Of a stretch of DNA of 64,000 nucleotides, positions 1-64,000 are shown in pieces. Both the position numbers and the translations under genes were made by a program. The DNA is taken from positions 1,488,001 through 1,552,000 of the forward strand of contig NZ_CP073355.1 of assembly GCF_023525255.1 (NCBI RefSeq), written 5' to 3'. The notes under the pieces were generated by a model. The model saw only the letters and a program-made list of their open reading frames with translations. It had not been told where the DNA came from and did not search any database. Source of the stretch: Thermospira aquatica (GTDB taxonomy: Bacteria; Spirochaetota; Brevinematia; Brevinematales; Thermospiraceae). How positions within the stretch are numbered: position 1 is the stretch's first letter; each line of letters opens with the position of its first letter.

Positions 1-277
1 GCAAAAGAAGCATGATGATATTAAAACTCCCTACCAGCGGCTTTTAGAAAGCTCTTATGTAAGTGAGGCACAAAAGGAACGCCTAACAAGGCTTTATAAG
101 GCTCTCGATTTGTTTCACCTAAGACAAAAAATTACGGCTTGCCAGAGAAAACTTTTCAGCCTTCAAAAGAAAAAGAATGTAAAAAACAAAAATTTGGAGG
201 AAACTGTATGGAATTTTTGAGTACTTTTTTTTATGAGGCAATGATTCGAATTTCGAGTACTTTTTTATTTGACGCAA
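1..277 (+). mobile_element. 3' end of an insertion sequence, cut by window start
   Basis: The first 277 bases are near-identical to the reverse complement of 24675-24950, the 3' end of the IS copy at 24675-26137. The reading frame for the transposase C-terminus (KHDDIKTPYQRLLES and following, to a TAA near 218) is present. After it come two copies of the terminal repeat that begins GAGTACTTTTTT and ends GAGGCAA or GACGCAA, at 219-241 and 255-277. The rest of the element lies outside the window. It is in inverted orientation to the second copy. No target duplication is recognisable at its inner edge. Confidence 0.85.
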
Positions 278-537
278 CGGGATGTTTGTGATTTCAGGAT
301 GTGTTTTGTTAGAAATACAAAAAATCTCTCTTTTTTTAAAAAATATCTGGTTTTTCGAAAAATTGAAAAACTTTTATATGGAGATGGAGAACTTTCTGAT
401 GAATGGAGTTCTGGAAAGTAGGAGAAAAGGATTTTCTCATTTTTGGCCTGTTGTGATAAGGAGCAACAAAGTAGGGAAAACAATGGAGTTTTTTATGGAA
501 ATGTTGCATTTTTCTGCTGGCTTCTCTACCATAAAGC
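278..537. other. AT-rich intergenic gap
   Basis: This stretch between the IS end and the PIN-PhoH gene shows no convincing gene. Small open frames on both strands overlap each other and lack Shine-Dalgarno sites. I see no clear promoter for the gene at 538. Confidence 0.5.
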
Positions 538-1857
538 ATGGCAAAAAAGAAAAAAACCTTTATCCTTGATACCAACGTTGTTCTTTACGATCCTATGGCG
601 ATCTTCTCTTTTCAGGAGCATGATGTTGTGATTCCTATTACTCTCCTTGAAGAGGTAGATAACTTCAAAAAGGGAAATGAGATTATTCATTTCAATGCAC
701 GCCAGTTTAGCCGGGAGCTGGACACGATTTTCAAAGACGTATCTCTCGGGAAACCTGCAAAACTTCCTGGTGGGGGGACACTCCGGATCGAAACCCGTGT
801 CTATCCTCCTGAATCTTTGAGAGAGGTTTTCTGGGAGGATAAACCGGATCATCGGATTTTGGCGTGTGCTTATTTTATGGCTCGAGAGCTCTCTTCTCCT
901 GTTATTATTGTTTCCAAGGATATCAATCTTCGTATGAAGGCAAGGGCTATGGGGATCCTTGCTGAGGACTATGAGACAGGCAAGGTGAAAAACATCGAAG
1001 AGCTGTATACCGGGAAAAGAACTATTGAAAATGTGGATGAGACACTCCTCTACACCCTTCAAAAAGAGAAAAATCTTCCCCCTGATTTTTTCGTACTAGA
1101 TCCGCCTCCACTTCCGAACGAGTTTTTTGTTTTTAGAAATCATCAAAAAAGTATTCTTGCCACGTATTCTCCGTTTTTACCAGGATGGAAACTTATTGAA
1201 AAGCATGCATGCTATGGCATATCTCCGAGAAACGCAGAACAGGCTTTTGCCCTTCATGCCCTGACGGATCCCAATATTCAGCTTGTGACGCTTGCAGGCA
1301 AGGCAGGGACAGGCAAAACCCTCATGGCTCTGGCCGGAGCCCTCGCATGTGCGGGAGCATACAGACAAGTCCTTCTTGCACGGCCTATTATCCCCCTCTC
1401 CAATCGAGATATGGGGTATCTTCCTGGTTCCGTGGAGGAGAAACTTGATCCCTACATGCAACCGCTGTATGATAATCTTGCTGTTATTCAGCATCAGTTT
1501 GATGAGGAGAGTAAAGAAGCCGTCGAGCTTGAGGCGATGCTTGATGATGAAAGGCTTAAGATTACTCCTCTAGCCTATATTCGGGGGAGAAGTCTTCCCA
1601 GGATTTACTTTATTGTAGATGAGGCCCAAAATCTTACTCCTCATGAGGTGAAAACGATCATCACCCGTGCCGGTGAGGGAACCAAGATCGTCTTTACCGG
1701 AGATCCTTACCAGATAGATACTCCCTATCTTGATTCGAGGAGTAATGGGCTTTCTTTCCTTATTGATAGGATGAAGGGGGTTTCTCTCTATGCCCATGTT
1801 ACCCTCGAGAAAGGGGAACGTTCCCTTCTTGCCGAGGTGGCTTCCAATCTTTTGTAA
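538..1857 (+). CDS. PIN domain / PhoH family ATPase
   Basis: 439 residues. The N-terminal 150 residues form a PIN nuclease-like domain, with the first catalytic aspartate in ILDTNVVLYD (about residue 11) and a second acidic site in VSKDINLRMKA. The C-terminal half is a PhoH-type P-loop ATPase, with Walker A GKAGTGKT near residue 254 and Walker B FIVDEAQNL near residue 358, followed by the FTGDPYQID motif. The PIN-PhoH (YlaK/PhoH2) arrangement and length are typical; characterised relatives act as RNA-unwinding ribonucleases, sometimes in toxin-antitoxin pairs. No small antitoxin gene lies upstream, so a housekeeping RNA role is as likely. The ATG at 538 lacks an obvious ribosome-binding site. 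Confidence 0.9.
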   Translation: MAKKKKTFILDTNVVLYDPMAIFSFQEHDVVIPITLLEEVDNFKKGNEIIHFNARQFSRELDTIFKDVSLGKPAKLPGGGTLRIETRVYPPESLREVFWEDKPDHRILACAYFMARELSSPVIIVSKDINLRMKARAMGILAEDYETGKVKNIEELYTGKRTIENVDETLLYTLQKEKNLPPDFFVLDPPPLPNEFFVFRNHQKSILATYSPFLPGWKLIEKHACYGISPRNAEQAFALHALTDPNIQLVTLAGKAGTGKTLMALAGALACAGAYRQVLLARPIIPLSNRDMGYLPGSVEEKLDPYMQPLYDNLAVIQHQFDEESKEAVELEAMLDDERLKITPLAYIRGRSLPRIYFIVDEAQNLTPHEVKTIITRAGEGTKIVFTGDPYQIDTPYLDSRSNGLSFLIDRMKGVSLYAHVTLEKGERSLLAEVASNLL

Positions 1858-1884
1858 GGGGAAAAAGAAAAAACATCTCCGGGG

Positions 1885-2799
1885 TTAGGGTGTTTTTTTG
1901 AGTTTTTGAAGAAGATCTTCCATATCTTTTGGGAGTGGTACTGAAAACTCCATAAGTTTTCCTGTTGCAGGATGTGAGAAAGCAAGAAATTTTGCACAGA
2001 GGGCGATACCTTTCAGGGGATACCGTTGAGAATGCCGGGAGTAGAGGGGATCTCCCGCGATGGGATGGCCAAGAGAGGTCATATGGACACGGATCTGGTG
2101 GGTCCGACCGGTAAAGATCTCTACCTCGACATAGGCATGGTCTTGTAGATACTCAAGTACGCGGTATGCCGAGCGAGCAGGTTTCCCATTGGGCACAATA
2201 GACATCTTTTTACGGTCGTGAGGGCCTCTTCCGATGGGTGCATCTACAACCCCCTGAGGGGCGGGATGTCCTTTTACAATGGTATGGTAGATCTTTTGAA
2301 TGCGATGGTTTTTGAAGTCTTCAGTGAGTTTATGATGAGCCTGGTCTGTGAGAGCCACAATCATGAGTCCCGCAGTGTCCTTGTCTAAACGATGAACGAT
2401 GCCTGGACGTTGTTCTCCTCCCACGGAGGAGAGATTTCCCTGCAAAGCATACAGAAGACCATGAACGAGTGTTCCTGTTGTATGTCCTTTGGCTGGATGA
2501 ACGACGATACCGGCGGGTTTGTTGATCACTGCAATGTGTTCATCCTGATAGAGAATTTCAAAATCTACTGGCTCCGGGATGAGTTCGGATGGTTCAGGAT
2601 CCGGAATATCAACAGTAATGCATTCACCAGGACTTACCACATAGCTGAGTTTTTGGGGTTTGCCGTTGACCACGATGGGGATGTTTTGAGATTTGAGACT
2701 GCTTCTGGTCAGGGAGTAGCCTTCTTTCTGGAGATAGTCGGCAACTACCTTGTCAAGTCGTCCCTTTTCATGTGCAGAAAACTCTACCCGTGTGGGCAT
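1885..2799 (-). CDS. rluD: 23S rRNA pseudouridine synthase, RluD family
   Basis: About 304 residues from the start chosen here. An S4-like domain covers the first 70 residues (KVVADYLQKEGYSLTRSSLK), followed by the RluA/RluD catalytic domain with the HRLDKDTAGLMIVA motif carrying the catalytic aspartate. The family isomerises uridines in 23S rRNA helix 69. An upstream in-frame start at 2847 would overlap rlmN. The ATG at 2799 lies one base past the rlmN stop and has GAGGTG upstream, so I prefer it. It is the last gene of a ppa-rlmN-rluD minus-strand group, two of whose members modify 23S rRNA. Confidence 0.9.
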   Translation of the reverse strand: MPTRVEFSAHEKGRLDKVVADYLQKEGYSLTRSSLKSQNIPIVVNGKPQKLSYVVSPGECITVDIPDPEPSELIPEPVDFEILYQDEHIAVINKPAGIVVHPAKGHTTGTLVHGLLYALQGNLSSVGGEQRPGIVHRLDKDTAGLMIVALTDQAHHKLTEDFKNHRIQKIYHTIVKGHPAPQGVVDAPIGRGPHDRKKMSIVPNGKPARSAYRVLEYLQDHAYVEVEIFTGRTHQIRVHMTSLGHPIAGDPLYSRHSQRYPLKGIALCAKFLAFSHPATGKLMEFSVPLPKDMEDLLQKLKKTP

Positions 2800-2800
2800 G

Positions 2801-3919
2801 TTAGAGGGACACCTCTCTGTTTTCCCACAAAAGACCGAGTTGTCCACAGCCAGCGGCTATGGTTTTGCCACGGCTTTTGCGGAGAGTGGCATGAATCCCT
2901 GCTTCACGGAGAAAACGAAAAAATGTCTGGACTCTTCCTCTGGAGGGGGTTTCAAGCTCTATGCCCGGAACAGGGTTGTAAGGGATGATATTCAGTACAT
3001 ACTTGAAGGGGAGAAGAAGCTTTCTAAGTCCCTCTACATCCTCTAGGCGATCGTTGACTCCCGCGATCAAAATATATTCAAAGGTGATTCGTCTCCCTGT
3101 GGCATCCTGGTACTCCCGTAAAACCTCTATAAGCTCATCCAGAGAGTTTGAACGAGAGATAGGTATGAGACGTTCTCTTCCCATTCGAAAAGGAGAATGG
3201 AGAGACACGGCAAGTCGTACAGGTTGATTCCACTCCGTAAAATGACGAATGCCCTCGATAATTCCGGCGGTAGAAATCGTGATGTGACGATAGCCGAGGT
3301 TGTATCCTTTGGGATGAGTGAGAATAGAGATGGATTTTTTGACTGCATCCCAATTGAGAAAGGGTTCACCCATGCCCATGTAGACTATGTTAGAGATCTT
3401 TCTCGGAGTGGTAAGAGTAAGGCCGAATAATCCGGGATGTTCCTGGATAAAGCGTTCAGCAAGAATAACCTGGGCTAGGATCTCGTCCACCTCAAGGTTA
3501 CGAGAGAAACCAAGCTTTCCTGTCGCGCAAAAAACACATCCCAGGGGGCATCCTGCTTGACTCGAAATACAGAGGGTGAGACGTTTCCGAGGATCTTCGG
3601 TTTCTTCTGTAGCCTCATCCTGTTTAAGAATCACGGTTTCAATGTGATGGCCATCCAGTGTTTCAAAAAGAAGCTTCACACTTTCGTTCTCCTGGATACT
3701 ATCGATAAGAGTAAGTGGCAAAAGCACCAGCTCGCCGGAAAGTTCGTCCCGCCACTTCTGTGGCAGATCGGTCATCTTTTGTATGTCGGTGATAAACTTT
3801 GTCCAGACCCAACTCCATATCTGGTTGGCTCGATGAGGAGGTTGCCCCAATGTAGTCATGTGGTGTCTGAGTTCTTCAAGGGAAAGAGAAAGCCAGCCTT
3901 TTATCACTCTTGCCTCCAT
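2801..3919 (-). CDS. rlmN: Dual-specificity RNA methyltransferase RlmN
   Basis: 372 residues, normal length. This radical SAM enzyme methylates C2 of A2503 in 23S rRNA and of A37 in some tRNAs. The radical SAM cysteine motif CPLGCVFC lies near residue 130, followed by ATGKLGFSRN. The GMGEPFLNWD segment and the C-terminal cysteine used for the methyl-carrier mechanism (AAGCGQL near residue 357) are present. The start codon overlaps the end of ppa by 16 bases, so the two are probably translated from one transcript. Nothing is unusual. Confidence 0.95.
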   Translation of the reverse strand: MEARVIKGWLSLSLEELRHHMTTLGQPPHRANQIWSWVWTKFITDIQKMTDLPQKWRDELSGELVLLPLTLIDSIQENESVKLLFETLDGHHIETVILKQDEATEETEDPRKRLTLCISSQAGCPLGCVFCATGKLGFSRNLEVDEILAQVILAERFIQEHPGLFGLTLTTPRKISNIVYMGMGEPFLNWDAVKKSISILTHPKGYNLGYRHITISTAGIIEGIRHFTEWNQPVRLAVSLHSPFRMGRERLIPISRSNSLDELIEVLREYQDATGRRITFEYILIAGVNDRLEDVEGLRKLLLPFKYVLNIIPYNPVPGIELETPSRGRVQTFFRFLREAGIHATLRKSRGKTIAAGCGQLGLLWENREVSL

Positions 3920-4566
3920 GCTTTTGATGCTTCGATGGATTTCTGGTAGTGAGTGAGATAGTCTTCATGAGAACGGCGAATGACCTCATGGGCTTCATTT
4001 TGCCCGTAAACATGGGTAACTTCGCACTGGTTGTCCGTATTGTCGGGGGCATTTTTGTAGGTCAGAAAATAGTGAACAATGCGATCAAGAAGAAGAGGTG
4101 GAAGATCGTAAATATCCTGGTAGCTATCGTACACGGCATCTTTGAGGAGAACGGCAACGATCTTGTCATCGGCTTCCCCGTGGTCGATCATTCGGATACC
4201 TCCGATTGGTCTGGCATGAAGGAGGATGTCTCCATGAAAGAGAGTCTTTTCAGAAAGCACACAAATATCCAGGGGATCCATATCCCCCACGATACCTGAT
4301 CGGTTGGTTTTTTCCTGGCAGAACTCTGCGATTTTTTCGGCGCAAAGGGTTTGAGGAATGAAACCATACAACATCGGCGGGACGCTGGAATAGAGCTGGG
4401 GTCTATCCACCTTGAGTATGCCTGTTTCCTTGTCAAGTTCGTATTTCACGGTATCAGACGGAACAAGCTCTATGTAGGCCGGGATAGTTTTTGGAGCGTC
4501 ATCTCCAATAGCAATACCGTGCCATGGATGGGCACGAAAAACACAGTAGGGGGTAAGTTTTTTCAA
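3904..4566 (-). CDS. ppa: Inorganic pyrophosphatase, class I
   Basis: 220 residues. Soluble class I pyrophosphatase hydrolysing PPi to phosphate. The signature acidic cluster GDMDPLDICVL (near residue 97) and a following metal-binding segment DDKIVAVLLKDAVYD are present; the YGFIPQT stretch corresponds to the usual YGFIPxT substrate region. The start is a TTG with AAGGAG eight bases upstream. It heads the ppa-rlmN-rluD cluster. I found no consensus promoter directly upstream; a 16-bp palindrome at 4751-4766 lies 185 bases upstream. Confidence 0.93.
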   Translation of the reverse strand: MKKLTPYCVFRAHPWHGIAIGDDAPKTIPAYIELVPSDTVKYELDKETGILKVDRPQLYSSVPPMLYGFIPQTLCAEKIAEFCQEKTNRSGIVGDMDPLDICVLSEKTLFHGDILLHARPIGGIRMIDHGEADDKIVAVLLKDAVYDSYQDIYDLPPLLLDRIVHYFLTYKNAPDNTDNQCEVTHVYGQNEAHEVIRRSHEDYLTHYQKSIEASKAWRQE

Positions 4567-4750
4567 GGGAAACTCCTTATGATGAGAGGATTAACAAGGG
4601 TATGTATTAGTGTAATGGAAGAGGGGAGAAAAATCAAATAGGAAGAGAGTTGTTAGAGGTGCTGGTTTTCAGTTGTGTATATCGGGAAGCAGACTGCAAC
4701 ATAGTAAGAGCAAATCTCAAAGCACGTGAGAGTGTGAGAGGGGATATAAA

Positions 4751-4766
4751 GGTTAAACGTTTAACC
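4751..4766. promoter_or_regulatory. Perfect 16-bp palindrome, operator-like
   Basis: GGTTAAACGTTTAACC reads identically on both strands. The AAACGTTT core resembles LacI-family operators, but no LacI-type gene is in the window. It lies 185 bases upstream of ppa and next to the repeat array. Function is inferred from symmetry only. Confidence 0.45.
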
Positions 4767-4783
4767 TGGAGTTTTCGACATAT

Positions 4784-5214
4784 GCTATTACCTTTTTGCA
4801 GTATTATCGCGATGTTTATCACTGTGAAAAAGTAATAGCTGGAATTTTTCCCACTGTGACAAGGTAACAGCAAGAGTTTTTTCCTGCAACAAGGTAATAG
4901 CAAGAACCTTTCCCTTGCGACAAGGTAATATCTTTCTCCCTCTTCTGACTGCGACACGGTAATAGTCCCCATGGGAGGCACACTTTGACAAGGGAAGAGC
5001 GAAAGATTTCTTTTCCCCCTGCAACAAGGTAATAGCTTGTGAGTTTTACGCCTTCACTGCAACAGGGAAATAGCCTTCAGGCCCCACACATTCACTGCAA
5101 AATGGTAATAGCTGACGTTTTTCGTACTGCAACAAGGGAATAGCCCAAATGGGAGGGACACCGCGACAAGGTAATAGCAAGAGGACAGTTTTTACACTGC
5201 AACAAGGGAAGAGC
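4784..5214 (+). repeat. Array of 12 direct plus 1 inverted degenerate 18-bp repeats
   Basis: The unit is close to CTGCAACAAGGTAATAGC. Direct copies begin at 4822, 4854, 4884, 4915, 4949, 4983, 5019, 5057, 5095, 5127, 5161 and 5197, giving a pitch of 30-38 bases; one inverted copy is at 4784-4801. Copies differ from each other at one to five positions, mostly in the middle (GGTAATAGC, GGGAATAGC, GGGAAGAGC). Spacers are 12-20 bases and unrelated. The pitch is not a multiple of three, so it is not coding. Repeats this short and variable with such short spacers do not fit a CRISPR array. Confidence 0.85.
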
Positions 5215-5394
5215 ACACGAGGTATAGAGAATCTTTCCCATCTTTTCTTCTCTTTGCTGAAAATTTTGACGCCTTTTTTATGGTAAGTGGACGATACTGC
5301 CTTTGAAATCATTCTCTCTAGTGGATATTGAGAGAATACGTGATCTTTATCCTGCTGAATACAAAAATTTCTTTGTCTGGAATAGCAAAATTAT

Positions 5395-5423
5395 TTGACG
5401 AAATAAGAATTTTAGGGTATACT
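5395..5423 (+). promoter_or_regulatory. Sigma-70 promoter of the efflux operon
   Basis: TTGACG at 5395-5400 and TATACT at 5418-5423 are separated by exactly 17 bases. Transcription would start inside or next to the TetR operator at 5428-5449. Confidence 0.85.
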
Positions 5424-5427
5424 ATTA

Positions 5428-5449
5428 TTGGACGGACTGGTCCGTCCAA
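5428..5449. promoter_or_regulatory. TetR-type operator, autoregulatory
   Basis: An inverted repeat with perfect 10-base arms, TTGGACGGAC and GTCCGTCCAA, separated by TG. It starts four bases downstream of the -10 box and lies before the tetR-family start, the usual position for repression by the encoded TetR protein. Confidence 0.85.
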
Positions 5450-5467
5450 AAACAAAGGAGTATAAGT

Positions 5468-6121
5468 ATGCTTAACGCACTTTTAGAAAATCGTTTAACA
5501 GAGAGAGAAAAGCAGATTATAGAAGTGGCAAGAAAGAGTTTTCTTACCTATGGGTATGCTGGCACCAATGTGGATCAGATTGCTCAGGAAGTAGGGATAG
5601 GCAAAGGCACCGTCTACCGTCATTTCAAAAGCAAAGCATATCTTTTTATCGCCGTTGTTCTTTACACCTATCAGGAGATGATTGCTTATTTTCTTCCTAT
5701 TCCCCAGATTTCTGATCCAGCGGAGGCTTTTGTTCATTATTTGCACACCCTTATAGAACTCAATCGGAAGCTCAAGCCTTTCTTTGCCTTACTTAATCCC
5801 ATGGAGTTTGGGAGAGAGTTTCAGCATGATTGTGGGGATAATCCCGAGGTAAAAAACCTCCTAGAACATTTTCAGCAACAGAGACAACAGGGAATCCAGC
5901 TTCTGGTCAGTCTTATTGAACGTCTTCAGAAGGCGGGGGCTCTTCGTAACGATATAGCACCACAAGAACTTTCGCGGATGATGTTTGTTTTGATCAATAA
6001 TTATTTTCGTAAGGAGCCTGGTGTTGTTGAGGAGGATTATGATAACGAAAAAGCTTTACTTGATTTTATTTTTAGTGGACTCAATTACAAAGGAAAAGTA
6101 TCAAAGGAGGATAGATCATGA
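5468..6121 (+). CDS. TetR/AcrR family transcriptional regulator
   Basis: 217 residues. The N-terminal helix-turn-helix is typical of the family: KQIIEVARKSFLTYGYAGTN, then VDQIAQEVGIGKGTVYRHFKSK (about residues 17-60). The remaining 150 residues are the variable ligand-binding domain. AAAGGAG precedes the ATG. It is the first gene of an operon with a TolC-like protein, a membrane-fusion lipoprotein and an RND pump, and its stop codon overlaps the next start. It most likely represses this operon through the palindrome at 5428-5449 and is relieved by a pump substrate; the ligand cannot be read from sequence. Confidence 0.92.
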   Translation: MLNALLENRLTEREKQIIEVARKSFLTYGYAGTNVDQIAQEVGIGKGTVYRHFKSKAYLFIAVVLYTYQEMIAYFLPIPQISDPAEAFVHYLHTLIELNRKLKPFFALLNPMEFGREFQHDCGDNPEVKNLLEHFQQQRQQGIQLLVSLIERLQKAGALRNDIAPQELSRMMFVLINNYFRKEPGVVEEDYDNEKALLDFIFSGLNYKGKVSKEDRS

Positions 6122-7509
6122 AACGCTTTTTAATAGGGGTTTTTGGATTGATGGTCACGTGGGGCATGTCGCTTTCCCCAGATCTTGAGGTGATACTGAC
6201 CACCGCCCTTCAAAACAATCCTACCCTGCGACAGTATCGACTTGATGCAGACATAGCGGAAGCTCAGTACCAGCAGGCCTGGGCGGATTTCTGGCTCCCG
6301 GATGTATCTGCGGGTGCTAGTTTTACCTACCTTGATCCTGATACGGTAGAGAGGGGAAAAATGAGTGTGCCTGAGTACACCATGACAAACCTGAATCTTC
6401 CCGTTATCGGCGGCGCTGGGGGTTATGTTCCTGTACCAACGATGGTTCCCAGTGGTTTTACCACGAATCAGACGGTGTTTGCGGATAACTACGGGATCCA
6501 GTTTCAGGTAGCTAAACCACTCTTCCTTGGCTTCAGACTGGCAAATGCTCTCAAGATTCGCGAACTTAACCTCAAGCTGGCTCGTCAAAAGTTTCAGGAT
6601 CAGCAACAGTCGATCAAAACCAGTGTGATCCAGTCATACTACAATATTCTTGTGCTCAAGGAAAACATTCGCCTCTCCAGGCAGTTAAGCGATGCGCTTC
6701 GAAAACGCTATGAATTTATGCAGGCGAATTACAGAGCTGGTCTTGTTTCCGATTATGATGTTCTTAAAATGGAGGTTCAGTACAAGAATACCCTCCCTTC
6801 TCTTCAAAAGCTGGAAACCACCTATCAGACAGTTCTTCAGCAGTTTTTCCAGCTGGTAGGGACCAACCTGGAACCGTCAGGACAGATTATGGATGCTACG
6901 AATCTCATCCTCTCTCGGACAAACGAAGCAGAGATTCTGGAATATGTGATGAGCAACAATATTAACCTTGTGCAGATTCGTGTAAGTAGAGAGATCCAGG
7001 AGTATACGTATCGTCTTCAGCAGGCAGACAGACTTCCGACCATCAATAGCTTTTTCACTCTCAAGTACGATTACAGGCTGGAAAAAAGCGGTGAAACGGA
7101 GAGAAAATGGATTCCCTCATGGACGATAGGGGTATCGGTAAGTGTCCCTCTTGATGAGTGGCTCCCCTTCTCTAAGAATTCAGCGCTTCTTAAAGAAACC
7201 AGACTCTCTCAGGAGAAAACAGACCTCGCGATAAAAACCCTGGAGGATCAGCTGAGTCTTCAGGTGAAAAGTCTCCTTGCCCAGCTTGCGGATCAAAAGC
7301 AGACTATAGAAGCACAGAGTCTCAATATGCGTCAGGCTCAAAGGGGGCTTGAGATGGCCAATGACCGTTATCGCCAGGGCGTGGTTTCCTCTCTCGATGT
7401 CACCGATGCAGAAGCCTCGTATAGCCAGGCACAGGTTAACTATCTTCAGAGTATTTATGATTATGTGAATACCGTGGTAAAACTCAAACAGTTACTTTAT
7501 GAATTGTAA
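6118..7509 (+). CDS. TolC-family outer-membrane efflux protein
   Basis: 463 residues with an N-terminal signal segment (MKRFLIGVFGLMVTWGMS). Two outer-membrane efflux repeats are visible: conserved helices in the first half (LDADIAEAQYQQAWADFWLP, YYNILVLKENIRLSRQL) and the second (MRQAQRGLEMANDRYRQGVV, SLDVTDAEASYSQAQVNYLQ). It would form the trimeric outer-membrane channel for the RND pump encoded two genes downstream. The start overlaps the tetR-family stop (ATGA) and has AAGGAGG just upstream. Confidence 0.92.
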   Translation: MKRFLIGVFGLMVTWGMSLSPDLEVILTTALQNNPTLRQYRLDADIAEAQYQQAWADFWLPDVSAGASFTYLDPDTVERGKMSVPEYTMTNLNLPVIGGAGGYVPVPTMVPSGFTTNQTVFADNYGIQFQVAKPLFLGFRLANALKIRELNLKLARQKFQDQQQSIKTSVIQSYYNILVLKENIRLSRQLSDALRKRYEFMQANYRAGLVSDYDVLKMEVQYKNTLPSLQKLETTYQTVLQQFFQLVGTNLEPSGQIMDATNLILSRTNEAEILEYVMSNNINLVQIRVSREIQEYTYRLQQADRLPTINSFFTLKYDYRLEKSGETERKWIPSWTIGVSVSVPLDEWLPFSKNSALLKETRLSQEKTDLAIKTLEDQLSLQVKSLLAQLADQKQTIEAQSLNMRQAQRGLEMANDRYRQGVVSSLDVTDAEASYSQAQVNYLQSIYDYVNTVVKLKQLLYEL

Positions 7510-7522
7510 TAAGGAGGATATT

Positions 7523-8434
7523 ATGAACCAGAAGAGAAGTTTTTTCTTCCAAATATTTGTGGTGATGAGTACGATACTCTTGATGGCGGGGCTTTTGAGT
7601 GGTTGTTTTTCTCGTGGCAAAAAAGCAAGAGAGGAAGAAGCCATCACTGTACTGATTCAAAAAGCCAAGGTACAATCTTTCCAGCAGTTTATTGATCTCA
7701 ATGGCCAGATTGCAGGGAGGAATGAGGTCAAGGTTTATGCCGATGTTTCCGGGAAAATTGCTCAGATCCTTGTAAAAGAAGGGAGTTATGTTTCCAAAGG
7801 ATCAGTGATAGCGTACATTGATAGAGCCCAGGTAGGTGCGGATTATGCCCTTGCTCCTGTCAAGGCGCCGATTAGTGGATATGTGACATCCGTGTCTGTC
7901 GTTTTGGGGCAGATGATTAGTCCTGGAACAGTACCTGTTGCCTCTATTGGATCTTTAACAGAGATGGATGTGATTATCTCGCTGCCCGAACGATTTGTTC
8001 GTGATGTAGAGATTGGACAAACAGTCTATCTTAAGGTGGCAGCGTATCCCGATGAACGTTTTACAGCCACAATTTATAGAAAAGATTTGGCTGTTGATCC
8101 CACCAGCCGTACTCTTACAGTTCGTGCTCAGATCCAGGATCCTCGTGGCAAACTTCTCTCCGGGATGTTTGCTGATGTTTCGATCCTTGTGCGTGAGTCG
8201 AGTAAAAGCATTGTGATTCCCTCAAGTGCTCTTGTAGAACTGGAAAACGGCAAGCAGGCAGTTTATGTTAACCAGGATAATGTGGCAAAAATTCGCCCTG
8301 TTTCGGTGGCTTTTGGATACAAAGACAAAGTGGCTATTCAGCAGGGGTTAAACCCTGGTGAAGAGGTAATTATTTATGGGAAAGAATTTCTCAAAGATGG
8401 AACACCCATCTATCCCGTCGAGGAAGAGAATTAG
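7523..8434 (+). CDS. RND efflux periplasmic adaptor lipoprotein
   Basis: 303 residues from the ATG at 7523, which follows AAGGAGG; an upstream in-frame ATG would overlap the TolC gene. It has an N-terminal lipoprotein signal with lipobox LLSGC. The membrane-fusion-protein core follows: a lipoyl/barrel-sandwich half-motif (GKIAQILVKEGSYVSKGSVIA), the return strand APISGYVTSVSVVLGQMI, a beta-barrel domain and a C-terminal segment ending in GLNPGEEVIIYG. The hairpin between the barrel-sandwich halves is very short, as in spirochaetal BesA-like adaptors. It links the inner-membrane RND pump to the TolC-like channel. Confidence 0.92.
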   Translation: MNQKRSFFFQIFVVMSTILLMAGLLSGCFSRGKKAREEEAITVLIQKAKVQSFQQFIDLNGQIAGRNEVKVYADVSGKIAQILVKEGSYVSKGSVIAYIDRAQVGADYALAPVKAPISGYVTSVSVVLGQMISPGTVPVASIGSLTEMDVIISLPERFVRDVEIGQTVYLKVAAYPDERFTATIYRKDLAVDPTSRTLTVRAQIQDPRGKLLSGMFADVSILVRESSKSIVIPSSALVELENGKQAVYVNQDNVAKIRPVSVAFGYKDKVAIQQGLNPGEEVIIYGKEFLKDGTPIYPVEEEN

Positions 8435-8443
8435 GAGGAGTCT

Positions 8444-11400
8444 ATGTCCCTTCCAAAAATAGCGGTTGAAAGACCGGTGACCATGCTTATGGGGCTGGCA
8501 GCCCTGGTTATTCTGGGAATTGTTTCTCTTACCAAACTACCTGTAGATCTTACTCCCAATCTTGAGTTTCCTGCACTCTCGGTAGTGACAACGTATTCCC
8601 AGGCATCTCCTCAAGAGGTGGAAAAATCTATTACTCGCGTGATTGAAAGCGCAGTATCAGCCGTCAATGATATTGATTCGATTGAGTCAACCTCCTCCGA
8701 GGGTCGTTCTGTGGTGACAATTTCCTTTAAATGGGGAACAGATCTTGATGCTCGTGCAAGTGATGTGCGTGAAAAGCTGGATTTTGCCAAGAGGCTTCTC
8801 CCAAGTGATGCCTCAAGTCCCTCGGTATTTAAGTTTTCTACATCCTTGATACCAACGATGATTATTAGTATTACCGGTTCCGAGGATCAGGAGTATCTCT
8901 ACAACCTTGCTGAAAACCAGATCAAACCCAAGATTGAACAAACTCCCGGAGTAGCCAATGTGTCCCTGAATGGTGGAATCAAAAAGATTGTAAGTGTGGA
9001 GGTATACAGAAACCGACTTGAGGCTTATGGTCTGAGTATTGATAATCTTGCCAACGTGCTTGCCCTTGAAAACCAGAACCAAGCAGGTGGATATACCTAC
9101 GAGGGGGTTTACAAGTATCTTCTGCGCATGCAGGGTGAGTTCAAAACACTCGAGGATATTGAAAATGTGGTTGTGACAGTCAAAAATGGTATTCCCATAC
9201 GTCTCAAAGAGATCGCGAGAGTGAGATATGCTAACAGTACCGACCAGGGTATTGCTCGTGTGAACGGCAAACCGGCGGTGAGTCTTACCATATATAAACA
9301 AGCGGATAGAAATACTGTTCAGGTTTCAAAGGATATTCATAAAACCTTAAAAGAACTCTCTCTTTCTTTACCGGAGACGATAAAAATCGATACCATTCTT
9401 GACACAGCCGAGGCGGTGAATAATTCGATCGCCAATGTTCGCAATGCTGCCCTTCAAGGAGGATTACTTGCTGTTGTTATTCTCTTGATGTTTCTCTGGA
9501 ATTTCAGGACGGTATTGATTATTGCTATTTCTATTCCAACTTCGATTATTGCCACGTTTATCACAATGTACTTCTTTGGGGTTTCACTCAATATCGTCTC
9601 TCTTGGTGGATTGGCACTTGGTGTAGGAATGATGGTGGATAGTTCGATTGTCGTTCTTGAAAACATCTTTTACTACCGGCAGAAGGGATATGGGCGATTC
9701 AAGGCAGCCGTGCTTGCTACGGAGGAGGTAATGTTGCCTATTATTGCTTCTACCTTGACGACAGTAGCGGTTTTTCTTCCTATTGTGTTTGTCGAAGGTT
9801 TTACCGCTCAAATCTTTCGCGATCTTGCTCTTACAGTGAGTATTTCCTTACTTGTTTCATTGGTAGTGGCTATTACGGTGGTTCCCATGCTTGGAAGCCA
9901 GATGGTCCATATCGAAGAAAACTGCTATCTCCGCAAACTTGAGGATGCCTTTAATCGTTTGTGGAATGCGCTGGTAGGCTGGTATGAGAGAAGACTTGCC
10001 TGGGCTCTTGCGCACAAGAGAAAGGCACTGTTTGGTATTTTTGGAACGTTTATAACCTTAGGACTTGTGATTCTTATCTTCATTGGTAAAGAGGGTATGC
10101 CACAAACAGACCAGGGTCAGTTTTCTATTCGTGCCCAGTTTCCTGTAGGAACGAGACGGGAGTATGTGGATACTATTACCAAGGAGATGGAAAAAGTGCT
10201 TCTTGAAGCCCTTGGCAAGAATCTCAAAGCCATGCAGGTACAGATTGGTGCAGGAGGGGTTATGGCTTTTGGCGGAGAAAACGAATACACCGTAAACTTT
10301 CGTATCTCGCTTATTTCTCCCAAAAAGCGATCAAAAGGGATTAATAAAATTATTGAAGAGTCTCGAATAGCGCTCAAACCCTTTCCTGCAAAGATTACTG
10401 TTCAAAATAGTGGGGGATTTATGATGGGGGGCGGTGCAGCACTCACTGTTGAGGTGCAGGGGGATGATCTTGAACAGAGTGAGAAGCTTGTTGACCGTAT
10501 CATCAAACTGGCGGAAGAAGTTCCAGAAATTCGAAATGTTTCAGCAAATAGAAGTGACTCTCTGCCTGAAATTGTTCTACGTATTAACCGTGTAGCTGCT
10601 TCCAAACTTGGTTTTAATTCGTTTACGCTCGCACAGATGATCAAGACAGCCTTTGGTGGGAAGACAGCCACGCGTTTAGCAGCAGAAGGCGGAGATATGG
10701 ATGTTATTGTACAGCTTGAAGAACAATCTCGATCGTCGGTGGATGATATTTATAGTCTTCAGGTACCTTCTCCTGTAGGTCGTCTTGTGCCTCTTGCCTC
10801 TTTGCTTGATCAGTACAAAACAACGGGTCCCAAAGCCATTAATAGAAAAAATAACCGCCGAACGGTGACTATATCCATGGATTACTATGGTAAAAGCCTC
10901 AATCAAGTGATCTCCACGCTTCAAAGTCGTATCAAAAAAGAGGTTTTTGTCCCCCGTGGATTTTCGATTTCCTATGGAGGGTCATTTAAGGATATGCAGG
11001 AATCTTTTCGACAGCTGACGCTGGCCCTTCTTCTTGCTATATTCTTAGTGTATGCGGTGATGGCTTCTCAGTTTGAGTCGCTATGGGCTCCTTTCGTGAT
11101 TTTGTTTACGGTGCCGTTTGGATTTGTAGGGTCATTACTCTTATTGTTTATCATGGGGAAAACGCTCAATACCATCTCTTTTCTCGGATTTGTGATCCTG
11201 GTGGGAATTGTGGTGAATAATGGGATTATTCTCATCGATCATATGAATAATCAGATAAAATCAGGCAAAAAACCCGATGAGGCTGCGCTTGAAAGTGGTG
11301 TTCGACGTATACGGCCTATTATGATGACGACCCTTACCACAATCCTGGGACTTATTCCTCTTGCCCTTGGTATAGGCGAAGGTTCTGAACTTTATATTCC

Positions 11401-11518
11401 TCTTGCTGTGTCTATTCTTGGAGGATTGGCACTTTCTACGGTGATTACCCTTGTGGTGATCCCCACGGTGTACGCAGCATTACGAAATAGGATTCCTATC
11501 AAGATTCATGAAGACTGA
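8444..11518 (+). CDS. RND efflux transporter, inner-membrane permease
   Basis: 1024 residues, full length for the AcrB/BesB class. Twelve membrane segments are arranged in two halves with large periplasmic loops after TM1 and TM7. The TM4 proton-relay motif reads GVGMMVDSSIVVLENIF, so only the first aspartate of the AcrB DD pair is present, as in several single-Asp RND pumps. The duplicated TM10 region (GFVILVGIVVNNGIILIDHM) is intact. AGGAGG precedes the start. Substrates cannot be assigned; the adjacent TetR suggests an inducible drug or toxic-compound exporter. A hairpin terminator follows the stop. Confidence 0.93.
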   Translation: MSLPKIAVERPVTMLMGLAALVILGIVSLTKLPVDLTPNLEFPALSVVTTYSQASPQEVEKSITRVIESAVSAVNDIDSIESTSSEGRSVVTISFKWGTDLDARASDVREKLDFAKRLLPSDASSPSVFKFSTSLIPTMIISITGSEDQEYLYNLAENQIKPKIEQTPGVANVSLNGGIKKIVSVEVYRNRLEAYGLSIDNLANVLALENQNQAGGYTYEGVYKYLLRMQGEFKTLEDIENVVVTVKNGIPIRLKEIARVRYANSTDQGIARVNGKPAVSLTIYKQADRNTVQVSKDIHKTLKELSLSLPETIKIDTILDTAEAVNNSIANVRNAALQGGLLAVVILLMFLWNFRTVLIIAISIPTSIIATFITMYFFGVSLNIVSLGGLALGVGMMVDSSIVVLENIFYYRQKGYGRFKAAVLATEEVMLPIIASTLTTVAVFLPIVFVEGFTAQIFRDLALTVSISLLVSLVVAITVVPMLGSQMVHIEENCYLRKLEDAFNRLWNALVGWYERRLAWALAHKRKALFGIFGTFITLGLVILIFIGKEGMPQTDQGQFSIRAQFPVGTRREYVDTITKEMEKVLLEALGKNLKAMQVQIGAGGVMAFGGENEYTVNFRISLISPKKRSKGINKIIEESRIALKPFPAKITVQNSGGFMMGGGAALTVEVQGDDLEQSEKLVDRIIKLAEEVPEIRNVSANRSDSLPEIVLRINRVAASKLGFNSFTLAQMIKTAFGGKTATRLAAEGGDMDVIVQLEEQSRSSVDDIYSLQVPSPVGRLVPLASLLDQYKTTGPKAINRKNNRRTVTISMDYYGKSLNQVISTLQSRIKKEVFVPRGFSISYGGSFKDMQESFRQLTLALLLAIFLVYAVMASQFESLWAPFVILFTVPFGFVGSLLLLFIMGKTLNTISFLGFVILVGIVVNNGIILIDHMNNQIKSGKKPDEAALESGVRRIRPIMMTTLTTILGLIPLALGIGEGSELYIPLAVSILGGLALSTVITLVVIPTVYAALRNRIPIKIHED

Positions 11519-11529
11519 GATTCTCTCTG

Positions 11530-11561
11530 AGGTGCCGTTCTCTGGAGCGGCACCTTTTTTT
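11530..11561 (+). terminator. Rho-independent terminator of the efflux operon
   Basis: Stem arms AGGTGCCG and CGGCACCT enclose a loop of about ten bases and run directly into seven T residues, just after the RND stop codon. Confidence 0.9.
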
Positions 11562-11789
11562 GTAAACGTGTTTTAAGGGGTGTTTTTTGTATTTTTGTGA
11601 AAAAATCCTTTGGGGTCTTGTTTCTTTTGAGCATGAGAAAGCATGGTTTGGAACGGTGTTGAATGGAATGCGCTAAAATCTTTCCCTTGTCATGTTTCGT
11701 TTTTTGGGGAAGATGAGGAAAACCTTCTGGAAGACAGCATTGGGGATGAGAAATTTTGTCTTATATCTAAAAAAATCTCTTTTTTTCTC
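11562..11789. other. Intergenic stretch without recognisable gene
   Basis: No gene is supported between the efflux terminator and the tRNA-Phe promoter. A short open frame near 11643-11882 runs into the tRNA and lacks family resemblance. The part nearest the promoter is T-rich and could act as an UP element. Confidence 0.5.
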
Positions 11790-11818
11790 TTGACAAACAG
11801 AAAATTTTGCCTTAAAAT
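11790..11818 (+). promoter_or_regulatory. Promoter of tRNA-Phe
   Basis: TTGACA at 11790-11795 and TAAAAT at 11813-11818 are spaced by 17 bases. The first half of the spacer (AACAGA) is shared with the promoter of the tRNA cluster at 49390. Confidence 0.85.
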
Positions 11819-11847
11819 AATAATCTCAAATGATGTGATACACATCT

Positions 11848-11920
11848 GCCGAGATAGCTCAGTAGGTAGAGCGGAGGACTGAAAATCCTTGTGTCCGTGG
11901 TTCGATTCCACGTCTCGGCA
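11848..11920 (+). tRNA. tRNA-Phe(GAA)
   Basis: 73 bases with a complete cloverleaf: acceptor GCCGAGA/TCTCGGC, D stem GCTC/GAGC, anticodon loop CTGAAAA (GAA) and T arm CGTGG-TTCGATT-CCACG. The 3' CCA is not encoded. Confidence 0.97.
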
Positions 11921-11953
11921 GTTTTTTTATTATAACCAGGAAAGAGGTGTTCT

Positions 11954-12100
11954 ATGAAGAGAACCTATCAGCCGAGTAATATTAAACGTCGTCGTACGCA
12001 TGGTTTTCGTGCTCGTATGAAGACCAAAGATGGTCGCGCTATTTTAGCTCGACGACGAGCCAAAGGTAGAAAAAGACTTACTGTTTCTGATGAGTTTTAA
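11954..12100 (+). CDS. rpmH: 50S ribosomal protein L34
   Basis: 48 residues, beginning [20 protein letters not shown] and ending LTVSDEF. This is the highly conserved L34 sequence with its arginine/lysine-rich body. GAAAGAGGTG lies upstream. It is 33 bases downstream of tRNA-Phe and overlaps rnpA by 11 bases. The usual rpmH-rnpA order is kept, but dnaA is not upstream. Confidence 0.97.
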
Positions 12101-12437
12101 TTGGTCACGCTCCTGTCGCTTACGAGGCGAACGAAATATCCAGCTTGTCTATCACAAGGGCACTCGGGTGAAAGCACCGCGGAGTGCTCTTTTTTTTCTT
12201 CCGGCAGAAGATCTGCGGGTGGCTATAAGTGTTTCTCGAAAAACAGGGAATGCCGTCGTACGAAATCGTCAGAAACGTCTTGCGAGAGAATTTTTTCGTT
12301 TGTTTCAGCAGCACTTTATTAATCCTGGCTGGATCATGGTGGTTATCTATCGACCTTACGACAATCTTTTAGATATGACGAATGAACTGAGTGAAGCCTG
12401 TGAAAAGGCTGGTTTATGGGCATGCGGTTTATTTTGA
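12090..12437 (+). CDS. rnpA: Ribonuclease P protein component
   Basis: 115 residues. The protein subunit helps the RNase P RNA bind pre-tRNA for 5' maturation. The signature RNR segment is present as [20 protein letters not shown] (about residues 48-67), with the preceding strand [10 protein letters not shown]. The first ATG overlaps the last codons of rpmH, and the rpmH coding end provides the ribosome-binding context. Its 3' end overlaps yidD. Confidence 0.93.
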
Positions 12438-12697
12438 TGGCTCTGGTGCGTTTTTATAAGAAGTATATTTCCCTTCATCTGCCGTCTTCGTGTATCTATC
12501 ATCCCTCCTGTTCTTCGTATGCTCTTGAGGCTCTTCGCCGTCATGGTGCTTTCAAAGGGAGCGTGCTGGCTCTTTTACGTATTCTGCGGTGTCAGGGATG
12601 GTTTTTCGCAGGGGGAAATGATCCCGTGCCGCGCGCGTTTTCCTGGCGTAGAATTATGAGTCGTTATATGTTCTTTTGGAAGTGGCGCAAGAAATAA
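12416..12697 (+). CDS. yidD: Membrane protein insertion efficiency factor YidD
   Basis: 93 residues, or 91 if the ATG at 12422 is used. The YidD core is clear: LVRFYKKYIS, YHPSCSSYALEALRRHGAFK with its cysteine, LLRILRCQGW, and the closing GGNDPVP. YidD associates with the inner membrane and assists YidC-dependent insertion. The usual next gene yidC is absent; an unrelated ABC transporter with its own promoter follows. Confidence 0.92.
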   Translation: MGMRFILMALVRFYKKYISLHLPSSCIYHPSCSSYALEALRRHGAFKGSVLALLRILRCQGWFFAGGNDPVPRAFSWRRIMSRYMFFWKWRKK

Positions 12698-12767
12698 GGG
12701 TCAATCTCAAGCTTCCATGAAGCAAAAGCAATGCATGGTTTCCGGTGAATTTTCTTTTGCAAACTAT

Positions 12768-12796
12768 TTGCATTATTCATAAAAAGATGATATAAT
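12768..12796 (+). promoter_or_regulatory. Promoter of the ABC exporter operon
   Basis: TTGCAT at 12768-12773 and a perfect TATAAT at 12791-12796 with 17-base spacing, 48 bases before the ATG at 12844. Confidence 0.85.
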
Positions 12797-12843
12797 ATCA
12801 CATCTGTTTGTTTACTCTACCAATCCCAGAAAAAGGAGACTCT

Positions 12844-13755
12844 ATGCTGGAAGTTCGTCAGGTCACGAAACGTTACGGCCAATTTGAGGCTGTTTCAGAT
12901 ATCTCTTTTTCCGTGGAAAAGGGGCGTATTGTGGCTTTTCTTGGACCAAACGGTGCGGGGAAAACAACTACCATGCGCATGATTACGGGCTATATGCCTC
13001 CAACGAGTGGAACTATTTTGCTCAATGGGGTAGATGTGTTTGAAGATCCCGAAACTTGCAAGCGCCAGATAGGGTATCTCCCTGAAAATCCCCCACTTTA
13101 TCCTGAATTAACAGTTCTGGAGTATCTCGAGTTTGTGGCAAATATCAAAGGAGTGGAAAAAACAAAAAAAGACGCAGCTATTGAAGAAGCTATCGAAAAG
13201 ACGAATCTTCAGGACCGGCGCTATACACTGATTGGACAGCTCTCCAAGGGACTTAAGCAGCGGGTGGGTATTGCAGGTGCTGTGGTGAATCATCCTGCTT
13301 TGTTGATTCTTGATGAACCTACCGTTGGGCTTGATCCTCTTCAGGTGATTGAGATTCGCAATCTCATTAAACAACTCGCCAAGGAAGAAGGGAGAACAGT
13401 CATGCTCTCTACCCATATTCTTGCGGAAGCGGAAGAGATCTGTGAACAGGTTATTATTATTCATAATGGTCGGATCATGGCAAGTGAGTCTATCGAAAAA
13501 CTCAAGGCTGGTCTTCAGGAGCGATTCCATATTCGTGTTGAAGTGAAGAGGAGTCCAGAAACTCTTGTGGATATTCTTCCGGGAATCGAGGGGGTAGAGA
13601 GTGTTCAGCCAAACGAGGATGGGGCTGTTATTGTAGCTACACGTGATGCTCGGGAGGAGATCGCTGAGAGGATTATCCAGAGGGGGCTGGGGCTTATCGG
13701 GCTTTCCCTGGCTACTGATGATCTCGAGAGCGTGTTTCTTAAACTTGTTAGATAA
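12844..13755 (+). CDS. ABC transporter ATP-binding protein, GldA/NatA-like
   Basis: 303 residues from the ATG at 12844, which has AAAAGGAG upstream. ATPase motifs are complete: Walker A GPNGAGKTT near residue 38, signature LSKGLKQRVGIAGA, Walker B LLILDEPTVGLDP and the H-loop LSTHIL. The C-terminal 80 residues are the extension seen in GldA/CcmA-type exporters. The gene is followed by a permease and a GldG-like periplasmic protein, so the three probably form one exporter. Substrate is unknown; this module is linked to gliding in Bacteroidetes but is also widespread elsewhere. Confidence 0.92.
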   Translation: MLEVRQVTKRYGQFEAVSDISFSVEKGRIVAFLGPNGAGKTTTMRMITGYMPPTSGTILLNGVDVFEDPETCKRQIGYLPENPPLYPELTVLEYLEFVANIKGVEKTKKDAAIEEAIEKTNLQDRRYTLIGQLSKGLKQRVGIAGAVVNHPALLILDEPTVGLDPLQVIEIRNLIKQLAKEEGRTVMLSTHILAEAEEICEQVIIIHNGRIMASESIEKLKAGLQERFHIRVEVKRSPETLVDILPGIEGVESVQPNEDGAVIVATRDAREEIAERIIQRGLGLIGLSLATDDLESVFLKLVR

Positions 13756-13765
13756 GGAGAGATCC

Positions 13766-14470
13766 ATGTGGAGTGTTTTTCAAAAAGAGCTTAAAATCTA
13801 CTTTTCTTCAATTCTTGGTTATGGGGTTTTGACTCTCTATCTTTTGATAGGGGGTATATTTTTTATTATTTCTTATGCTACGCCTGTTGGTATTAGTTCT
13901 TTTACGGGCTTTTTTTCGGTGATGAATAGTACCATTCTCTTTGTTATACCTTTTCTTACCCTGAGAACGGTTGCGGAAGAGTATCGCTACGGGACCATGG
14001 AGCTTCTCTTTACCTCTCCATTATCAAGCTGGGAGATTGTTCTGGGGAAGTTTCTCGCGAGTTTTGTGTTTGCGGGTATTGCGGTAACACTTCTTTTAAT
14101 TTATCCTATTTCTCTGAGTTTTTATGCTCCTGTGGAATGGGGTATGGTGCTTTCCGGGTATGTGGGGATGCTTCTCTCTGTAGGTTTTTTTATAGCTTTG
14201 GGTATTCTTGCCTCTAGTCTCACCCAGAACCTTGTCATCGCAGGGATCCTCTCATTTGGTTTTTTTGTGGTGCTGGTAAGTTTTTCCTCAGTGGCTATGG
14301 TTTCTCAGGAGATAGTGTCTGCTATTTTTCGAGAACTTTCGTATTATACACACTACCAGCAGTTTGTTCAGGGAGTGATTCGATGGGTAGATCTCTTGTA
14401 CTTTGTGCTTGGGACATTTCTCTGGTTGTATCTTACTGAATGGCGCCTATCTTCCCGAGTATGGAAATAA
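13766..14470 (+). CDS. ABC transporter permease, GldF/ABC-2 type
   Basis: 234 residues from the ATG at 13766, placed by AAGGAGA just upstream; a longer frame starting within the ATPase gene is rejected. It has about six membrane segments, a conserved cytosolic ELKIYFSS start, and the EEYRYGTMELLFTSPLS segment characteristic of ABC-2 permeases of the Gld/Nos type. It lies between its ATPase and the GldG-like protein in one operon. Confidence 0.9.
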   Translation: MWSVFQKELKIYFSSILGYGVLTLYLLIGGIFFIISYATPVGISSFTGFFSVMNSTILFVIPFLTLRTVAEEYRYGTMELLFTSPLSSWEIVLGKFLASFVFAGIAVTLLLIYPISLSFYAPVEWGMVLSGYVGMLLSVGFFIALGILASSLTQNLVIAGILSFGFFVVLVSFSSVAMVSQEIVSAIFRELSYYTHYQQFVQGVIRWVDLLYFVLGTFLWLYLTEWRLSSRVWK

Positions 14471-14481
14471 GGAGTGGCTCT

Positions 14482-16107
14482 ATGAAAAAACTTTCACTTG
14501 TTGTGGGAAGTATTTTTCTTGTTTTGATCGTGGGACACTGGATCAGCTGGATTCTCTGGGGGACAAAGAGCGTGATTTTTACAGTTTTCTTGATTACAGA
14601 GGTACTTCTTGCTTTTACTGCTCTTATCCTCTTTAAGGATGTGTGGATCCGCTGGCTTAAAAAAAGTCGTACCCAAACAGGGATTCAAAAGATGATAGAA
14701 TTTTTTGTAGTGGTGGCGGTGATGGTGTTTCTCTATCTTCTGGTAAATCAGCATCAGGGGAGACTGGATCTCACAGCTCAGGGGCTTTACCGACTCTCTC
14801 CAGAAACGCTTACGACCCTCAAGGCTTTGACGAATGAGCTCTCAATCGTGTGTTTTCGTCCTGATGCGGCGAGTGGACCGGTGATTGAATACCAGGAAAA
14901 TCTTCTTAAAACCTATAAAGCCAAAAGTAAGTATATCCGGCTTACGTTTGTGGATCCCATCAAGAATCCTGTCCAGGCCTCAGAGTATAAACTTAAGGAA
15001 GAGATAAGCACATTTTTTGAATATGGCGGTAATCGTGTAGCGGTGAATGTTCGTGATATCATGGAGCAGGATGCTCAAACAGGTAAGATGAATTATCGAG
15101 GAGAGGAGGCGTTCACCTCGGCTATCAAGAGTCTTCTTGACAGTGATGTGCGTAAAGCGTATCTTCTTGCAGGGCATGGGGAATTCTCTCCTTCCGAAAC
15201 GGGTTATAAAGGGTATGCAGACTTTTTTACCGCCCTGAACCAGGATATGGTCGAATGGAAGTCCCTCGATCTCACAAAGTTCATTGAGATACCAAAAAAT
15301 GCTTCTCTTCTCATTATAGGACATCCTACACATACCTTTTCAGTTGATGAACTTGATACTATCAAAGACTATATCGATAACGGTGGGAATATTCTGGCTT
15401 TTGTAGAACATGATACCACCATCCTTATGCAGGATCTTCTCAAGGAATTCGGGGTCTATTTTCTTCCTAATATTGTGATTGAGGAGGAAAATTATATTCC
15501 CCAGCTTGGGAATACCGTTTTCTCCCCAAGGCTTATTCCCCATTCTATCACAGATCCCCTGTTGAAAAGAAAACTTCCTGTGGTTGTAGGAGTAGCGACA
15601 GCATTGACGGCGACAAAGGAAACAAATATCGGCAATATTTCTCTTGAGATCACTCCCCTCCTTCTCAGTTCAAAAACCTCCTATGCAGAACGGAATCTTG
15701 AGTCCCTCAAGAATCGAAAAACAGTGAAAGATAAAGAGGATTGGGAGGGGCCTCTTCCTCTCGGCTACGCTGTGGTACGACGAAAGCTCCAGGTTTTTCG
15801 TGGTCTTGAGGGGGCTATTACCAATACGGTAGAGTCTCGACTGGTAGTTTTGGGGGATGCTGATATGGCGAATAATGCTTATATTGCTCAGTGGGCAAAC
15901 AAGGATTTTCTTCTTAATGCAGTGAATTTTCTCCTTCAAAGGGAGAGGAAGATTACGTTACGGCCTAAAAATCCCTTGATTGCTGAATATCAGCTTACCT
16001 CGACGGATCAGGCGATTCTCATATCGGTGGCCATTCTTCTTGTTTTGGGTTATGGAGTGGCGGGGGTGTTGGTTATCTCCCAGAGAAGAAAGAGAATCAA
16101 GGTTTGA
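14482..16107 (+). CDS. GldG-like ABC-type auxiliary protein
   Basis: 541 residues from the ATG at 14482, behind AAGGAG. Three N-terminal membrane segments are followed by a large extracytoplasmic region resembling the ABC-transporter auxiliary domain: RLDLTAQGLYRLSPETLTTL near residue 95, KAYLLAGHGEFSP, and the DELDTIKDYIDNGGNILAF segment. A C-terminal membrane anchor (ISVAILLVLGYGVAGVLVIS) ends the protein. This is the third component of the Gld-type exporter. The stop overlaps the next start (TGATG), tying it to the glycosyltransferase. Confidence 0.85.
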   Translation: MKKLSLVVGSIFLVLIVGHWISWILWGTKSVIFTVFLITEVLLAFTALILFKDVWIRWLKKSRTQTGIQKMIEFFVVVAVMVFLYLLVNQHQGRLDLTAQGLYRLSPETLTTLKALTNELSIVCFRPDAASGPVIEYQENLLKTYKAKSKYIRLTFVDPIKNPVQASEYKLKEEISTFFEYGGNRVAVNVRDIMEQDAQTGKMNYRGEEAFTSAIKSLLDSDVRKAYLLAGHGEFSPSETGYKGYADFFTALNQDMVEWKSLDLTKFIEIPKNASLLIIGHPTHTFSVDELDTIKDYIDNGGNILAFVEHDTTILMQDLLKEFGVYFLPNIVIEEENYIPQLGNTVFSPRLIPHSITDPLLKRKLPVVVGVATALTATKETNIGNISLEITPLLLSSKTSYAERNLESLKNRKTVKDKEDWEGPLPLGYAVVRRKLQVFRGLEGAITNTVESRLVVLGDADMANNAYIAQWANKDFLLNAVNFLLQRERKITLRPKNPLIAEYQLTSTDQAILISVAILLVLGYGVAGVLVISQRRKRIKV

Positions 16108-17849
16108 TGCACCCTACGGAAAGGATTCCTATCGCCCATCTTCTTGAGGGGCGACTTCTCTCTATTATTATGCCCTTCTATAACGAAGGAAGGGTGATTG
16201 TTGAAAATGTGCGCTCTGTTCTGCATGCTTGTGAGGAGATGGGGCTTGCTGTAGAAGTGGTGGCGGTGGATGATGGATCTACCGATGATGGCTACCAAAA
16301 ACTTCTCCAGGCGTATCGTCATGATATGCGTGTGGTACCCATACGAAACGAAACCAACTTCGGAAAGGGATGGGCACTCAAAACGGGGTATGAGTTTTCT
16401 CGTGGGGAGTTTGTTCTCTTTTTGGATTCCGATCTGGAGCTTTCTCCATGGCATTTGCCTCAATTTTTCCATAGGCTTTTTGAGAGCCAGGCCGATGTGG
16501 TGATTGGGAGTAAGCTTCATCCTGAGTCGATAGTAAATTATCCCTTCATGAGGCGTGTGTTGAGTCTTGGGTATTATGGGATTATTCGATTGCTTTTTCG
16601 TCTCCCTGTTATGGATACCCAGACAGGGATCAAGCTTTTTAAGCGTGAGGCGCTTGAGTATGCCCTTCCAAGAACCCTGGTGAAACGTTTTGCCTTTGAT
16701 ATTGAACTGCTGGTCGTGATGATCAGTAAGGGTTTTCGGGTTATTCCGGCTCCTATTTTTCTCCACTTTAATCGCCAGGGGATAGGTAATATCCGTCTCC
16801 GTACGATCTGGAATATCTTTTTTGATACAATGGCGGTAGTGTACCGTTTTTATATCCTGAGGTATTATCAGCGGGAATTGGGACCATCGGTTCGCTACCG
16901 CTATAGGGTGGTGCTTTTTTCAGGGGGTATGAATGAACAGGAACATAAGAATTTGATGCGTTATCTTTCCCTTCCTTATGTCGAGTATGATGTGGTGCTT
17001 CTGGGAGAGAAAGCGCCGGATGTTTCTCATCCAAAACTTTCCTGGATTGAGGCGAAAGAGGTCTTGTTTTCTGAGAGGCTACTTGCCCATCCAGAGTTTA
17101 TGTCCCCGGAGAGGGATCTGTATCTGTTTGGTACCCTGGCTTTTTCTCCAGATCAGAAGATCTTTCTCAATACGGGCAGGCTTCTTTCTCTTGAGGATGT
17201 GGGTATGGTAGGGGGATGGGTAATGGTGGCTCCCGATGAAACGACTCAGGGGAGGTTTTTTTATCATGTTGTAAGAAGTACGTTGCTTAACGGTCCTCTG
17301 GCGTATCGTTATAAGCATGGGGTCCAGAAAAAGGTGAGTGAATTGGGACTTGAGGGAATGTTTGTGAAACGAGAAGTCCTTGATCAGTGGCACCAACTTG
17401 CTCCGCAACTTTCCGGCGATAAGTATGAACATCAACTCTCGCTTGCTTGTGAGAAACTACAAAAGGACATTCTCTATTCTCCGGATATAATTATGTTTGG
17501 CTACTTTCCTCAGAGTTTTCATGAGCTTTTGGATTGGTTAAAGGGTCGGGCAAGGATCCGTGCTCATCAGAGGGAGGGGCTTTTTTGGTGGTATGTTCTT
17601 ATAGGGGCTTTGATGGCTCTGTGGGTATTGGCCCTTTGTGCTCCCTGGTTTTCTTACTTTCTTCTTCTGCCGTGGGGGGTGTACTATACCTTTGTACTGT
17701 TGGTTTGGCCTCTCTCGAGTCCTGAGAGGGGCATCCGTAAGCTTTTTCAGGGGGCTGTACTTGCTATTTCTCAAATAGTGTATATATGGTATTTTGTTTT
17801 CCAAAGGATAACACGCCATAGCCACTATCATTATCAAAAAAGATCGTGA
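16107..17849 (+). CDS. Family 2 glycosyltransferase with a second domain and membrane anchor
   Basis: 580 residues from the ATG at 16107. Residues 10-230 are a GT2 domain like dolichyl-phosphate mannose synthase: IIMPFYNEGRVI, VVAVDDGSTDDG, and the DSDLELSP metal-binding site. Residues 250-460 form a second domain that looks like a degenerate GT2 catalytic half, including a GGWVMVAPDE segment and a closing GLEGMFVKREVLDQW, with no clear DXD of its own. Three or four membrane helices follow. It likely transfers a sugar to a lipid carrier or envelope polymer. The second domain's role is unknown. It is translationally coupled to the Gld-type exporter. Confidence 0.8.
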   Translation: MHPTERIPIAHLLEGRLLSIIMPFYNEGRVIVENVRSVLHACEEMGLAVEVVAVDDGSTDDGYQKLLQAYRHDMRVVPIRNETNFGKGWALKTGYEFSRGEFVLFLDSDLELSPWHLPQFFHRLFESQADVVIGSKLHPESIVNYPFMRRVLSLGYYGIIRLLFRLPVMDTQTGIKLFKREALEYALPRTLVKRFAFDIELLVVMISKGFRVIPAPIFLHFNRQGIGNIRLRTIWNIFFDTMAVVYRFYILRYYQRELGPSVRYRYRVVLFSGGMNEQEHKNLMRYLSLPYVEYDVVLLGEKAPDVSHPKLSWIEAKEVLFSERLLAHPEFMSPERDLYLFGTLAFSPDQKIFLNTGRLLSLEDVGMVGGWVMVAPDETTQGRFFYHVVRSTLLNGPLAYRYKHGVQKKVSELGLEGMFVKREVLDQWHQLAPQLSGDKYEHQLSLACEKLQKDILYSPDIIMFGYFPQSFHELLDWLKGRARIRAHQREGLFWWYVLIGALMALWVLALCAPWFSYFLLLPWGVYYTFVLLVWPLSSPERGIRKLFQGAVLAISQIVYIWYFVFQRITRHSHYHYQKRS

Positions 17850-17914
17850 TTCTTCCAGGGTTGAGAGAGTCATCTTGTCTATGAGCCCATGAAGTTATCT
17901 CCTCTTTCGAAAAA

Positions 17915-17943
17915 TTGCAGATTTCTTCTTTTTTCACTATAAT
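17915..17943 (+). promoter_or_regulatory. Promoter of the pyrG operon
   Basis: TTGCAG at 17915-17920 and TATAAT at 17938-17943 with 17-base spacing, 28 bases before the pyrG ATG. It probably serves the whole group through 23947, where genes overlap or nearly touch. Confidence 0.85.
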
Positions 17944-17970
17944 ATAAGGTAAGCGTATAAGGAGTGTTGT

Positions 17971-19797
17971 ATGGAACACAAGAAATATATTTTTGTTACA
18001 GGTGGGGTATGTTCTTCTCTTGGCAAGGGGATTACCGCTGCTTCTATTGGAGCTCTTCTCAAAGCGGCAGGGTACAAAGTAAACATGATGAAGATCGATC
18101 CCTATCTCAATGTCGATGCAGGAACGATGAGTCCTTTTCAGCATGGGGAGGTGTTTGTCACGATTGATGGTGCAGAGACAGACCTGGATCTGGGGAACTA
18201 CGAACGCTTTTTGCAGATTCAGACAACCCAGGCAAATAGTCTCACCACAGGGCAAGTTTACAAACATGTGATTGATGCGGAGAGACGCGGGGAGTATCTG
18301 GGGAAAACTGTCCAGGTTATTCCTCATATTACGGATGAGATCAAACGGAGAATCCGTCTCTGTGACGAGGGCAAAAACTCGGATATTGTGATTGTAGAGC
18401 TTGGGGGAACGGTTGGAGATATCGAGGGGCTACCCTTTCTGGAGGCTATTCGTCAGTTTGCCATTGAAGAGGGGCGAAATCATGTGAAATTTCTTCATCT
18501 CACCCTTGTTCCGATGATCGCTGGCTCAGGAGAGCTGAAGACGAAGCCTACCCAGCATTCGGTGAAAGAACTCATGTCGATGGGCATCCAGCCGGATTTT
18601 CTTTTTTGTCGGGCGGACGTGATGCTTCCCGATGCTCTCAAGAGTAAGATAGCTCTTTTCTGTAACATTGATGAATCCTGTATCTTTTCTGCTGTGAATG
18701 TGGAATCAACTATCTATGAGGTTCCTCTTTTGTTTCATCAACAGGGGGCAGATCGCATCATTCTAGAAAAATTGGGGCTCCCCTATCGTAAACCCAATCT
18801 TGCTTCCTGGGAAAAGATCGTAAACACCTCCAAAACAGCTCAAAAAACGGTTCAGATTGCCATGGTAGGAAAGTATGTGACTCTCGAAGATACCTACAAG
18901 TCTGTAGATGCGGCCCTGAAACATGGAGGGCTTCCTCATGAGTGCCAGGTCAAAATTCTCAAAATAGATGCGGAGGATTATGAGGCAGAGGACTACGATG
19001 CTGAGAAGGGAATACTCTACCGTGCATCGGCGGAGTATTTCAATAATCAGCTTCTTCCTCGTATTGTAAGCGAACTGGATAGAGCTTTTATGAAGTCTGT
19101 GTATGAGAAAGAGGTGACCAAGAACACCTACCTTCTCTCACCGGATATCAAAGAGGATGATAAAAAGCGGGTCATAAGAATTTTGAAAGAGTGTGGATTT
19201 AGTGGAGTAATTCCTAAAACCATTGATGGGATCCTCATTCCTGGCGGGTTTGGTAATCGCGGCATTGAGGGAAAAATTAAAGCTATCTATTATGGACGTA
19301 CGCATCTTATTCCGACTTTTGGTATTTGTTTGGGTATGCAATGTATGGTCATTGAGTATGCGAGGAATATGTGTGGGCTTACAGAAGCGCATTCTACCGA
19401 GTTTGCGCCGGCAACGAGTCAACCAGTGATTGATCTTTTGGATAATCTCAAGGGGGTGAAATACATGGGTGGAACCATGCGCAAAGGGGGAAGTAAGTGT
19501 ACTTTAATGCCTAAAACCCGAATTCAAGGTATTTATAATACCTCTTCTATTGTAGAAAGGCATCGCCATCGCTATGAGGTAAATCCTGAGTATGTGGAAC
19601 TTTTCCAATCAAAAGGATTGGTGATCTCAGGAAGGGCAGAGAATGATCTTGTGGAGACCATAGAGCTTCCAGACCATCCCTGGTTTATTGGAACCCAGTT
19701 TCATCCTGAGTTCCAGTCTTCTCCGCTTGCGCCTCATCCATTGTTTGTTTCTTTTATCAAGGCGGCTCTGGAGTATCAGGCCAAAAAGGGGAAATAG
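17971..19797 (+). CDS. pyrG: CTP synthase
   Basis: 608 residues, longer than the usual 530-550. The N-terminal synthetase domain has GGVCSSLGKGITAAS and DPYLNVDAGTMSPFQHGEV. The C-terminal glutaminase has the nucleophile GICLGMQCMVIE and the HPEF dyad. It converts UTP to CTP using glutamine. The extra length is mainly an insertion at about residues 325-415, between the domains (from DAEDYEAEDYDAEKG through IKEDDKKRVIRILKE), just before DGILIPGGFGNRG. The stop abuts panC (TAGATG). Confidence 0.95.
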   Translation: MEHKKYIFVTGGVCSSLGKGITAASIGALLKAAGYKVNMMKIDPYLNVDAGTMSPFQHGEVFVTIDGAETDLDLGNYERFLQIQTTQANSLTTGQVYKHVIDAERRGEYLGKTVQVIPHITDEIKRRIRLCDEGKNSDIVIVELGGTVGDIEGLPFLEAIRQFAIEEGRNHVKFLHLTLVPMIAGSGELKTKPTQHSVKELMSMGIQPDFLFCRADVMLPDALKSKIALFCNIDESCIFSAVNVESTIYEVPLLFHQQGADRIILEKLGLPYRKPNLASWEKIVNTSKTAQKTVQIAMVGKYVTLEDTYKSVDAALKHGGLPHECQVKILKIDAEDYEAEDYDAEKGILYRASAEYFNNQLLPRIVSELDRAFMKSVYEKEVTKNTYLLSPDIKEDDKKRVIRILKECGFSGVIPKTIDGILIPGGFGNRGIEGKIKAIYYGRTHLIPTFGICLGMQCMVIEYARNMCGLTEAHSTEFAPATSQPVIDLLDNLKGVKYMGGTMRKGGSKCTLMPKTRIQGIYNTSSIVERHRHRYEVNPEYVELFQSKGLVISGRAENDLVETIELPDHPWFIGTQFHPEFQSSPLAPHPLFVSFIKAALEYQAKKGK

Positions 19798-20652
19798 ATG
19801 CAGGTTATAGAAAAGGTTCGCGAAATGCAAGAGCTTGCCAGACAGTGGCGGCGTGAAGGGTATTCGATAGGGTTTGTTCCTACCATGGGCGCATTGCACG
19901 AGGGACACCTCTCGCTTGTTCGAGAGGCAAGAAAACACCACGACAGAGTGGTGGTGAGTATCTTTGTTAATCCCCTCCAGTTTGGGCCGAGTGAGGATTA
20001 CAATCGCTATCCCCGTACTTTTGAGGAAGACAAAGCGTTGCTTATTGCGGAGGGTGTGGATGTGATTTTTTTTCCCTCTGTAGAGGATCTGTATCCTCAA
20101 AACTATCAGACCTATGTAACGCTTGAACGTCTTCCCGAGCATCTCTGTGGCCTTTCACGACCTGGGCACTTTCGTGGTGTGGCCACGGTGGTCACCAAGC
20201 TTTTTAACATTGTCATGCCTCATGAGGCATATTTTGGAAAAAAGGATTATCAGCAGTTTCGTATCATTGAACGAATGGTCCAGGATCTTAACATGGACCT
20301 CAAAGTGACTCCTATGCCTATTGTTCGTGAACATGATGGCCTGGCTATGAGTTCTCGAAATCGTTACCTTACTCCCCAAGAGAGACAAAAGGCTTTAATT
20401 CTTTTTCGGAGTCTGGAACTTGCCTCTGACCGTATTCAAAAAGGAGAAAGGGATGCCTTTCGTCTTACTCAGGAGATTCGAAAGTTTATCCAGAGAGAGG
20501 TGAGTGAGGCTCGTATTGATTATGTCTCTTTTGTGGATGCGAAAACGTTAGAGGATATAAAAACCCTCTCCGGGCATGTTCTCCTTGCCCTGGCAGTATT
20601 TATTGGGACCACCCGCCTTATTGATAACCGGGAATTTTTTCTTGAGGATTAA
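19798..20652 (+). CDS. panC: Pantothenate synthetase
   Basis: 284 residues. It joins pantoate and beta-alanine with ATP in coenzyme A synthesis. The ATP-binding PTMGALHEGHLSLV, VSIFVNPLQF, and the KDYQQ and KMSKS-like SSRNRYL motifs are present. The ATG follows the pyrG stop directly. panB and panD are not in the window. Confidence 0.95.
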   Translation: MQVIEKVREMQELARQWRREGYSIGFVPTMGALHEGHLSLVREARKHHDRVVVSIFVNPLQFGPSEDYNRYPRTFEEDKALLIAEGVDVIFFPSVEDLYPQNYQTYVTLERLPEHLCGLSRPGHFRGVATVVTKLFNIVMPHEAYFGKKDYQQFRIIERMVQDLNMDLKVTPMPIVREHDGLAMSSRNRYLTPQERQKALILFRSLELASDRIQKGERDAFRLTQEIRKFIQREVSEARIDYVSFVDAKTLEDIKTLSGHVLLALAVFIGTTRLIDNREFFLED

Positions 20653-20653
20653 C

Positions 20654-21103
20654 ATGCAGATAAAGATACAGAAACTTCATCCCAAGGCTATTCTTCCCCA
20701 GTACAAGACTGAATATGCTGCAGGCGCTGACCTCAGTGCTTGTCTTGATACGCCGTTATCGATTACACCCGGAGAGATAGTAGCTATTCCTACAGGGATA
20801 GCCATAGAGATTCCCCCTGGCTATGAGGGACAGGTGAGGCCGAGAAGTAGTCTGGGTAAACTCGGGCTTTCCATACCAAACGCTCCCGGGACGATTGATT
20901 CGGATTACCGTGGTGAGGTAAAGGTTTTGTTGGTCAATCTTTCACGAGAACCTCATACGATTTACCCGGGGGACAGAATTGCCCAGCTCGTGATAGCCCC
21001 TGTGGTGAGAGGGGAGTTTTATTGGACTTCAGATCTTTCGCCAACCTCTCGTGGCACAGGCGGATTTGGGAGTACAGGGAGGAACGATGCTTTTCAAGGA
21101 TGA
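20654..21103 (+). CDS. dut: dUTP diphosphatase
   Basis: 149 residues from the ATG at 20654, one base after the panC stop. All five trimeric dUTPase motifs are visible: AGADLSA, RPRSSLG, GTIDSDYRGEVKV with the catalytic aspartate region, RIAQLVIAP and the glycine-rich GTGGFGSTG tail. It lowers dUTP and supplies dUMP for thymidylate. It overlaps obg by 17 bases. Confidence 0.95.
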   Translation: MQIKIQKLHPKAILPQYKTEYAAGADLSACLDTPLSITPGEIVAIPTGIAIEIPPGYEGQVRPRSSLGKLGLSIPNAPGTIDSDYRGEVKVLLVNLSREPHTIYPGDRIAQLVIAPVVRGEFYWTSDLSPTSRGTGGFGSTGRNDAFQG

Positions 21104-22112
21104 GGTGGAGATCTGGGTTACCGCCGGCAAAGGCGGAGACGGCTCGAAAAGTTTTCGTCGAGAAAAGTATATTTCCAAAGGTGGGCCAGATGGAGGGGAT
21201 GGAGGTGACGGGGGAAATATTGTTTTTCTGGTGAATCCCCATCTTCGCACGCTTTCGCATATCCACAACCGGCAGAAATTTTACGCAGAGAATGGAGAGA
21301 ACGGGAAACGGAAACAGATGCACGGAAGAAATGGTGAGGATAAGGTGATAGAAGTTCCACCGGGGACGGTTGTCTGGGATGTGGAAACAGGCAACCAGCT
21401 TGCCGATCTTACTGAACCCTGGAATAAAACTATTATTGCGCATGGGGGTCGTGGTGGCCGGGGAAATGTGCACTTCAAAAGCGCTACCAACCAAACCCCT
21501 TTTTATGCTGAGTCGGGAAAACCGGGAGAAAGCTACCATCTTCGACTTGAGTTAAAGATGATAGCTCATATTGGGCTTGTTGGATTTCCCAATGCCGGGA
21601 AATCCACCCTCATCTCGCGCTTGACCAATGCTCGTCCCAAGATTGCTAACTATCCCTTTACCACGCTTGAGCCTCATGTGGGTGTGATGACTTTAGATGA
21701 TGCCTATACGAGTGTTCTCATTGCTGATATTCCCGGGCTTATTGAGGGAGCCCATCGGGGAAAGGGGTTAGGGATAGAGTTTCTTAAACATATTGAACGA
21801 ACAAAGGTGCTCCTCTTTGTGCTTGACGTGACGGATGAGCCAGAGAAACATTTCAACGTTCTTCGAGAAGAGCTTAAGGCATATTCAGAAAAGCTTTACC
21901 AGCGTCCTTTTCTCATAGCCCTGAATAAAAAGGATCTTCTCTCAGAAGAACCGTCACAACGTGAACAGTTTTTTAGCAGGATAGCTCCCTGTTTTCTTAT
22001 CTCTGCTCTCACAGGTGAAGGGCTAAAAGAACTCAAGATAGCCCTCTATCAAGCCTACCAGCAAGAAGAACAAAAGGAGTTCCCGGATGATACTTCCTCT
22101 TCCCAGCGGTGA
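21087..22112 (+). CDS. obg: GTPase Obg
   Basis: 341 residues from MLFKDEVEIW at 21087, preceded by GGGAGG. A glycine-rich Obg fold (GGPDGGDGGDGGN, about residues 30-42) is followed by the G domain: G1 GFPNAGKST, G3 DIPGLIEGAH, G4 NKKD and G5 ISA. The protein ends soon after the G domain and so lacks the optional OCT domain. Obg assists late 50S assembly and stress signalling. Confidence 0.95.
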   Translation: MLFKDEVEIWVTAGKGGDGSKSFRREKYISKGGPDGGDGGDGGNIVFLVNPHLRTLSHIHNRQKFYAENGENGKRKQMHGRNGEDKVIEVPPGTVVWDVETGNQLADLTEPWNKTIIAHGGRGGRGNVHFKSATNQTPFYAESGKPGESYHLRLELKMIAHIGLVGFPNAGKSTLISRLTNARPKIANYPFTTLEPHVGVMTLDDAYTSVLIADIPGLIEGAHRGKGLGIEFLKHIERTKVLLFVLDVTDEPEKHFNVLREELKAYSEKLYQRPFLIALNKKDLLSEEPSQREQFFSRIAPCFLISALTGEGLKELKIALYQAYQQEEQKEFPDDTSSSQR

Positions 22113-23235
22113 AAAACTTTCTCTTCGTCGTGTGGTGATTAAGCTCGGAACAAAACAGATCACGGATACCCGCCAGCTCAACGAGGAGAATATCGAACGT
22201 CTCATCGATGAGGTGATGAGGCTTCGGCAGCAAGGGGTACAATGTGTTCTTGTGGTAAGTGGGGCTATCGGCATGGCACGCTATGCGATGGGAATGGGAG
22301 AAAGGGAATTCACCCTTGCTGAAAAGCAGGCTCTTGCAGGAGTAGGGCAGGGGCTTTTGATGTCTTTTTTTGCAGAGAAGTTTCAGAAACGAAAGACGTG
22401 GATTGGGCAGGTTCTTCTTACCCATTATATTTTTGACAATCGCAAAACCTACCTCAACGCAAGAAATACCCTCAATACCATGCTCGAGATGGGGATTATT
22501 CCTGTGATCAATGAAAACGATTCAGTAGCAACAGATGAAATCCAGTTTGGGGATAATGATCGGCTTGGGGCATACGTCAGTGTGATGGTAGGAGCAGACC
22601 TCTACATTATGCTCACCGATATTGACGGGTTGTATGCTTATTTTGGGACACCGCAGCAGAGGCTTATCCCGGTGGTGAGGGGTATTCAACAGGTGGCTCG
22701 TTATGCCCAGAAACAGCAGGAAAACTTCAGCCGGGGTGGTATGATAACAAAACTCCAGGCGGCAAAGATTACCACAACCGCAGGTATTCCTGCAGTGATT
22801 GCAAACGGTTTTCGTCCGGGAGTGCTGGAGGAGATTTTTGGTGGGTTACAGACGGGGACGATTTTTCTCCCCTCGGGAAAAACCATCAACTATCGGAAAC
22901 GCTGGATCTCTTCTAAAAAGATGAAAGGAAAGCTTGTGGTAGACCAGGGGGCAAAACAGGCTCTCCTCAAGCATAAGAGCCTTTTGGCTGCTGGGATTGT
23001 TGCTGTGGAAGGTGATTTCAAGGAGGGAGATACTGTCCTGGTTGTAGGTCCGGAGGGGGAGGAGATCGGACTTGGGATTGTCAATTATGAGAGTCGAGAG
23101 ATAGAAAAAATCAAGGGGAGAAAATCTGAGGAGATAGCCATTCTTCTCGGGAAAAACAAGGTAAATACGGTTATTCACTGCGATAATATGGTTCTCTACG
23201 GGGAGGAAGAATATGGCTCATATTCGGGAGATTGA
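22087..23235 (+). CDS. proB: Glutamate 5-kinase
   Basis: 382 residues. It catalyses the first step of proline synthesis. The amino-acid kinase fold is clear: VVIKLGTKQI, VVSGAIGMARYAMGM, VINENDSVATDE and SRGGMITKLQAA. A C-terminal PUA domain occupies about residues 285-370 (KGKLVVDQGAKQALL, LLAAGIVAVEGDFKEGD). The start overlaps obg and has AAAGGAG upstream. proA and proC are not nearby. Confidence 0.95.
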   Translation: MILPLPSGEKLSLRRVVIKLGTKQITDTRQLNEENIERLIDEVMRLRQQGVQCVLVVSGAIGMARYAMGMGEREFTLAEKQALAGVGQGLLMSFFAEKFQKRKTWIGQVLLTHYIFDNRKTYLNARNTLNTMLEMGIIPVINENDSVATDEIQFGDNDRLGAYVSVMVGADLYIMLTDIDGLYAYFGTPQQRLIPVVRGIQQVARYAQKQQENFSRGGMITKLQAAKITTTAGIPAVIANGFRPGVLEEIFGGLQTGTIFLPSGKTINYRKRWISSKKMKGKLVVDQGAKQALLKHKSLLAAGIVAVEGDFKEGDTVLVVGPEGEEIGLGIVNYESREIEKIKGRKSEEIAILLGKNKVNTVIHCDNMVLYGEEEYGSYSGD

Positions 23236-23947
23236 GGCTTTTGTGGCAGATATCCTTCAACCATGGAATTTTCAGGATTATTGTTACAACGGTATCCAGA
23301 TAGAGGGAAAACCAGAACCATCTTTTCTTGCGGTGGGGGTATCTCTCAATATGGCTTTTCTGCGGGAAGCGGTGAAACGAAAAGCGGACATGGTGTTGGT
23401 GCATCATGGTTTTTTTGGAAAAGATTTTTTTACATTGCGGGGGTTTTTGAGAGAACGGGTGGCGTATATTCTGGAACATAATCTCACCGTGATGGGGTAC
23501 CATCTCCCTCTTGATGCTCATCCCGAATATGGCAATAACGCCTGTATTGCTCGCGAGCTTGGACTCTCGCTTGTGAAAAGAGTGGATGTGGGCTACATTA
23601 CAACCTATGAAAATCCTCTTCCCTGGGAGGAATTTGAGCTTCGCTTACGGAAGGTTTTTCCCCATTCAAAATTTCACATCTATAAGCATCGTGATACTGT
23701 CCAGCGGGTGGGGATTATGACAGGGGGAGCGGCATCCTTTCTCAAGAGTTTTGAGAAAGAGATAGACACCTTTCTCTGTGGTGAGATAAAAGAACAAACC
23801 CTCGCGGAAAGCGAAGAAATGGGGATCTCCTTTATAAACGCTGGCCACTACTATACAGAAACCTTTGGTGTGAAGGCTTTGGCTTCTCTTCTGGCGGATC
23901 GGTTTGGACTTGCGTGGGAGTTTATCGATATCCCCAATGAGGTTTAG
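23213..23947 (+). CDS. Nif3-like dinuclear metal-centre protein
   Basis: 244 residues, Nif3/YbgI (DUF34) family. Metal-binding motifs are present: LVHHGFFG near residue 63, YHLPLDAHPEYGNN and GHYYTE near the C-terminus. Members form a toroidal hexamer; a role in metal or cofactor chemistry, including GTP cyclohydrolase I-like activities, has been proposed but is unsettled. It is the last gene of the pyrG operon, overlaps proB by 23 bases, and converges on the tautomerase gene with a 4-base overlap. Confidence 0.92.
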   Translation: MAHIREIEAFVADILQPWNFQDYCYNGIQIEGKPEPSFLAVGVSLNMAFLREAVKRKADMVLVHHGFFGKDFFTLRGFLRERVAYILEHNLTVMGYHLPLDAHPEYGNNACIARELGLSLVKRVDVGYITTYENPLPWEEFELRLRKVFPHSKFHIYKHRDTVQRVGIMTGGAASFLKSFEKEIDTFLCGEIKEQTLAESEEMGISFINAGHYYTETFGVKALASLLADRFGLAWEFIDIPNEV

Positions 23948-24174
23948 TCCATCGTATACCCTGGTTTGATCCAGAGGTTTTCCATCTGGGGGACGATCTC
24001 TTTATCATAGACTTTTTCCTTCCACTCTGAGGGGGGAATCTCCTCAATCGCGAGGGAAATAGTCTTGGGATCGGCACCGATACTCTGGATGAGAGCCTCT
24101 CTGATGGCTTCCGTGAGAGCTTTTTTTTGTTCCATGGTTCTCCCGGGATACATTTTTACAATGATATGGGGCAT
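23944..24174 (-). CDS. 4-oxalocrotonate tautomerase family protein
   Basis: 76 residues. The processed N-terminus would be proline (MPHIIVKMYPGRT), the catalytic base of the superfamily, followed by the EQKKALTEAIREAL helix and an arginine-free second half (EEIPPSEWKEKVYDKE), closest to the PptA/YdcE type. The natural substrate is unknown. A GGAGGT sequence precedes the start. Confidence 0.88.
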   Translation of the reverse strand: MPHIIVKMYPGRTMEQKKALTEAIREALIQSIGADPKTISLAIEEIPPSEWKEKVYDKEIVPQMENLWIKPGYTMD

Positions 24175-24229
24175 ACTGACCTCCTGGAAAAAGTATAGCG
24201 AAAGAGATGTTTTTTTGCAAGGATAGGAT

Positions 24230-24631
24230 ATGAAAAAAGATGTTTTTTATAAGCTTGTTGTCCTTGAGAGAGCTTGGCGCCATCCTCGCTGTCCATGGTA
24301 TGCAAAAGGGGTCATTGTGGTGACGCTTGTTTTAGCCGTAAGTCCTTTTGATCTGATTCCGGATTTTATTCCCATCTTGGGACAGCTTGATGATCTTTTT
24401 TTCATTCCTCTGGGGATTGCTCTGGCATGGAAACTGATTCCCGAGGACATCAAAAAAGAGGGATCACTTTCTCTCAAAACGCTTGATCCATCTCTTATGC
24501 AGCGTTACAAGAGAATTGGCCTGGTGATTATTGGTTTGTGGTGGATTGCGATTATAGGTATAGGTATATATATCTGGATAAAATGTATTTCCCCCTCTTT
24601 CAAGGGGTCCTTCTCCTCAGGGGTAAAATAA
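24230..24631 (+). CDS. YkvA/DUF1232 family membrane protein
   Basis: 133 residues. The DUF1232 core is clear: YAKGVIVVTLVLAVSPFDLIPDF and PILGQLDDLFFIPLGIALAWKLIP at about residues 25-75. A second membrane segment follows (IGLVIIGLWWIAIIGIGIYIW). Function is unknown. It is the last intact gene before the IS at 24675, whose end lies 44 bases past its stop. Confidence 0.85.
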   Translation: MKKDVFYKLVVLERAWRHPRCPWYAKGVIVVTLVLAVSPFDLIPDFIPILGQLDDLFFIPLGIALAWKLIPEDIKKEGSLSLKTLDPSLMQRYKRIGLVIIGLWWIAIIGIGIYIWIKCISPSFKGSFSSGVK

Positions 24632-24674
24632 AATTTTTTTTACAGATATTTTTTTCTTTGTTTTTCTTTCCCCA

Positions 24675-24733
24675 TTGCGTCAAATAAAAAAGTACTCGAA
24701 ATTCGAATCATTGCCTCATAAAAAAAAGTACTC
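24675..24733. repeat. Tandem terminal repeats, IS 3' end
   Basis: Two copies of the terminal sequence (TTGCGTCA... and TTGCCTCA..., each ending AAAGTACTC) at 36-base pitch. The same pair ends the partial IS at 219-277. Confidence 0.85.
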
Positions 24734-25930
24734 AAAAATTCCATACAGTTTCCTCCAAATTTTTGTTTTTTACATTCTTTTTCTTTTGAAGGCTGAAAAG
24801 TTTTCTCTGGCAAGCTGTAATTTTTTGTCTTAGGTGAAACAAATCGAGAGCCTTATAAAGCCTTGTTAGGCGTTCCTTTTGTGCCTCACTTACATAAGAG
24901 CTTTCTAAAAGCCGCTGGTAGGGAGTTTTAATATCATCATGCTTCTTTTGCACCTTGCTTCCGATTCTCTTTTCTCTGTCATTTTCATAACCGTTGAAAA
25001 GTTGGCATAAAGCCTGAGATACGCATAGAGTCGGTTCAAGTAGTAGACTTCTTCCTCGGTATCGTAGCGAAAGTACCCAACATTCTGGCGGACTATGGAA
25101 TAGTTTTTCTGCTCAACGTAGCAGTTATCATTGGAACGGGAGCTTCTTCCTCTTGTAAATTTTATCTGGTTCTTCTCACACCAATCACGCAGAGGATGAT
25201 TAATAAATTCAGCACCGGTATCAGAATCAATTCCCCGTAACTCAAAAGGAAGTCTTCCTTTGACTTTTTCTATGGCTTCTCTTACCCATTTTGAAGCTTT
25301 GTTTTTGATTGCCACAAGCTCTGTCCAACCGCTCCAAACATCCACCATATTTAATGTTTGAGCAAAATCTCCCCGGCTATTTCCTCCCTCATGGGCTACC
25401 AGATCAATCTCCATGAACCCAGGGCAATTTTCATTCCACTCTGCCCACGTGCGTATAGCTATTTGTTGCTTTAATATGCTTTGTACCTTTTCGTCCTTTT
25501 ATCTCAAGCTTTTACGCTCATGTTTCAAAAGTCGGTCAATACTTGAAGCACTTATATGGCGCAAGTTTTCTATAGCCTGTGGAGAACCGTGGAGATGTCC
25601 GTTTGCTAAGAGATTATCTAAAACTTCATTGAGAATCGGCTTTAAACGTTTGCCACACATGTAGTTTTCAATTTCCCAGACCTTTTTTAGAAGTTTTAGT
25701 TCCTCTTCGCCGAATTTTTTCTTTCTGCCAGGTCTTTTGCCCTTCTTGGCTATATCGGCTTTAAGGTAATTTTTCTTGCCTACATAGATGGTTTTTCCGT
25801 GCTGCCTCAAGAGCCTGGCGGCATAGTTTCGGTTTTTTAAACCTGTTATCCTCACAAAGTAATCCAGTATCTCCATTTTCTCCTTTTTGCTGGCTTTTTG
25901 ATACTCTGCTTCGACAAGCTCAGCATATCA
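24732..25930 (-). pseudogene. Integrase-core (DDE) transposase, broken
   Basis: Three minus-strand pieces make up one transposase of about 400 residues. Piece 1 (25499-25876) is the DNA-binding part (KNRNYAARLLRQHGKTIYV); matching sequence continues upstream of its ATG to about 25925 with no start codon. It ends at an in-frame TAA at 25499. Piece 2 (24905-25414 by ATG, readable from 25498) holds the rve domain: FMEIDLVAHEGG, GIDSDTGAEFINHPL and SRSNDNCYVEQKN, the D, D and E residues. A single-base deletion near 24970 then shifts the frame, and piece 3 (24732-24953) completes the C-terminus (KTPYQRLLES). It is almost certainly inactive. Confidence 0.85.
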
Positions 25931-26052
25931 TTTCGCCGTTTCCCTGTAAATAGGTCTTTTTTCAGACCTCGTTAACCCAATTCCTGTTGGCGAGCTTGTC
26001 GAGCCACGGTTGGCGAGCTTGTCGAGCCACGGTTGGCGAGCTTGTCGAGCCA
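25907..26052. repeat. Tandem 23-bp repeats with inverted partner
   Basis: Three copies of a 23-base unit (GTTGGCGAGCTTGTCGAGCC plus three bases) at 25986, 26009 and 26032, the last cut to 21 bases. The core GAGCTTGTCGA occurs inverted at about 25910-25924 as CTTCGACAAGCTCAG. They lie inside the IS, between the transposase 5' end and the terminal repeats, and can fold as a REP-like palindrome. Confidence 0.85.
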
Positions 26053-26080
26053 TGAACTGGATTATTTTACACAAATTTAA

Positions 26081-26137
26081 AGTACTTTTTTATTTTGAAG
26101 CAACGTTCCCTTTTCGAGTACTTTTATTATGAAGCAA
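26081..26137. repeat. Tandem terminal repeats, IS 5' end
   Basis: Two inverted copies of the IS terminal sequence (AGTACTTTT... ending GAAGCAA) at 35-base pitch. The outer edge is nine bases from the -35 box of the rpiB promoter. Confidence 0.85.
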
Positions 26138-26146
26138 TTCGGCTCG

Positions 26147-26175
26147 TTGACAGGGAGAAATTTTTCCTGTATACT
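26147..26175 (+). promoter_or_regulatory. Promoter of rpiB-aroE
   Basis: TTGACA at 26147-26152 and TATACT at 26170-26175 with 17-base spacing. The IS ends nine bases upstream, so any original upstream control region has been displaced. Confidence 0.88.
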
Positions 26176-26201
26176 TTTGTATCTTAGATGAGGAGAAAAG
26201 A

Positions 26202-26654
26202 ATGAAGATAGCCATGGCTTCTGATCATGCAGCCTATCAACTGAAAGAACACATCAAAATATACTTGCAAAAAAAAGGGTATGATGTTGTTGATTTTGGG
26301 ACACATTCTGAAGAGTCTATGGATTATCCTGATACCATTAAACTTGCTGCCAGAGCTGTCGCGAGAAAAGATGCAGAGTATGGGATTGTCCTTTGTGGAT
26401 CGGGAATCGGGGCTTCGATTGTGGCAAATAAAATTCGGGGGATTCGTGCAGCTCTTTGTCTGGATGCTTACTCCGCAGAATACAGTCGACGCCACAATGA
26501 TGCGAACGTGATGGTTCTTGGAGGACGCCGAACCCCTCCCGATGAGGCAGAAAAGCTTGTGGATATCTGGCTTTCTACGGCATTTGAAGGGGGAAGACAC
26601 GTTCGCCGCGTGGAAAAAATTCATCAGATAGAAGACGAGGAATGTCATGATTGA
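26202..26654 (+). CDS. rpiB: Ribose-5-phosphate isomerase B
   Basis: 150 residues. It interconverts ribose 5-phosphate and ribulose 5-phosphate. The RpiB/LacAB fold is clear: IAMASDHAAYQLKEHI, the active-site VLCGSGIGASI with its cysteine, and HNDANVMVLGGR. GAGGAGA lies before the ATG. It overlaps aroE by 8 bases. Confidence 0.95.
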   Translation: MKIAMASDHAAYQLKEHIKIYLQKKGYDVVDFGTHSEESMDYPDTIKLAARAVARKDAEYGIVLCGSGIGASIVANKIRGIRAALCLDAYSAEYSRRHNDANVMVLGGRRTPPDEAEKLVDIWLSTAFEGGRHVRRVEKIHQIEDEECHD

Positions 26655-27495
26655 TGCCTCGACACGCCTGTTTGGTATCCTGGGGCACCCTGTGAGGCAT
26701 TCGTTTTCTCCCGCGATCCACAATGCCGCTTTTCAGGCATGCGGGATCAATGCTGTGTATCTTGCTTTTGATGTGGAGTCTCTTGAAGACGCGATCAAGG
26801 GTATTCGTGCTTTGCATATAAGTGGCGCAAGTGTCACTCTTCCACACAAGATAGCGGTGATGTCCTATCTGGATGATGTTTCTGATCTTGCTCAAAAAAT
26901 AGGTTCGGTGAACACTCTTTTCTGGGAGGATGGCAAGCTCAAGGGAGAAAATACCGATGCCTATGGTTTTTATGAGTCTCTTTCCCAGCATACGGTTATT
27001 ACCGATACCCATGTGGTGGTGTTGGGGTCTGGTGGGGCATCGCTTGCGGTGTGTTTTGCCTTGTTTGCCTATGACCGTCCCGCAAAGCTTACCATCGTGG
27101 CGAGGAATCAGGAGAGTCGCAATAATCTGAGGCTTCGGTTATTGGAGGCTTTTCCTTTTGCACAGATAGAGACGGCGAATTTTGAATCCGTCAAGGATGT
27201 GATGAAGGATGCTCAGATTCTCATAAATACCACCCCCGTAGGGATGTTTCCCCATGAGGATCAAAGCCCTATTGAAGAGGCTTGTATTCCTCGAGGTATC
27301 ACTGTGATGGATCTTATTTATCATCCTGTGGAGACTACTCTTCTCAAGCTTGCGCGCGCCAAGCACTGTGTGGTTATTAATGGAGCAGAGATGCTTCTCT
27401 TTCAAGCGATGCGACAGTTTGAGATCTGGACGGGAGAGAAAGCGCCTTTTGAGGTAATGCAAAAAGCTTTGCAAAAGTGTCTGAAACAGAATTAG
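26647..27495 (+). CDS. aroE: Shikimate dehydrogenase
   Basis: 282 residues. It reduces 3-dehydroshikimate to shikimate with NADPH. Substrate-binding GHPVRHSFSPAIHN, the catalytic lysine segment VTLPHKIAVM, NTLFWEDGKLKGENTDAYGF, the nucleotide-binding VVLGSGGASLAV and NTTPVGMFP are all present. It is co-transcribed with rpiB and converges on the E1-like gene with one base between stops. Confidence 0.95.
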   Translation: MIDASTRLFGILGHPVRHSFSPAIHNAAFQACGINAVYLAFDVESLEDAIKGIRALHISGASVTLPHKIAVMSYLDDVSDLAQKIGSVNTLFWEDGKLKGENTDAYGFYESLSQHTVITDTHVVVLGSGGASLAVCFALFAYDRPAKLTIVARNQESRNNLRLRLLEAFPFAQIETANFESVKDVMKDAQILINTTPVGMFPHEDQSPIEEACIPRGITVMDLIYHPVETTLLKLARAKHCVVINGAEMLLFQAMRQFEIWTGEKAPFEVMQKALQKCLKQN

Positions 27496-27496
27496 C

Positions 27497-28312
27497 CTAT
27501 ATTCCCACCAGAAGTTGATAGAGAAAAAGCGCTGTATTTTTCTCTTTTGTTCCCTTCACAATGAACCTGCCCTGCCTGAAGACAAGCGCGGTGAATTTTT
27601 GGTATTCAATCTCAACAAAAAAGGGATTTGACTTTCGGACTTTTACAAAGGGTTTTATTTCTTCTAGATAACGAGATAAATCAATTGGCCTTTCAAATGA
27701 GGGTGTGATGGCTACCGAGTTTTCCCCACAAGATACAGCAACAATCGGTTGGAATTTGCCCTCGAGAAAGGGATGTTCTCCCTGGTGAAGAGGACAGGCA
27801 GGTGAAACTGGCACCACTTCACCTTCGTGTGGATTGTGCCAGATGGTACTATGCTCGGGTGGCATGTTCCAGAGAGAAACGAAAAGCTCTCTCCAGTGCT
27901 TTTCTGGTTTTTCCCGGAGAAGAGCGGGTTTTGGTGGGTGGTACGACATGAGACAGTGGAGGCAACCGTCGCTCTCTTTTCCCGAAAAAAAGAGAAGTTT
28001 CCACTTTTGCCCTGGAATCAAAATCCATGCGGGCTTTTGGTAGGCTAAGGCCATATCCATAGCCAGATAACAGGAGAGAAGACTCGGAGACATATGGATA
28101 ATTCCTGTTGATTCTTTGATGAGACCCGCGTAGTTGTGGGTGAGGTATTCTGGAAAAACTGCCAGTGCCCAGGAAGCAGGGGTGAAGATTTGATCCTTGA
28201 GAGAGTAATTGGTCCCGATCACGCGCATAAGGGGTTTACCGAGAGCCTCCCAGAGAGTGTCTTCTTCTCCGAGACCTCCAACAAGAACCCAACTATCCTG
28301 TTCCAGGCTCAT
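27497..28312 (-). CDS. Degenerate E1/MoeB/ThiF-like protein
   Basis: 271 residues, not strongly recognisable. The C-terminal third matches the tail of MoeB/ThiF-type adenylyltransferases: VAVSCGENSVAI (C195) resembles their CGRN.VQI segment, followed by DLSRYLEEIK and FTALVFRQGRFIVKGTKEKN, like the FPDGRALIKGT tail. C117 and C120 (DGCLHCLMSYHPP) match the first zinc cysteine pair. The N-terminal Rossmann motif is reduced to WVLVGGLGEED, and the ATP-binding Arg and Asp residues are not seen. It is thus probably a catalytically altered relative. Its start overlaps the AAA ATPase stop (ATGA), so the two probably work together. Confidence 0.6.
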   Translation of the reverse strand: MSLEQDSWVLVGGLGEEDTLWEALGKPLMRVIGTNYSLKDQIFTPASWALAVFPEYLTHNYAGLIKESTGIIHMSPSLLSCYLAMDMALAYQKPAWILIPGQKWKLLFFSGKESDGCLHCLMSYHPPKPALLREKPEKHWRELFVSLWNMPPEHSTIWHNPHEGEVVPVSPACPLHQGEHPFLEGKFQPIVAVSCGENSVAITPSFERPIDLSRYLEEIKPFVKVRKSNPFFVEIEYQKFTALVFRQGRFIVKGTKEKNTALFLYQLLVGI

Positions 28313-30435
28313 TTATTAAATCCCACCTTTTTGGTTGAAAGTCCCAGGACAGATTTTATCTCTTTATCAATCGCATCGAGGAAGTCTTTTTGAGTAATGA
28401 TCTGGTCGTTTCCTGTACGAGTGGCTGCTTTTCTTGCGGCATTGTAAACAACATTGGCGATAGAGCCACCGGCGAGTTCGTATTCGGCCAGTTTGGAGAG
28501 ATCAACATCGGGGGCAAGGGGCATTTTCTCAGAGATGTGAACCTGCCAGAGTTTGAGTCGGGTTTCATATTTTGGAATATCGAAACGGATCTTGATGTTG
28601 AAACGTCTGTTCCATGCCACATCAAAGAGTTCGATAAGATTGGTTGTTGCGATAAATACGCCCTGGAAGTTTTCAATCTCTTCGAGAAGAAGGTTTTGCA
28701 TCTGGTTGTATTCTTTGTCGGCAGCCTGGTGGATCATGCCACGGGAGCTCAAAAGTTGATCGGCTTCATTGATGAAGAAGAATACATTTTCTTTGGAGTT
28801 TTTTACATAATCATAGTATTCTTCAAAAACTTTCTTCACATTTTTTGTGGATTCACCTACAAAAGAACTTACGAGGTTAGCAGCATCAACCTTGAAGAGT
28901 TTAGCATGAGCTTCTCCAGCGAGAGCTTGAGCGGTGATGGTTTTTCCTGTACCAGAAACACCGTAGAGAAGGATTTTTACCGAGGATGCTTCTTTGTGGG
29001 AGAGAGATGGTTTCACTCCCCATTTTTTGAGAACTTTCATAGTTTTGGTCATATCGACAGCGTTGAGAAGCTCCTGTTTTACATCTTCATCCAGGATAAT
29101 CTTGCTTAAGTTTATGTTGGGTTTGATAACCTCGTAGAGGGTTTCTTTTTTCTCTACCGTGAGAACAGAGGTTGTGTTTTCTTTTGGAGGTGTTTGCGTT
29201 TCCTCTGTGTTTTCAAAAAGGAAATCAAGGGCATCCGAGAATGAGGGTAATTCTGAAGATGTCTGGATTTCTTCGCCGGGAAAACCAGTATAAAAAATCT
29301 GTGGAGCTATATGTGGATTACTCTTAGCAAAGAGATTTACCAATTTGATAAATTCCTGGCGGTTGATCTCAAAGTTTTTGTTGATAAGGGAGGGGGAGTC
29401 TTCTGTTTTTTTGGCTTCGATGTCTTCTTCTTCAAAGAAATCTGAGGAGATAATTCTCAGGAGTCCTTTTTCTATGAAGGGACTTTTGGGATGGAAAAAG
29501 GAGAGTATCATGGGAATTTCTTCGGGAAGAATACTGAGCATTTGAAGGGCATGTTCTATGCTTTGCTGGGTTTCCTGACGAATAAATACAAGGTAGAGGA
29601 GATAGAGATAGAAAATCCAGAGAGGACGTTTATTTCTCATGAGAGGATCCAGAATGATAAAACCTGCAGAGGAAAGAGAGAAAAATTCCTCCATAGACTC
29701 GGAGAATTGTGGGTAAAGTTTCCTGTTTGAAAAATCAAAATTCTTCATAATGGTGTCTATCATGGAGCTAAAAGGGGGTGTTTCAAACCATGGTTTAAGG
29801 GGCGGGGGAAGGAGGGTTTCACTGTAAAGGGTTTTATAATATTTCAGATGAGAAAACAGGATCTGAATATCGTTGAGCATGTCGGAGAAGTTGGTGTATG
29901 GTCGTTTTTTGAGGGTAAAAGAGAAAGGCGCAGCGTTCTTTTCCGGGAGGAGGGTCTGGAGAATTTTTCCGTATCCGATAGCATTCATGGCAAGGGTGTC
30001 GTTGCTAAGTGTGGAGAGGTATTCCTGCACGGTAAAGAATTCGTTCATCTGGTTTTCTGGAGGCCATCCGCCATAGTGAATAATCCAATAGTTGGTGTAA
30101 AGTGGATGGTCACGTTTCATCAAAGTAGAGAGAAAAGTAAATTGCTTCTCTGTTTTTTTGTGGAAGAAGCGCACAATATTCCAGAGGTTTTGTTGTGGGG
30201 TCTGGTGAGTTAAAGCGGAAAAGAGGAGAAGCACAAGTTTTTGTTCCTCATAGGAGAGTCCCCGAAGGGTTTTTTGAAGCTTTTTTAAGGCGTCCTTGTA
30301 ATGGGAAAGAGGAGCCTGAAGTTTTATCGTAGAGAGAGAAGGCGTGGTTTTTTCTGCTGGTTTATTGGCAAGGAAAGCCTGATATTTTGAAAACCATCCT
30401 TCGGCGAGTTCGAGAATCAAGGGGGAAATATTCAT
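28309..30435 (-). CDS. AAA family ATPase with long N-terminal domain
   Basis: 708 residues. The last 270 form one AAA module: Walker A GVSGTGKT near residue 486, Walker B FFFINEADQLL (Asn in place of the first Asp, seen in some AAA families), sensor 1 VFIATTN, the arginine finger WNRRFN, and a small helical lid. The first 430 residues are helical and match nothing I recognise. The gene leads a two-gene unit with the E1-like protein. The AAA lid and pore region suggest remodelling of a protein partner; the partner is unknown. Confidence 0.85.
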   Translation of the reverse strand: MNISPLILELAEGWFSKYQAFLANKPAEKTTPSLSTIKLQAPLSHYKDALKKLQKTLRGLSYEEQKLVLLLFSALTHQTPQQNLWNIVRFFHKKTEKQFTFLSTLMKRDHPLYTNYWIIHYGGWPPENQMNEFFTVQEYLSTLSNDTLAMNAIGYGKILQTLLPEKNAAPFSFTLKKRPYTNFSDMLNDIQILFSHLKYYKTLYSETLLPPPLKPWFETPPFSSMIDTIMKNFDFSNRKLYPQFSESMEEFFSLSSAGFIILDPLMRNKRPLWIFYLYLLYLVFIRQETQQSIEHALQMLSILPEEIPMILSFFHPKSPFIEKGLLRIISSDFFEEEDIEAKKTEDSPSLINKNFEINRQEFIKLVNLFAKSNPHIAPQIFYTGFPGEEIQTSSELPSFSDALDFLFENTEETQTPPKENTTSVLTVEKKETLYEVIKPNINLSKIILDEDVKQELLNAVDMTKTMKVLKKWGVKPSLSHKEASSVKILLYGVSGTGKTITAQALAGEAHAKLFKVDAANLVSSFVGESTKNVKKVFEEYYDYVKNSKENVFFFINEADQLLSSRGMIHQAADKEYNQMQNLLLEEIENFQGVFIATTNLIELFDVAWNRRFNIKIRFDIPKYETRLKLWQVHISEKMPLAPDVDLSKLAEYELAGGSIANVVYNAARKAATRTGNDQIITQKDFLDAIDKEIKSVLGLSTKKVGFNK

Positions 30436-30694
30436 GAAAAACTCCTTTTTGCTTTGATGTTATCCTTTTCGCTGCCGGGAATGTGGAAAAAGTCCGGGTG
30501 AGTGGCAGCGTGAAAAGTGGAAAATATCATTGCGTTGCGTTTTTGTTTTGCGCAGTTTTTGTGCCTTTGATAGACTTTACCTATATAGTATAACATAAAA
30601 TAAAAAAAAGGGCAAAAAGAGAGAGGGTGAGTGTTTTTTTAGTTTTTCTTGTTTTTTTTCAGGAAATCTTTTTGAAAAAAATTTCAGAAACCTC
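30436..30694. other. Intergenic region between AAA gene and rRNA promoter
   Basis: No gene is supported. On the minus strand AAAAAGGAG precedes the AAA start. The arms GCTGCC and GGCAGC near 30473-30507 can form a hairpin in the AAA leader. Downstream the sequence is very T- and A-rich (30590-30690), consistent with an UP element for the rRNA promoter. Confidence 0.5.
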
Positions 30695-30723
30695 TTGACA
30701 AAGGCAGGAAAATATGGTATAAT
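30695..30723 (+). promoter_or_regulatory. rRNA operon promoter
   Basis: Perfect consensus: TTGACA at 30695-30700 and TATAAT at 30718-30723, 17 bases apart, with an A/T-rich upstream tract. The leader to 16S is about 130 bases. Confidence 0.92.
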
Positions 30724-30858
30724 AATAGTCCACGCTACGACTGAGTGTATGTGAGAGGTTGTAGGGTTGGTTTTTTTTTGAGAGGAGATAGTACTGAGGT
30801 GAGGGACAACGAACAAGTAAGCTAGGACAAGCTTTGAAGTTATGGAATTGAGATATTC

Positions 30859-32388
<1,530 letters not shown>

Positions 32389-32447
32389 TAGGGAGATTTG
32401 ATAGTCCCTCATCTCAGTTTGTTTTTATAGGTTAAGTTTTTAGGATT

Positions 32448-32521
32448 GGGAGTATAGCTCAGGTGGTTAGAGCGCAGCCCTGATAAGGCTGAGGTCAATG
32501 GTTCGAGGCCATTTACTCCCA
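32448..32521 (+). tRNA. tRNA-Ile(GAT)
   Basis: 74 bases, a full cloverleaf: acceptor GGGAGTA/TACTCCC, anticodon loop CTGATAA (GAT) and T arm AATGG-TTCGAGG-CCATT. It lies in the 16S-23S spacer as is usual. Confidence 0.97.
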
Positions 32522-32528
32522 GTGTGAT

Positions 32529-32597
32529 GGGGATATAGCTCAGCTGGGAGAGCACCTGCCTTGCAAGCAGGGGTCAGGGTTCAAACCCTTATCTCCA
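32529..32597 (+). tRNA. tRNA-Ala(TGC) with shortened T arm
   Basis: Acceptor GGGGATA/TATCTCC, D stem GCTC/GAGC and anticodon arm CCTGC-CTTGCAA-GCAGG (TGC) are normal. The stretch from the anticodon stem to the acceptor is only 18 bases instead of 22. The best fold gives a 4-base variable loop and a T arm of AGGG-TTCAAA-CCCT, so the gene is 69 bases where 73 would be usual. It is either a real unusual tRNA or a sequence error; the deletion is symmetric in the stem. Confidence 0.85.
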
Positions 32598-32663
32598 GTT
32601 TTTGATAGGAAAGGGATATATTGGATATATTGAGATAAGACAGGACATAGGACTGAGGTAAAA

Positions 32664-35529
<2,866 letters not shown>

Positions 35530-35568
35530 TTACAAGTCAGTCTCCTGTCTTATCATTGTTTTTATTTG

Positions 35569-35675
35569 CTCTCGACCATAGCGGAGGGGGTACACCCGGT
35601 CCCATTCCGAACCCGGAAGTTAAGCCCTCCGTCGCCGATGATACTCCGTCAGGGGGAAAGTAGGTGTCGAGAGCT
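35569..35675 (+). rRNA. rrf: 5S ribosomal RNA
   Basis: About 107 bases. Helix I pairs GCTCTCGAC with GTCGAGAGC. The conserved CCCATTCCGAACCCGGAAGTTAA loop region is present (given here as a position near 35601-35622). It is somewhat shorter than the E. coli 5S, mostly in the domain near 35640. A T7 run directly after helix I probably terminates the operon. Confidence 0.93.
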
Positions 35676-36013
35676 TTTTTTATTGTCCGGGATTTTTCTC
35701 AGGATGTTACCACTTTGAAAAATGGAGTATTCTTAGAGGACACCCGGAAATCAGCTAAGAAAAATGTTTATAGGAAGTCAAGAAAAAAGTGAGATGGTAA
35801 AAATTTTCTATTTGAGATGGTGTTTCTAGAAGTTTACCCATGGCTTTTTTTGTAAAGTAGCACAAAAACTTTCAAGTTCCCTGCTACGGCAAAATGGCGA
35901 GAGTATTTTTGGAGAAGTTTCCATTTTCTCTATTTTTGACGAAAAATATTTATTTTCCTACTTTACTTTTTTTCTTTTTGTGGTATAATGTACTGAGAAA
36001 AGAGAGGTGGGGT
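35676..36013. other. Intergenic region downstream of 5S rRNA
   Basis: No gene is supported. A TATAAT at 35984-35989 lies 24 bases before the pseudopilin ATG and is the likely -10 box of the secretion operon; the position 17 bases upstream (CTTTAC) is a poor -35. A TTGACG at 35936 is too far away to pair with it. The reading frame from 35894 is rejected as an N-terminal extension. Confidence 0.5.
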
Positions 36014-36388
36014 ATGAAACAAAAGGGATACTTTCTCGAGGGATTTACGCTTCTTGAGCTTCTGGTGGTACTCACGATTATTGGTATCCTGATGACTATA
36101 GGGATGGCTGCCTACACGGGCGTGATCGAATCAGCAACCAGACGAGCGGTAGAGGTGGAGCTTTCCCAGTTTCAGATTGCCATTTTCAATTTCAAAATCG
36201 AAGAAGGAAGGATGCCTTCTTCTGTAGAAGAGTTGTTGCAGCTCGGATATATTACCAGGGAGTTACTCCAGGATCCATGGGGGGAGAGTTATATTCTTCG
36301 GAAGAACGAGGGACGCTGGCAGATACTCTCCAAGGGTGCAGACAAAAAAATAGGAACCAAAGATGATATTATCAAGACGCTGGATTAG
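36014..36388 (+). CDS. Type II secretion major pseudopilin, GspG-like
   Basis: 124 residues from the ATG at 36014. A short basic leader ends in G before FTLLELLVVLTIIGILMTIG, the type III prepilin cleavage and methylation site with Glu5. The globular part has the GspG-like DPWGESY and the C-terminal SKGADKKIGTKDDI calcium-site segment. It is the first gene of a seven-gene secretion/pilus operon. Its end overlaps the next pseudopilin. Confidence 0.88.
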   Translation: MKQKGYFLEGFTLLELLVVLTIIGILMTIGMAAYTGVIESATRRAVEVELSQFQIAIFNFKIEEGRMPSSVEELLQLGYITRELLQDPWGESYILRKNEGRWQILSKGADKKIGTKDDIIKTLD

Positions 36389-36749
36389 TGGTTTTACGTT
36401 AATTGAGGTATTGGTTGCTTTGTCTTTGGTGAGTCTGGCCGTTCTTGCGGTTTTAGGGGTTTATGGAACCCTTGCTCTTACCTCCGGGAAGAGTCAAAAC
36501 GTGCATCGCATAGCGTCGGTCATGGATGCCTTTCTCACCGATGTCCAGCTCAAATGTGCCTGGACGAACTGGGAAACAGGGCTTTTTCTCACCAATGTGA
36601 ATGGAGTTGCCCTGGAGATGGAAGTAAACTGGGAGGAAAAAGGAGAGCTTTGTTCGGTAGAGCTTCGGAGCTTTTACCCTGCAGGCCAGAGAACCAATAC
36701 CTACACCGTGAGAACGAGGTTTTCCCTGGCTTATGAAATGGGAATATAG
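36363..36749 (+). CDS. Minor pseudopilin, GspI/GspH-like
   Basis: 128 residues. The prepilin signal is MILSRRWISG before FTLIEVLVALSLVSLAVLAV with Glu5. The rest (CAWTNWETGLFLTNVNG and after) is a small beta-rich domain I cannot assign to a specific Gsp subunit; gene order suggests GspI or GspH. The start overlaps the previous gene by 26 bases and the end overlaps the next by 17. Confidence 0.8.
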   Translation: MILSRRWISGFTLIEVLVALSLVSLAVLAVLGVYGTLALTSGKSQNVHRIASVMDAFLTDVQLKCAWTNWETGLFLTNVNGVALEMEVNWEEKGELCSVELRSFYPAGQRTNTYTVRTRFSLAYEMGI

Positions 36750-37173
36750 GCTTGAGGGATTTACTCTTACGGAGTTGTTGGTGACGATGACACTGTTTGC
36801 CCTTGTGATGTCGGTGGTTACGTCTGTACTGGTGATGCAACTGAGCATACTGCAGAGACTTGGCAAGGCTGAAAATAGCCGGGAGCTTTTGTGGCGACAT
36901 CTGGAGATGGTGAGTTTGCAGACTGTTCGGGTTGAAACAACGAATGGGGGATGGGTATTTTTCACCGCGAGGGGCAGGATGTATTTTTTGGGACAGGAAC
37001 CACTCATGCTCATGGAACTAGGGGAAAAAGCACGATGGCAGTATCCTCTGCAGGCTCAACTCCAGCTTGCATTTATCACCAACCGCTCTCGTGGAGTGGT
37101 AAGAGCAAACCTTACCGGCATTGGGTTTGATGAGACACGTTTTTTCCCCCTTGGTTGGCAGAAAGGAGAGTAA
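36733..37173 (+). CDS. Minor pseudopilin, GspJ-like
   Basis: 146 residues. A leader MKWEYRLEG precedes FTLTELLVTMTLFALVMSVV, again with Glu5. The remaining 115 residues are a beta-rich domain consistent with GspJ/PulJ length but not diagnostic. It overlaps its upstream neighbour and is followed by AAAGGAG and the GspL-like gene. Confidence 0.78.
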   Translation: MKWEYRLEGFTLTELLVTMTLFALVMSVVTSVLVMQLSILQRLGKAENSRELLWRHLEMVSLQTVRVETTNGGWVFFTARGRMYFLGQEPLMLMELGEKARWQYPLQAQLQLAFITNRSRGVVRANLTGIGFDETRFFPLGWQKGE

Positions 37174-37174
37174 C

Positions 37175-38641
37175 ATGGATATACGGGCTCTATGGCATAG
37201 TCTTCTGGAGAGGCTTCATCTTCTTTATACCGTTGTGGATATTGGAGAGGAACTTCGTGTTCTGGAGGTGATAAAGGTTGGCCCGTGGAAGAAGGTTATT
37301 CATACCCATATGGAAAGTCTCTATGATGATCAGAGGCTTCTCTTTAGCATTCAGCGTTTTCTTGAAAAATATGCCACCTACCCTGTAAGAAGGGTTCTTT
37401 TTCTTATAAGCAGGATTTCAGTGATTTCTCAGTTTCTTCCTCTCCCTGATATTCCCCAGGATAAGCTGGGACAGGTTGTGGAGTGGCAGCTTTCCAAGCT
37501 TTTTCATTTCTCTGCCCAGGATGTGGTGGTTGGTTATCAGGTGGTATCTCGCACTCATTTTTCGGGGTCACCTGGATGGAATGTGCTTTCTGCAGTGATG
37601 AAAAAATCCGAACTCCGTCAGTATTATGAGCTTTTTGAGCAGGCGCATCTTCTTCCTTATGGGATAATCTATGGTGGACATCTCTGCCTTTTGCCGTATG
37701 TGCCAGATCGTTCTGATCAGGCTGAGGGGCTGGTTGTCTGGAAAGGACACAGGCTGTTTATGGTGATTGTGGAAAGGGGAGAGATTGTCCAGTATCAACA
37801 GCAGCTTCTCCCGGAAAATCGGCATCTTCCAACCGAATTGAAATCGATCACGCAGTTTTTTACAGAGTACATCAAACTTGGGGGTGGCTATCTTGTTAAG
37901 ATTCATGTCCGTGCCCTTTCCAGAGAAGAGGAAGAGTTCTTTGTTGAGGGAATTCTTGAGACTATTAATATCTTAGCTGAAGGAGTAGAAGGAAAGCGAT
38001 TCTTTACGCAAAGTAACCTGGTCCCGGAGTATTGGGATATGTATGCAGCATTCTCTCCCTGGTTTTCAAAAATGAAAGTCGCTTTTTCCCTGCCTCCTAA
38101 AGGGGAACGCAGGATACTCTGGGATGGACTGGTTAACTGGGGGAGGGCGATTTGCGCGCTTATCATACTCGCTGGTCTCGTATGGTCTCCTGTTTTTTGG
38201 TATACTCAGACCGAGTATAAACTCTATCGAGAAGCAGAGAGAGTGTTGTCGACAGGGGAGGTGGTACGGGATGCTGACCTGGAGAAACGGGTAGAAGAGG
38301 TGAGACAGCTTCAGATACTGAGGCAGTACCAGGAGGAAAAGGAAAAATACGAGAAACTGTTGATTGAAGCTCAAAATATTGGCATAGAGTCGTCTAATCT
38401 CAAGATGGCTATTGTTGCCCTTGCGCAGGCGTTGCCATCCGATGTACGACTTGTGAAATTTTCTGTTCAAAAGGGCAAGGGTGAAATTATAGGAGAGGCT
38501 AAAAGCTCGAAAGGTCTCCAGAGTTTTGTGCAGCAGATGATTCAGTCCCCCTATCTTATGAAGATTGCACTTGCTGAGGTGAAACGCAGAGATGCTGGCA
38601 CGATTATAACCTTTCGAATTCTGTTTGAGGTGAGTCTATGA
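37175..38641 (+). CDS. GspL / PilM-PilN-like assembly protein
   Basis: 488 residues from the ATG at 37175. The first 310 residues resemble the actin-like cytoplasmic domain of GspL/PilM (TVVDIGEELRVLEVIKVG at the start). One membrane segment near residue 325 (AICALIILAGLVWSPVFWY) is followed by a coiled coil and a ferredoxin-like PilN/GspL domain (LPSDVRLVKFSVQKGKGEI). It would recruit the assembly ATPase to the inner-membrane complex. The ATPase itself is not in the window. Confidence 0.8.
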   Translation: MDIRALWHSLLERLHLLYTVVDIGEELRVLEVIKVGPWKKVIHTHMESLYDDQRLLFSIQRFLEKYATYPVRRVLFLISRISVISQFLPLPDIPQDKLGQVVEWQLSKLFHFSAQDVVVGYQVVSRTHFSGSPGWNVLSAVMKKSELRQYYELFEQAHLLPYGIIYGGHLCLLPYVPDRSDQAEGLVVWKGHRLFMVIVERGEIVQYQQQLLPENRHLPTELKSITQFFTEYIKLGGGYLVKIHVRALSREEEEFFVEGILETINILAEGVEGKRFFTQSNLVPEYWDMYAAFSPWFSKMKVAFSLPPKGERRILWDGLVNWGRAICALIILAGLVWSPVFWYTQTEYKLYREAERVLSTGEVVRDADLEKRVEEVRQLQILRQYQEEKEKYEKLLIEAQNIGIESSNLKMAIVALAQALPSDVRLVKFSVQKGKGEIIGEAKSSKGLQSFVQQMIQSPYLMKIALAEVKRRDAGTIITFRILFEVSL

Positions 38642-39126
38642 AAAGGATGATGGGGCTTGTTCTCTCTTTGGTACTGTTAGGAGGCGCCTCTGGAAGTGTT
38701 GCACTATTCTGGAATTATAGTAACCAGTCGAGGTACCTTTCGCTTCTCAAAGCGCAACAACGCAATACGGGAGATCTGGTGTTTCTCAAGAGAACCGTCA
38801 GCGCCCTCAAAACAGAATACGAAAATCTCAGTCGGGAAACTTTTGATGTGAAGACATCGGCTGATTTTATTGCCAATCTACCTGTTCTAGCCGAGTTTTC
38901 TGGGGTATCTCAGTTTACCATTCAGACGAGGGGAACAAAAACAGAAGGGAAACAGGAGGTTATGACCGTCGATATGGAGTTGGATGGCCGTTTTTCTGCA
39001 CTTGCAAGCTTTATTGATATTTTAGAAAGGGCGAGACTTCCTATTCAGATAGAGAATCTCTCGATGGAGTATACTCCACGTTTAATCCATGCTACGATGA
39101 CGCTTAAAATTTATTATCGTCGGTGA
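38638..39126 (+). CDS. GspM / PilO-like protein
   Basis: 162 residues. One N-terminal membrane segment (LVLSLVLLGGASGSVALFW), then a coiled coil (about residues 30-80) and a small ferredoxin-like domain ending in MTLKIYYRR. This is the PilO/GspM plan. The start overlaps the GspL-like stop by four bases (ATGA). Identity rests on topology and gene order. Confidence 0.7.
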   Translation: MKRMMGLVLSLVLLGGASGSVALFWNYSNQSRYLSLLKAQQRNTGDLVFLKRTVSALKTEYENLSRETFDVKTSADFIANLPVLAEFSGVSQFTIQTRGTKTEGKQEVMTVDMELDGRFSALASFIDILERARLPIQIENLSMEYTPRLIHATMTLKIYYRR

Positions 39127-39133
39127 GGGAATC

Positions 39134-39649
39134 ATGACAAGACAACAACAAACCCAGCTTTCGATTTTTCTTGTACTTTTTAACCTTGTTTTCTGGCCGC
39201 TGGTTTTTTATCCCCAGTTCCAGAGGTTTCTTGCCACCTTTCAGCAGGATGTGAATGTAGCACCTCAGGTGGTAGCTCGTCAAAAGACATCCTCGAGTAT
39301 GATGCAGCGTATAGATTATGATACTCTTCGCAATATCTTTGAGTACGAAGAAGCGACATCCCCTCCTCCTAGAAATGAACGTACAGGAGAGCGTCCACCA
39401 AGAGAGAGAGAGATGAATTCCCGGTTTTCTCCTCCGATGTCTTCCCCTCGGGAGGGAACTCTCCAGCTCCGATCTATTCTTAATCTTCAGGGGAAATTGA
39501 TAGCAACTCTTCAGGATGCTGTTTTTCCGGAGAGAATGTTTACTGTGGTGAAGGGGGATACAGTGGATGGGTATGTGGTGATAGAGGTTTCTCCAGATGC
39601 CGTGGTTCTCGAGAGAGGAACCCAGCGTGTTCGTCTTACTTTGGAATAG
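39134..39649 (+). CDS. GspC / PilP-like protein
   Basis: 171 residues. An N-terminal membrane segment (IFLVLFNLVFWPLVFYPQF), a proline- and arginine-rich linker (about residues 75-110), and a C-terminal beta domain (LRSILNLQGKLIATLQDAVF ... VVLERGTQRVRLTLE) like the homology region of GspC/PilP, which docks on the secretin. It lies directly before the secretin gene, as expected. Confidence 0.75.
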   Translation: MTRQQQTQLSIFLVLFNLVFWPLVFYPQFQRFLATFQQDVNVAPQVVARQKTSSSMMQRIDYDTLRNIFEYEEATSPPPRNERTGERPPREREMNSRFSPPMSSPREGTLQLRSILNLQGKLIATLQDAVFPERMFTVVKGDTVDGYVVIEVSPDAVVLERGTQRVRLTLE

Positions 39650-39661
39650 AAGGAGTTGGCT

Positions 39662-40990
39662 ATGAAATGGCTACACTATGGGATATGGCTCTTTTTTGTT
39701 GGGAATATGATGATAGCTCAGGAGTATAGTTACGGTGGTCCGCCTGTAGGAGAATCATCCTCTGCTGAGCTCTGGTATCAGATAGAGGTTCCTCTTATTG
39801 AAAGTCAAGACGGGACCTTTTCAGCCAATTTTCAAAATGCCTCACCGAGGGAGGTGTTTCAGATTTTTGGGATGCAGATGGGACTCAATTTTGTCTTGAG
39901 TCCAAGAATTAATGAAAGCGTGACAGTTTCCTTTAAAAATGTGAATATCAAAGATGCGTTTAAGACAGTGATGCGTCTCAATCGGTGGTACTATCTTGCG
40001 GAAGGAAGTATTGTCAAGATCCTATCCCAGGAAGAGTACCGATCAGAGCTTCTCAATCATTACGTGGAGACACGGGTGTATGATGCCTCTATTCTTGATT
40101 TGAAAAACCTGCCCTCTGTTATTAAGCCGCTTCTCACGCCGGGAGTAGGTTTTATGAGTGTGGATCAGATGTCCTCCAAACTTGTCATCAGGGATACGAA
40201 GGCGAACCTTGAACGGATTGAAAAGGTGTATCGCGGGCTTTGTGAGGCTCCCAAAATGGTTGAAATCGAAACGCGAATGCTTGAGGTGAGACTGGATGAT
40301 ACGTGGTCAGCCGGAGTCAATTGGTCAGCCCTTTTTTCCGAAGGAAAGTGGCAGGTGGATATTTTGCCCCTGGCACAAGGGGAGAATTCGTCGGTGATCC
40401 GGATTAGTGGAGGGGAGAAGGGAGACATGTGGGAAGCAACAACGGCTCTTAAGGCAACCCTTGACAAAAATAATGTCAAAGTGATTTCTCAACCGAAGGT
40501 TTTGGCTGTGAATCGAGGAGAGTCAACGATTCTGATCGGAAGTAGACTTCCCTATCTTTCCGGAACAAATAATCTTTCTCTTGAGTTTCTCGACGCAGGG
40601 ATTAAGCTTACCGTCAAGCCGATGATAACCCCTTCAAACCAGATTCGCATGAATCTGTATGTAGAGCTCAGTAGTGCCGAGTGGGTGACTATCCTTCCAG
40701 GATATCAGGCCCCCAAGGTTCAAACCACTTCTCTCAAATGTGATGTTCTTGCCCAAAGCGGGGATATCATTGTTATCGGGGGATTGGTCAAGAGCGAAAA
40801 AATCAAACGCAAGATCGGTGTTCCTCTTTTAGGGGATATTCCTGTGCTTGGGTGGTTGTTTTCTTACCAGAAAGAAGAAAATGTACGAACGGAGATGGCG
40901 CTTCTTCTTGTTCCCAGGATTGTCCTTTCATCACTTTCGGGTGAGCTTTCTCCCCAGCTTCAAAGGTTAACCAATGAGATGGCAAAATAA
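39662..40990 (+). CDS. Secretin, GspD/PilQ family
   Basis: 442 residues from the ATG at 39662, with AAGGAG upstream; a TTG six bases earlier is less likely. A signal segment (WLHYGIWLFFVGNMMIAQ) is followed by an N0-like domain (FSANFQNASPREVFQIFGMQ), an N1 domain (VYDASILDLKNLPSVIKPLL) and the secretin barrel (NNVKVISQPKVLAVNRGEST, ending GVPLLGDIPVLGWLFSYQ). It forms the outer-membrane ring. It is short, having only two N domains. Confidence 0.88.
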   Translation: MKWLHYGIWLFFVGNMMIAQEYSYGGPPVGESSSAELWYQIEVPLIESQDGTFSANFQNASPREVFQIFGMQMGLNFVLSPRINESVTVSFKNVNIKDAFKTVMRLNRWYYLAEGSIVKILSQEEYRSELLNHYVETRVYDASILDLKNLPSVIKPLLTPGVGFMSVDQMSSKLVIRDTKANLERIEKVYRGLCEAPKMVEIETRMLEVRLDDTWSAGVNWSALFSEGKWQVDILPLAQGENSSVIRISGGEKGDMWEATTALKATLDKNNVKVISQPKVLAVNRGESTILIGSRLPYLSGTNNLSLEFLDAGIKLTVKPMITPSNQIRMNLYVELSSAEWVTILPGYQAPKVQTTSLKCDVLAQSGDIIVIGGLVKSEKIKRKIGVPLLGDIPVLGWLFSYQKEENVRTEMALLLVPRIVLSSLSGELSPQLQRLTNEMAK

Positions 40991-41053
40991 AATTTGACGA
41001 AGAAAGTAAAAAAATGTAAACTTTAAATAACACAAACTTCCAAGGAGGAAGAT

Positions 41054-41254
41054 ATGGAAAAAAACATGGGCACGATTGATAGGCTTATTCGTATCATTAT
41101 TGCGGCAGTTTTGATTCTCTTGATTGTACTCAAAGTGATTACAGGTATCTGGATCTATGTTGCCGCACTGGTTGCTGTCGTGTTTATTGTGACATCAATG
41201 CTGGGGTTCTGTCCTTTGTACAAGCTTCTTGGCATCTCTACCTGCAAGGACTAA
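41054..41254 (+). CDS. DUF2892 / YgaP-type small membrane protein
   Basis: 66 residues. DUF2892 pattern: NMGTIDRLIRIIIAAVLILL, a second membrane segment, then the conserved end GFCPLYKLLGISTCKD. In YgaP this domain anchors a rhodanese; here it stands alone. AAGGAGG lies before the ATG. Function unknown, possibly sulfur-related by family association. Confidence 0.85.
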   Translation: MEKNMGTIDRLIRIIIAAVLILLIVLKVITGIWIYVAALVAVVFIVTSMLGFCPLYKLLGISTCKD

Positions 41255-42544
41255 CTAACACGGGGAAGCAGCAAGTCCACTTCCTTTGAGACCTGTAAAC
41301 TTTACGGGAATAATGTCTCCCAGTGTGCATTCTCCTTCTACATACGAAGGAATGCCACTGAGAGACATCCCGAAAAATACGTTACTGTCGCGTTTACTTC
41401 GGTTCTCAATAAGAACGGTGTCTGTTTTGCCTATCCAGAAGGCGAGTCTTGTTTGTCGTATCTCTCGTTGAATCTTGATAAGTCCATCGAGGCGGGAAAG
41501 TTTCTCCTGTTCTGTAGTGTTGTCAGGTAAACGGGATGCCGGGGTGTGAGGGCGAGGGTTGTAGTAATAACAAAAAGCCTCAAGGTATTCCACTTCTTTT
41601 ACGAGTAAAAGGGTGTCTTCGTATTCTTTTTCTGTTTCTCCGGGGAAGCCAACCATAAGGTCGGTACTGATCTCTACATCAGGGATAGTACGAATCCATC
41701 GTATCTTTTCAAGATAATCCTCCCGTGTATAATATCTATTCATCAGAGAGAGGATACGGTTATTCCCTGACTGAACAGGGAGGTGAATGAGGCGTGAGAT
41801 GTTAGCGTGTTTCCCAATAATCTCTACCATGCTCTGGCGAAAATCCCGTGGATGGGATGTGAGAAATGAGAGCCTGGGGACTTTTACACTGCCAGCAAGG
41901 GTATCCAGAACATCTTCAAAACGTTTATCCTGGTCCTGGTAGCTATTGACATTTTGTCCGAGAAGGATGATTTCTTTGACGCCGCTCTCTAAAAGCTGTT
42001 CTGCCTGTTTGATAATCTCAGCAAAAGGACGGTGAACTTCCCGCCCACGAACATGGGGGACAATGCAGTAGCTACAGAAGTTGTCACACCCATGGCTTAT
42101 TGGAAGATACGCCCGAAAGGGGGAAGAGCTCTGAGGAACAGCATCAAGGAATCGGTAATCGGAAAGGTGAAGAAAATCAGATCCCTTTTCCAGAAGACGG
42201 AGGTCTTCAAGGATTTTGTCTTTGTGGTAGGTTCCCCATACTCGCTTCACCACATCAGGGAACATGTCTTTTACCTCTTCTCCGCGGTTCTGGGCCATAC
42301 ATCCCATGAGGATGACGTACCGATCTTTGTCTGTTTCTTCCCGTAAGCCACGGTAAAATCCCAATCTTCCAATGACCCTGTCTTCTGCGGTGATTCTGAC
42401 GCTACAGGTATTGATAATGACAACGTCTGCTTCGACGGGGTCTGTTGTTTCCTCATAGCCGTTCGATTGAAGAAGATGGCGCAAACTTTCAGCCTCAGCA
42501 ACATTCATCTGACATCCATAGTTTTCGATAAGAAACTTTTGCAT
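41255..42544 (-). CDS. miaB: tRNA-2-methylthio-N6-dimethylallyladenosine synthase
   Basis: 429 residues from the ATG at 42544, which follows AAAGGGAG. It is a radical SAM methylthiotransferase acting on i6A37 of tRNA. N-terminal UPF0004 domain with YGCQMNVAE; radical SAM CDNFCSYC near residue 145; and a C-terminal TRAM domain (VLIENRSKRDSNVFFGMSLS and following). It is downstream of the TPR protein, 33 bases away. Confidence 0.94.
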   Translation of the reverse strand: MQKFLIENYGCQMNVAEAESLRHLLQSNGYEETTDPVEADVVIINTCSVRITAEDRVIGRLGFYRGLREETDKDRYVILMGCMAQNRGEEVKDMFPDVVKRVWGTYHKDKILEDLRLLEKGSDFLHLSDYRFLDAVPQSSSPFRAYLPISHGCDNFCSYCIVPHVRGREVHRPFAEIIKQAEQLLESGVKEIILLGQNVNSYQDQDKRFEDVLDTLAGSVKVPRLSFLTSHPRDFRQSMVEIIGKHANISRLIHLPVQSGNNRILSLMNRYYTREDYLEKIRWIRTIPDVEISTDLMVGFPGETEKEYEDTLLLVKEVEYLEAFCYYYNPRPHTPASRLPDNTTEQEKLSRLDGLIKIQREIRQTRLAFWIGKTDTVLIENRSKRDSNVFFGMSLSGIPSYVEGECTLGDIIPVKFTGLKGSGLAASPC

Positions 42545-42577
42545 AGAACTCCCTTTACCATGTGTTTTCATAGAGTA

Positions 42578-43741
42578 TTATTTTGAGAGATGCTGGATCT
42601 CGGGATCAAGAATAACAACCTTGTTGTCGATCTGGATCCCGGCAATGCGACCAAACATTCTGACCTTTTGACCGTTTCGAAGTTCACTCTGAAACCCTGG
42701 CATCTTGACTGTGGCAATACCCTCCACCGTGGCCTCATCAACAAAGTTGATCAGAAGATCAAAAGAGGTTTCTTTCCGCTGCTGGAAAAAGAGATTGGCA
42801 ACAGTTCCTACCCAGTTGACATAAACGTCTCTATAGAGAAAAGGGGTACGAAGCACATCACGACAGGATGGATTGAAATCAATATTTTTGGGATCTGGTT
42901 TGGGAACAAAACTTTCAAATATCCTTACGTGTTCTTTTACCTGCTCGCTTGCGTTTGAGTTGAGGAGCTCGTTTATGAGAATAATTGCCTGATTTCGTTT
43001 TCCCTCGTAGATGAGATCTTTGAGCATCTCAAATTTTTTCCCCACTTCTTCTTCAGTGAGCTTGATGGAGTATTTTTGTCTCTCTTCGACGAGTTTTTCA
43101 ATATCCTGGATAGAATACGATTCAACCATGGTGCCCATCTGCCGAAAACGCATCTGCTGATACCTTTGCGCAAGATTGATAAGGGAGGGATAAATGAGGA
43201 AAAAGAGGAAAAATACCACCCCTATCATCACTATGGGAACCACAAAACGCCAGAGGGGATGACTTCCTATGTTCTCCCAGAAGGGGGCTTGTCCTTCCCT
43301 GGGGAGAGTAAAAAAGACAAAATCAGACCAACTATGGGTGGCGAGCCAGCTTTCAAGATTTTCTGACCGGAGAAGCTCCAAGTTTTTCTTGAGGAGAGGA
43401 TGGTTTTCCTCACTATAAAGCGCATCGAGAAGACGGGTTACTGCCTCGTCGGTTTTTTTTCTTTTGAGGAGAAGGTAAGCGAGGGCATTTTGTATCTCTA
43501 TGTCATGAGGAAAGATGCGCGCCAGTCTCGAGAGAATACGCTCTGCTTCCTGGTCCTTTCCGATCATGAGATAAAGAAATCCGAGCCACTTTTCAAGAGG
43601 CGTTTCGTCACCGTATTCTTCGATAAAAATGGCCAGTTCCTCAAGAAGTGGTGTTTCCTCTGAAGTGAGGCGTTTTCGCCTTAGGACACGATAAACCCAT
43701 CGTATCCAATCAATGTGTGTTTTTTGCTTTTTTGGGGGCAT
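42578..43741 (-). CDS. TPR-containing membrane protein, unknown function
   Basis: 387 residues. Residues 55-125 contain tetratricopeptide-like helices (ERILSRLARIFPHDIEIQNA, DEAVTRLLDALYSEENHPLL). One membrane segment follows near residue 175 (FVVPIVMIGVVFFLFFLIYP). The outer part has a second helical region and ends in a beta-rich domain (YVNWVGTVANLF ... GQKVRMFGRIAGIQIDNKV) that looks OB-fold-like. I do not recognise a named family. It is co-directional with miaB. Confidence 0.7.
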   Translation of the reverse strand: MPPKKQKTHIDWIRWVYRVLRRKRLTSEETPLLEELAIFIEEYGDETPLEKWLGFLYLMIGKDQEAERILSRLARIFPHDIEIQNALAYLLLKRKKTDEAVTRLLDALYSEENHPLLKKNLELLRSENLESWLATHSWSDFVFFTLPREGQAPFWENIGSHPLWRFVVPIVMIGVVFFLFFLIYPSLINLAQRYQQMRFRQMGTMVESYSIQDIEKLVEERQKYSIKLTEEEVGKKFEMLKDLIYEGKRNQAIILINELLNSNASEQVKEHVRIFESFVPKPDPKNIDFNPSCRDVLRTPFLYRDVYVNWVGTVANLFFQQRKETSFDLLINFVDEATVEGIATVKMPGFQSELRNGQKVRMFGRIAGIQIDNKVVILDPEIQHLSK

Positions 43742-43766
43742 GCTTCCTCTCTTTTGTTGATATTAT

Positions 43767-43795
43767 ATTATAGTAGGAGAGAAAAGAAAATGCAA
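43767..43795 (-). promoter_or_regulatory. Promoter of the TPR-miaB pair
   Basis: Minus-strand TTGCAT (43790-43795) and TATAAT (43767-43772) with 17-base spacing, 26 bases upstream of the TPR gene start. Confidence 0.82.
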
Positions 43796-43856
43796 ATGAA
43801 AAAGAAACTGGTGATTCTTGGGAATACTTTTAGAAGATAAAGGGGTGGGGTAGTGG

Positions 43857-44603
43857 TTAAATATTTGAAGGGAAGATGCCTGCTTTTATTTGACGCTCGT
43901 GGAGGGCTTTGCAGAATCCTTGCCATGATTTTTCCTCGGTATCGATGGTACTGACGAGTGTACCGATAGCTTCAGGAAAATGGGCATCGGAAGAAGAAAG
44001 ACAGGGATAGTCCTCTTTATTGGGAATAGGAAAGGGAGAAAGCCAGTAGTATCTTGAGAGTTCAATGGCATCAAAGCGCGTTTTTTCCTGGGGAAGGAGA
44101 AAGCCAAGGTTATCCAGAAGGCCACTACCCGGTCTATCGATGTGGGAGGGGATGGCCAGACCATTGTGTTGATGAATGGTGTCTACAATCTCTTCCAGGG
44201 TATAGGAGCATGCCTGACCAAGATACACGGAAACCTCTCCCAGAATCACCTCGTTTTCGTCAACATAGACCTGATCACCGTATTTTTCCGCGTCATAAGG
44301 AAATTCTGTCAGAGAAGGGTATATCCATTGTCCCATATCCAGAGCCTCTTCGAGGTGTTCAAAGAGAGCCAGGATATGGACTTCTTCACGGGAGGTGATT
44401 TCAAGTCCCGGGAACACAACAATATTTGTGTTTTTTGCAAGGGAGAGAAGGGTTGGGCAATTTAAGGCAGTGTTATGATCGGTAAGCGCGATGATATCAA
44501 GATTTTTTGCCTGTGCCTCTTCGAGAATACGGCGAGGAGACATTTCCAGACTTCCACAGGGAGAAAGACAGGAATGGATATGGAGGTCAACTTTTAGGGT
44601 CAT
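43857..44603 (-). CDS. PHP-domain metal-dependent phosphoesterase
   Basis: 248 residues. PHP motifs are in order: DLHIHSCLSPCG, ALTDHNTALNCP, PGLEITSREEVHILALF, IPSHIDRP and the final SSDAH. It has no polymerase or histidinol-phosphatase extension, so it belongs to the stand-alone PHP group (YciV-like, acting on nucleotide or nucleic-acid phosphates). It is the last gene of the RseC-DRTGG operon and overlaps the preceding DRTGG gene by four bases. Confidence 0.88.
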   Translation of the reverse strand: MTLKVDLHIHSCLSPCGSLEMSPRRILEEAQAKNLDIIALTDHNTALNCPTLLSLAKNTNIVVFPGLEITSREEVHILALFEHLEEALDMGQWIYPSLTEFPYDAEKYGDQVYVDENEVILGEVSVYLGQACSYTLEEIVDTIHQHNGLAIPSHIDRPGSGLLDNLGFLLPQEKTRFDAIELSRYYWLSPFPIPNKEDYPCLSSSDAHFPEAIGTLVSTIDTEEKSWQGFCKALHERQIKAGIFPSNI

Positions 44604-44932
44604 GCGTTGAGGATTTTATGAACTTGATAAGAGGCCTGGTATTGATTGAGGCTGGTTCTCAGCAGGGGCAGAGACTCGTTATCAGCAGCCTGCACCATAT
44701 CCTCTGGGATTTCTCGATGGTTGCAAATGAGGATAGCTGATGCTCCTACCATGGTGGCCACAGCGATGGTGTTTTTGTGCGCCTGGATAGTGATGAGAAC
44801 ACATCCTTCGTCAGCGTTTGCCATCACATCACTGAGAAGATCAGAGGTGTAGCCTGTTGTCACTTCTCCATCAGCATAACTCGTGTTGATGATCTCAAAA
44901 TTCAGGGTTTTTGCCAGTTCGGTTACGGTCAT
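44600..44932 (-). CDS. DRTGG-domain protein (second of two)
   Basis: 110 residues, a single DRTGG-like domain: VTTGYTSDLLSDVMANADEG (residues 24-43), then CVLITIQAHKNTIAVATMVGASAILIC and LPLLRTSLNQYQA. It resembles the regulatory domain of phosphotransacetylases and of small proteins linked to Fe-Fe hydrogenase regulation. Ligand unknown. It overlaps both neighbours by four bases. Confidence 0.82.
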   Translation of the reverse strand: MTVTELAKTLNFEIINTSYADGEVTTGYTSDLLSDVMANADEGCVLITIQAHKNTIAVATMVGASAILICNHREIPEDMVQAADNESLPLLRTSLNQYQASYQVHKILNA

Positions 44933-45846
44933 GGTTTTCCCTCCAGATAGATGATTGATTGTATTTCTGTTCCTTTCCCAACCTCTGAAAAGATATGAAA
45001 TTCATCGGAGACACGTTTGGTGTTGGGGAGTCCCATGCCCGCTCCGAATCCAAGAGAACGTATCCATTCACTTGCTGTAGAAAAACCTTCTCTCAGGGCG
45101 GCCTCGATGTCGGCAATGCCAGGTCCATCATCTTTTGCAATGGTTTCGATTTTTTTATCGTCTATGACGAAACGCATCTTGCCTCCAACAGAGTGTATGA
45201 CAATATTCATTTCAAGTTCGTAAGAGGCGATGGAGGCGCGACGAATAATGGCAGGAGGGATTTTTTTATCTTTGAGGATCCTTTTGAGTTCAAACGAAGC
45301 CTGACCCGCATGTTCAAAGTCGTAACGTTTGATGATAAACTCCCGGGAGATTGCCTCTGAAACCTCAGATTTGTCCTTGATGCGGTTTTCGAGGGTTTTT
45401 ATCTCTTTGTTGAGTTCGGAGACAAGGGCAGAAAGGATATCCCGGCTGGTAAGTATTCCCACGAGTTTTTTGTCCCTGTCGATGACGGGAAAACGCCGAT
45501 ACGAAAACTTGTTAAAAAACGAAAGGGCAAAGGAGAGGGGCATGTCATCTTCGAGGACAATGAGATTGGTTACCATGTGGTCTTTGACTTTGTTTTCAAT
45601 ATACCCACCATCCAGGGCGTTGATGATATCGTTGACGGAAACAATCCCGACGAGCTGTTGTCCTTCAACGATGGGTACTCCTGAGATCTTTTTGTCTTTC
45701 ATGATGTGCTGTACGGTGCGAAGACTATCCTCTGGAGTGGCCGTGTAGATTTTTTTCTGCATGGCGTCTCGTACCTTGAGGCGGAGAAGAATCTCCATCA
45801 CGGCATTGGCAGATTTTTCGGTATTGATGGGGATAGGATTTTTCAT
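44929..45846 (-). CDS. CBS-pair protein with anti-sigma-type ATPase domain
   Basis: 305 residues from the ATG at 45846, which overlaps the upstream stop (ATGA). Residues 25-140 are a CBS pair (MQKKIYTATPEDSLRTVQHI, then MVTNLIVLEDDMPLSFALSF). A short coiled coil leads into a GHKL ATPase like RsbW/RsbT: ELEMNIVIHSVGG, KDDGPGI and FGAGMGLPNTKRVSDEF. No histidine phosphorylation box is seen. It would couple an adenosyl-ligand signal to a kinase or anti-sigma-like output. No sigma factor or SpoIIE-type phosphatase is in the window. Confidence 0.85.
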   Translation of the reverse strand: MKNPIPINTEKSANAVMEILLRLKVRDAMQKKIYTATPEDSLRTVQHIMKDKKISGVPIVEGQQLVGIVSVNDIINALDGGYIENKVKDHMVTNLIVLEDDMPLSFALSFFNKFSYRRFPVIDRDKKLVGILTSRDILSALVSELNKEIKTLENRIKDKSEVSEAISREFIIKRYDFEHAGQASFELKRILKDKKIPPAIIRRASIASYELEMNIVIHSVGGKMRFVIDDKKIETIAKDDGPGIADIEAALREGFSTASEWIRSLGFGAGMGLPNTKRVSDEFHIFSEVGKGTEIQSIIYLEGKP

Positions 45847-46196
45847 TGACTTCTCCGTGTAACAGGAAAAATCTCCCCCAGAAGCACGCATGTCTCATAC
45901 ATGGGGTAGGCTGTTCTCAGGAGATTAATGTTGTGCTCGTGGCAAAGTTCAAGAAAATCGGAAGGGACTTGTTTTGCATTGGTGACGAGAATGGTGGGAG
46001 CTCCCACCATGTACGCGGTGCGTACCACCTGGGAGTTTGCAAGGTTACATACAAGCAGGAAATCTTCAATTTCAGTTGTAAGCACATCACTCATGAGTCC
46101 AGAGGCCACCACCCCCTTGAGAGGGATGGTGTTTGCCTCATGGAGTATTTCACATTGTAATGTTTTCTGGATATCGTGTATAGTGGCTGATGTCAT
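45843..46196 (-). CDS. DRTGG-domain protein (first of two)
   Basis: 117 residues from the ATG at 46196, which has GGAGGTG upstream. VVASGLMSDVLTTEIEDFLL matches the DRTGG pattern, followed by VRTAYMVGAPTILVTNAKQV and INLLRTAYPMYETC. It is paralogous to the protein at 44600-44932; the two flank the CBS-ATPase gene. Its start lies inside the rseC-like gene, a 47-base overlap. Confidence 0.82.
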   Translation of the reverse strand: MTSATIHDIQKTLQCEILHEANTIPLKGVVASGLMSDVLTTEIEDFLLVCNLANSQVVRTAYMVGAPTILVTNAKQVPSDFLELCHEHNINLLRTAYPMYETCVLLGEIFPVTRRSQ

Positions 46197-46608
46197 CAAA
46201 CACCTCCGCAACACTTTCTTTTGGTATTATACGAAATCGTCGTAGAATTCTTGGGCTAAGACAACGCAAAATGCAAAAATACATACCTATAACAGAGAGG
46301 GAGACAAGAACAGCCCAGGGAGTCGGCATCCATTGATGAAGTAATGCACTTCCTCCAATGAGTAAGAGGCTTGGCAAAAGAAAAAGAAGTGTGGCAATTT
46401 CTATAAGAACAGATTCTCGTACCTCTACCCATACCTCTTCGCCTACCTTCCAGGTGTTTTTGGTCCAGATCGTGAGCGTTCGTTCACCTGTCTCTATGTG
46501 ACAATGTCCGTGAAGGCTACATTGGTTGCATGAGGAGGCTGCATGCTCCAGAATATCAACCACAATATGGTCGGGATAGCATTGGCGGATTTTTCCAAGC
46601 TCTTTCAT
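46150..46608 (-). CDS. RseC/MucC-like redox membrane protein
   Basis: 152 residues. The N-terminal part has the RseC cysteine cluster SSCNQCSLHGHCHI (near residues 30-43), then a beta-rich KVGEEVWVEV segment, two membrane helices (residues 70-112) and a cytosolic tail. In E. coli the family takes part in reduction of SoxR; in anaerobes it accompanies Rnf. Here it leads a signalling operon, suggesting redox input. AAGGAGG precedes the start. Confidence 0.85.
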   Translation of the reverse strand: MKELGKIRQCYPDHIVVDILEHAASSCNQCSLHGHCHIETGERTLTIWTKNTWKVGEEVWVEVRESVLIEIATLLFLLPSLLLIGGSALLHQWMPTPWAVLVSLSVIGMYFCILRCLSPRILRRFRIIPKESVAEVFDDISHYTRYPENITM

Positions 46609-46635
46609 CGTTTTCCTCCTTATTCTTTAAGAGTG

Positions 46636-46650
46636 CCTATAGTATAGGCA
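46636..46650. promoter_or_regulatory. Perfect palindrome over the rseC-operon -10 box
   Basis: GCCTATAGTATAGGC, arms of seven with a single central base, overlapping the minus-strand TATACT. A protein bound here would block the promoter, so it is a likely operator. Confidence 0.7.
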
Positions 46651-46669
46651 AAAAACGCTTTTTATGCAA
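46641..46669 (-). promoter_or_regulatory. Promoter of the rseC-DRTGG-CBS-PHP operon
   Basis: Minus-strand TTGCAT (46664-46669) and TATACT (46641-46646), 17 bases apart, 33 bases upstream of the rseC-like start. Confidence 0.82.
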
Positions 46670-46948
46670 ACTTTTTTGGATATTTTTTGTAATCAAATAG
46701 TACATAAAAAGCCAATATGAGAACATAAAATTTGCAAAAAAGTGGTTGTTTTTTTATGTGTGCGAGGGTTTATTTTTTTGGTGTGAGAGGTTTTTACGTA
46801 TTGAGAGTTTTTATAAAAGCCAGTGAGGCATGTTTTTTCATTCCAGGGAAAGGAGATTCCTTTGGTCTAGGGAAAACCATCATGATTGGCGAGTAAGCCC
46901 TGGATCTGGTGAAAGGTATAAGGTATATTGTCTCTTCTGGGTTTCAGT

Positions 46949-47872
46949 CTATGATTTTGTTTCAGGGTCTTTTTCTCCTTGTTCGAGGGGGTGATACGTA
47001 GCATGAGTTTGTTGAAGGTAGGTGCTGGATACGTGGGTGTAAATCTCTGTGGTGGAGATATCGGCATGTCCCAGAAGCTCCTGAACCCCTCGGAGATCAG
47101 CTCCCTGGATGACAAGATGGGTGGCAAAACTGTGTCTGAGGGTATGTGGGGAAATAGTGGTCGTGATGCCTGCGCGGCTTGCTCGTTCTTTGACAATACT
47201 CCATACAGAAACACGACTGAGGGGTCTACCCAATCTAGAGAGAAACACCTCGTCTCTTTTCTTTTTTCCGACAAGGAGGGCAGCCCGGTAGGGAAGATAA
47301 CGTTCGAGCCAGCTCATTGCCCTGTTTCCGAGAGGGACGAGGCGTTCTTTGTTGCCTTTGCCTATGATGCGGAGGAGTTTTTCGTCTTTGTGGATGTGGT
47401 GAAAACAGAGATGACAGAGTTCTGAAACCCGTAGTCCGCAGGAGTAGAGAAATTCGATGATGCAACTGTCCCGTATCTCCTGGAAGTTTTCCTCCTGGGG
47501 TCTGATCATCGCCTCAATCTCTTCGAGGGTGAGATAGGAGGGAAGTTTTTTGATATATCGAGGGGTTTCCATGAGTTCGAGGGGGTGATAGGGCATCCAT
47601 TCCATGCGTACGAGAAATGAGAAAAAAGCTTTGAGACTTGAGATTTTTCGTGCAACACTGCGAGCCACCAGGCCCTTTTCATAGAGCGTGATTACAAATT
47701 CCATAATATCTTCGTACGAGATTTGCAGGAGAGAAATCTTTGATTCTTCAAGAAACGAGAGAAAATCCCCAACATCCTGACAGTAGGACAGGATGGAGTT
47801 ATGGGCTAGCTGGCGTTCATGGGTAAGGTAACGCTCAAAGGCGGCAAGGATCTCCGGATGATTTAACTCCAT
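46949..47872 (-). CDS. xerD: Tyrosine recombinase XerC/XerD
   Basis: 307 residues. An N-terminal SAM-like core-binding domain (residues 1-95) is followed by the catalytic domain with all active residues: Arg in SCGLRVSEL, Lys in GKGNKERLVP, HTLRH, and LLGHADISTTEIYTHV ending in the nucleophile tyrosine. It probably resolves chromosome dimers at dif. Which of XerC or XerD is uncertain. It overlaps the thioesterase gene by ten bases. Confidence 0.92.
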   Translation of the reverse strand: MELNHPEILAAFERYLTHERQLAHNSILSYCQDVGDFLSFLEESKISLLQISYEDIMEFVITLYEKGLVARSVARKISSLKAFFSFLVRMEWMPYHPLELMETPRYIKKLPSYLTLEEIEAMIRPQEENFQEIRDSCIIEFLYSCGLRVSELCHLCFHHIHKDEKLLRIIGKGNKERLVPLGNRAMSWLERYLPYRAALLVGKKKRDEVFLSRLGRPLSRVSVWSIVKERASRAGITTTISPHTLRHSFATHLVIQGADLRGVQELLGHADISTTEIYTHVSSTYLQQTHATYHPLEQGEKDPETKS

Positions 47873-48630
47873 AGGGTTTTAGCTCTGGCAATGAGAGTGT
47901 TGTCATGCTTTCGTATAAGCGTATGAATGATTTCGGTTTCTTCAGGGTTGATCTCGGCAATGGAGAAAAGATGCTCTTTTTCAAAACTTTCAGTTAGGCA
48001 GTTGAGCTCTAAGTAGCTTGGGGAACGTTTCTTGTAGAGTTCAAGAGGGATAGCTTCTTCCATAAATTCAACGTAGCTTGCTGTATTGGTGTGACCATTG
48101 AGGTCTGTATCACTTCGGCGAACGATGATGGGACATTCGTATCGCAAAGGGTATTCGTTCATGTTGAGGGTGTTCCATCGTGTGAAGGAGATATCCCACC
48201 GTTTTGGGATATTGTCCTGGTAGAGGTTTTGATAAAGATCAGTAAGAAAAGCAGGTGGTTTGACGGGTTTGTGGGTTTTGAGGTCGAGGATCACCCACTG
48301 CGAGGTGGCACGTCCGAGTATTTCGCCTGTAGTGGACATAATCTCATAGTCTCTGTAGACATAGAGACTTTCGCGAGCAGCGGGCCAGGTGCAGAGAGTG
48401 AGTTCGGTGAGGGTTTCGAGATTTTTTGGAACATCGATACACAATCGTAAGAGAGCCCACGTCAAACCTCGCTCAAACATGTTCTGGAAATCAATGCCGA
48501 GCTGGTAAGCGTGATCATCGGCTACCTCGAGAAGATAACGGCACAGGCTCGCGAGGGTGATGGTACCGATGGGACTTTTCTCAGTAAATCGAAAATCAAA
48601 CGTAGTTTGACATCGTGCTGGCGGTGTCAT
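47863..48630 (-). CDS. Acyl-ACP thioesterase
   Basis: 255 residues, two tandem hot-dog folds as in FatA/FatB-like bacterial enzymes. The N-terminal fold has LLRLCIDVPKNLETLTELTL; the C-terminal one has SDTDLNGHTNTASYVEFMEE, matching the conserved Asn-His-Asn active-site strip. It releases free fatty acid from acyl-carrier protein. The start overlaps the ruvA stop by four bases. Confidence 0.9.
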   Translation of the reverse strand: MTPPARCQTTFDFRFTEKSPIGTITLASLCRYLLEVADDHAYQLGIDFQNMFERGLTWALLRLCIDVPKNLETLTELTLCTWPAARESLYVYRDYEIMSTTGEILGRATSQWVILDLKTHKPVKPPAFLTDLYQNLYQDNIPKRWDISFTRWNTLNMNEYPLRYECPIIVRRSDTDLNGHTNTASYVEFMEEAIPLELYKKRSPSYLELNCLTESFEKEHLFSIAEINPEETEIIHTLIRKHDNTLIARAKTLWS

Positions 48631-49226
48631 GATGACCTCCGTGAGAGAATAGCTAGCAGAAGTTTTACCTGATCTTCAAGGGGAAGTTGCTGCTTTGTAT
48701 GATCCTGCCAGAGAGAGTCAATAGCTCGGTTTGCCTCCAGGTCGCTGTATCCCAGAACACGCAGGGCCATCAAAAGTTCCAAACGATGGGTAGAGGGAGT
48801 AGAAGCTTTTCCGCCTTCTTCCGGTAGACGCTTCATCCGATCCTGAAGCTCAAGGATGATGCGAGAAGCCGTTTTTGGTCCTATGCCTTTGATTCTTGCC
48901 AGTCGAGAACTCTCTCCTTGAATGATGATGCCTCGGAGCTCTGATGCGGAGAGTTCGGAAAGTATTCGGAGAGCCTGTTTTGGACCTATTCCCGTTACGT
49001 CTTGAAGCGAGAGAAAAAGCCTTCTCTCAGAAGCATCAAGGAAACCATAGAGGGCTACCTCTGTTTCCCGGATCATGAGGTGTGTGTAGAGGATGGTTGA
49101 TGTACCCTCGGTAAGCTGGCGAGAGACAGACGATGGAACGGTGATGAGAAAACCAATCCCCTGGTTTTCCAGAACCACACTTTCTTCATTTACCTCGACG
49201 ATAGTCCCTTTGAGAAAGGAGATCAT
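48627..49226 (-). CDS. ruvA: Holliday junction helicase subunit RuvA
   Basis: 199 residues from MISFLKGTIVEV at 49226; an upstream in-frame start is rejected because the RuvA N-terminus is conserved here and GAGG precedes it. OB domain (residues 1-62), two helix-hairpin-helix motifs (LQDVTGIGPKQALRIL, LARIKGIGPKTASRIILEL) and domain III at the end. ruvB and ruvC are not in the window. Confidence 0.94.
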   Translation of the reverse strand: MISFLKGTIVEVNEESVVLENQGIGFLITVPSSVSRQLTEGTSTILYTHLMIRETEVALYGFLDASERRLFLSLQDVTGIGPKQALRILSELSASELRGIIIQGESSRLARIKGIGPKTASRIILELQDRMKRLPEEGGKASTPSTHRLELLMALRVLGYSDLEANRAIDSLWQDHTKQQLPLEDQVKLLLAILSRRSS

Positions 49227-49389
49227 GCTAGCCTCTTTTGTTAGATAATAAAGTATCATAGGACAAAAAGTAAAAAAAAGCAATTTTTTAAAAGGAAAAA
49301 GTCTTTTTTTCTTACTTTTTTGGGAAATGTTTTTGGTTTTTGTTCTTGGCTGTAAAGAGAAAATTTTGCTGTTTCTATGCCTGCTTTAC

Positions 49390-49418
49390 TTGACAAACAG
49401 AGATTTTCGCTTTACAAT
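49390..49418 (+). promoter_or_regulatory. Promoter of the seven-tRNA cluster
   Basis: TTGACA at 49390-49395 and TACAAT at 49413-49418, 17 bases apart; upstream is T-rich. The stretch TTGACAAACAGA is the same as in the tRNA-Phe promoter. Confidence 0.87.
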
Positions 49419-49444
49419 ATACTTCCACAATAACTGATGGAGTA

Positions 49445-49519
49445 CGGGGCGTAGCGCAGCTCGGTTAGCGCACCTGCCTTGGGAGCAGGGGGTCGGTAGT
49501 TCAAATCTACTCGCCCCGA
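49445..49519 (+). tRNA. tRNA-Pro(TGG)
   Basis: 75 bases. Acceptor CGGGGCG/CGCCCCG, D-arm stems GCGC/GCGC, anticodon loop CTTGGGA (TGG), T arm GGTAG-TTCAAAT-CTACT. CCA is not encoded. Confidence 0.95.
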
Positions 49520-49524
49520 ATAAG

Positions 49525-49598
49525 GCGCCTGTAGCTCAGCTGGATAGAGCAACAGCCTTCTAAGCTGTGGGCCACAGGTTCGACTCCTGTCAGGCGCA
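49525..49598 (+). tRNA. tRNA-Arg(TCT)
   Basis: 74 bases. Acceptor GCGCCTG/CAGGCGC, anticodon loop CTTCTAA (TCT), T arm ACAGG-TTCGACT-CCTGT. Confidence 0.96.
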
Positions 49599-49604
49599 AC
49601 ACGT

Positions 49605-49679
49605 GGTGGGTATAGCTCAACTGGTGAGAGCACCGGTCTGTGGAACCGGGGGCTGTGGGTTCAAGTCCCACTATCCACC
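49605..49679 (+). tRNA. tRNA-His(GTG)
   Basis: 75 bases counting the extra 5' G-1 opposite C73. Acceptor GTGGGTA/TATCCAC, anticodon loop CTGTGGA (GTG), T arm GTGGG-TTCAAGT-CCCAC. Confidence 0.95.
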
Positions 49680-49694
49680 CAGAGAATACAGAAC

Positions 49695-49768
49695 GCGTCC
49701 GTAGCTCAGCTGGATAGAGCAGTGGACTTCGAATCCGAAGGCCGCAGGTTCGAGTCCTGCCGGGCGCG
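49695..49768 (+). tRNA. tRNA-Arg(TCG)
   Basis: 74 bases. Acceptor GCGTCCG/CGGGCGC with one G-U pair, anticodon loop CTTCGAA (TCG), T arm GCAGG-TTCGAGT-CCTGC. The outer pair of the anticodon stem (G-A) is mismatched. Confidence 0.92.
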
Positions 49769-49803
49769 CAGAAAGATAGAGGCAAGAAGATAGATAATAC
49801 AAT

Positions 49804-49876
49804 GGGTTGTTAGCTCAGATGGTAGAGCAGCTGACTCTTAATCAGCGGGCCGCAGGTTCGATCCCTGCACAACCCA
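49804..49876 (+). tRNA. tRNA-Lys(CTT)
   Basis: 73 bases. Acceptor GGGTTGT/ACAACCC, anticodon loop CTCTTAA (CTT), T arm GCAGG-TTCGATC-CCTGC. Confidence 0.96.
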
Positions 49877-49881
49877 GATAT

Positions 49882-49963
49882 GCGAGTGTGGTGGAATTGG
49901 TAGACACGCCAGACTTAGGATCTGGTGCCGCAAGGCGTGAAGGTTCGAGTCCTTTCACTCGCA
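49882..49963 (+). tRNA. tRNA-Leu(TAG)
   Basis: 82 bases with a long variable arm (TGCCGCAAGGCGT region). Acceptor GCGAGTG/CACTCGC, anticodon loop CTTAGGA (TAG), T arm with TTCGAGT loop. Confidence 0.95.
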
Positions 49964-49973
49964 GGCGTCGTTT

Positions 49974-50046
49974 GCGGGAATAGCTCAGTTGGTAGAGCGC
50001 TACCTTGCCAAGGTAGATGTCGCGGGTTCGAGTCCCGTTTCCCGCT
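49974..50046 (+). tRNA. tRNA-Gly(GCC)
   Basis: 73 bases. Acceptor GCGGGAA/TTCCCGC, anticodon loop CTTGCCA (GCC), T arm CGCGGG-type with TTCGAGT loop. It lies 23 bases before the trigger factor start. Confidence 0.95.
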
Positions 50047-50069
50047 ATTTTTTTTAACAGGGGTTTTTC

Positions 50070-51335
50070 ATGGAGATTGTTGTTCAGTCTTTTCCCGATT
50101 GTTATTCGGTGGGTTTTGTTTCATGGTCGGTTTTTGAGGTTGCCGAGCTCTGGCAAAAAGCGCTTGTTCGTGTTCAAACAAGCGTTGATGTTCCGGGTTT
50201 TCGTAAAGGAAGAGCCCCATTTGAGATTATTGAGCAGCGCTACGAGGATGTCATCAAAGAGGAAGTTGAGAAAATAGCCCTCCAGGAGGGAATGCATACC
50301 CTCCGAGCTGAACATAATTTGATGGCTCTCTATGATTACAAGGTTGCTTCCGAGGTAAGTAAAAATGCTCCTTTGAGAGTTGTCTTTTATTTTGGACGAG
50401 AGGTTGTGGTAAACCGTGGGCTGGATAGCCTGAAGCTATCTACGGTTGAGTACGAAAAGGTGGAACTTACCGAGGCGGATATCAATGAGATGATCAAACG
50501 GGATCTTGTGCAGCCTGAGGAGATTTCTGCTAAGTCTGCGAAGGGTGATGTTGTGCATCTTCTTTTTAAAGGCAAGTCGGATCCTGTGGTGGTTCGGGTT
50601 GATGATATACCAGAAAAACTTGTGGGGAAAAAGGCTGGTGAAACGGTAGTTCTTAACTGGCAGGAAGTTGGAAACCTTATTTTTGACGTTCTGGAAGATA
50701 TTAAACAAAAAGGAGAAACAGAGGTTCAGGTTCTCAAGGTTCTCCGACCTGTTGAGAAAAACCTCTCCGATGAGAGTATCTATGCTCATACCCCCTTCCA
50801 GACGAGAGAAAAGTATGTAGAGTTTTTGAAAAATGTCATGCAGCGGGAGATTGATGCCATTAACTATCGTAAAAAGCTGCAAGCTCTTAAAGATGCGGTC
50901 AAAAAGGATCTGGATATTGAGCTTAGTAAAGGTTCTCTCTATGATGTTGTGGAAGATGAGTTTAAGAATTGGTTTTTCTCTCACTTCAAGGCTTCGGTAT
51001 CTATGAAAGATGTTCTTTCGGGGAAAGAACTGGCAGAGGATTTCCAGAGGATGCTTCAGGAGCACTACGAGAATCTGAAGTTTTACTTTGCGGTTCTTGA
51101 CTATGCCAAGAAGAATAATATCGAGGCTTCACAGGACAAGATCTCCCGTGTTGTGATGCAAAAGGCAAGTGAGGCGGGAGAGGATTACAAGGACTTTGTA
51201 GAAAAGATGACCAAAGAGGCCTGGGATGCAGCAGTGGCACAGGCTCAGTTTGATACAGCTATTGAAAAGATTATGGAGAACATTACCTTCAAGGAAAAGA
51301 AGGTGATTCCTTACATGGAGTATGTAGAGAAATAA
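50070..51335 (+). CDS. tig: Trigger factor
   Basis: 421 residues. Ribosome-associated chaperone. The N-terminal ribosome-binding domain has the signature DVPGFRKGRAPFEIIEQRY (near residue 47). A weakly conserved FKBP-like middle domain spans about 150-235 (KGDVVHLLFKGKSDPVVVRV), followed by the long helical C-terminal chaperone domain. It lies between tRNA genes, with no clear promoter of its own, so it may be read from the tRNA cluster transcript. Confidence 0.92.
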   Translation: MEIVVQSFPDCYSVGFVSWSVFEVAELWQKALVRVQTSVDVPGFRKGRAPFEIIEQRYEDVIKEEVEKIALQEGMHTLRAEHNLMALYDYKVASEVSKNAPLRVVFYFGREVVVNRGLDSLKLSTVEYEKVELTEADINEMIKRDLVQPEEISAKSAKGDVVHLLFKGKSDPVVVRVDDIPEKLVGKKAGETVVLNWQEVGNLIFDVLEDIKQKGETEVQVLKVLRPVEKNLSDESIYAHTPFQTREKYVEFLKNVMQREIDAINYRKKLQALKDAVKKDLDIELSKGSLYDVVEDEFKNWFFSHFKASVSMKDVLSGKELAEDFQRMLQEHYENLKFYFAVLDYAKKNNIEASQDKISRVVMQKASEAGEDYKDFVEKMTKEAWDAAVAQAQFDTAIEKIMENITFKEKKVIPYMEYVEK

Positions 51336-51337
51336 AC

Positions 51338-51422
51338 GCCGAAGTGGCGGAACTGGTAGACGCGTCGGACTCAAAATCCGATGGGAGCTGATCCCGTGAG
51401 GGTTCGAGTCCCTCCTTCGGCA
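51338..51422 (+). tRNA. tRNA-Leu(CAA)
   Basis: 85 bases with a long variable arm. Acceptor GCCGAAG/CTTCGGC, anticodon loop CTCAAAA (CAA), T-loop TTCGAGT. It starts two bases after the tig stop codon. Confidence 0.95.
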
Positions 51423-51424
51423 AG

Positions 51425-51453
51425 ACCCATAGGTGAAAGCCTATGGGTTTTTT
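51425..51453 (+). terminator. Rho-independent terminator after tRNA-Leu
   Basis: Arms ACCCATAGG and CCTATGGGT with a 6-base loop, followed by a T run. Confidence 0.92.
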
Positions 51454-51469
51454 CTTTTTGGGAGGGATG

Positions 51470-52459
51470 ATGAAAAAAGCTTCCGTTTTTGATCGTTTGA
51501 TGGAATGGTTTTTTCGTAGTCGGCGAGATCTTCCCTGGCGGCGGGATCGTTCTCTGTATAGTGTTCTGGTTTCGGAGATGATGCTTCAGCAGACACAGGT
51601 TTCAAGGGTTGTGGAGTATTATGGGCGTTTTTTCAAACGGTTTCCAACACTTGAGACACTGGCGGAGGCTTCGCTGAATGAGGTGTATCAGCTTTGGGGT
51701 GGGTTGGGATATTATCGGAGGGCTCGTTTGCTTCATGAGGCGGCGAAGTCTTTGGTGAAGGATATCCCGCGGGGAGAAGCATGGGAAAAACTTCCGGGGA
51801 TAGGAAAATACACTGCAGCTGCTGTACGCGCGTTTGTATTTAACGAACCGGTTGCTGTTCTGGATGCGAACGTGAAAAGGGTTTTGGCTCGTTTCCGGGG
51901 AGTACTTTCCTCCCATGAAAAGCGACTCTCTGAGCTTATGCAACTTTTGGTTTGTTATGGAGTCAAAAGGGGATATGAACCCCGGGATGTGAACGAGGCA
52001 TTTATGGAGCTTGGTGCGCTCGTTTGCAGCAAAAAACGGGAGTGTATGATCTGTCCGTTGCACCTAGCCTGCTGTACCTTTCTCGGGGGAGAGGAACGCT
52101 ATCTTGTGGTGGAAAAGAAGAATTACCTTCGTGTAGAGGAGAGGTGTGCTGCTTTTTTAAGACCAGATGGGAAAGTGTGGCTTGTTCCCAGCGAGCGCTG
52201 GAGGGAAGGGCTCTGGGATCTTCCTTTGTTACGGCAACGGAGAGGAGAGGCTTTGGGAGGATTTGCTCTTTCGTATGGGGTGACGAATCATCGGGTGATG
52301 AGGCATGTTGAGGTTTTTCTCGTTGAGGATGAAAAGCCGGATCAGGAGGGGAGATGGGAGGATGTCACGGGGTGTTCTCTTGCGCTGGGTTCTCCGGCAA
52401 AGAAGAGTCTTGAGATGCTTTGTGAGTTTGTAGCCATGCTGAAAAATTTGCCACGATAA
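51470..52459 (+). CDS. mutY: A/G-specific adenine glycosylase MutY
   Basis: 329 residues from the ATG at 51470 (another ATG sits at 51467, too close to GGAGGG). HhH-GPD fold: SEMMLQQTQVSRVVEYY, the catalytic region PGIGKYTAAAVRAFVFNEPV with the aspartate in VLDANVKRVLARF, and an iron-sulfur cluster region CSKKRECMICPLHLAC. Cys spacing is X5-X2-X5, one residue short of the usual X6 at the first gap. A C-terminal NUDIX-like domain recognises 8-oxoG. The 3' end overlaps the convergent helicase gene by 95 bases. Confidence 0.92.
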   Translation: MKKASVFDRLMEWFFRSRRDLPWRRDRSLYSVLVSEMMLQQTQVSRVVEYYGRFFKRFPTLETLAEASLNEVYQLWGGLGYYRRARLLHEAAKSLVKDIPRGEAWEKLPGIGKYTAAAVRAFVFNEPVAVLDANVKRVLARFRGVLSSHEKRLSELMQLLVCYGVKRGYEPRDVNEAFMELGALVCSKKRECMICPLHLACCTFLGGEERYLVVEKKNYLRVEERCAAFLRPDGKVWLVPSERWREGLWDLPLLRQRRGEALGGFALSYGVTNHRVMRHVEVFLVEDEKPDQEGRWEDVTGCSLALGSPAKKSLEMLCEFVAMLKNLPR

Positions 52460-54965
52460 ACGATTCTGCTTCCCGGCGGAGTTTTTCGTAGGAACCTATG
52501 ATAATCCTTGCTGGTGGTAGTGATTTTTGAAAGATGGTAGCATAGCGTTTAAAGACAGTTCTCCCATCGAGGATGAGGACAATGCCCCGGTCATTTTTGC
52601 TTCGGATAAGGCGTCCTATTCCCTGCTTCATTCGCAGCAGAGCTCGCGGCAGAGAGTAATTTAAAAAGGCATTTTTTCCATTGGCTTCGAGAAGTTCACA
52701 TTTGGCTGCGGGAATGGCATCGGAAGGACTATCAAAGGGAAGTTTCTCGATGATGACACAGCGAAGATTGTAACCACGGATATCAATACCTTCCCAGAAA
52801 CTAGAGGTGGCAAATACAGCAGTACGGGGATTCTTTCTCATTGTGGTGAGAATAATGTTTTTACGAGTTTCTCCCTGGGCCATAGGATGAATGCCTTCAT
52901 GAGCAAGCTCTTCTTTGAGTTTGGTGTACGCTTCTCTTAATCTCTGGTGTGAGGTAAAAAGCACGAGGGTTCCGCCTTCGTTCATGAGGATGTATTCCTT
53001 GATACAGGAGAGGAAAAACTCGTCAACTTTGAATTCTCGAGGGGTTTCAAGGAGGTGGATCTGGGCTTGTCTTCGGTAGTCGAACGGGGAAGGCAGGCTG
53101 ATGGTTTCTATTGGACGGGTAAAGACGCCGTTTTTTAGACCGATGCTTTCCTGGAAGTAGGTGAATTCTCCGTTGACAGAGAGGGTAGCAGAGAGACAGA
53201 TGGTGAAATGTTTCCGGAGAAAAATGCCTCTCGAGAGAAACTCTCCAACCTCCAGCGGACTATGACAGAGGGTGATGTTTGGATAGCGTTGATTGGAAGA
53301 AACCTCAATCCAGCCAACCTCGGTGGGTTTGCGTTCCTGATCGAAAAGAATTCTGTACACGGTGGCAATATCATTGAGGCTTTGAATGCGTTTGTCGAGA
53401 GAGGCAAAAAGAGGGGGAATGGTAGTATCGGATGAAGAGTTGGTAATGAGATTTTTGAGTTCATTCCAGTAGTAAATGTAGGAGCTCACTTTTCTGGCAA
53501 GTTCTTCCAGCCTTATGTTGAGAAAATGGAAGAATTCGCTTTTTTCAACAGCTTCTGTGATTCGGATTTGAAAGGAGGAATTTTCAAGTTTTCGGTAGTA
53601 CGTGAGTCCGTTGTGGATGAGAGAGTGAATACCCTCTGTAAGTTCACGATGACAGGTGAGAAGTTGTTCTTTTTGTTTTTCAAAGTCCTGTTGGGCTTCA
53701 ACGTATGGGGGTTTATATTTTTTAAAAAGATGGGCCAGGAGTCCCCGGGGAGATGATTTTTTATCCTCGTGGTAGAGGCGACCAAGTTTTTGGAGAAGTC
53801 CTCTGCACGAAAGTTCAACGCTTTGACTTTTGAGAGCTACATCTTCTAAATGATGGGCCTCATCAAAAACAACAGCGTCAAATCTTGGGAGGAAGGAGAT
53901 ATAGGTTTCAGGATCAAGAGAGGAAAGGATAAGCGAGTGGTTTGCGATAATGATCTGGGCTTTTTCGGCTTTGAGATAGGCTCTCTGGTAGAAGCAATTG
54001 CCAGCAAAAGGACAGCTTTTTCCCTGACAGGTTTCACCATCGCTTGCGATTTCTTCCCATATCTCGTTGGGGATTTCTTGGTGAAAATCTCTTCGGGTTC
54101 CACTCTCACTTGTTCTTGTCCATACATCGAGGGCTTCGATGAGGGCTGTTTTGGCTTTGGCTTCCTCGGGGTCGTCGAAGAGGGAGGAAATACGTTCTCT
54201 ATCTGCGAGGAGATCTCTGAGCTTGTTTTTACAGAGGTAGTTAGATCTTCCTGTGAGGACAGCGTATTCTGCCTTTTTGCCGGTAAGTTTCTCGGTGATG
54301 TGGAGAACCACAGGCAGATCTTTTGAAGCTATCTGGTCTTGAAGATGAATGGTGTGTGTCGAAATGATGACCTTTTTGGCATTGGAGAGGGACCACAGGA
54401 CAACGGGTATGAGATAGGAGAGAGATTTTCCTGTGCCGGTACCGGCCTCAGCGAAAAGGATGGATTTCTGGTTGATGGTTCGGACAATGGCACTGATAAG
54501 TTCTACCTGTTCGGGACGATTCTCAAATGATGGCATGTACTGGGAAAGAGCGCCGTTTGGTTGAAAAATTTCACAGGTGGCTTCGAGGGAAAGTTTTTGC
54601 TGGGGATGAACGGGGAGAATAATATTGACGAGTTCACACAGGTTATCGATGATAAAAAAACCCATACCAAGGTTTTGAACTCTTTGAGCTATGTCGAGAT
54701 CATTGAGTGATGGCTTGAGGTTTTTGTGAGGGTCGGGATCAAAGGGTGGGTGGTTGTGAATGAAGACATCCCCTTGTAAGCTGCGGTGAAGGTTATAAGG
54801 AGTAGCAAGCTCGTTCCCATAACCAACAACCTCCACTGAGGTGACAACCCCCTTGTCGTCAATGAAACCACACAAGGCAACCTCGTTTTCATTATTTTGT
54901 TCAATGTGGTTGCGGATTGTTGCTATCACCTCGGGGGTAAAATGCCTGGAGGTCTGGTCTATCAT
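52365..54965 (-). CDS. DinG-family helicase with N-terminal JAMM/JAB domain
   Basis: 866 residues. Residues 15-110 carry a JAMM metalloprotease signature: Glu26/28, HNHP with H70 and H72, and S86..D89 (PSLND), closest in style to RadC. The helicase follows: Walker A AEAGTGTGKS near 172, four cysteines between about 245 and 330 (CKNKL, CQGKSC, CFYQRA) for an XPD-type Fe-S cluster, DEAH in VVFDEAHHLED, and motif VI KQGIGRLIRSKND. DinG unwinds R-loops and forked DNA. The JAMM fusion is unusual. It lies four bases downstream of cysS on the same strand. Confidence 0.85.
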   Translation of the reverse strand: MIDQTSRHFTPEVIATIRNHIEQNNENEVALCGFIDDKGVVTSVEVVGYGNELATPYNLHRSLQGDVFIHNHPPFDPDPHKNLKPSLNDLDIAQRVQNLGMGFFIIDNLCELVNIILPVHPQQKLSLEATCEIFQPNGALSQYMPSFENRPEQVELISAIVRTINQKSILFAEAGTGTGKSLSYLIPVVLWSLSNAKKVIISTHTIHLQDQIASKDLPVVLHITEKLTGKKAEYAVLTGRSNYLCKNKLRDLLADRERISSLFDDPEEAKAKTALIEALDVWTRTSESGTRRDFHQEIPNEIWEEIASDGETCQGKSCPFAGNCFYQRAYLKAEKAQIIIANHSLILSSLDPETYISFLPRFDAVVFDEAHHLEDVALKSQSVELSCRGLLQKLGRLYHEDKKSSPRGLLAHLFKKYKPPYVEAQQDFEKQKEQLLTCHRELTEGIHSLIHNGLTYYRKLENSSFQIRITEAVEKSEFFHFLNIRLEELARKVSSYIYYWNELKNLITNSSSDTTIPPLFASLDKRIQSLNDIATVYRILFDQERKPTEVGWIEVSSNQRYPNITLCHSPLEVGEFLSRGIFLRKHFTICLSATLSVNGEFTYFQESIGLKNGVFTRPIETISLPSPFDYRRQAQIHLLETPREFKVDEFFLSCIKEYILMNEGGTLVLFTSHQRLREAYTKLKEELAHEGIHPMAQGETRKNIILTTMRKNPRTAVFATSSFWEGIDIRGYNLRCVIIEKLPFDSPSDAIPAAKCELLEANGKNAFLNYSLPRALLRMKQGIGRLIRSKNDRGIVLILDGRTVFKRYATIFQKSLPPARIIIGSYEKLRREAESFIVANFSAWLQTHKASQDSSLPENPAQENTP

Positions 54966-54969
54966 CGGG

Positions 54970-56370
54970 TTAGAGCCTCTTCCACACCGGTCCCTGAGGA
55001 GTATCCCGAACCTCTATTCCTCGTTTGAGCAGCTCCTCTCTCAAGGCATCAGCTTTGGCGTAATCTTTGTTTTTCTTGGCCTCAATGCGAGCCTGGAAAA
55101 GGGCTTCTTCCTCGGGGGTGAGGGTATCAGGAGAGGTTTTTTCGATGAACCCAAGGACTTTTTCAAGAGAAAGCACGAAATCCATGATTTCTTGAGCATT
55201 GGTTTTGGTGGCGTGGGATTCATGTTCATAGAAGATACGGATCATTTCAAAGAGGTGTCCCATGGCTTCGGCAATGTTAAGATCGTTATCCATGGCTTCT
55301 TCAAAAGCCTGTTTCTTTGTAAGAAAAGCCTCATGGAGCAATGAAGAGGCTTCTCCCTCTCTTTGTACCTGTCGAAGGGCAAAAAGAAAATCATCTATTC
55401 TTTTGAGAGAGGATTCTGCCTGTTTGACGAGATCGAAGGTAAAGTTGAGGGGTTTTCGGTAGTGGGTAGTAATAAGAGCGTAGCGTATAGCCCTCGGTGA
55501 AAGACCTCTTTCGAGAAGATCTCTGAGGGTGTAGAAGTTACCCTTGGATTTGGACATTTTTTCGCCGTCAACGATGAGATGGGTAGCGTGAAGCCAGTAA
55601 CGAACAAAGGGCTTTCCAGTATGACATTCTGACTGGGCGATCTCGTTTTCATGATGAGGGAAAAGGTTGTCAATTCCACCACAATGGATATCGATGGTTT
55701 CTCCGAGCAGAGAGAGGCTCATCGCTGAACATTCGATGTGCCAGCCCGGTCTTCCTTCTCCGAAAGGTGAGGGCCATTTCACATCCCCATCTTCAGGGGT
55801 CCATTTTTTCCAGAGAGCAAAGTCACTTACGGAATCTTTTTCGTATTCGTCAGCACTGAGTCTCCCGCTGGCTGCCGCCTTGAGGCTTGTAGGGTCGAGG
55901 TGGGCAAGTTTTCCATACGAGGGAAAGGTAGCAATCTTAAAGTAAACGCCGTCTTCTGTTTCGTAGGCGTGACCTTTTTTAAGAAGATCCTGGATAATCT
56001 CGATCATCTGAGAAACATATTCGGTTGCTGCCGGGTAGGAAGTGGCGGGGAGGATTTTCAGGGTGGCAATATCCTCGAAGAAGGCTTTTTTGTAGATATC
56101 GGTATACTCACGTAGACTCATGTTTTGTTGTCGAGAGTTTCGGATCGTTTTGTCGTCGACATCCGTAAGATTCATCACATGATTGACTTCATAACCCCGG
56201 TAGAGAAGCCATCTCTTTAAAAGATCCTCAAAGAGAAAGGTGCGGAGGTTTCCGATATGGGGATAGTTATATACCGTGGGACCACACGTGTAGAGTCTCA
56301 CCTTATCAGGGACAAGAGGGACAAAATTCTCTACTTCTCGTGTGAGACTATTGTAAAACCTGAGAGGCAT
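54970..56370 (-). CDS. cysS: Cysteinyl-tRNA synthetase
   Basis: 466 residues. Class Ia synthetase: the zinc-binding cysteine in LYTCGPTVYNYPHIGN with HIGH as HIGN, GWHIECSAMS, GIDNLFPHHENEIAQSE, and KMSKSKGNF. The C-terminal domain ends in DTPQGPVWKRL. AAGGAG precedes the start. Confidence 0.95.
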   Translation of the reverse strand: MPLRFYNSLTREVENFVPLVPDKVRLYTCGPTVYNYPHIGNLRTFLFEDLLKRWLLYRGYEVNHVMNLTDVDDKTIRNSRQQNMSLREYTDIYKKAFFEDIATLKILPATSYPAATEYVSQMIEIIQDLLKKGHAYETEDGVYFKIATFPSYGKLAHLDPTSLKAAASGRLSADEYEKDSVSDFALWKKWTPEDGDVKWPSPFGEGRPGWHIECSAMSLSLLGETIDIHCGGIDNLFPHHENEIAQSECHTGKPFVRYWLHATHLIVDGEKMSKSKGNFYTLRDLLERGLSPRAIRYALITTHYRKPLNFTFDLVKQAESSLKRIDDFLFALRQVQREGEASSLLHEAFLTKKQAFEEAMDNDLNIAEAMGHLFEMIRIFYEHESHATKTNAQEIMDFVLSLEKVLGFIEKTSPDTLTPEEEALFQARIEAKKNKDYAKADALREELLKRGIEVRDTPQGPVWKRL

Positions 56371-56710
56371 ACAAACTCCTTGCTTTTGGTTAAGATTACT
56401 TTTTTATATACAGTGTAACTCTTTTTCTTAAAAAAATCAAGTAAAGCGGAAGACTGTTGTGATGAGAGCTATTACCTTATTGCAGTGATATTATGATGAA
56501 AACATTCGTAAGCAAGAGAAGATTCTTCTTTTAGGGAGGGTTTTATTGAAAAAATTGTTTATTTCTGGTTATGAAAAAAGAGAGAAACTGCATGTCTTAC
56601 AATATGTTTATGAGACCCCATGAAGGGATAAGACAGAACCTTTGTGTCAACAATACAATCTTTTTACCTTGTGTGTATCTGGAAAAAGCCTTTGAAATTT
56701 TAAGAAACCA
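56371..56710. other. Intergenic region with one stray 18-bp repeat
   Basis: No gene is supported between the divergent-facing cysS start and the radA stop. A single inverted copy of the 4784-5214 array unit, GCTATTACCTTATTGCAG, lies at 56468-56485. An open frame at 56571-56825 overlaps radA antisense and shows no family resemblance. Confidence 0.6.
56468..56485 (-). repeat. Solitary copy of the 18-bp array repeat
   Basis: Reverse complement reads CTGCAATAAGGTAATAGC, one difference from the array consensus at 4784-5214. Confidence 0.8.
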
Positions 56711-58062
56711 TCAGGAGGAAGAAAGATGGGAGAGGGATTTCTTTGCATTTTCTATGAGGAGGGCAAGTTCCTGGATATGGCGGAGGGGTTTGACTCCTGC
56801 GGTTTTATTGGTTTTGACCCCATAGGGGTAGAAAACCTCCGAAAAACCCAATTTAAAACCTTCCTCTATACGTTTTTCACCCCCACGCACGAGCCGGATC
56901 TCTCCGGCGAGTCCCACCTCCCCAAACACTAGCCACGAGGGGGAAAGGGGTATCTGGGTATACGTGGAGATGAGAGCAGCGATTACAGCAAGATCAAGTG
57001 CCGTATCGGTAATATCGATACCGCTCGTGATATTGACATAGACATCAAGTTTGGAGAACTGGTAGTTTAACTGTCGTTCGAGGACTGCCAGAAGGATGTA
57101 GAGCCTATTGATATCAAACCCTTCAGCGGTTCTTCGGGGATAGCTGAAGGAGGATGGCACAGCAATCGCTTGAACTTCGACGGGAATTACTCGATTTCCA
57201 TCGAGAAGAGGGTAAAAACTCACTCCTGTCGGGAGACTGTCATATTCGTGACGAAAAAGGGAGGCTGTGGCACTTAAAGAATGAATTCCTGTAGAAGTCA
57301 TCTCAAAGATTCCCCATTCATCAGTTGCGTAGAAACGGTTCTTCAGACTTCGGATAATACGATAGAGTCCTTTTTTGTCCTGTTCAAAGAAAAGCACCGT
57401 ATCCACAAGGTGTTCGATAATCTTGGGACCTGCAATTTGTCCGCTTTTGGTGATGTGTCCTACGAGAATCAAGAGGATGCCATGCTCCTTGCATGCTCGC
57501 ACGAGGGTTTGGGTAGACTCACGTACCTGGAGAACACTTCCAGGGGGAGAGGTGTAGCGGGAGAGCTCAAGCATCTGGACAGAGTCAACGAGAAGGATAT
57601 CCGGTTTTTGTTTGGAAAGAAACTCAAGTACTATCTCTACTCGCGTTTCGGCAAGAAGCCAGAAATCCCGTGTGATTCCCAGACGACTTGCCCGGAGTTT
57701 AATCTGCGAAGCAGACTCCTCGCCGTGAAGGTAGCACACGCGGTAGTCGTTTGCAAAAATATTGGCAAGATGCAGGAGGAGGGTAGATTTTCCTACGCCT
57801 GGTTCTCCAGCAAGGAGAATGGTTTGACCCCGAACAAATCCCCCAATGACGCGATCCAACTCCTCTTCTCCCGAGAAAAGACGAGGCAATTCTTCTGTTT
57901 GGGCAAGAGAAATAGTGGTATAAGGAACCTCCCCGGAGGTTTTTTTTCTTGTTCTTGTACCTCCTCAAAACTATTCCACGCTCCGCACTCAGGACATTTC
58001 CCCAGCCACTTTGTGGAACGATACCCACATGAGGTACAGTAGTAGAAGATTTTTGATTTCAT
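56711..58062 (-). CDS. radA: DNA repair protein RadA, split by a frameshift at A8
   Basis: Two overlapping frames add up to one RadA of about 450 residues. The first (from 58062) has the zinc finger [20 protein letters not shown]. At an A8 run (57940-57947) the RadA frame moves by -1, then reads [20 protein letters not shown] and continues: Walker [10 protein letters not shown], the RadA signature as KNRFYATDE (G of KNRFG replaced by Y), Walker [11 protein letters not shown] and a LonC-like C-terminal domain. RadA branch-migrates recombination intermediates. It may be made by slippage, be phase-variable, be a pseudogene, or reflect a miscounted homopolymer. Confidence 0.85.
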
Positions 58063-58074
58063 GTGGAGGATAGT

Positions 58075-58284
58075 TTATTGTTTCTGCTGAACGGATAAGG
58101 CATACACGAGAAGACCTACAACAAATCCTACAAGAAGCGATATCAGCATCAAAACAATAAGGGGTAGCTGGAAACTCCAGAAAAATAGATTTACCGCTAC
58201 GGTCGTTACATTTTGCAGAATCAAAATGATGAAAAGAAGTAACAAAATAACAACGCTTGTGATTTTTACCCAGAAACGAGACAT
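58075..58284 (-). CDS. LapA-domain (DUF1049) membrane protein
   Basis: 69 residues with two membrane helices: VILLLLFIILILQNVTTVAV and LPLIVLMLISLLVGFVVGLL. The asparagine and short loop between them match the LapA pattern. In E. coli LapA/LapB adjust LPS assembly; here no LapB is adjacent. It heads the radA transcript, 12 bases upstream of it. Confidence 0.8.
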   Translation of the reverse strand: MSRFWVKITSVVILLLLFIILILQNVTTVAVNLFFWSFQLPLIVLMLISLLVGFVVGLLVYALSVQQKQ

Positions 58285-58308
58285 AAACTTCCTCCTTTGT
58301 GTTTATCT

Positions 58309-58337
58309 ATTATACGATTGGAGGATAAAAAAGTCAA
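58309..58337 (-). promoter_or_regulatory. Promoter of lapA-like/radA
   Basis: Minus-strand TTGACT (58332-58337) and TATAAT (58309-58314), 17 bases apart, lying between the trxB stop and the LapA-like start, with AAAGGAGG following. Confidence 0.87.
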
Positions 58338-58339
58338 TC

Positions 58340-59314
58340 TTATGCCTTCTCGTGGGGGAGAGTTTCCAGGTATTTTTCGACAGCGTAGGCGGCAATGGCT
58401 CCATCCGAAGCGGCGGTAATTACCTGTCTGAGTGGTGTATGACGACAGTCTCCTGCGGCAAAAAGTCCAGGAATGTTGGTGCGCATCATTTCGTCGGTGA
58501 TGATATACCCCTGCTCGTCTTTTTCCACTCCCTCGATAAAATTCGTATTTGGCAGGAGTCCGATGTAGAGAAAAACACCATTTACCTCAAGCCAGGAGGT
58601 TTCATTGGTTTTGACATTTTTAAGCTTCAGAGCCTCAACAAAATTTTCTCCCTTTATTTCTTCTACCACTGTATCCCAGATAAATTCCATGCCCGGTGTC
58701 TGAAAAGCCCTTTTTTGGACGATTTTGGCTGCGCGAAGCTGGTCCCGGCGGTGAATGAGGTAAACCTTTTTGGCAAATTTGGTGAGGTACATTCCTTCTT
58801 CAACGGCAGAGTCTCCACCTCCAACAACAGCTACCACTTTGTCTTTGTAGAAAGAGGCATCACACGTAGCGCAGAAGGAAATCCCCCTACCGATAAATTT
58901 TTCTTCTCCCGGGACACCAAGTTTTTTCGGACTTGCACCGGTAGCTATAATGACTGTTTTGGAGAGAAACTCCCTCGACTCGGTAAAAACATGGAAAATT
59001 CCTGTTTCATCTTGTGTAACCTTTTGAACCTCAGCATAATCAAACGAGGTCCCAAAGTTTTTGGCCTGTTCTTCCATCTTTTGTGAGAGTTCATAGCCAT
59101 TAATTCCGTGGGGAAATCCAGGATAGTTTTCGATGAGTTCGGTAAGGGCTGCCTGTCCACCAGAACCAATCTTCTCCAGCATGAGGGTTTTTAAAAGAGA
59201 ACGACCAGTATAAATAGCTGCTGCCATGCCCGCTGGACCAGAACCTATGATAATGACATCGTAGATGTCACTTGATGTTTGATTTTCTGACGTAGAAAGA
59301 TGAATTTGAAGCAT
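58340..59314 (-). CDS. trxB: Thioredoxin reductase
   Basis: 324 residues from the ATG at 59314, preceded by AAGGGAG. FAD motif IIIGSGPAGMAAAIY, redox-active CATC in GISFCATCDASFY, NADPH motif VVGGGDSAVEEGMYL, and the final GLFAAGDCRHTPLRQV. It reduces thioredoxin with NADPH. No thioredoxin gene is adjacent. It is divergent from the flagellin genes. Confidence 0.95.
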   Translation of the reverse strand: MLQIHLSTSENQTSSDIYDVIIIGSGPAGMAAAIYTGRSLLKTLMLEKIGSGGQAALTELIENYPGFPHGINGYELSQKMEEQAKNFGTSFDYAEVQKVTQDETGIFHVFTESREFLSKTVIIATGASPKKLGVPGEEKFIGRGISFCATCDASFYKDKVVAVVGGGDSAVEEGMYLTKFAKKVYLIHRRDQLRAAKIVQKRAFQTPGMEFIWDTVVEEIKGENFVEALKLKNVKTNETSWLEVNGVFLYIGLLPNTNFIEGVEKDEQGYIITDEMMRTNIPGLFAAGDCRHTPLRQVITAASDGAIAAYAVEKYLETLPHEKA

Positions 59315-59408
59315 ATTTTTCTCCCTTCCTGTTGTATTCATATGATAAAAATATAATATGTTTTTTCCTTTTCGGCAAAAAATAGGATAAAAAAAATATC
59401 AAAAATTC

Positions 59409-59436
59409 TCAAGTTTTTAAGCAAATCATTCGATAA
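59409..59436 (+). promoter_or_regulatory. Sigma-28-like flagellin promoter
   Basis: TCAAGTTT and TTCGATAA separated by 12 bases match the FliA consensus TAAAGTTT-N11-GCCGATAA with three or four differences. It lies 150 bases before the first flagellin, leaving a long leader with a small hairpin (TCCCACAAGGATGTGGGA, near 59546-59563). Confidence 0.6.
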
Positions 59437-59585
59437 AAAGAATAGACAAAAAACGCCAAAAGAAGGAGAGAACCACTCTCACAAAAACTCTATTAGGATT
59501 ATCGGAACTCGGGCAAAAGCCTTGAGTTTTTTCAGGGGAAAAATCCCACAAGGATGTGGGAGAATCATAGATCAAGGAGGATACT

Positions 59586-60446
59586 ATGATTATCAATCAC
59601 AACATCAGTTCTATTTTCTCACAGCGTTCTTTGCGGCTGGATAATCTTGCAGCCGACAAGAACATTGAGAAATTGTCTTCCGGTATGCGGATTAACCGCG
59701 CTGGTGACGATGCTTCGGGTCTTGCCGTATCTGAAAAGATGCGTGCTCAGATCAATGGTATCCGACGTGCTGAAAAGAACGTTCAGGATGCCATCTCTTT
59801 TATCCAGACTACCGAAGGGTATCTGGAAGAGACTACCCAGATTCTGCAGCGTATCCGTGAGCTTGCCGTTCAGGCTGCCAACGGTATTTACAGTATTGAG
59901 GATCGTATGCAGATCCAGGTAGAGGTGTCTCAGATGGTTGCTGAGGTCGATCGTATTGCCTCTCACGCTCAGTTCAATGGTCTCAATATGCTCACCGGTC
60001 GTTTTGCGTATGATGTAGTGGGGAATAATCCGGCTGCCAGTATGTGGTTCCATATTGGTCCCAATATGGACCAGAGAATCCGTAGCTACATTGGGACGAT
60101 GACCGCTGCTGCACTTGGCATCAAGGATATTTCCACTCGTGATCCTCTCAGTATCTCCACACCCGAAAAAGCCAATATGGCTATTGGTATTGTGGACAAG
60201 GCACTGGAGAAGGTTAATAAGCAACGGGCTGACCTTGGCGCGTATCAGAACCGTCTCCAGCACCTCTCTAAGGGCTTGCTGGTAGGCTACGAAAACCTCC
60301 AGGCAGCAGAGTCTCGTATACGTGATACCGATATGGCGGAAGAAATGAGTGATTTTGTAAAGAACCAGATCCTTGTTCAGTCTGCTACCGCTATGTTGGC
60401 TCAAGCAAACCAGAAGCCGCAACTTGTATTGCAGCTTCTGAGATAA
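59586..60446 (+). CDS. flaB: Periplasmic-filament core flagellin, FlaB type
   Basis: 286 residues, typical FlaB length. The conserved N-terminal D0/D1 region starts [20 protein letters not shown] and continues through [20 protein letters not shown]; the C-terminal region has [20 protein letters not shown]. There is no variable outer domain, as in spirochaetal core flagellins, and the central [11 protein letters not shown] segment is typical. CAAGGAGGA precedes the ATG. It is most like its downstream paralogue. The last codons form a hairpin, CAGAAGC/GCTTCTG. Confidence 0.94.
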
Positions 60447-60531
60447 AAGGGGCTCTTGGGGATAACTTCCCTGAGGGAGAAGCCTTACTTTGAGCGTTTT
60501 CCCGTAGGGGAATAAAAACGATAGGCAGCTG

Positions 60532-60560
60532 GCAGGAAGGTGGGAAAAACACCTTCCTGC
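60532..60560 (+). promoter_or_regulatory. Stable hairpin in the leader of the second flagellin
   Basis: Arms GCAGGAAGGTG and CACCTTCCTGC, 11 pairs with a 7-base loop. No T run follows, so it is not a standard terminator. It may be an mRNA processing or stabilising element between the two flagellin genes. Confidence 0.65.
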
Positions 60561-60702
60561 GTGTATTTGATAGGATATAGTTCCAGGAAAAAACGATCAT
60601 ACCCCTCCAAAAGCTGCATGTCTTTTGACGTGCAGTACTCAGGGACCCCCGTAGCATACACAGGGATGGTAATTACCTCAAAAGACAAACAAGGAGGGAG
60701 GT

Positions 60703-61578
60703 ATGATTGTTAACCATAATATAAGCTCTGTTTTCTCAAACCGCCAGCTGAAAATTACCGATCTTACGCTCAATGGCAATATTGAGAAGCTTTCGTCCGG
60801 TCTTCGGATCAACAAGGCTGGAGATGATGCTTCTGGACTGGCTGTGTCTGAAAAGATGCGTGCCCAGATCTCTGGTTTGCATCAGGCTATGCGGAATACA
60901 GAAGATGCTATTTCGTTTCTCCAGACCACAGAAGGGTATCTCGATGAAACGACAATGATTCTTCAACGCATGAGGGAGCTCTCAGTTCAGGCTGGAAACG
61001 GTATCTACAGTGACCAGGATCGTATGCTTATCAACGTAGAAATGTCTCAGCTCGTTGATGAGATCGATCGTATCGCAAAGCATGCCCAGTTTAATGGTAT
61101 GAACATTCTCACCGGGCGCTTTGCTCAGCCAACAGGTACCAATACTTCTGGTCCGACAGACAGTACAGCTGGTCTGTGGTTTCACATTGGACCAAATATG
61201 GATCAGCGGGTACAGGTGTTTGTTGGAGATATGGGAGCTGTAGCTCTGGGTCTCATGACCCAGGATGGGCAGAAGGTGGTAAGTGCCAGTACCATGGATA
61301 CGGCCAATAGAGCGATCGGTGTGATTGATAAAGCCCTGGAGAGGGTTATCAAACAAAGGACAGATCTCGGGTCGTATCAGAACCGGTTTGAGAAGCTTTA
61401 TAAAGGTCTCTATGTGGCATACGAGAATACTCAGGCAGCAGAGTCTCGTATTCGCGACACCAATATGGCTGAGCAGATGAGTGATTTTGTGAAGAACCAG
61501 ATTCTTGCACAGTCCAATGTATCAATGTTGGCTCAGGCAAATTTAAAGCCTCAGCTGGTGCTGAGGCTCTTGGGTTAG
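60703..61578 (+). CDS. flaB: Second FlaB-type flagellin
   Basis: 291 residues. The N-terminus [20 protein letters not shown] and C-terminus [20 protein letters not shown] are FlaB. It carries a short threonine/serine-rich insertion ([16 protein letters not shown], about residues 146-161) absent from the first copy. GGAGGGAGG is just before the ATG. A 9-bp hairpin (AGCCTCAGC/GCTGAGGCT) covers its last codons. The two copies probably build the same filament with different subunit ratios. Confidence 0.94.
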
Positions 61579-61712
61579 GGATAGGCAGATATCCACTAAC
61601 TCTTCGGTGACAGAGAAAAGCTAACAAGACAGTAGCTATGCGGGGTCCCTGAATTTTTTTCATCTTTATTCATTGATTTACATATAGAGTATCGAATTTT
61701 TCTAAATTTCCT

Positions 61713-63062
61713 TTAGCTTTTTTGTGGAGAATTTTTTGGCGAGAAAAGTATTTTTCTCGCCTTTTTCTTTTTTGATAATGGGACGGAGAGAAGCTTCCAG
61801 AGGAGGTAAAATCCCATCAAACCATAGAACAAAGCCGTTATTGAGGAAGAAAGGCGAAAAGAAAGTACCTCTGCAAAGGAAAGACCATGAATGACAAATG
61901 CTATTGCATGCCAGATATGGTCTAGAAATGATAAAAGGATGAACGGGATAGGAGAAAACAAAGCCCACAGGGCGGATACGAAACATCCCGCGAGAAGAAA
62001 AGGAAAAAGGGGAAGAATAAAGAGATTGGCAAGGGGTGAAATCACACTGATTTCTCCAATACTCCAACTTATGAGGGGGAAAGTGGCAAGATTAGCGGCA
62101 AAAGTAGTGCCTAAAATCGTATCAAAAGGGGTAAATTTTTGAAAAAGGATGGCAAAAGGTCTAGCGAGGAGAATAATACCCATCACCGCAAGAAAACTTA
62201 AAGAAAAACCTATTCCCAACCAGCTGGGAGGGAGCAAAAGACAACACACTGCTGCCGAGAGAGCAACATAGTTTAGCCACAAAATCTGTGGTCTGACTTC
62301 CCAAAGAAGTGCGTATCCCCACAGAAAAAGGCAGGCTCTTAGAAGAGAAGCTGGAAATCCAAGAAGCATGGTATAAAAAGTTGCAAGTAAACAGGAAATC
62401 ATAAGAGCATATTTTTTAGGTAAAAAAAGAGCAAAACATATATTGAGAACCCCTGTTATGAGGGCAAGATGGAGTCCTGAAATAGCAAGGAGGTGAAAAA
62501 GACCACTTATCTGAAATTCACGTTTGGTGGTGTAGTCCAGATAGGTTCGGTTTCCAAGGACAAGAGCAAAAAGAAGAGCCTGGATGTGTCTTTCTGGCAC
62601 GTTTTGCACAATGCTTGTTTGCCAGAGGAGAGAAAGCTCACTGAGCCACCCTAAAAGAAAAGAACGCTTTTTTACCACTATTTCGCGGGGAAGAAAAAGA
62701 GCTTGTGTGCCATAAGGACGGATGTGTCCCCGACAGAATACTCGATCACCAAGGTGAAAAACCTCTCCCCAGGTAAAAAAGATTTTCCCTGCCTGGTAGC
62801 GATAGGTGCCATCAGGAGTAAGCGTGGGATGGGAGGTGATGGTGATCTCCATCTCCACATAACCCTTTTGAGGAATTGGCTTTTCCCAGGAATGTTTCCA
62901 GTTTCCCCATAAAAGTCCCACGAGAAGCAGGACTATTAGCCAGAATCGGCGATAGATGAAACAAAGTCCCCCATACAAAACAACCAACAACGTCTGTGTA
63001 AAAAGATTTCCCCAGAGACCAGAAAGAAGGGCGGTTGTCAGGACAAGCCCGGCTGCCGCCAT
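61713..63062 (-). CDS. ComEC/Rec2 family competence membrane protein
   Basis: 449 residues with about ten membrane segments. The ComEC competence core is present: FQISGLFHLLAISGLHLALI, LLGFPASLLRACLFLWGYAL, and SLSFLAVMGIILLARPF. An N-terminal DUF4131-like OB region (YVEMEITITSHPTLTPDG) is included. The C-terminal metallo-beta-lactamase domain of full ComEC is absent. It would form the channel for DNA uptake. It is four bases downstream of the H-NOX-like gene. Confidence 0.87.
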   Translation of the reverse strand: MAAAGLVLTTALLSGLWGNLFTQTLLVVLYGGLCFIYRRFWLIVLLLVGLLWGNWKHSWEKPIPQKGYVEMEITITSHPTLTPDGTYRYQAGKIFFTWGEVFHLGDRVFCRGHIRPYGTQALFLPREIVVKKRSFLLGWLSELSLLWQTSIVQNVPERHIQALLFALVLGNRTYLDYTTKREFQISGLFHLLAISGLHLALITGVLNICFALFLPKKYALMISCLLATFYTMLLGFPASLLRACLFLWGYALLWEVRPQILWLNYVALSAAVCCLLLPPSWLGIGFSLSFLAVMGIILLARPFAILFQKFTPFDTILGTTFAANLATFPLISWSIGEISVISPLANLFILPLFPFLLAGCFVSALWALFSPIPFILLSFLDHIWHAIAFVIHGLSFAEVLSFRLSSSITALFYGLMGFYLLWKLLSVPLSKKKKARKILFSPKNSPQKS

Positions 63063-63065
63063 ACG

Positions 63066-63581
63066 CTAGAATTTAATCTCGCTGCTGTTTTGATTAATTT
63101 TTTTGATACTAAAACTATCGTTGTATGTCTTAGCAGCGCTTCGCAGAACAGCGATAATGTCGACGAGAGCTTTTTCGTTTGGATAGACGAGAGAGAGTGA
63201 AGACGAGGAGGTTTCCCGTATGTCTATTCTTGAGATGAAGGGATTGGGGAGGACTTCACAGAGCGTGTTGTTGGTTTTGATGATGGTGATGAGGAGTTCT
63301 CTGGAGCTTGTGCACTTTTGCATGAGTGTCTGGTAGAGAAGAGGAGAGAAATCCGTGAGCCAGTAGGTTACGAAACTATTTTTAAACTCAATTTCACTTA
63401 TGTCCAGGATTTCATGAATGATGGAAAGAAATCGTTGAAGACGGTCATTCGTTATATGATAATCCTGGTTGTTGAATTCTTTAATACCGATGCCTGCAGC
63501 ATTGGCAACGTTTATCCAGGATTTTTCTCCAAAACGAGAAAGGATCCATGATTTAAGCGCTTTAAGAAAAAGGATTTTCAT
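63066..63581 (-). CDS. H-NOX-like (HNOB) protein lacking heme-ligand motifs
   Basis: 171 residues from MKILFLKALKSW at 63581, the ATG next to GGGGGTAA. The fold follows H-NOX: RFGEKSWINVANAAGIGIKE (about 16-35), a middle helical part (IHEILDISEIEF), and LSLVYPNEKALVDIIAVLRS (129-148) matching the C-terminal strand and helix of H-NOX. The heme-coordinating histidine is replaced: by alignment N105 in TNNTLCEVLP. The YxSxR propionate motif reads YPNEK. So it probably does not bind heme. It precedes comEC by four bases. The family call is by eye; a generic small domain is the alternative. Confidence 0.6.
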   Translation of the reverse strand: MKILFLKALKSWILSRFGEKSWINVANAAGIGIKEFNNQDYHITNDRLQRFLSIIHEILDISEIEFKNSFVTYWLTDFSPLLYQTLMQKCTSSRELLITIIKTNNTLCEVLPNPFISRIDIRETSSSSLSLVYPNEKALVDIIAVLRSAAKTYNDSFSIKKINQNSSEIKF

Positions 63582-63676
63582 CCGTTTACCCCCAAATGTA
63601 GTTATATATAAATATTGTAGCATGAATCTTAAAAAAAGCAATATTTTTGGCATTGTGTCAAGAAAATTGTGTCTAG

Positions 63677-64000
63677 TCATAGGATAACCTCGCTGTGAAT
63701 ATTTTCTTTGGTGTATGAGTGTTGCTCACGATAGAGTTGAAAGTAATACTCCCAATTTTTTAACTTTCTTTTTAAGAACTTCTCATTTTGGTATCTTAAT
63801 AACAGGTAAAGATATTTCTCAGCTGAAGCCTCGCTTTGACACATTTCCATTGTTTTTAATCTCCTTTTAAGTTCTTTAAAGAGTCTTTCCAGGGCATTGT
63901 TTGTATACACCATGCTTCGTATTCCTTCAGGTAATTCCATGTAAGTGAATATATTCTCTCTTATTGTCAAGAGGTTATTCATTAAGTTGGGATAGATATT
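63677..64000 (-). CDS. IS256/mutator-type transposase, 3' part, cut by window end
   Basis: The frame is open to the right edge (reading NIYPNLMNNLL and on), so 63677-64000 is the C-terminal part only. The conserved mutator segment IRSMVYTNNALERLFKELKR and the RLKTMEMCQSEASAEKYLYL helix match the C-terminus of IS256-family transposases, with the catalytic Glu in NALERL. The protein's start, and the element's boundaries, are outside or unclear. Confidence 0.85.
   Translation of the reverse strand, partial: NIYPNLMNNLLTIRENIFTYMELPEGIRSMVYTNNALERLFKELKRRLKTMEMCQSEASAEKYLYLLLRYQNEKFLKRKLKNWEYYFQLYREQHSYTKENIHSEVIL

Follow-up and report, generated by a model that had tools for sequence, protein, structure and literature searches.

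A polar array of 18-bp half-sites in Thermospira aquatica and a putative REPtron-like system around a catalytically dead IS1595 relative

Introduction

Most known cases in which dispersed bacterial repeats have a transposase-derived partner involve the HUH class (RAYT/REP). In such REPtrons, the gene for the HUH nuclease TnpA-REP (RAYT), mostly present in a single copy, is bordered by its own palindromic repeats, which bear a GTAG tag, are dispersed in hundreds of copies and form inverted doublets at fixed spacing (REP/iREP doublets, BIMEs, REPINs), with distinct protein classes having cognate repeat classes. Several transposase-binding sites also occur within element ends of the Tn7 or Mu type, whose transposase is active. 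In some REPtrons, the repeats cluster near the gene (PMC8266576; PMC3116915). Elements of the IS1595 family carry a single gene, for the transposase, and have inverted ends (PMC8101967), and the terminal inverted repeats (TIR) of IS1595-related elements start with GG and GGGGCTGT... (PMC8101967, PMC12561309). BrickBuilt of Porphyromonas gingivalis, in turn, is a MITE with an internal minisatellite (PMC4596501). Here we compare with these systems an array of degenerate 18-mers located in a stretch of 64,000 nucleotides of the Thermospira aquatica genome, the whole of which is referred to below as the window.

Results

According to the preliminary description of the window, 12 direct copies and one inverted copy of the 18-mer occupy positions 4784-5214, at a pitch of 30-38 and with spacers of 12-20 bases. 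Sequence reading and the consensus scan returned exactly this count, on the plus and the minus strand respectively, and the copy coordinates gave the same start-to-start pitch and the same spacers. The copies do fill this range, but the element is slightly larger: its homology to other arms in the genome begins at 4693, and it takes in a palindrome at 4751-4766 and a fourteenth copy outside the range. Its parts are listed below, the whole element as delimited by alignments to other arms, the two doublet arms by the consensus scan and the polarity analysis, and all further half-sites from 4854 onwards by the consensus scan.

4693-5214, plus strand: whole element, with operator segment, palindromic doublet and polar half-site array, gene-less
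4694-4711, plus strand: half-site CTGCAACATAGTAAGAGC, corresponding to the plus half-site that, in copies with a gene, adjoins the 70-bp link to it
4751-4766, no strand: 16-bp palindrome GGTTAAACGTTTAACC, a LacI-type operator-like site
4784-4801, minus strand: single inverted cap half-site, first arm of the doublet
4822-4839, plus strand: half-site, second arm of the doublet
4854-4871, plus strand: half-site
4884-4901, plus strand: half-site, exact consensus
4915-4932, plus strand: half-site
4949-4966, plus strand: half-site
4983-5000, plus strand: half-site
5019-5036, plus strand: half-site, exact consensus
5057-5074, plus strand: half-site
5095-5112, plus strand: half-site
5127-5144, plus strand: half-site
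5161-5178, plus strand: half-site
5197-5214, plus strand: last half-site of the array

The window holds 16 motif matches with up to three mismatches against 0.14 expected, a number reached in none of 100 dinucleotide-preserving shuffles. Lone half-sites were also found apart from the array, at 32899-32916 (three mismatches) and 56468-56485 (one mismatch). The cap and the first plus copy of the array form a palindromic doublet at 38-bp pitch, which gave z = -3.9 when folded as single-strand DNA. The first 200-350 bp of the window arm share 84-93% identity with many other genomic arms. Elsewhere this arm flanks an IS1595-like gene, which is absent from the window copy, and judging from these alignments the window copy is a solo, gene-less arm of a gene-bearing system.

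The TetR gene named in the preliminary description is real and lies 3′ of the array, at 5468-6118 (Pfam TetR_N, 5e-15). Immediately 5′ of it and separate from the array, an inverted repeat TTGGACGGAC-TG-GTCCGTCCAA at 5425-5452 is a probable TetR operator for the efflux operon that follows (6118-11518), which comprises an outer-membrane factor, a membrane-fusion protein and an RND pump.

In the genome of the window (G000, a single contig of 2,515,453 bp), the 18-mer has 669 matches with up to three mismatches, compared with nine for the reversed control. A related form is present in the congener G002, with 142 matches at up to two mismatches, and at the same threshold the congener G001 has no match to the G000 version of the motif. 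In about 862 kb of sampled stretches, a weight matrix with a looser threshold placed 698 half-sites, clustered around the chromosome, and 49 arrays of at least four half-sites, linked to IS1595-like genes, were counted there. Many of these stretches were picked for containing matches, and the resulting densities are thus no unbiased estimate for the genome. Beyond the genus, exact scans gave only eight single stray matches in unrelated taxa among 84,980 species genomes and five strays among viral contigs, both collections possibly omitting the records of the source genome itself. A wider spread of the family was therefore rejected, the homologues found on plasmids being annotated canonical IS1595 with 26-29% identity. 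By these scans, the repeat family belongs to the genus; the repeat family suggested earlier is thus real, but it extends over the genus and is not limited to one species. As for the same locus in relatives, neither G001 nor G002 has an array at the orthologous position 5′ of the pyrophosphatase (PPase) gene. The preliminary description had considered a functional array unlikely if it were absent from relatives and had no other copies; the array is absent there, yet other copies abound. In five stretches of G002, several 54-bp doublets are centred in longer (~145 bp), partly conserved and roughly symmetrical sequences, which may represent a larger repeat family.

The dispersal of the arrays also bears on several known classes of repeats, of which REP/RAYT proper, CRISPR, plasmid-type iterons and structured RNA are together a very improbable explanation. 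Hairpin-forming doublets and a genome-wide palindromic family do resemble REPs, but the Y1 HUH transposase (PF01797) was detected in none of the three genomes, while five of 14 control genomes were positive, and RAYT-associated REPs were rejected. Iterons, one of the readings offered earlier and expected at an origin beside their initiator gene, find no support, as dozens of arrays are dispersed round the chromosome and tied to an IS1595-like gene rather than to a replication gene. CRISPR, which had been discounted from the outset, requires near-identical repeats of at least ~23 nt separated by unique spacers, and the repeats here are too short (18 nt) and too degenerate, with spacers of 12-20. 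Known RNA families were rejected as well, Rfam having given no match above threshold.

Many half-site clusters contain gaps of ~1.1 kb that encode a protein of 266 aa. In G000, this IS1595-transposase-like gene is found at 17 loci, 13 of them with an intact copy. Among the 14 copies checked, 13 have a plus half-site 146-148 bp 5′ of the start codon and all have a minus half-site 182-199 bp 3′ of the stop; in one intact copy (1560890), the 600 bp before the gene contain no half-site. The main rival explanation, ordinary insertion-sequence biology, starts from this organization. It takes the 18-mer for the TIR of an IS1595-family element, the '+90-' segments for miniature elements, and the arrays for passive debris, built by repeated insertions beside existing ends, of an active transposase that has since been lost. 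We consider it unlikely, although the gene unit (1123-1145 bp) is bounded by inverted, TIR-like 18-mers and so shares with IS1595 and the related Merlin transposons the arrangement of one gene between inverted repeats. Furthermore, flanking arms are shuffled among different gene copies in varied combinations whose breakpoints coincide with half-sites or lie close to them, and the homology of the window copy begins at the outer edge of its half-site, both in line with debris. On the other hand, the unit ends (CTGCAACAAGG... and ...CCTTGTTGCAG) lack the GG or GGGG start known from Merlin and ISApl4, an unsystematic inspection by eye of the flanks of gene units and doublets showed no 8-bp target-site duplication, and dozens of additional end-like sites lie outside the unit, unlike in IS1595 or Merlin. 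Similarly, the repeated, oriented and here putative binding sites at both termini of the unit recall Tn7 and Mu ends, but most sites are found outside the unit and many arrays have no gene.

The plan of the arrays is also difficult to reconcile with passive debris, which does not predict a single cap followed by a one-way run. In 50 of 57 blocks of at least four half-sites, minus copies precede plus copies, compared with 7.0 blocks expected under random strands and a maximum of 16 in 2000 random-strand draws, and nearly all such blocks consist of one inverted cap and a one-way run of direct copies. Pitch peaks at 30, 32, 34 and 38, the doublet pitch peaking at 38 bp in G000 and at 35-36 in G002, and no helical phasing is evident. 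In the doublets of G002 and G001, the outer side can equally be GCT or CTG. BrickBuilt (PMC4596501) is likewise intergenic, multi-copy and MITE-like, with a tandem array of short repeats having conserved and variable positions, but its 23-nt repeats follow each other without spacers, its ends are related to those of the IS5 family, it keeps no cognate transposase-like gene, and no polar cap has been described for it.

Passive debris would be expected to decay evenly, yet between homologous arrays the core positions of the motif differ by 2.3%, spacers by 10.3% and degenerate positions by 14.6%, i.e., changes are 4.4-fold fewer in the core than in the spacers. These values come from 85 pairs, 80-97% identical, drawn from 35 arrays; as the arrays are related by duplication, neither the pairs nor the polarity counts are independent. 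Sparing of particular positions is not expected from neutral decay or from gene conversion, and this pattern argues for sequence-specific recognition. The binding role that had previously been deduced from regularity is thus also suggested by core constraint, by strict polarity and by the co-variation of protein and repeat across species described below.

The relationship of the 266-aa protein to IS1595 is clear from PF12760 (1e-9) and from profile-profile comparison with canonical IS1595 transposases (E 1e-34, probability 99.9%), while the match to NF033547 (6e-17, 62 bits) stays under the 75-bit cut-off of that model. The DNA-binding zinc ribbon, the helical N-terminus and the C-terminal helices are retained and homologous to those of IS1595 and Merlin. 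By contrast, the core is ~50 residues shorter than in IS1595, and according to the profile-profile alignment the DDE triad is lost: the first D is replaced by V122, the second D falls in a deleted stretch, and E is replaced by S194. The triad is missing from every lineage of the family, which is a further argument against ordinary insertion-sequence biology. PF12762 matches the protein only over its last ~40 positions, and when the three genomes were searched with this profile, no DDE_Tnp_IS1595 domain proved complete, by which a hidden complete IS1595 transposase acting as helper was rejected. In an AlphaFold2 model (pLDDT 84), the zinc ribbon and a helical region accompany an alpha/beta core that is reduced. 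The PDB fold search gave no match below E 0.001, and the best weak matches, mostly to retroviral integrases, would agree with a reduced integrase-like fold rather than prove it. The family is present in five of 18 genomes of the class and carries the signature YHxGCRxH wherever the C-terminus is intact. Because dN/dS is 0.113 over 11 intact copies (mean dN 0.029, mean dS 0.256), the protein is, as estimated from these substitutions, under purifying selection even though its triad is gone.

Homologues in G002 and G001 have the same doublet just upstream of the gene. A second homologue in G001, 36% identical to the G000 protein, sits among a different repeat, TTGAGAAAAGGAGAGARC, with 36 copies (none in the control), of which ~27 lie within 50 kb of the gene, and which forms inverted pairs at a fixed pitch of 66-69. 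Such second-class pairs occur every few kb over ~50 kb round the cognate gene (G001:C29:75000-124040). In G002, a gene fragment 67% identical to the second homologue of G001 adjoins a second-class (type-2) palindrome, and a perfect 28-bp palindrome of this class is found next to a type-2 gene that is truncated and to a tRNA-like sequence (G002:C39, L192 9927-9954). Protein type and repeat type thus vary together across species, as the cognate pairs of REPtrons do.

A palindrome of LacI type, GGTKAAACSTTTMACC, is present in 32 of 58 segments between tail-facing half-sites, and in the sampled stretches 23 of 29 such palindromes fall within the 6.5% of DNA near half-sites. It is kept where the remainder of the tail-facing segment has diverged, and it recurs among half-sites in G002. 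The palindrome of the window array also lies in the promoter of a gene of the LacI family, after which comes a GH31 alpha-glucosidase gene (G000:C1:1106988), and GGTTAAACGTTTAACT, directly 5′ of the GH31 gene (G000:C1:1108118), matches the array palindrome. Such sites suggest that a LacI-family protein would bind the arrays.

These palindromes also bear on another possible explanation of the arrays, a host regulatory or chromosome-organising system, in which a fully domesticated regulator or nucleoid protein acts together with a LacI-family regulator and host selection keeps the arrays for their part in gene control or DNA architecture. The LacI-type operators within arrays of two species, the same operator upstream of the LacI and GH31 genes, the constrained motif core and the low dN/dS (0.11) are all consistent with it. 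Likewise, 14 of 36 classified arrays lie in divergent intergenic regions, which make up ~24% of gaps, but this excess is weak and based on approximate gene calls, and targeting of promoter regions was not accepted on its account. However, array positions are not conserved, as the array upstream of PPase is missing in both congeners, and 17 gene copies with genus-restricted, lineage-specific repeats fit a selfish element better. We regard a host system as quite improbable.

Discussion

We favour, with a probability of roughly 0.6, the reading that the 18-mer is the putative half-site of an IS1595-related, catalytically dead protein belonging to a REPtron-like system. As in REPtrons, a transposase-derived gene has its own palindromic doublets on its borders and dispersed elsewhere, the repeats exist in hundreds of copies and pair as inverted doublets with a fixed spacing, each protein class appears to have its cognate repeat class, and in G001 the repeats cluster near the gene. 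In contrast to REPtrons, the protein belongs to the DDE/IS1595 lineage, has lost its catalytic acids and is not an HUH nuclease, the GTAG tag is absent, the gene reaches up to 17 copies, and there are long one-way runs of half-sites with LacI-type operators inside the arrays. The system is accordingly classed neither as IS1595, in view of the missing triad and GG ends, nor as a REPtron, since it has no HUH enzyme.

Under the favoured reading, a dimer would nucleate on the palindromic doublet, and further subunits would join one-way along the direct half-sites, resulting in a polar nucleoprotein assembly. The doublet 5′ of the gene would regulate the gene itself, and some arrays would be modulated by the LacI-family sugar regulator. 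Sites and gene would spread jointly, as a selfish or domesticated system in the manner of REPtrons. Some observations weigh against this reading. The 17 gene copies, most of which share the same half-site spacing at either end, resemble an active insertion sequence; a catalytic route may have escaped notice, or the genome may have lost an active helper. In addition, the pitch shows no helical phasing, although a rigid filament might require it, and one intact gene copy has no half-site close upstream. A fuller version of this reading is more tentative and falls somewhat short of even odds. It proposes a REPtron-like system of independent DDE origin, in which the dead IS1595-derived protein maintains and spreads the polar arrays and is wired into a LacI-controlled sugar regulon.

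Conclusions

If the REPtron-like reading is true, the system would represent a separate case founded on a DDE transposase without active site, with protein-repeat pairs that could be traced across sister species. It would also raise the question of how the gene of a dead transposase reaches 17 copies under strong purifying selection. Finally, the arrays, each with a single inverted cap, would offer a compact test system for polar protein assembly.

Follow-up and report, generated by a model that had tools for sequence, protein, structure and literature searches.

The DRTGG1-HATPase-DRTGG2-PHP gene set found in an operon of Thermospira aquatica recurs as a genuine unit in several phyla, and we regard it as an even prospect that this operon represents, with CBS domains as its input, a signalling module widely used for electron-bifurcating NADH/ferredoxin complexes with a NuoE/NuoF-type core ("Bfu" enzymes), here tuning HydABC. 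In T. aquatica five consecutive genes run on the minus strand from position 46608 to 43857 of the window, the whole 64-kb stretch of DNA that was analysed:

46150..46608, minus strand: RseC/MucC-like membrane protein, 152 aa, a genus-level addition (Pfam RseC_MucC 1.8e-19; 70.4 bits against a cut-off of 24.4)
45843..46196, minus strand: DRTGG1, the upstream DRTGG protein, 117 aa, a paralogue of DRTGG2 (weak Pfam DRTGG match, 0.001, below cut-off; Hpr_kinase_N 8e-4)
44929..45846, minus strand: CBS-CBS-HATPase, 305 aa (Pfam CBS pair 8.5e-29; HATPase_c 1.9e-5, slightly below cut-off)
44600..44932, minus strand: DRTGG2, the downstream DRTGG protein, 110 aa (Pfam DRTGG 5.5e-6, above cut-off)
43857..44603, minus strand: PHP-family phosphoesterase with PHP_C, 248 aa (Pfam PHP 8.8e-8, PHP_C 1.7e-9)

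All five overlapping genes claimed in the preliminary description of this DNA lie on the minus strand where it had placed them. Each junction among the last four is a 4-nt overlap (DRTGG1/CBS-HATPase, CBS-HATPase/DRTGG2 and DRTGG2/PHP), and RseC and DRTGG1 overlap by 47 nt. Open reading frames were called by a simple script and some of their lengths carry extra upstream codons; the start of DRTGG1 was corrected to 46196, and that of the CBS-HATPase is most likely 45846 rather than 45891. The same description saw no hydrogenase or SpoIIE gene here, and profile searches match neither within the 64 kb.

The central protein joins a CBS pair (approximately residues 25-140) to a SpoIIAB-like GHKL ATPase (approximately residues 165-305). 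The closest solved sequence relative of the ATPase is SpoIIAB (E 8.5e-9), with the N-box Glu and Asn aligned; its N, G1 and G2 motifs and catalytic Glu are kept in 118 of 118 homologues, in all of which residues E210, N214, D239, G241, G243, G266, G268, G270, G272 and N275 are identical. Both CBS domains carry GxxS/TxxD (GIVSVND and GILTSRD), which we take to be a ribose-phosphate motif of the adenosine type. Among 118 of the 119 CBS-type proteins (one was excluded for length), the motif is found in 109 and 103 for the two domains respectively, both motifs occur together in 95, and one or both are absent in 23. From these motifs the CBS pair is predicted to be an adenylate sensor, and the CBS-bound nucleotide envisaged earlier appears plausible.

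The two proteins that flank it in gene order are paralogues, as had been proposed, with mutual E values of 2e-12 and 4e-12. DRTGG2 has the DRTGG fold by Pfam and by its predicted structure (pLDDT 97.7; best match 2ioj, TMq 0.85), and DRTGG1 by paralogy and the weak Pfam match only. Matches to the DRTGG2 model are DRTGG structures, 3l2b and 3l31 included, and HPr kinase N-domain structures, with no STAS protein among the 50 structure matches listed. The Ser of a (D/G)LMSDVL motif is near-invariant in DRTGG1 (99% of 104 aligned homologues), with S36, Q56, T60 and A61 invariant; over 100 homologues of DRTGG2 the invariant residues are D31, S34, T48 and N54.

The metal ligands of the PHP protein are intact: among the residues presumed to fill this role, H8, H10, D42, H43, E68, H154, D206 and H208 are kept in 100% of 98 homologues and H76 in 98%. 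Its model (pLDDT 96.0) is nearest in fold to the EndoQ PHP domain, TM0559 and RNase AM, and also matches AMP-bound 2yb1. A role in anti-phage defence (Ppl, TrlF, PDC-M49A) was considered and dropped, the NCBIfam/PADLOC PHP matches being partial; the PHP protein gave no full-length Ppl- or TrlF-like match, and its partial PHP-domain matches fell far under the NCBIfam cut-offs.

Comparison of neighbourhoods for conserved order shows the gene set kept as a unit in relatives, RseC excepted. All five genes recur in 3 of 3 searched genomes of the genus, and where the flank of a CBS-type locus was long enough (98 of 119) an upstream DRTGG gene is found in 68, a downstream DRTGG gene in 83, a PHP gene in 80 and all three partners in 54. 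Natural fusions join DRTGG1 to the HATPase (L118, L125), the HATPase to DRTGG (11 loci) and the HATPase to HydS (L164).

A NuoF gene, belonging to the NADH/ferredoxin core, lies in the retrieved stretch at 51 of the 119 CBS-type loci. Profiles identify the third subunit at these 51 loci as an [FeFe] hydrogenase in 15 cases and as a different oxidoreductase in 22; hydrogenase is therefore a less general partner of the module than the bifurcating core. The earlier statement that DRTGG, ATPase and PHP genes occur near [FeFe] hydrogenases holds in relatives and is too narrow; strict hydrogenase linkage is rejected, as other partner subunits carry molybdopterin, Pyr_redox or only ferredoxin domains. 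When loci were drawn evenly across phyla, NuoF was linked at 14 of 50; a rough expectation, which treats loci as independent and takes 16 kb with about 3 copies per 3 Mb, is about 1.6% per locus. At 62 of the 119 CBS loci the retrieved stretch holds no Bfu gene, in some cases because contigs end, and HydA and NuoF linkage by coordinate is a lower bound.

At the level of whole genomes, a strong HydA match is found in 52 of the 71 genomes with the HATPase versus 76 of the 225 without it, where the split between strong and weak was set at an E-value gap and 34 weak genomes were counted as lacking HydA. HydA and the HATPase are no more than 10 kb apart in at least 12 of the 52 that have both (read by eye). 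The association is not obligatory, since 19 of the 71 HATPase genomes give no strong match to HydA and, conversely, HydA occurs in 76 genomes that do not have the module. Hydrogenase genes missing from the T. aquatica genome altogether, along with no redox response, had been named as counting against the proposal; the genome encodes HydABC, its one NuoE/NuoF-type core, in a cluster 1.27 Mb from the operon, together with one DRTGG1 and one DRTGG2. It gives two Complex1_51K matches, one of them RnfC, and the domain is present in HydB. Within the hyd cluster there is also a second small GHKL-type protein (188 aa; L033, 12040-12606).

On a tree built on 140 columns (157 HATPases kept of 164 matches, 7 at 98% identity or more having been removed, and L001-L034 outside the set), the HATPase family includes a sister branch, unrecognised in the preliminary description, that has the sensory hydrogenase HydS as its neighbour. 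HydS adjoins or is fused to 22 of 38 non-CBS HATPases versus 0 of 119 CBS-fused ones; the named loci were retrieved with a CBS-containing query, which favours CBS forms, and the CBS status of three solo HATPases is unsure (L116 and L121 begin at contig ends and L137 appears frame-split). At HydS-class loci the "HydA" flag arises from HydS, which matches the HydA profile, and was disregarded. This exclusivity amounts to about one split on the tree (6 changes for CBS and 4 for HydS; on starred branches a sign test over 5 independent pairs gave p 1) and so is not repeated evidence; we reject the idea that CBS and HydS have been exchanged for each other many times. Both types of kinase, one copy of each, are present in ten genomes, with a single DRTGG1 in 9 and a single DRTGG2 in 10, which suggests two inputs with one shared DRTGG output pair. 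There is no HydS in the T. aquatica genome, where PF02906 matches only HydA and an H-domain chemoreceptor that sits in a che operon, neither of them in the window.

In the signalling module that we favour, we infer the ligand, the phosphorylation, the direction of control and the target. The CBS pair would bind an adenylate and set the activity of the fused SpoIIAB-like ATPase, which may be a Ser/Thr kinase or a nucleotide-switched binding protein and would target both DRTGG proteins. The PHP enzyme would undo the modification or clear the signal nucleotide, and the state of the DRTGG pair would determine how active the bifurcating complex is, how it is assembled or how far it is expressed, HydABC being the presumed target in T. 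aquatica. This ATPase would, in the sister branch, be driven by the H2-sensing HydS and not by CBS domains. We hold more tentatively, as a possibility short of an even prospect, that one architecture governs Bfu enzymes across bacteria, with SpoIIAB-like kinases carrying CBS domains or paired with HydS and, in cells that have both kinds, acting on a shared DRTGG pair that integrates ATP and H2.

Work on sensory hydrogenases has dealt with the purified enzymes, and their signalling partners had remained unknown; the module supplies concrete candidates in a SpoIIAB-like ATPase, two DRTGG proteins and a PHP enzyme. The H2 sensor is matched by a form of the module with a predicted adenylate sensor, the link widens from hydrogenases to other bifurcating enzymes, and a testable case is provided for anaerobes fitting electron bifurcation to energy state. 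If the DRTGG pair is indeed shared, cells would steer electrons between NADH, ferredoxin and a third substrate by ATP status and H2 pressure; if the architecture is shared, it would explain the onward passage of the HydS signal.

Several known systems resemble parts of the operon. In Thermoanaerobacter mathranii a histidine kinase-like ATPase adjoins the group D (M2e) HydS upstream of the bifurcating HydABC, and the available text of that paper poses the route of signal transduction as an open question, with no mention of DRTGG, PHP or CBS genes (PMC8163306). At the loci examined here, the ATPase next to HydS belongs to the same family as that of T. aquatica and has DRTGG and PHP neighbours, whereas the T. 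aquatica genome lacks HydS and has a CBS pair fused to the ATPase. CBS-pyrophosphatase is inhibited by AMP and ADP and activated by ATP and ApnA via its CBS domains, according to the accessible part of PMC11172384, and its regulatory region (3l2b, 3l31), which the DRTGG2 model matches, has CBS and DRTGG in common with the operon; in T. aquatica, by contrast, these are separate proteins, and a Pfam scan of the five operon proteins found no DHH or DHHA2 catalytic domain. HydDB groups C1-C3 are sensory hydrogenases in which putative H2 sensing is coupled to kinase, chemoreceptor or phosphatase signalling (PMC5037454, as far as available), whereas the operon has neither H-domain nor SpoIIE and its PHP protein is of an unrelated enzyme class. 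The Bfu family has a NuoE/NuoF-type core with many third partners, HydABC being its hydrogenase member, and a term search of the main text available for PMC9304861 finds no DRTGG, PHP, CBS or kinase. Literature searches covering mostly papers outside subscription returned, for DRTGG and hydrogenase, only lactate-gene work in the text available, and nothing for CBS domain with histidine kinase-like ATPase and hydrogenase; HydABC/PHP and looser searches gave nothing on the module among the matches listed, and DRTGG is not found by term search in the accessible text of PMC6288185 and PMC11406978.

The strongest rival, which we nonetheless consider unlikely, has the gene set assemble or repair Bfu complexes, with a chaperone-like GHKL ATPase and DRTGG and PHP proteins in cofactor or subunit handling, and no signalling. 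Linkage that tracks the NuoE/NuoF core whatever the third subunit would fit such a role, as would the second small GHKL-type protein in the hyd cluster. However, CBS pairs and the HydS sister branch resemble sensory inputs, and the module is not required for assembly in general, because those 76 genomes have HydA without it.

Less probable still is a transcriptional partner-switch in which a SpoIIAB-like anti-sigma kinase works with DRTGG proteins in place of STAS antagonists and with SpoIIE phosphatases encoded elsewhere. SpoIIAB and RsbW share with the HATPase the GHKL family, the N-box Glu/Asn and the G-boxes, SpoIIAB is its closest solved relative, and the T. aquatica genome gives 16 SpoIIE-domain matches. 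Unlike SpoIIAB and RsbW, the HATPase has a fused CBS pair and DRTGG partners in an operon where no sigma or STAS partner was seen; across loci a sigma factor or DNA-binding gene was never noted as a constant neighbour, that place being taken by PHP and not SpoIIE, and the structures matched by the DRTGG model are DRTGG and HPr kinase N-domains, with no STAS protein in the list noted above.

We give somewhat less credence again to a stand-alone nucleotide-metabolism or stress operon, in which PHP would cleave a nucleotide, the other proteins would sense and the hydrogenase linkage would be incidental: the nearest folds to the PHP model are nucleic-acid and nucleotide PHP enzymes (EndoQ, RNase AM, AMP-bound 2yb1) and none of the 11 HATPase-DRTGG fusion variants has a NuoF gene in its locus, but NuoF linkage is well over the rough expectation. 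Energy taxis, with the CBS-HATPase and DRTGG proteins relaying metabolic state to chemoreceptors, is very improbable, for although in three related genomes (L037, L039, L040) CBS-HATPase and DRTGG2 are separated by a chemoreceptor gene, in L182 one lies beside the module, and the H-domain chemoreceptor of T. aquatica is in a che operon, such adjacency is found at 4 of 98 CBS loci with flank, three of them from one genus.

The RseC protein had been counted within the conserved set, which did not hold: with 5 matches among 164 loci, two from the same contig, it falls outside the module, and we dismiss it as a core member, since it is confined to the genus (3 of 3 searched genomes) and one other lineage (the contig of L076 and L145). 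It has a C-x2-C-x5-C cysteine cluster and two membrane spans (judged by eye), and in Thermospira it may link the favoured signalling module to membrane redox state. A scan gave 9 promoter-like signals against 5.4 expected and 6 terminator-like signals against 3.3 expected.

The operon lies in a window (G000:C1:1488001-1552000) of a single-contig, 2.5 Mb genome and consists of five genes, listed in transcription order:

46150-46608, minus strand: first, RseC (Pfam)
45843-46196, minus strand: second, DRTGG1 (Pfam, weakly, and paralogy to DRTGG2)
44929-45846, minus strand: third, CBS-CBS-HATPase (Pfam)
44600-44932, minus strand: fourth, DRTGG2 (Pfam)
43857-44603, minus strand: fifth, PHP (Pfam)

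All five assignments are backed by Pfam, that of DRTGG1 weakly, and from their sequences DRTGG1 and DRTGG2 are clearly paralogues. Three 4-nt overlaps join DRTGG1, CBS-CBS-HATPase, DRTGG2 and PHP, hereafter the module.

We searched CBS-HATPase first in 41 genomes near the window. A phylum-wide search of 296 genomes with its HATPase domain then matched 71, and a search of GTDB contigs with the full-length protein gave 506 confirmed loci, of which the best 80 were used; among these the closest named relatives of the window protein are Spirochaetota. Profiles made from window and relative proteins were run over the surroundings of 164 loci, and dropping near-identical copies left 157 HATPases: 119 CBS-fused, 25 solo (fused to neither CBS nor DRTGG) and 13 DRTGG-fused. 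In CBS-type loci with enough flank, DRTGG is directly upstream in 68/98 and downstream in 83/98, PHP is downstream in 80/98, and all three occur together in 54/98. Across the 164 loci, RseC adjoins the module only in the window genus (3/3 genomes) and in one other lineage (L076, which is the same contig as L145).

Several loci depart from this arrangement. In related spirochaetes (L037, L039, L040), and also in L182, the module has a chemoreceptor gene within it or beside it. In variant loci L181, L184-L186, L188-L190 and L194-L197, HATPase and DRTGG are fused with DRTGG1 upstream, PHP and NuoF genes are absent from the locus, and several have a CBS gene upstream, that of L184 being an MgtE transporter. 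In L054 and L134 a gene of ~280-310 aa between DRTGG1 and CBS-HATPase starts with a DLDDTLL-type motif, which we take to be a HAD-type hydrolase-like start.

The predicted active residues are well conserved. The ATPase N-box Glu and Asn and the G1 and G2 boxes are kept in 118/118 CBS-type proteins, and GxxS/TxxD is found in CBS1 of 109/118, CBS2 of 103/118 and both in 95/118, the window protein included. D31, S34, T48 and N54 of DRTGG2 are invariant in 58-row and 100-row alignments; because the model (pLDDT 97.7) places them within or beside the loops that follow strands 26-29 and 44-48, they may form one site. The modelled fold matches 2ioj (a DRTGG protein), the CBS-PPase DRTGG region and HPr kinase N-domains. 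In PHP, homologue alignments keep the putative metal ligands and an invariant Cys16; the structures that its model most resembles are the EndoQ PHP domain, TM0559 and RNase AM.

The module is linked to genes of Bfu, the electron-bifurcating NADH/ferredoxin enzyme family with a NuoE/NuoF-type core. The NuoF-type gene (BfuB) is present in 51/119 CBS-type loci, and in 14/50 loci of an even phylum draw versus ~1.6% expected per locus, a rough figure that assumes about three Complex1_51K copies per genome. By profile, with Pfam used on example loci, the third subunit of these 51 is HydA in 15, a molybdopterin enzyme in 10 and of ferredoxin-only or Pyr_redox type in 12; it has no profile assignment in 14. 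In several spirochaetes the module is divergent from hydC-hydD-hydB-hydA. A strong HydA match occurs in 52/71 genomes with the HATPase versus 76/225 without, as raw genome counts that ignore kinship. Of the 52 genomes with both, at least 12 have the two genes <10 kb apart (tables read by eye).

The window's own genome has one hydABC cluster, at ~260 kb and 1.27 Mb from the operon, in the order hydC, a 188-aa GHKL-type protein, hydD, hydB, hydA. HydB carries one of two Complex1_51K matches and the other is RnfC at 616 kb; therefore the Bfu complex, if any, that the module serves in this genome is HydABC, the hydrogenase member. The 188-aa protein (L033 12040-12606, between hydC and hydD) is a second small GHKL-type protein, and a protein in a like setting in L099 matches HATPase_c at 2.9e-13.

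The make-up of the module and its tie to Bfu enzymes are shown, whereas we infer each biochemical step of the following route. The CBS pair would sense adenylates and set the SpoIIAB-like ATPase, which would modify or grip the DRTGG proteins; PHP would reverse this action, and the DRTGG pair would tune the Bfu complex. The route as a whole has, in our judgement, about an even chance of being right. Passages of a CBS-PPase paper (PMC11172384) provide precedent for CBS control by AMP, ADP, ATP and Ap4A, but give the CBS-PPase DRTGG domain a small role. That the Bfu-linked module is instead an assembly factor is unlikely. A sigma-factor switch is a doubtful reading; in its favour, SpoIIAB is the nearest solved sequence relative of the ATPase, with N-box Glu and Asn aligned, and the genome has 16 SpoIIE-domain matches, which look like a large set for 2.5 Mb. 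None of these matches lies inside the window, as the preliminary description had noted. Set beside the NuoF linkage, a nucleotide operon without a real Bfu tie is improbable. Energy taxis is very improbable.

The DRTGG proteins appear to receive two inputs. Next to non-CBS HATPases often lies a gene for ~416-470 aa with two Fer4 sites, H-domain and C-terminal FeS motif (e.g. L045), the layout that passages of PMC13104023 give for group D sensory [FeFe] hydrogenase (HydS). A HydS-like protein adjoins or is fused to 20/25 solo HATPases (one a fusion), 2/13 DRTGG-fused and 0/119 CBS-fused. The HATPase tree has 6 changes of CBS and 4 of HydS but about one main split, so this exclusivity is a single historical difference; an independent-pairs test on the tree was not significant. 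Two HATPases occur in 13/71 HATPase genomes, one of each type in ten. All ten have one copy of DRTGG2, which lies at the CBS locus. DRTGG1 is likewise single in 9/10; seven genomes carry it at the HydS locus and three at the CBS locus. The two predicted kinases therefore appear to share one DRTGG pair. The exception, G199, has a second DRTGG1-like gene (G199:C1:443222-443548) apart from both loci. Natural fusions of DRTGG1-HATPase (L118, L125) and HATPase-DRTGG (11 loci) and of HATPase with HydS point to direct contact of the HATPase with these partners. The last is one 564-aa protein with a HydS-like H-domain (L164 6526-8220); a HATPase_C domain within Hydrogenedentota sensory hydrogenases was published before, in passages of PMC11406978.

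The ATPase beside group D HydS is already known: passages of Land et al. (PMC8163306) describe a histidine kinase-like ATPase adjoining it and pose signal transfer as a question, and passages of HydDB (PMC5037454) list group C forms linked to kinase, chemotaxis and phosphatase. The CBS form and the DRTGG pair appear to be new, our literature searches having found no published description of either. Elsewhere in the own genome, at position ~2.434 Mb, a 740-aa protein (L034 7080-9302) combines Fer4, an MCP signalling domain, a C-terminal FeS motif and an [FeFe]-hydrogenase H-domain whose cluster cysteines are apparently retained; CheB and CheR genes adjoin its gene, and it is a candidate H2-sensing chemoreceptor.
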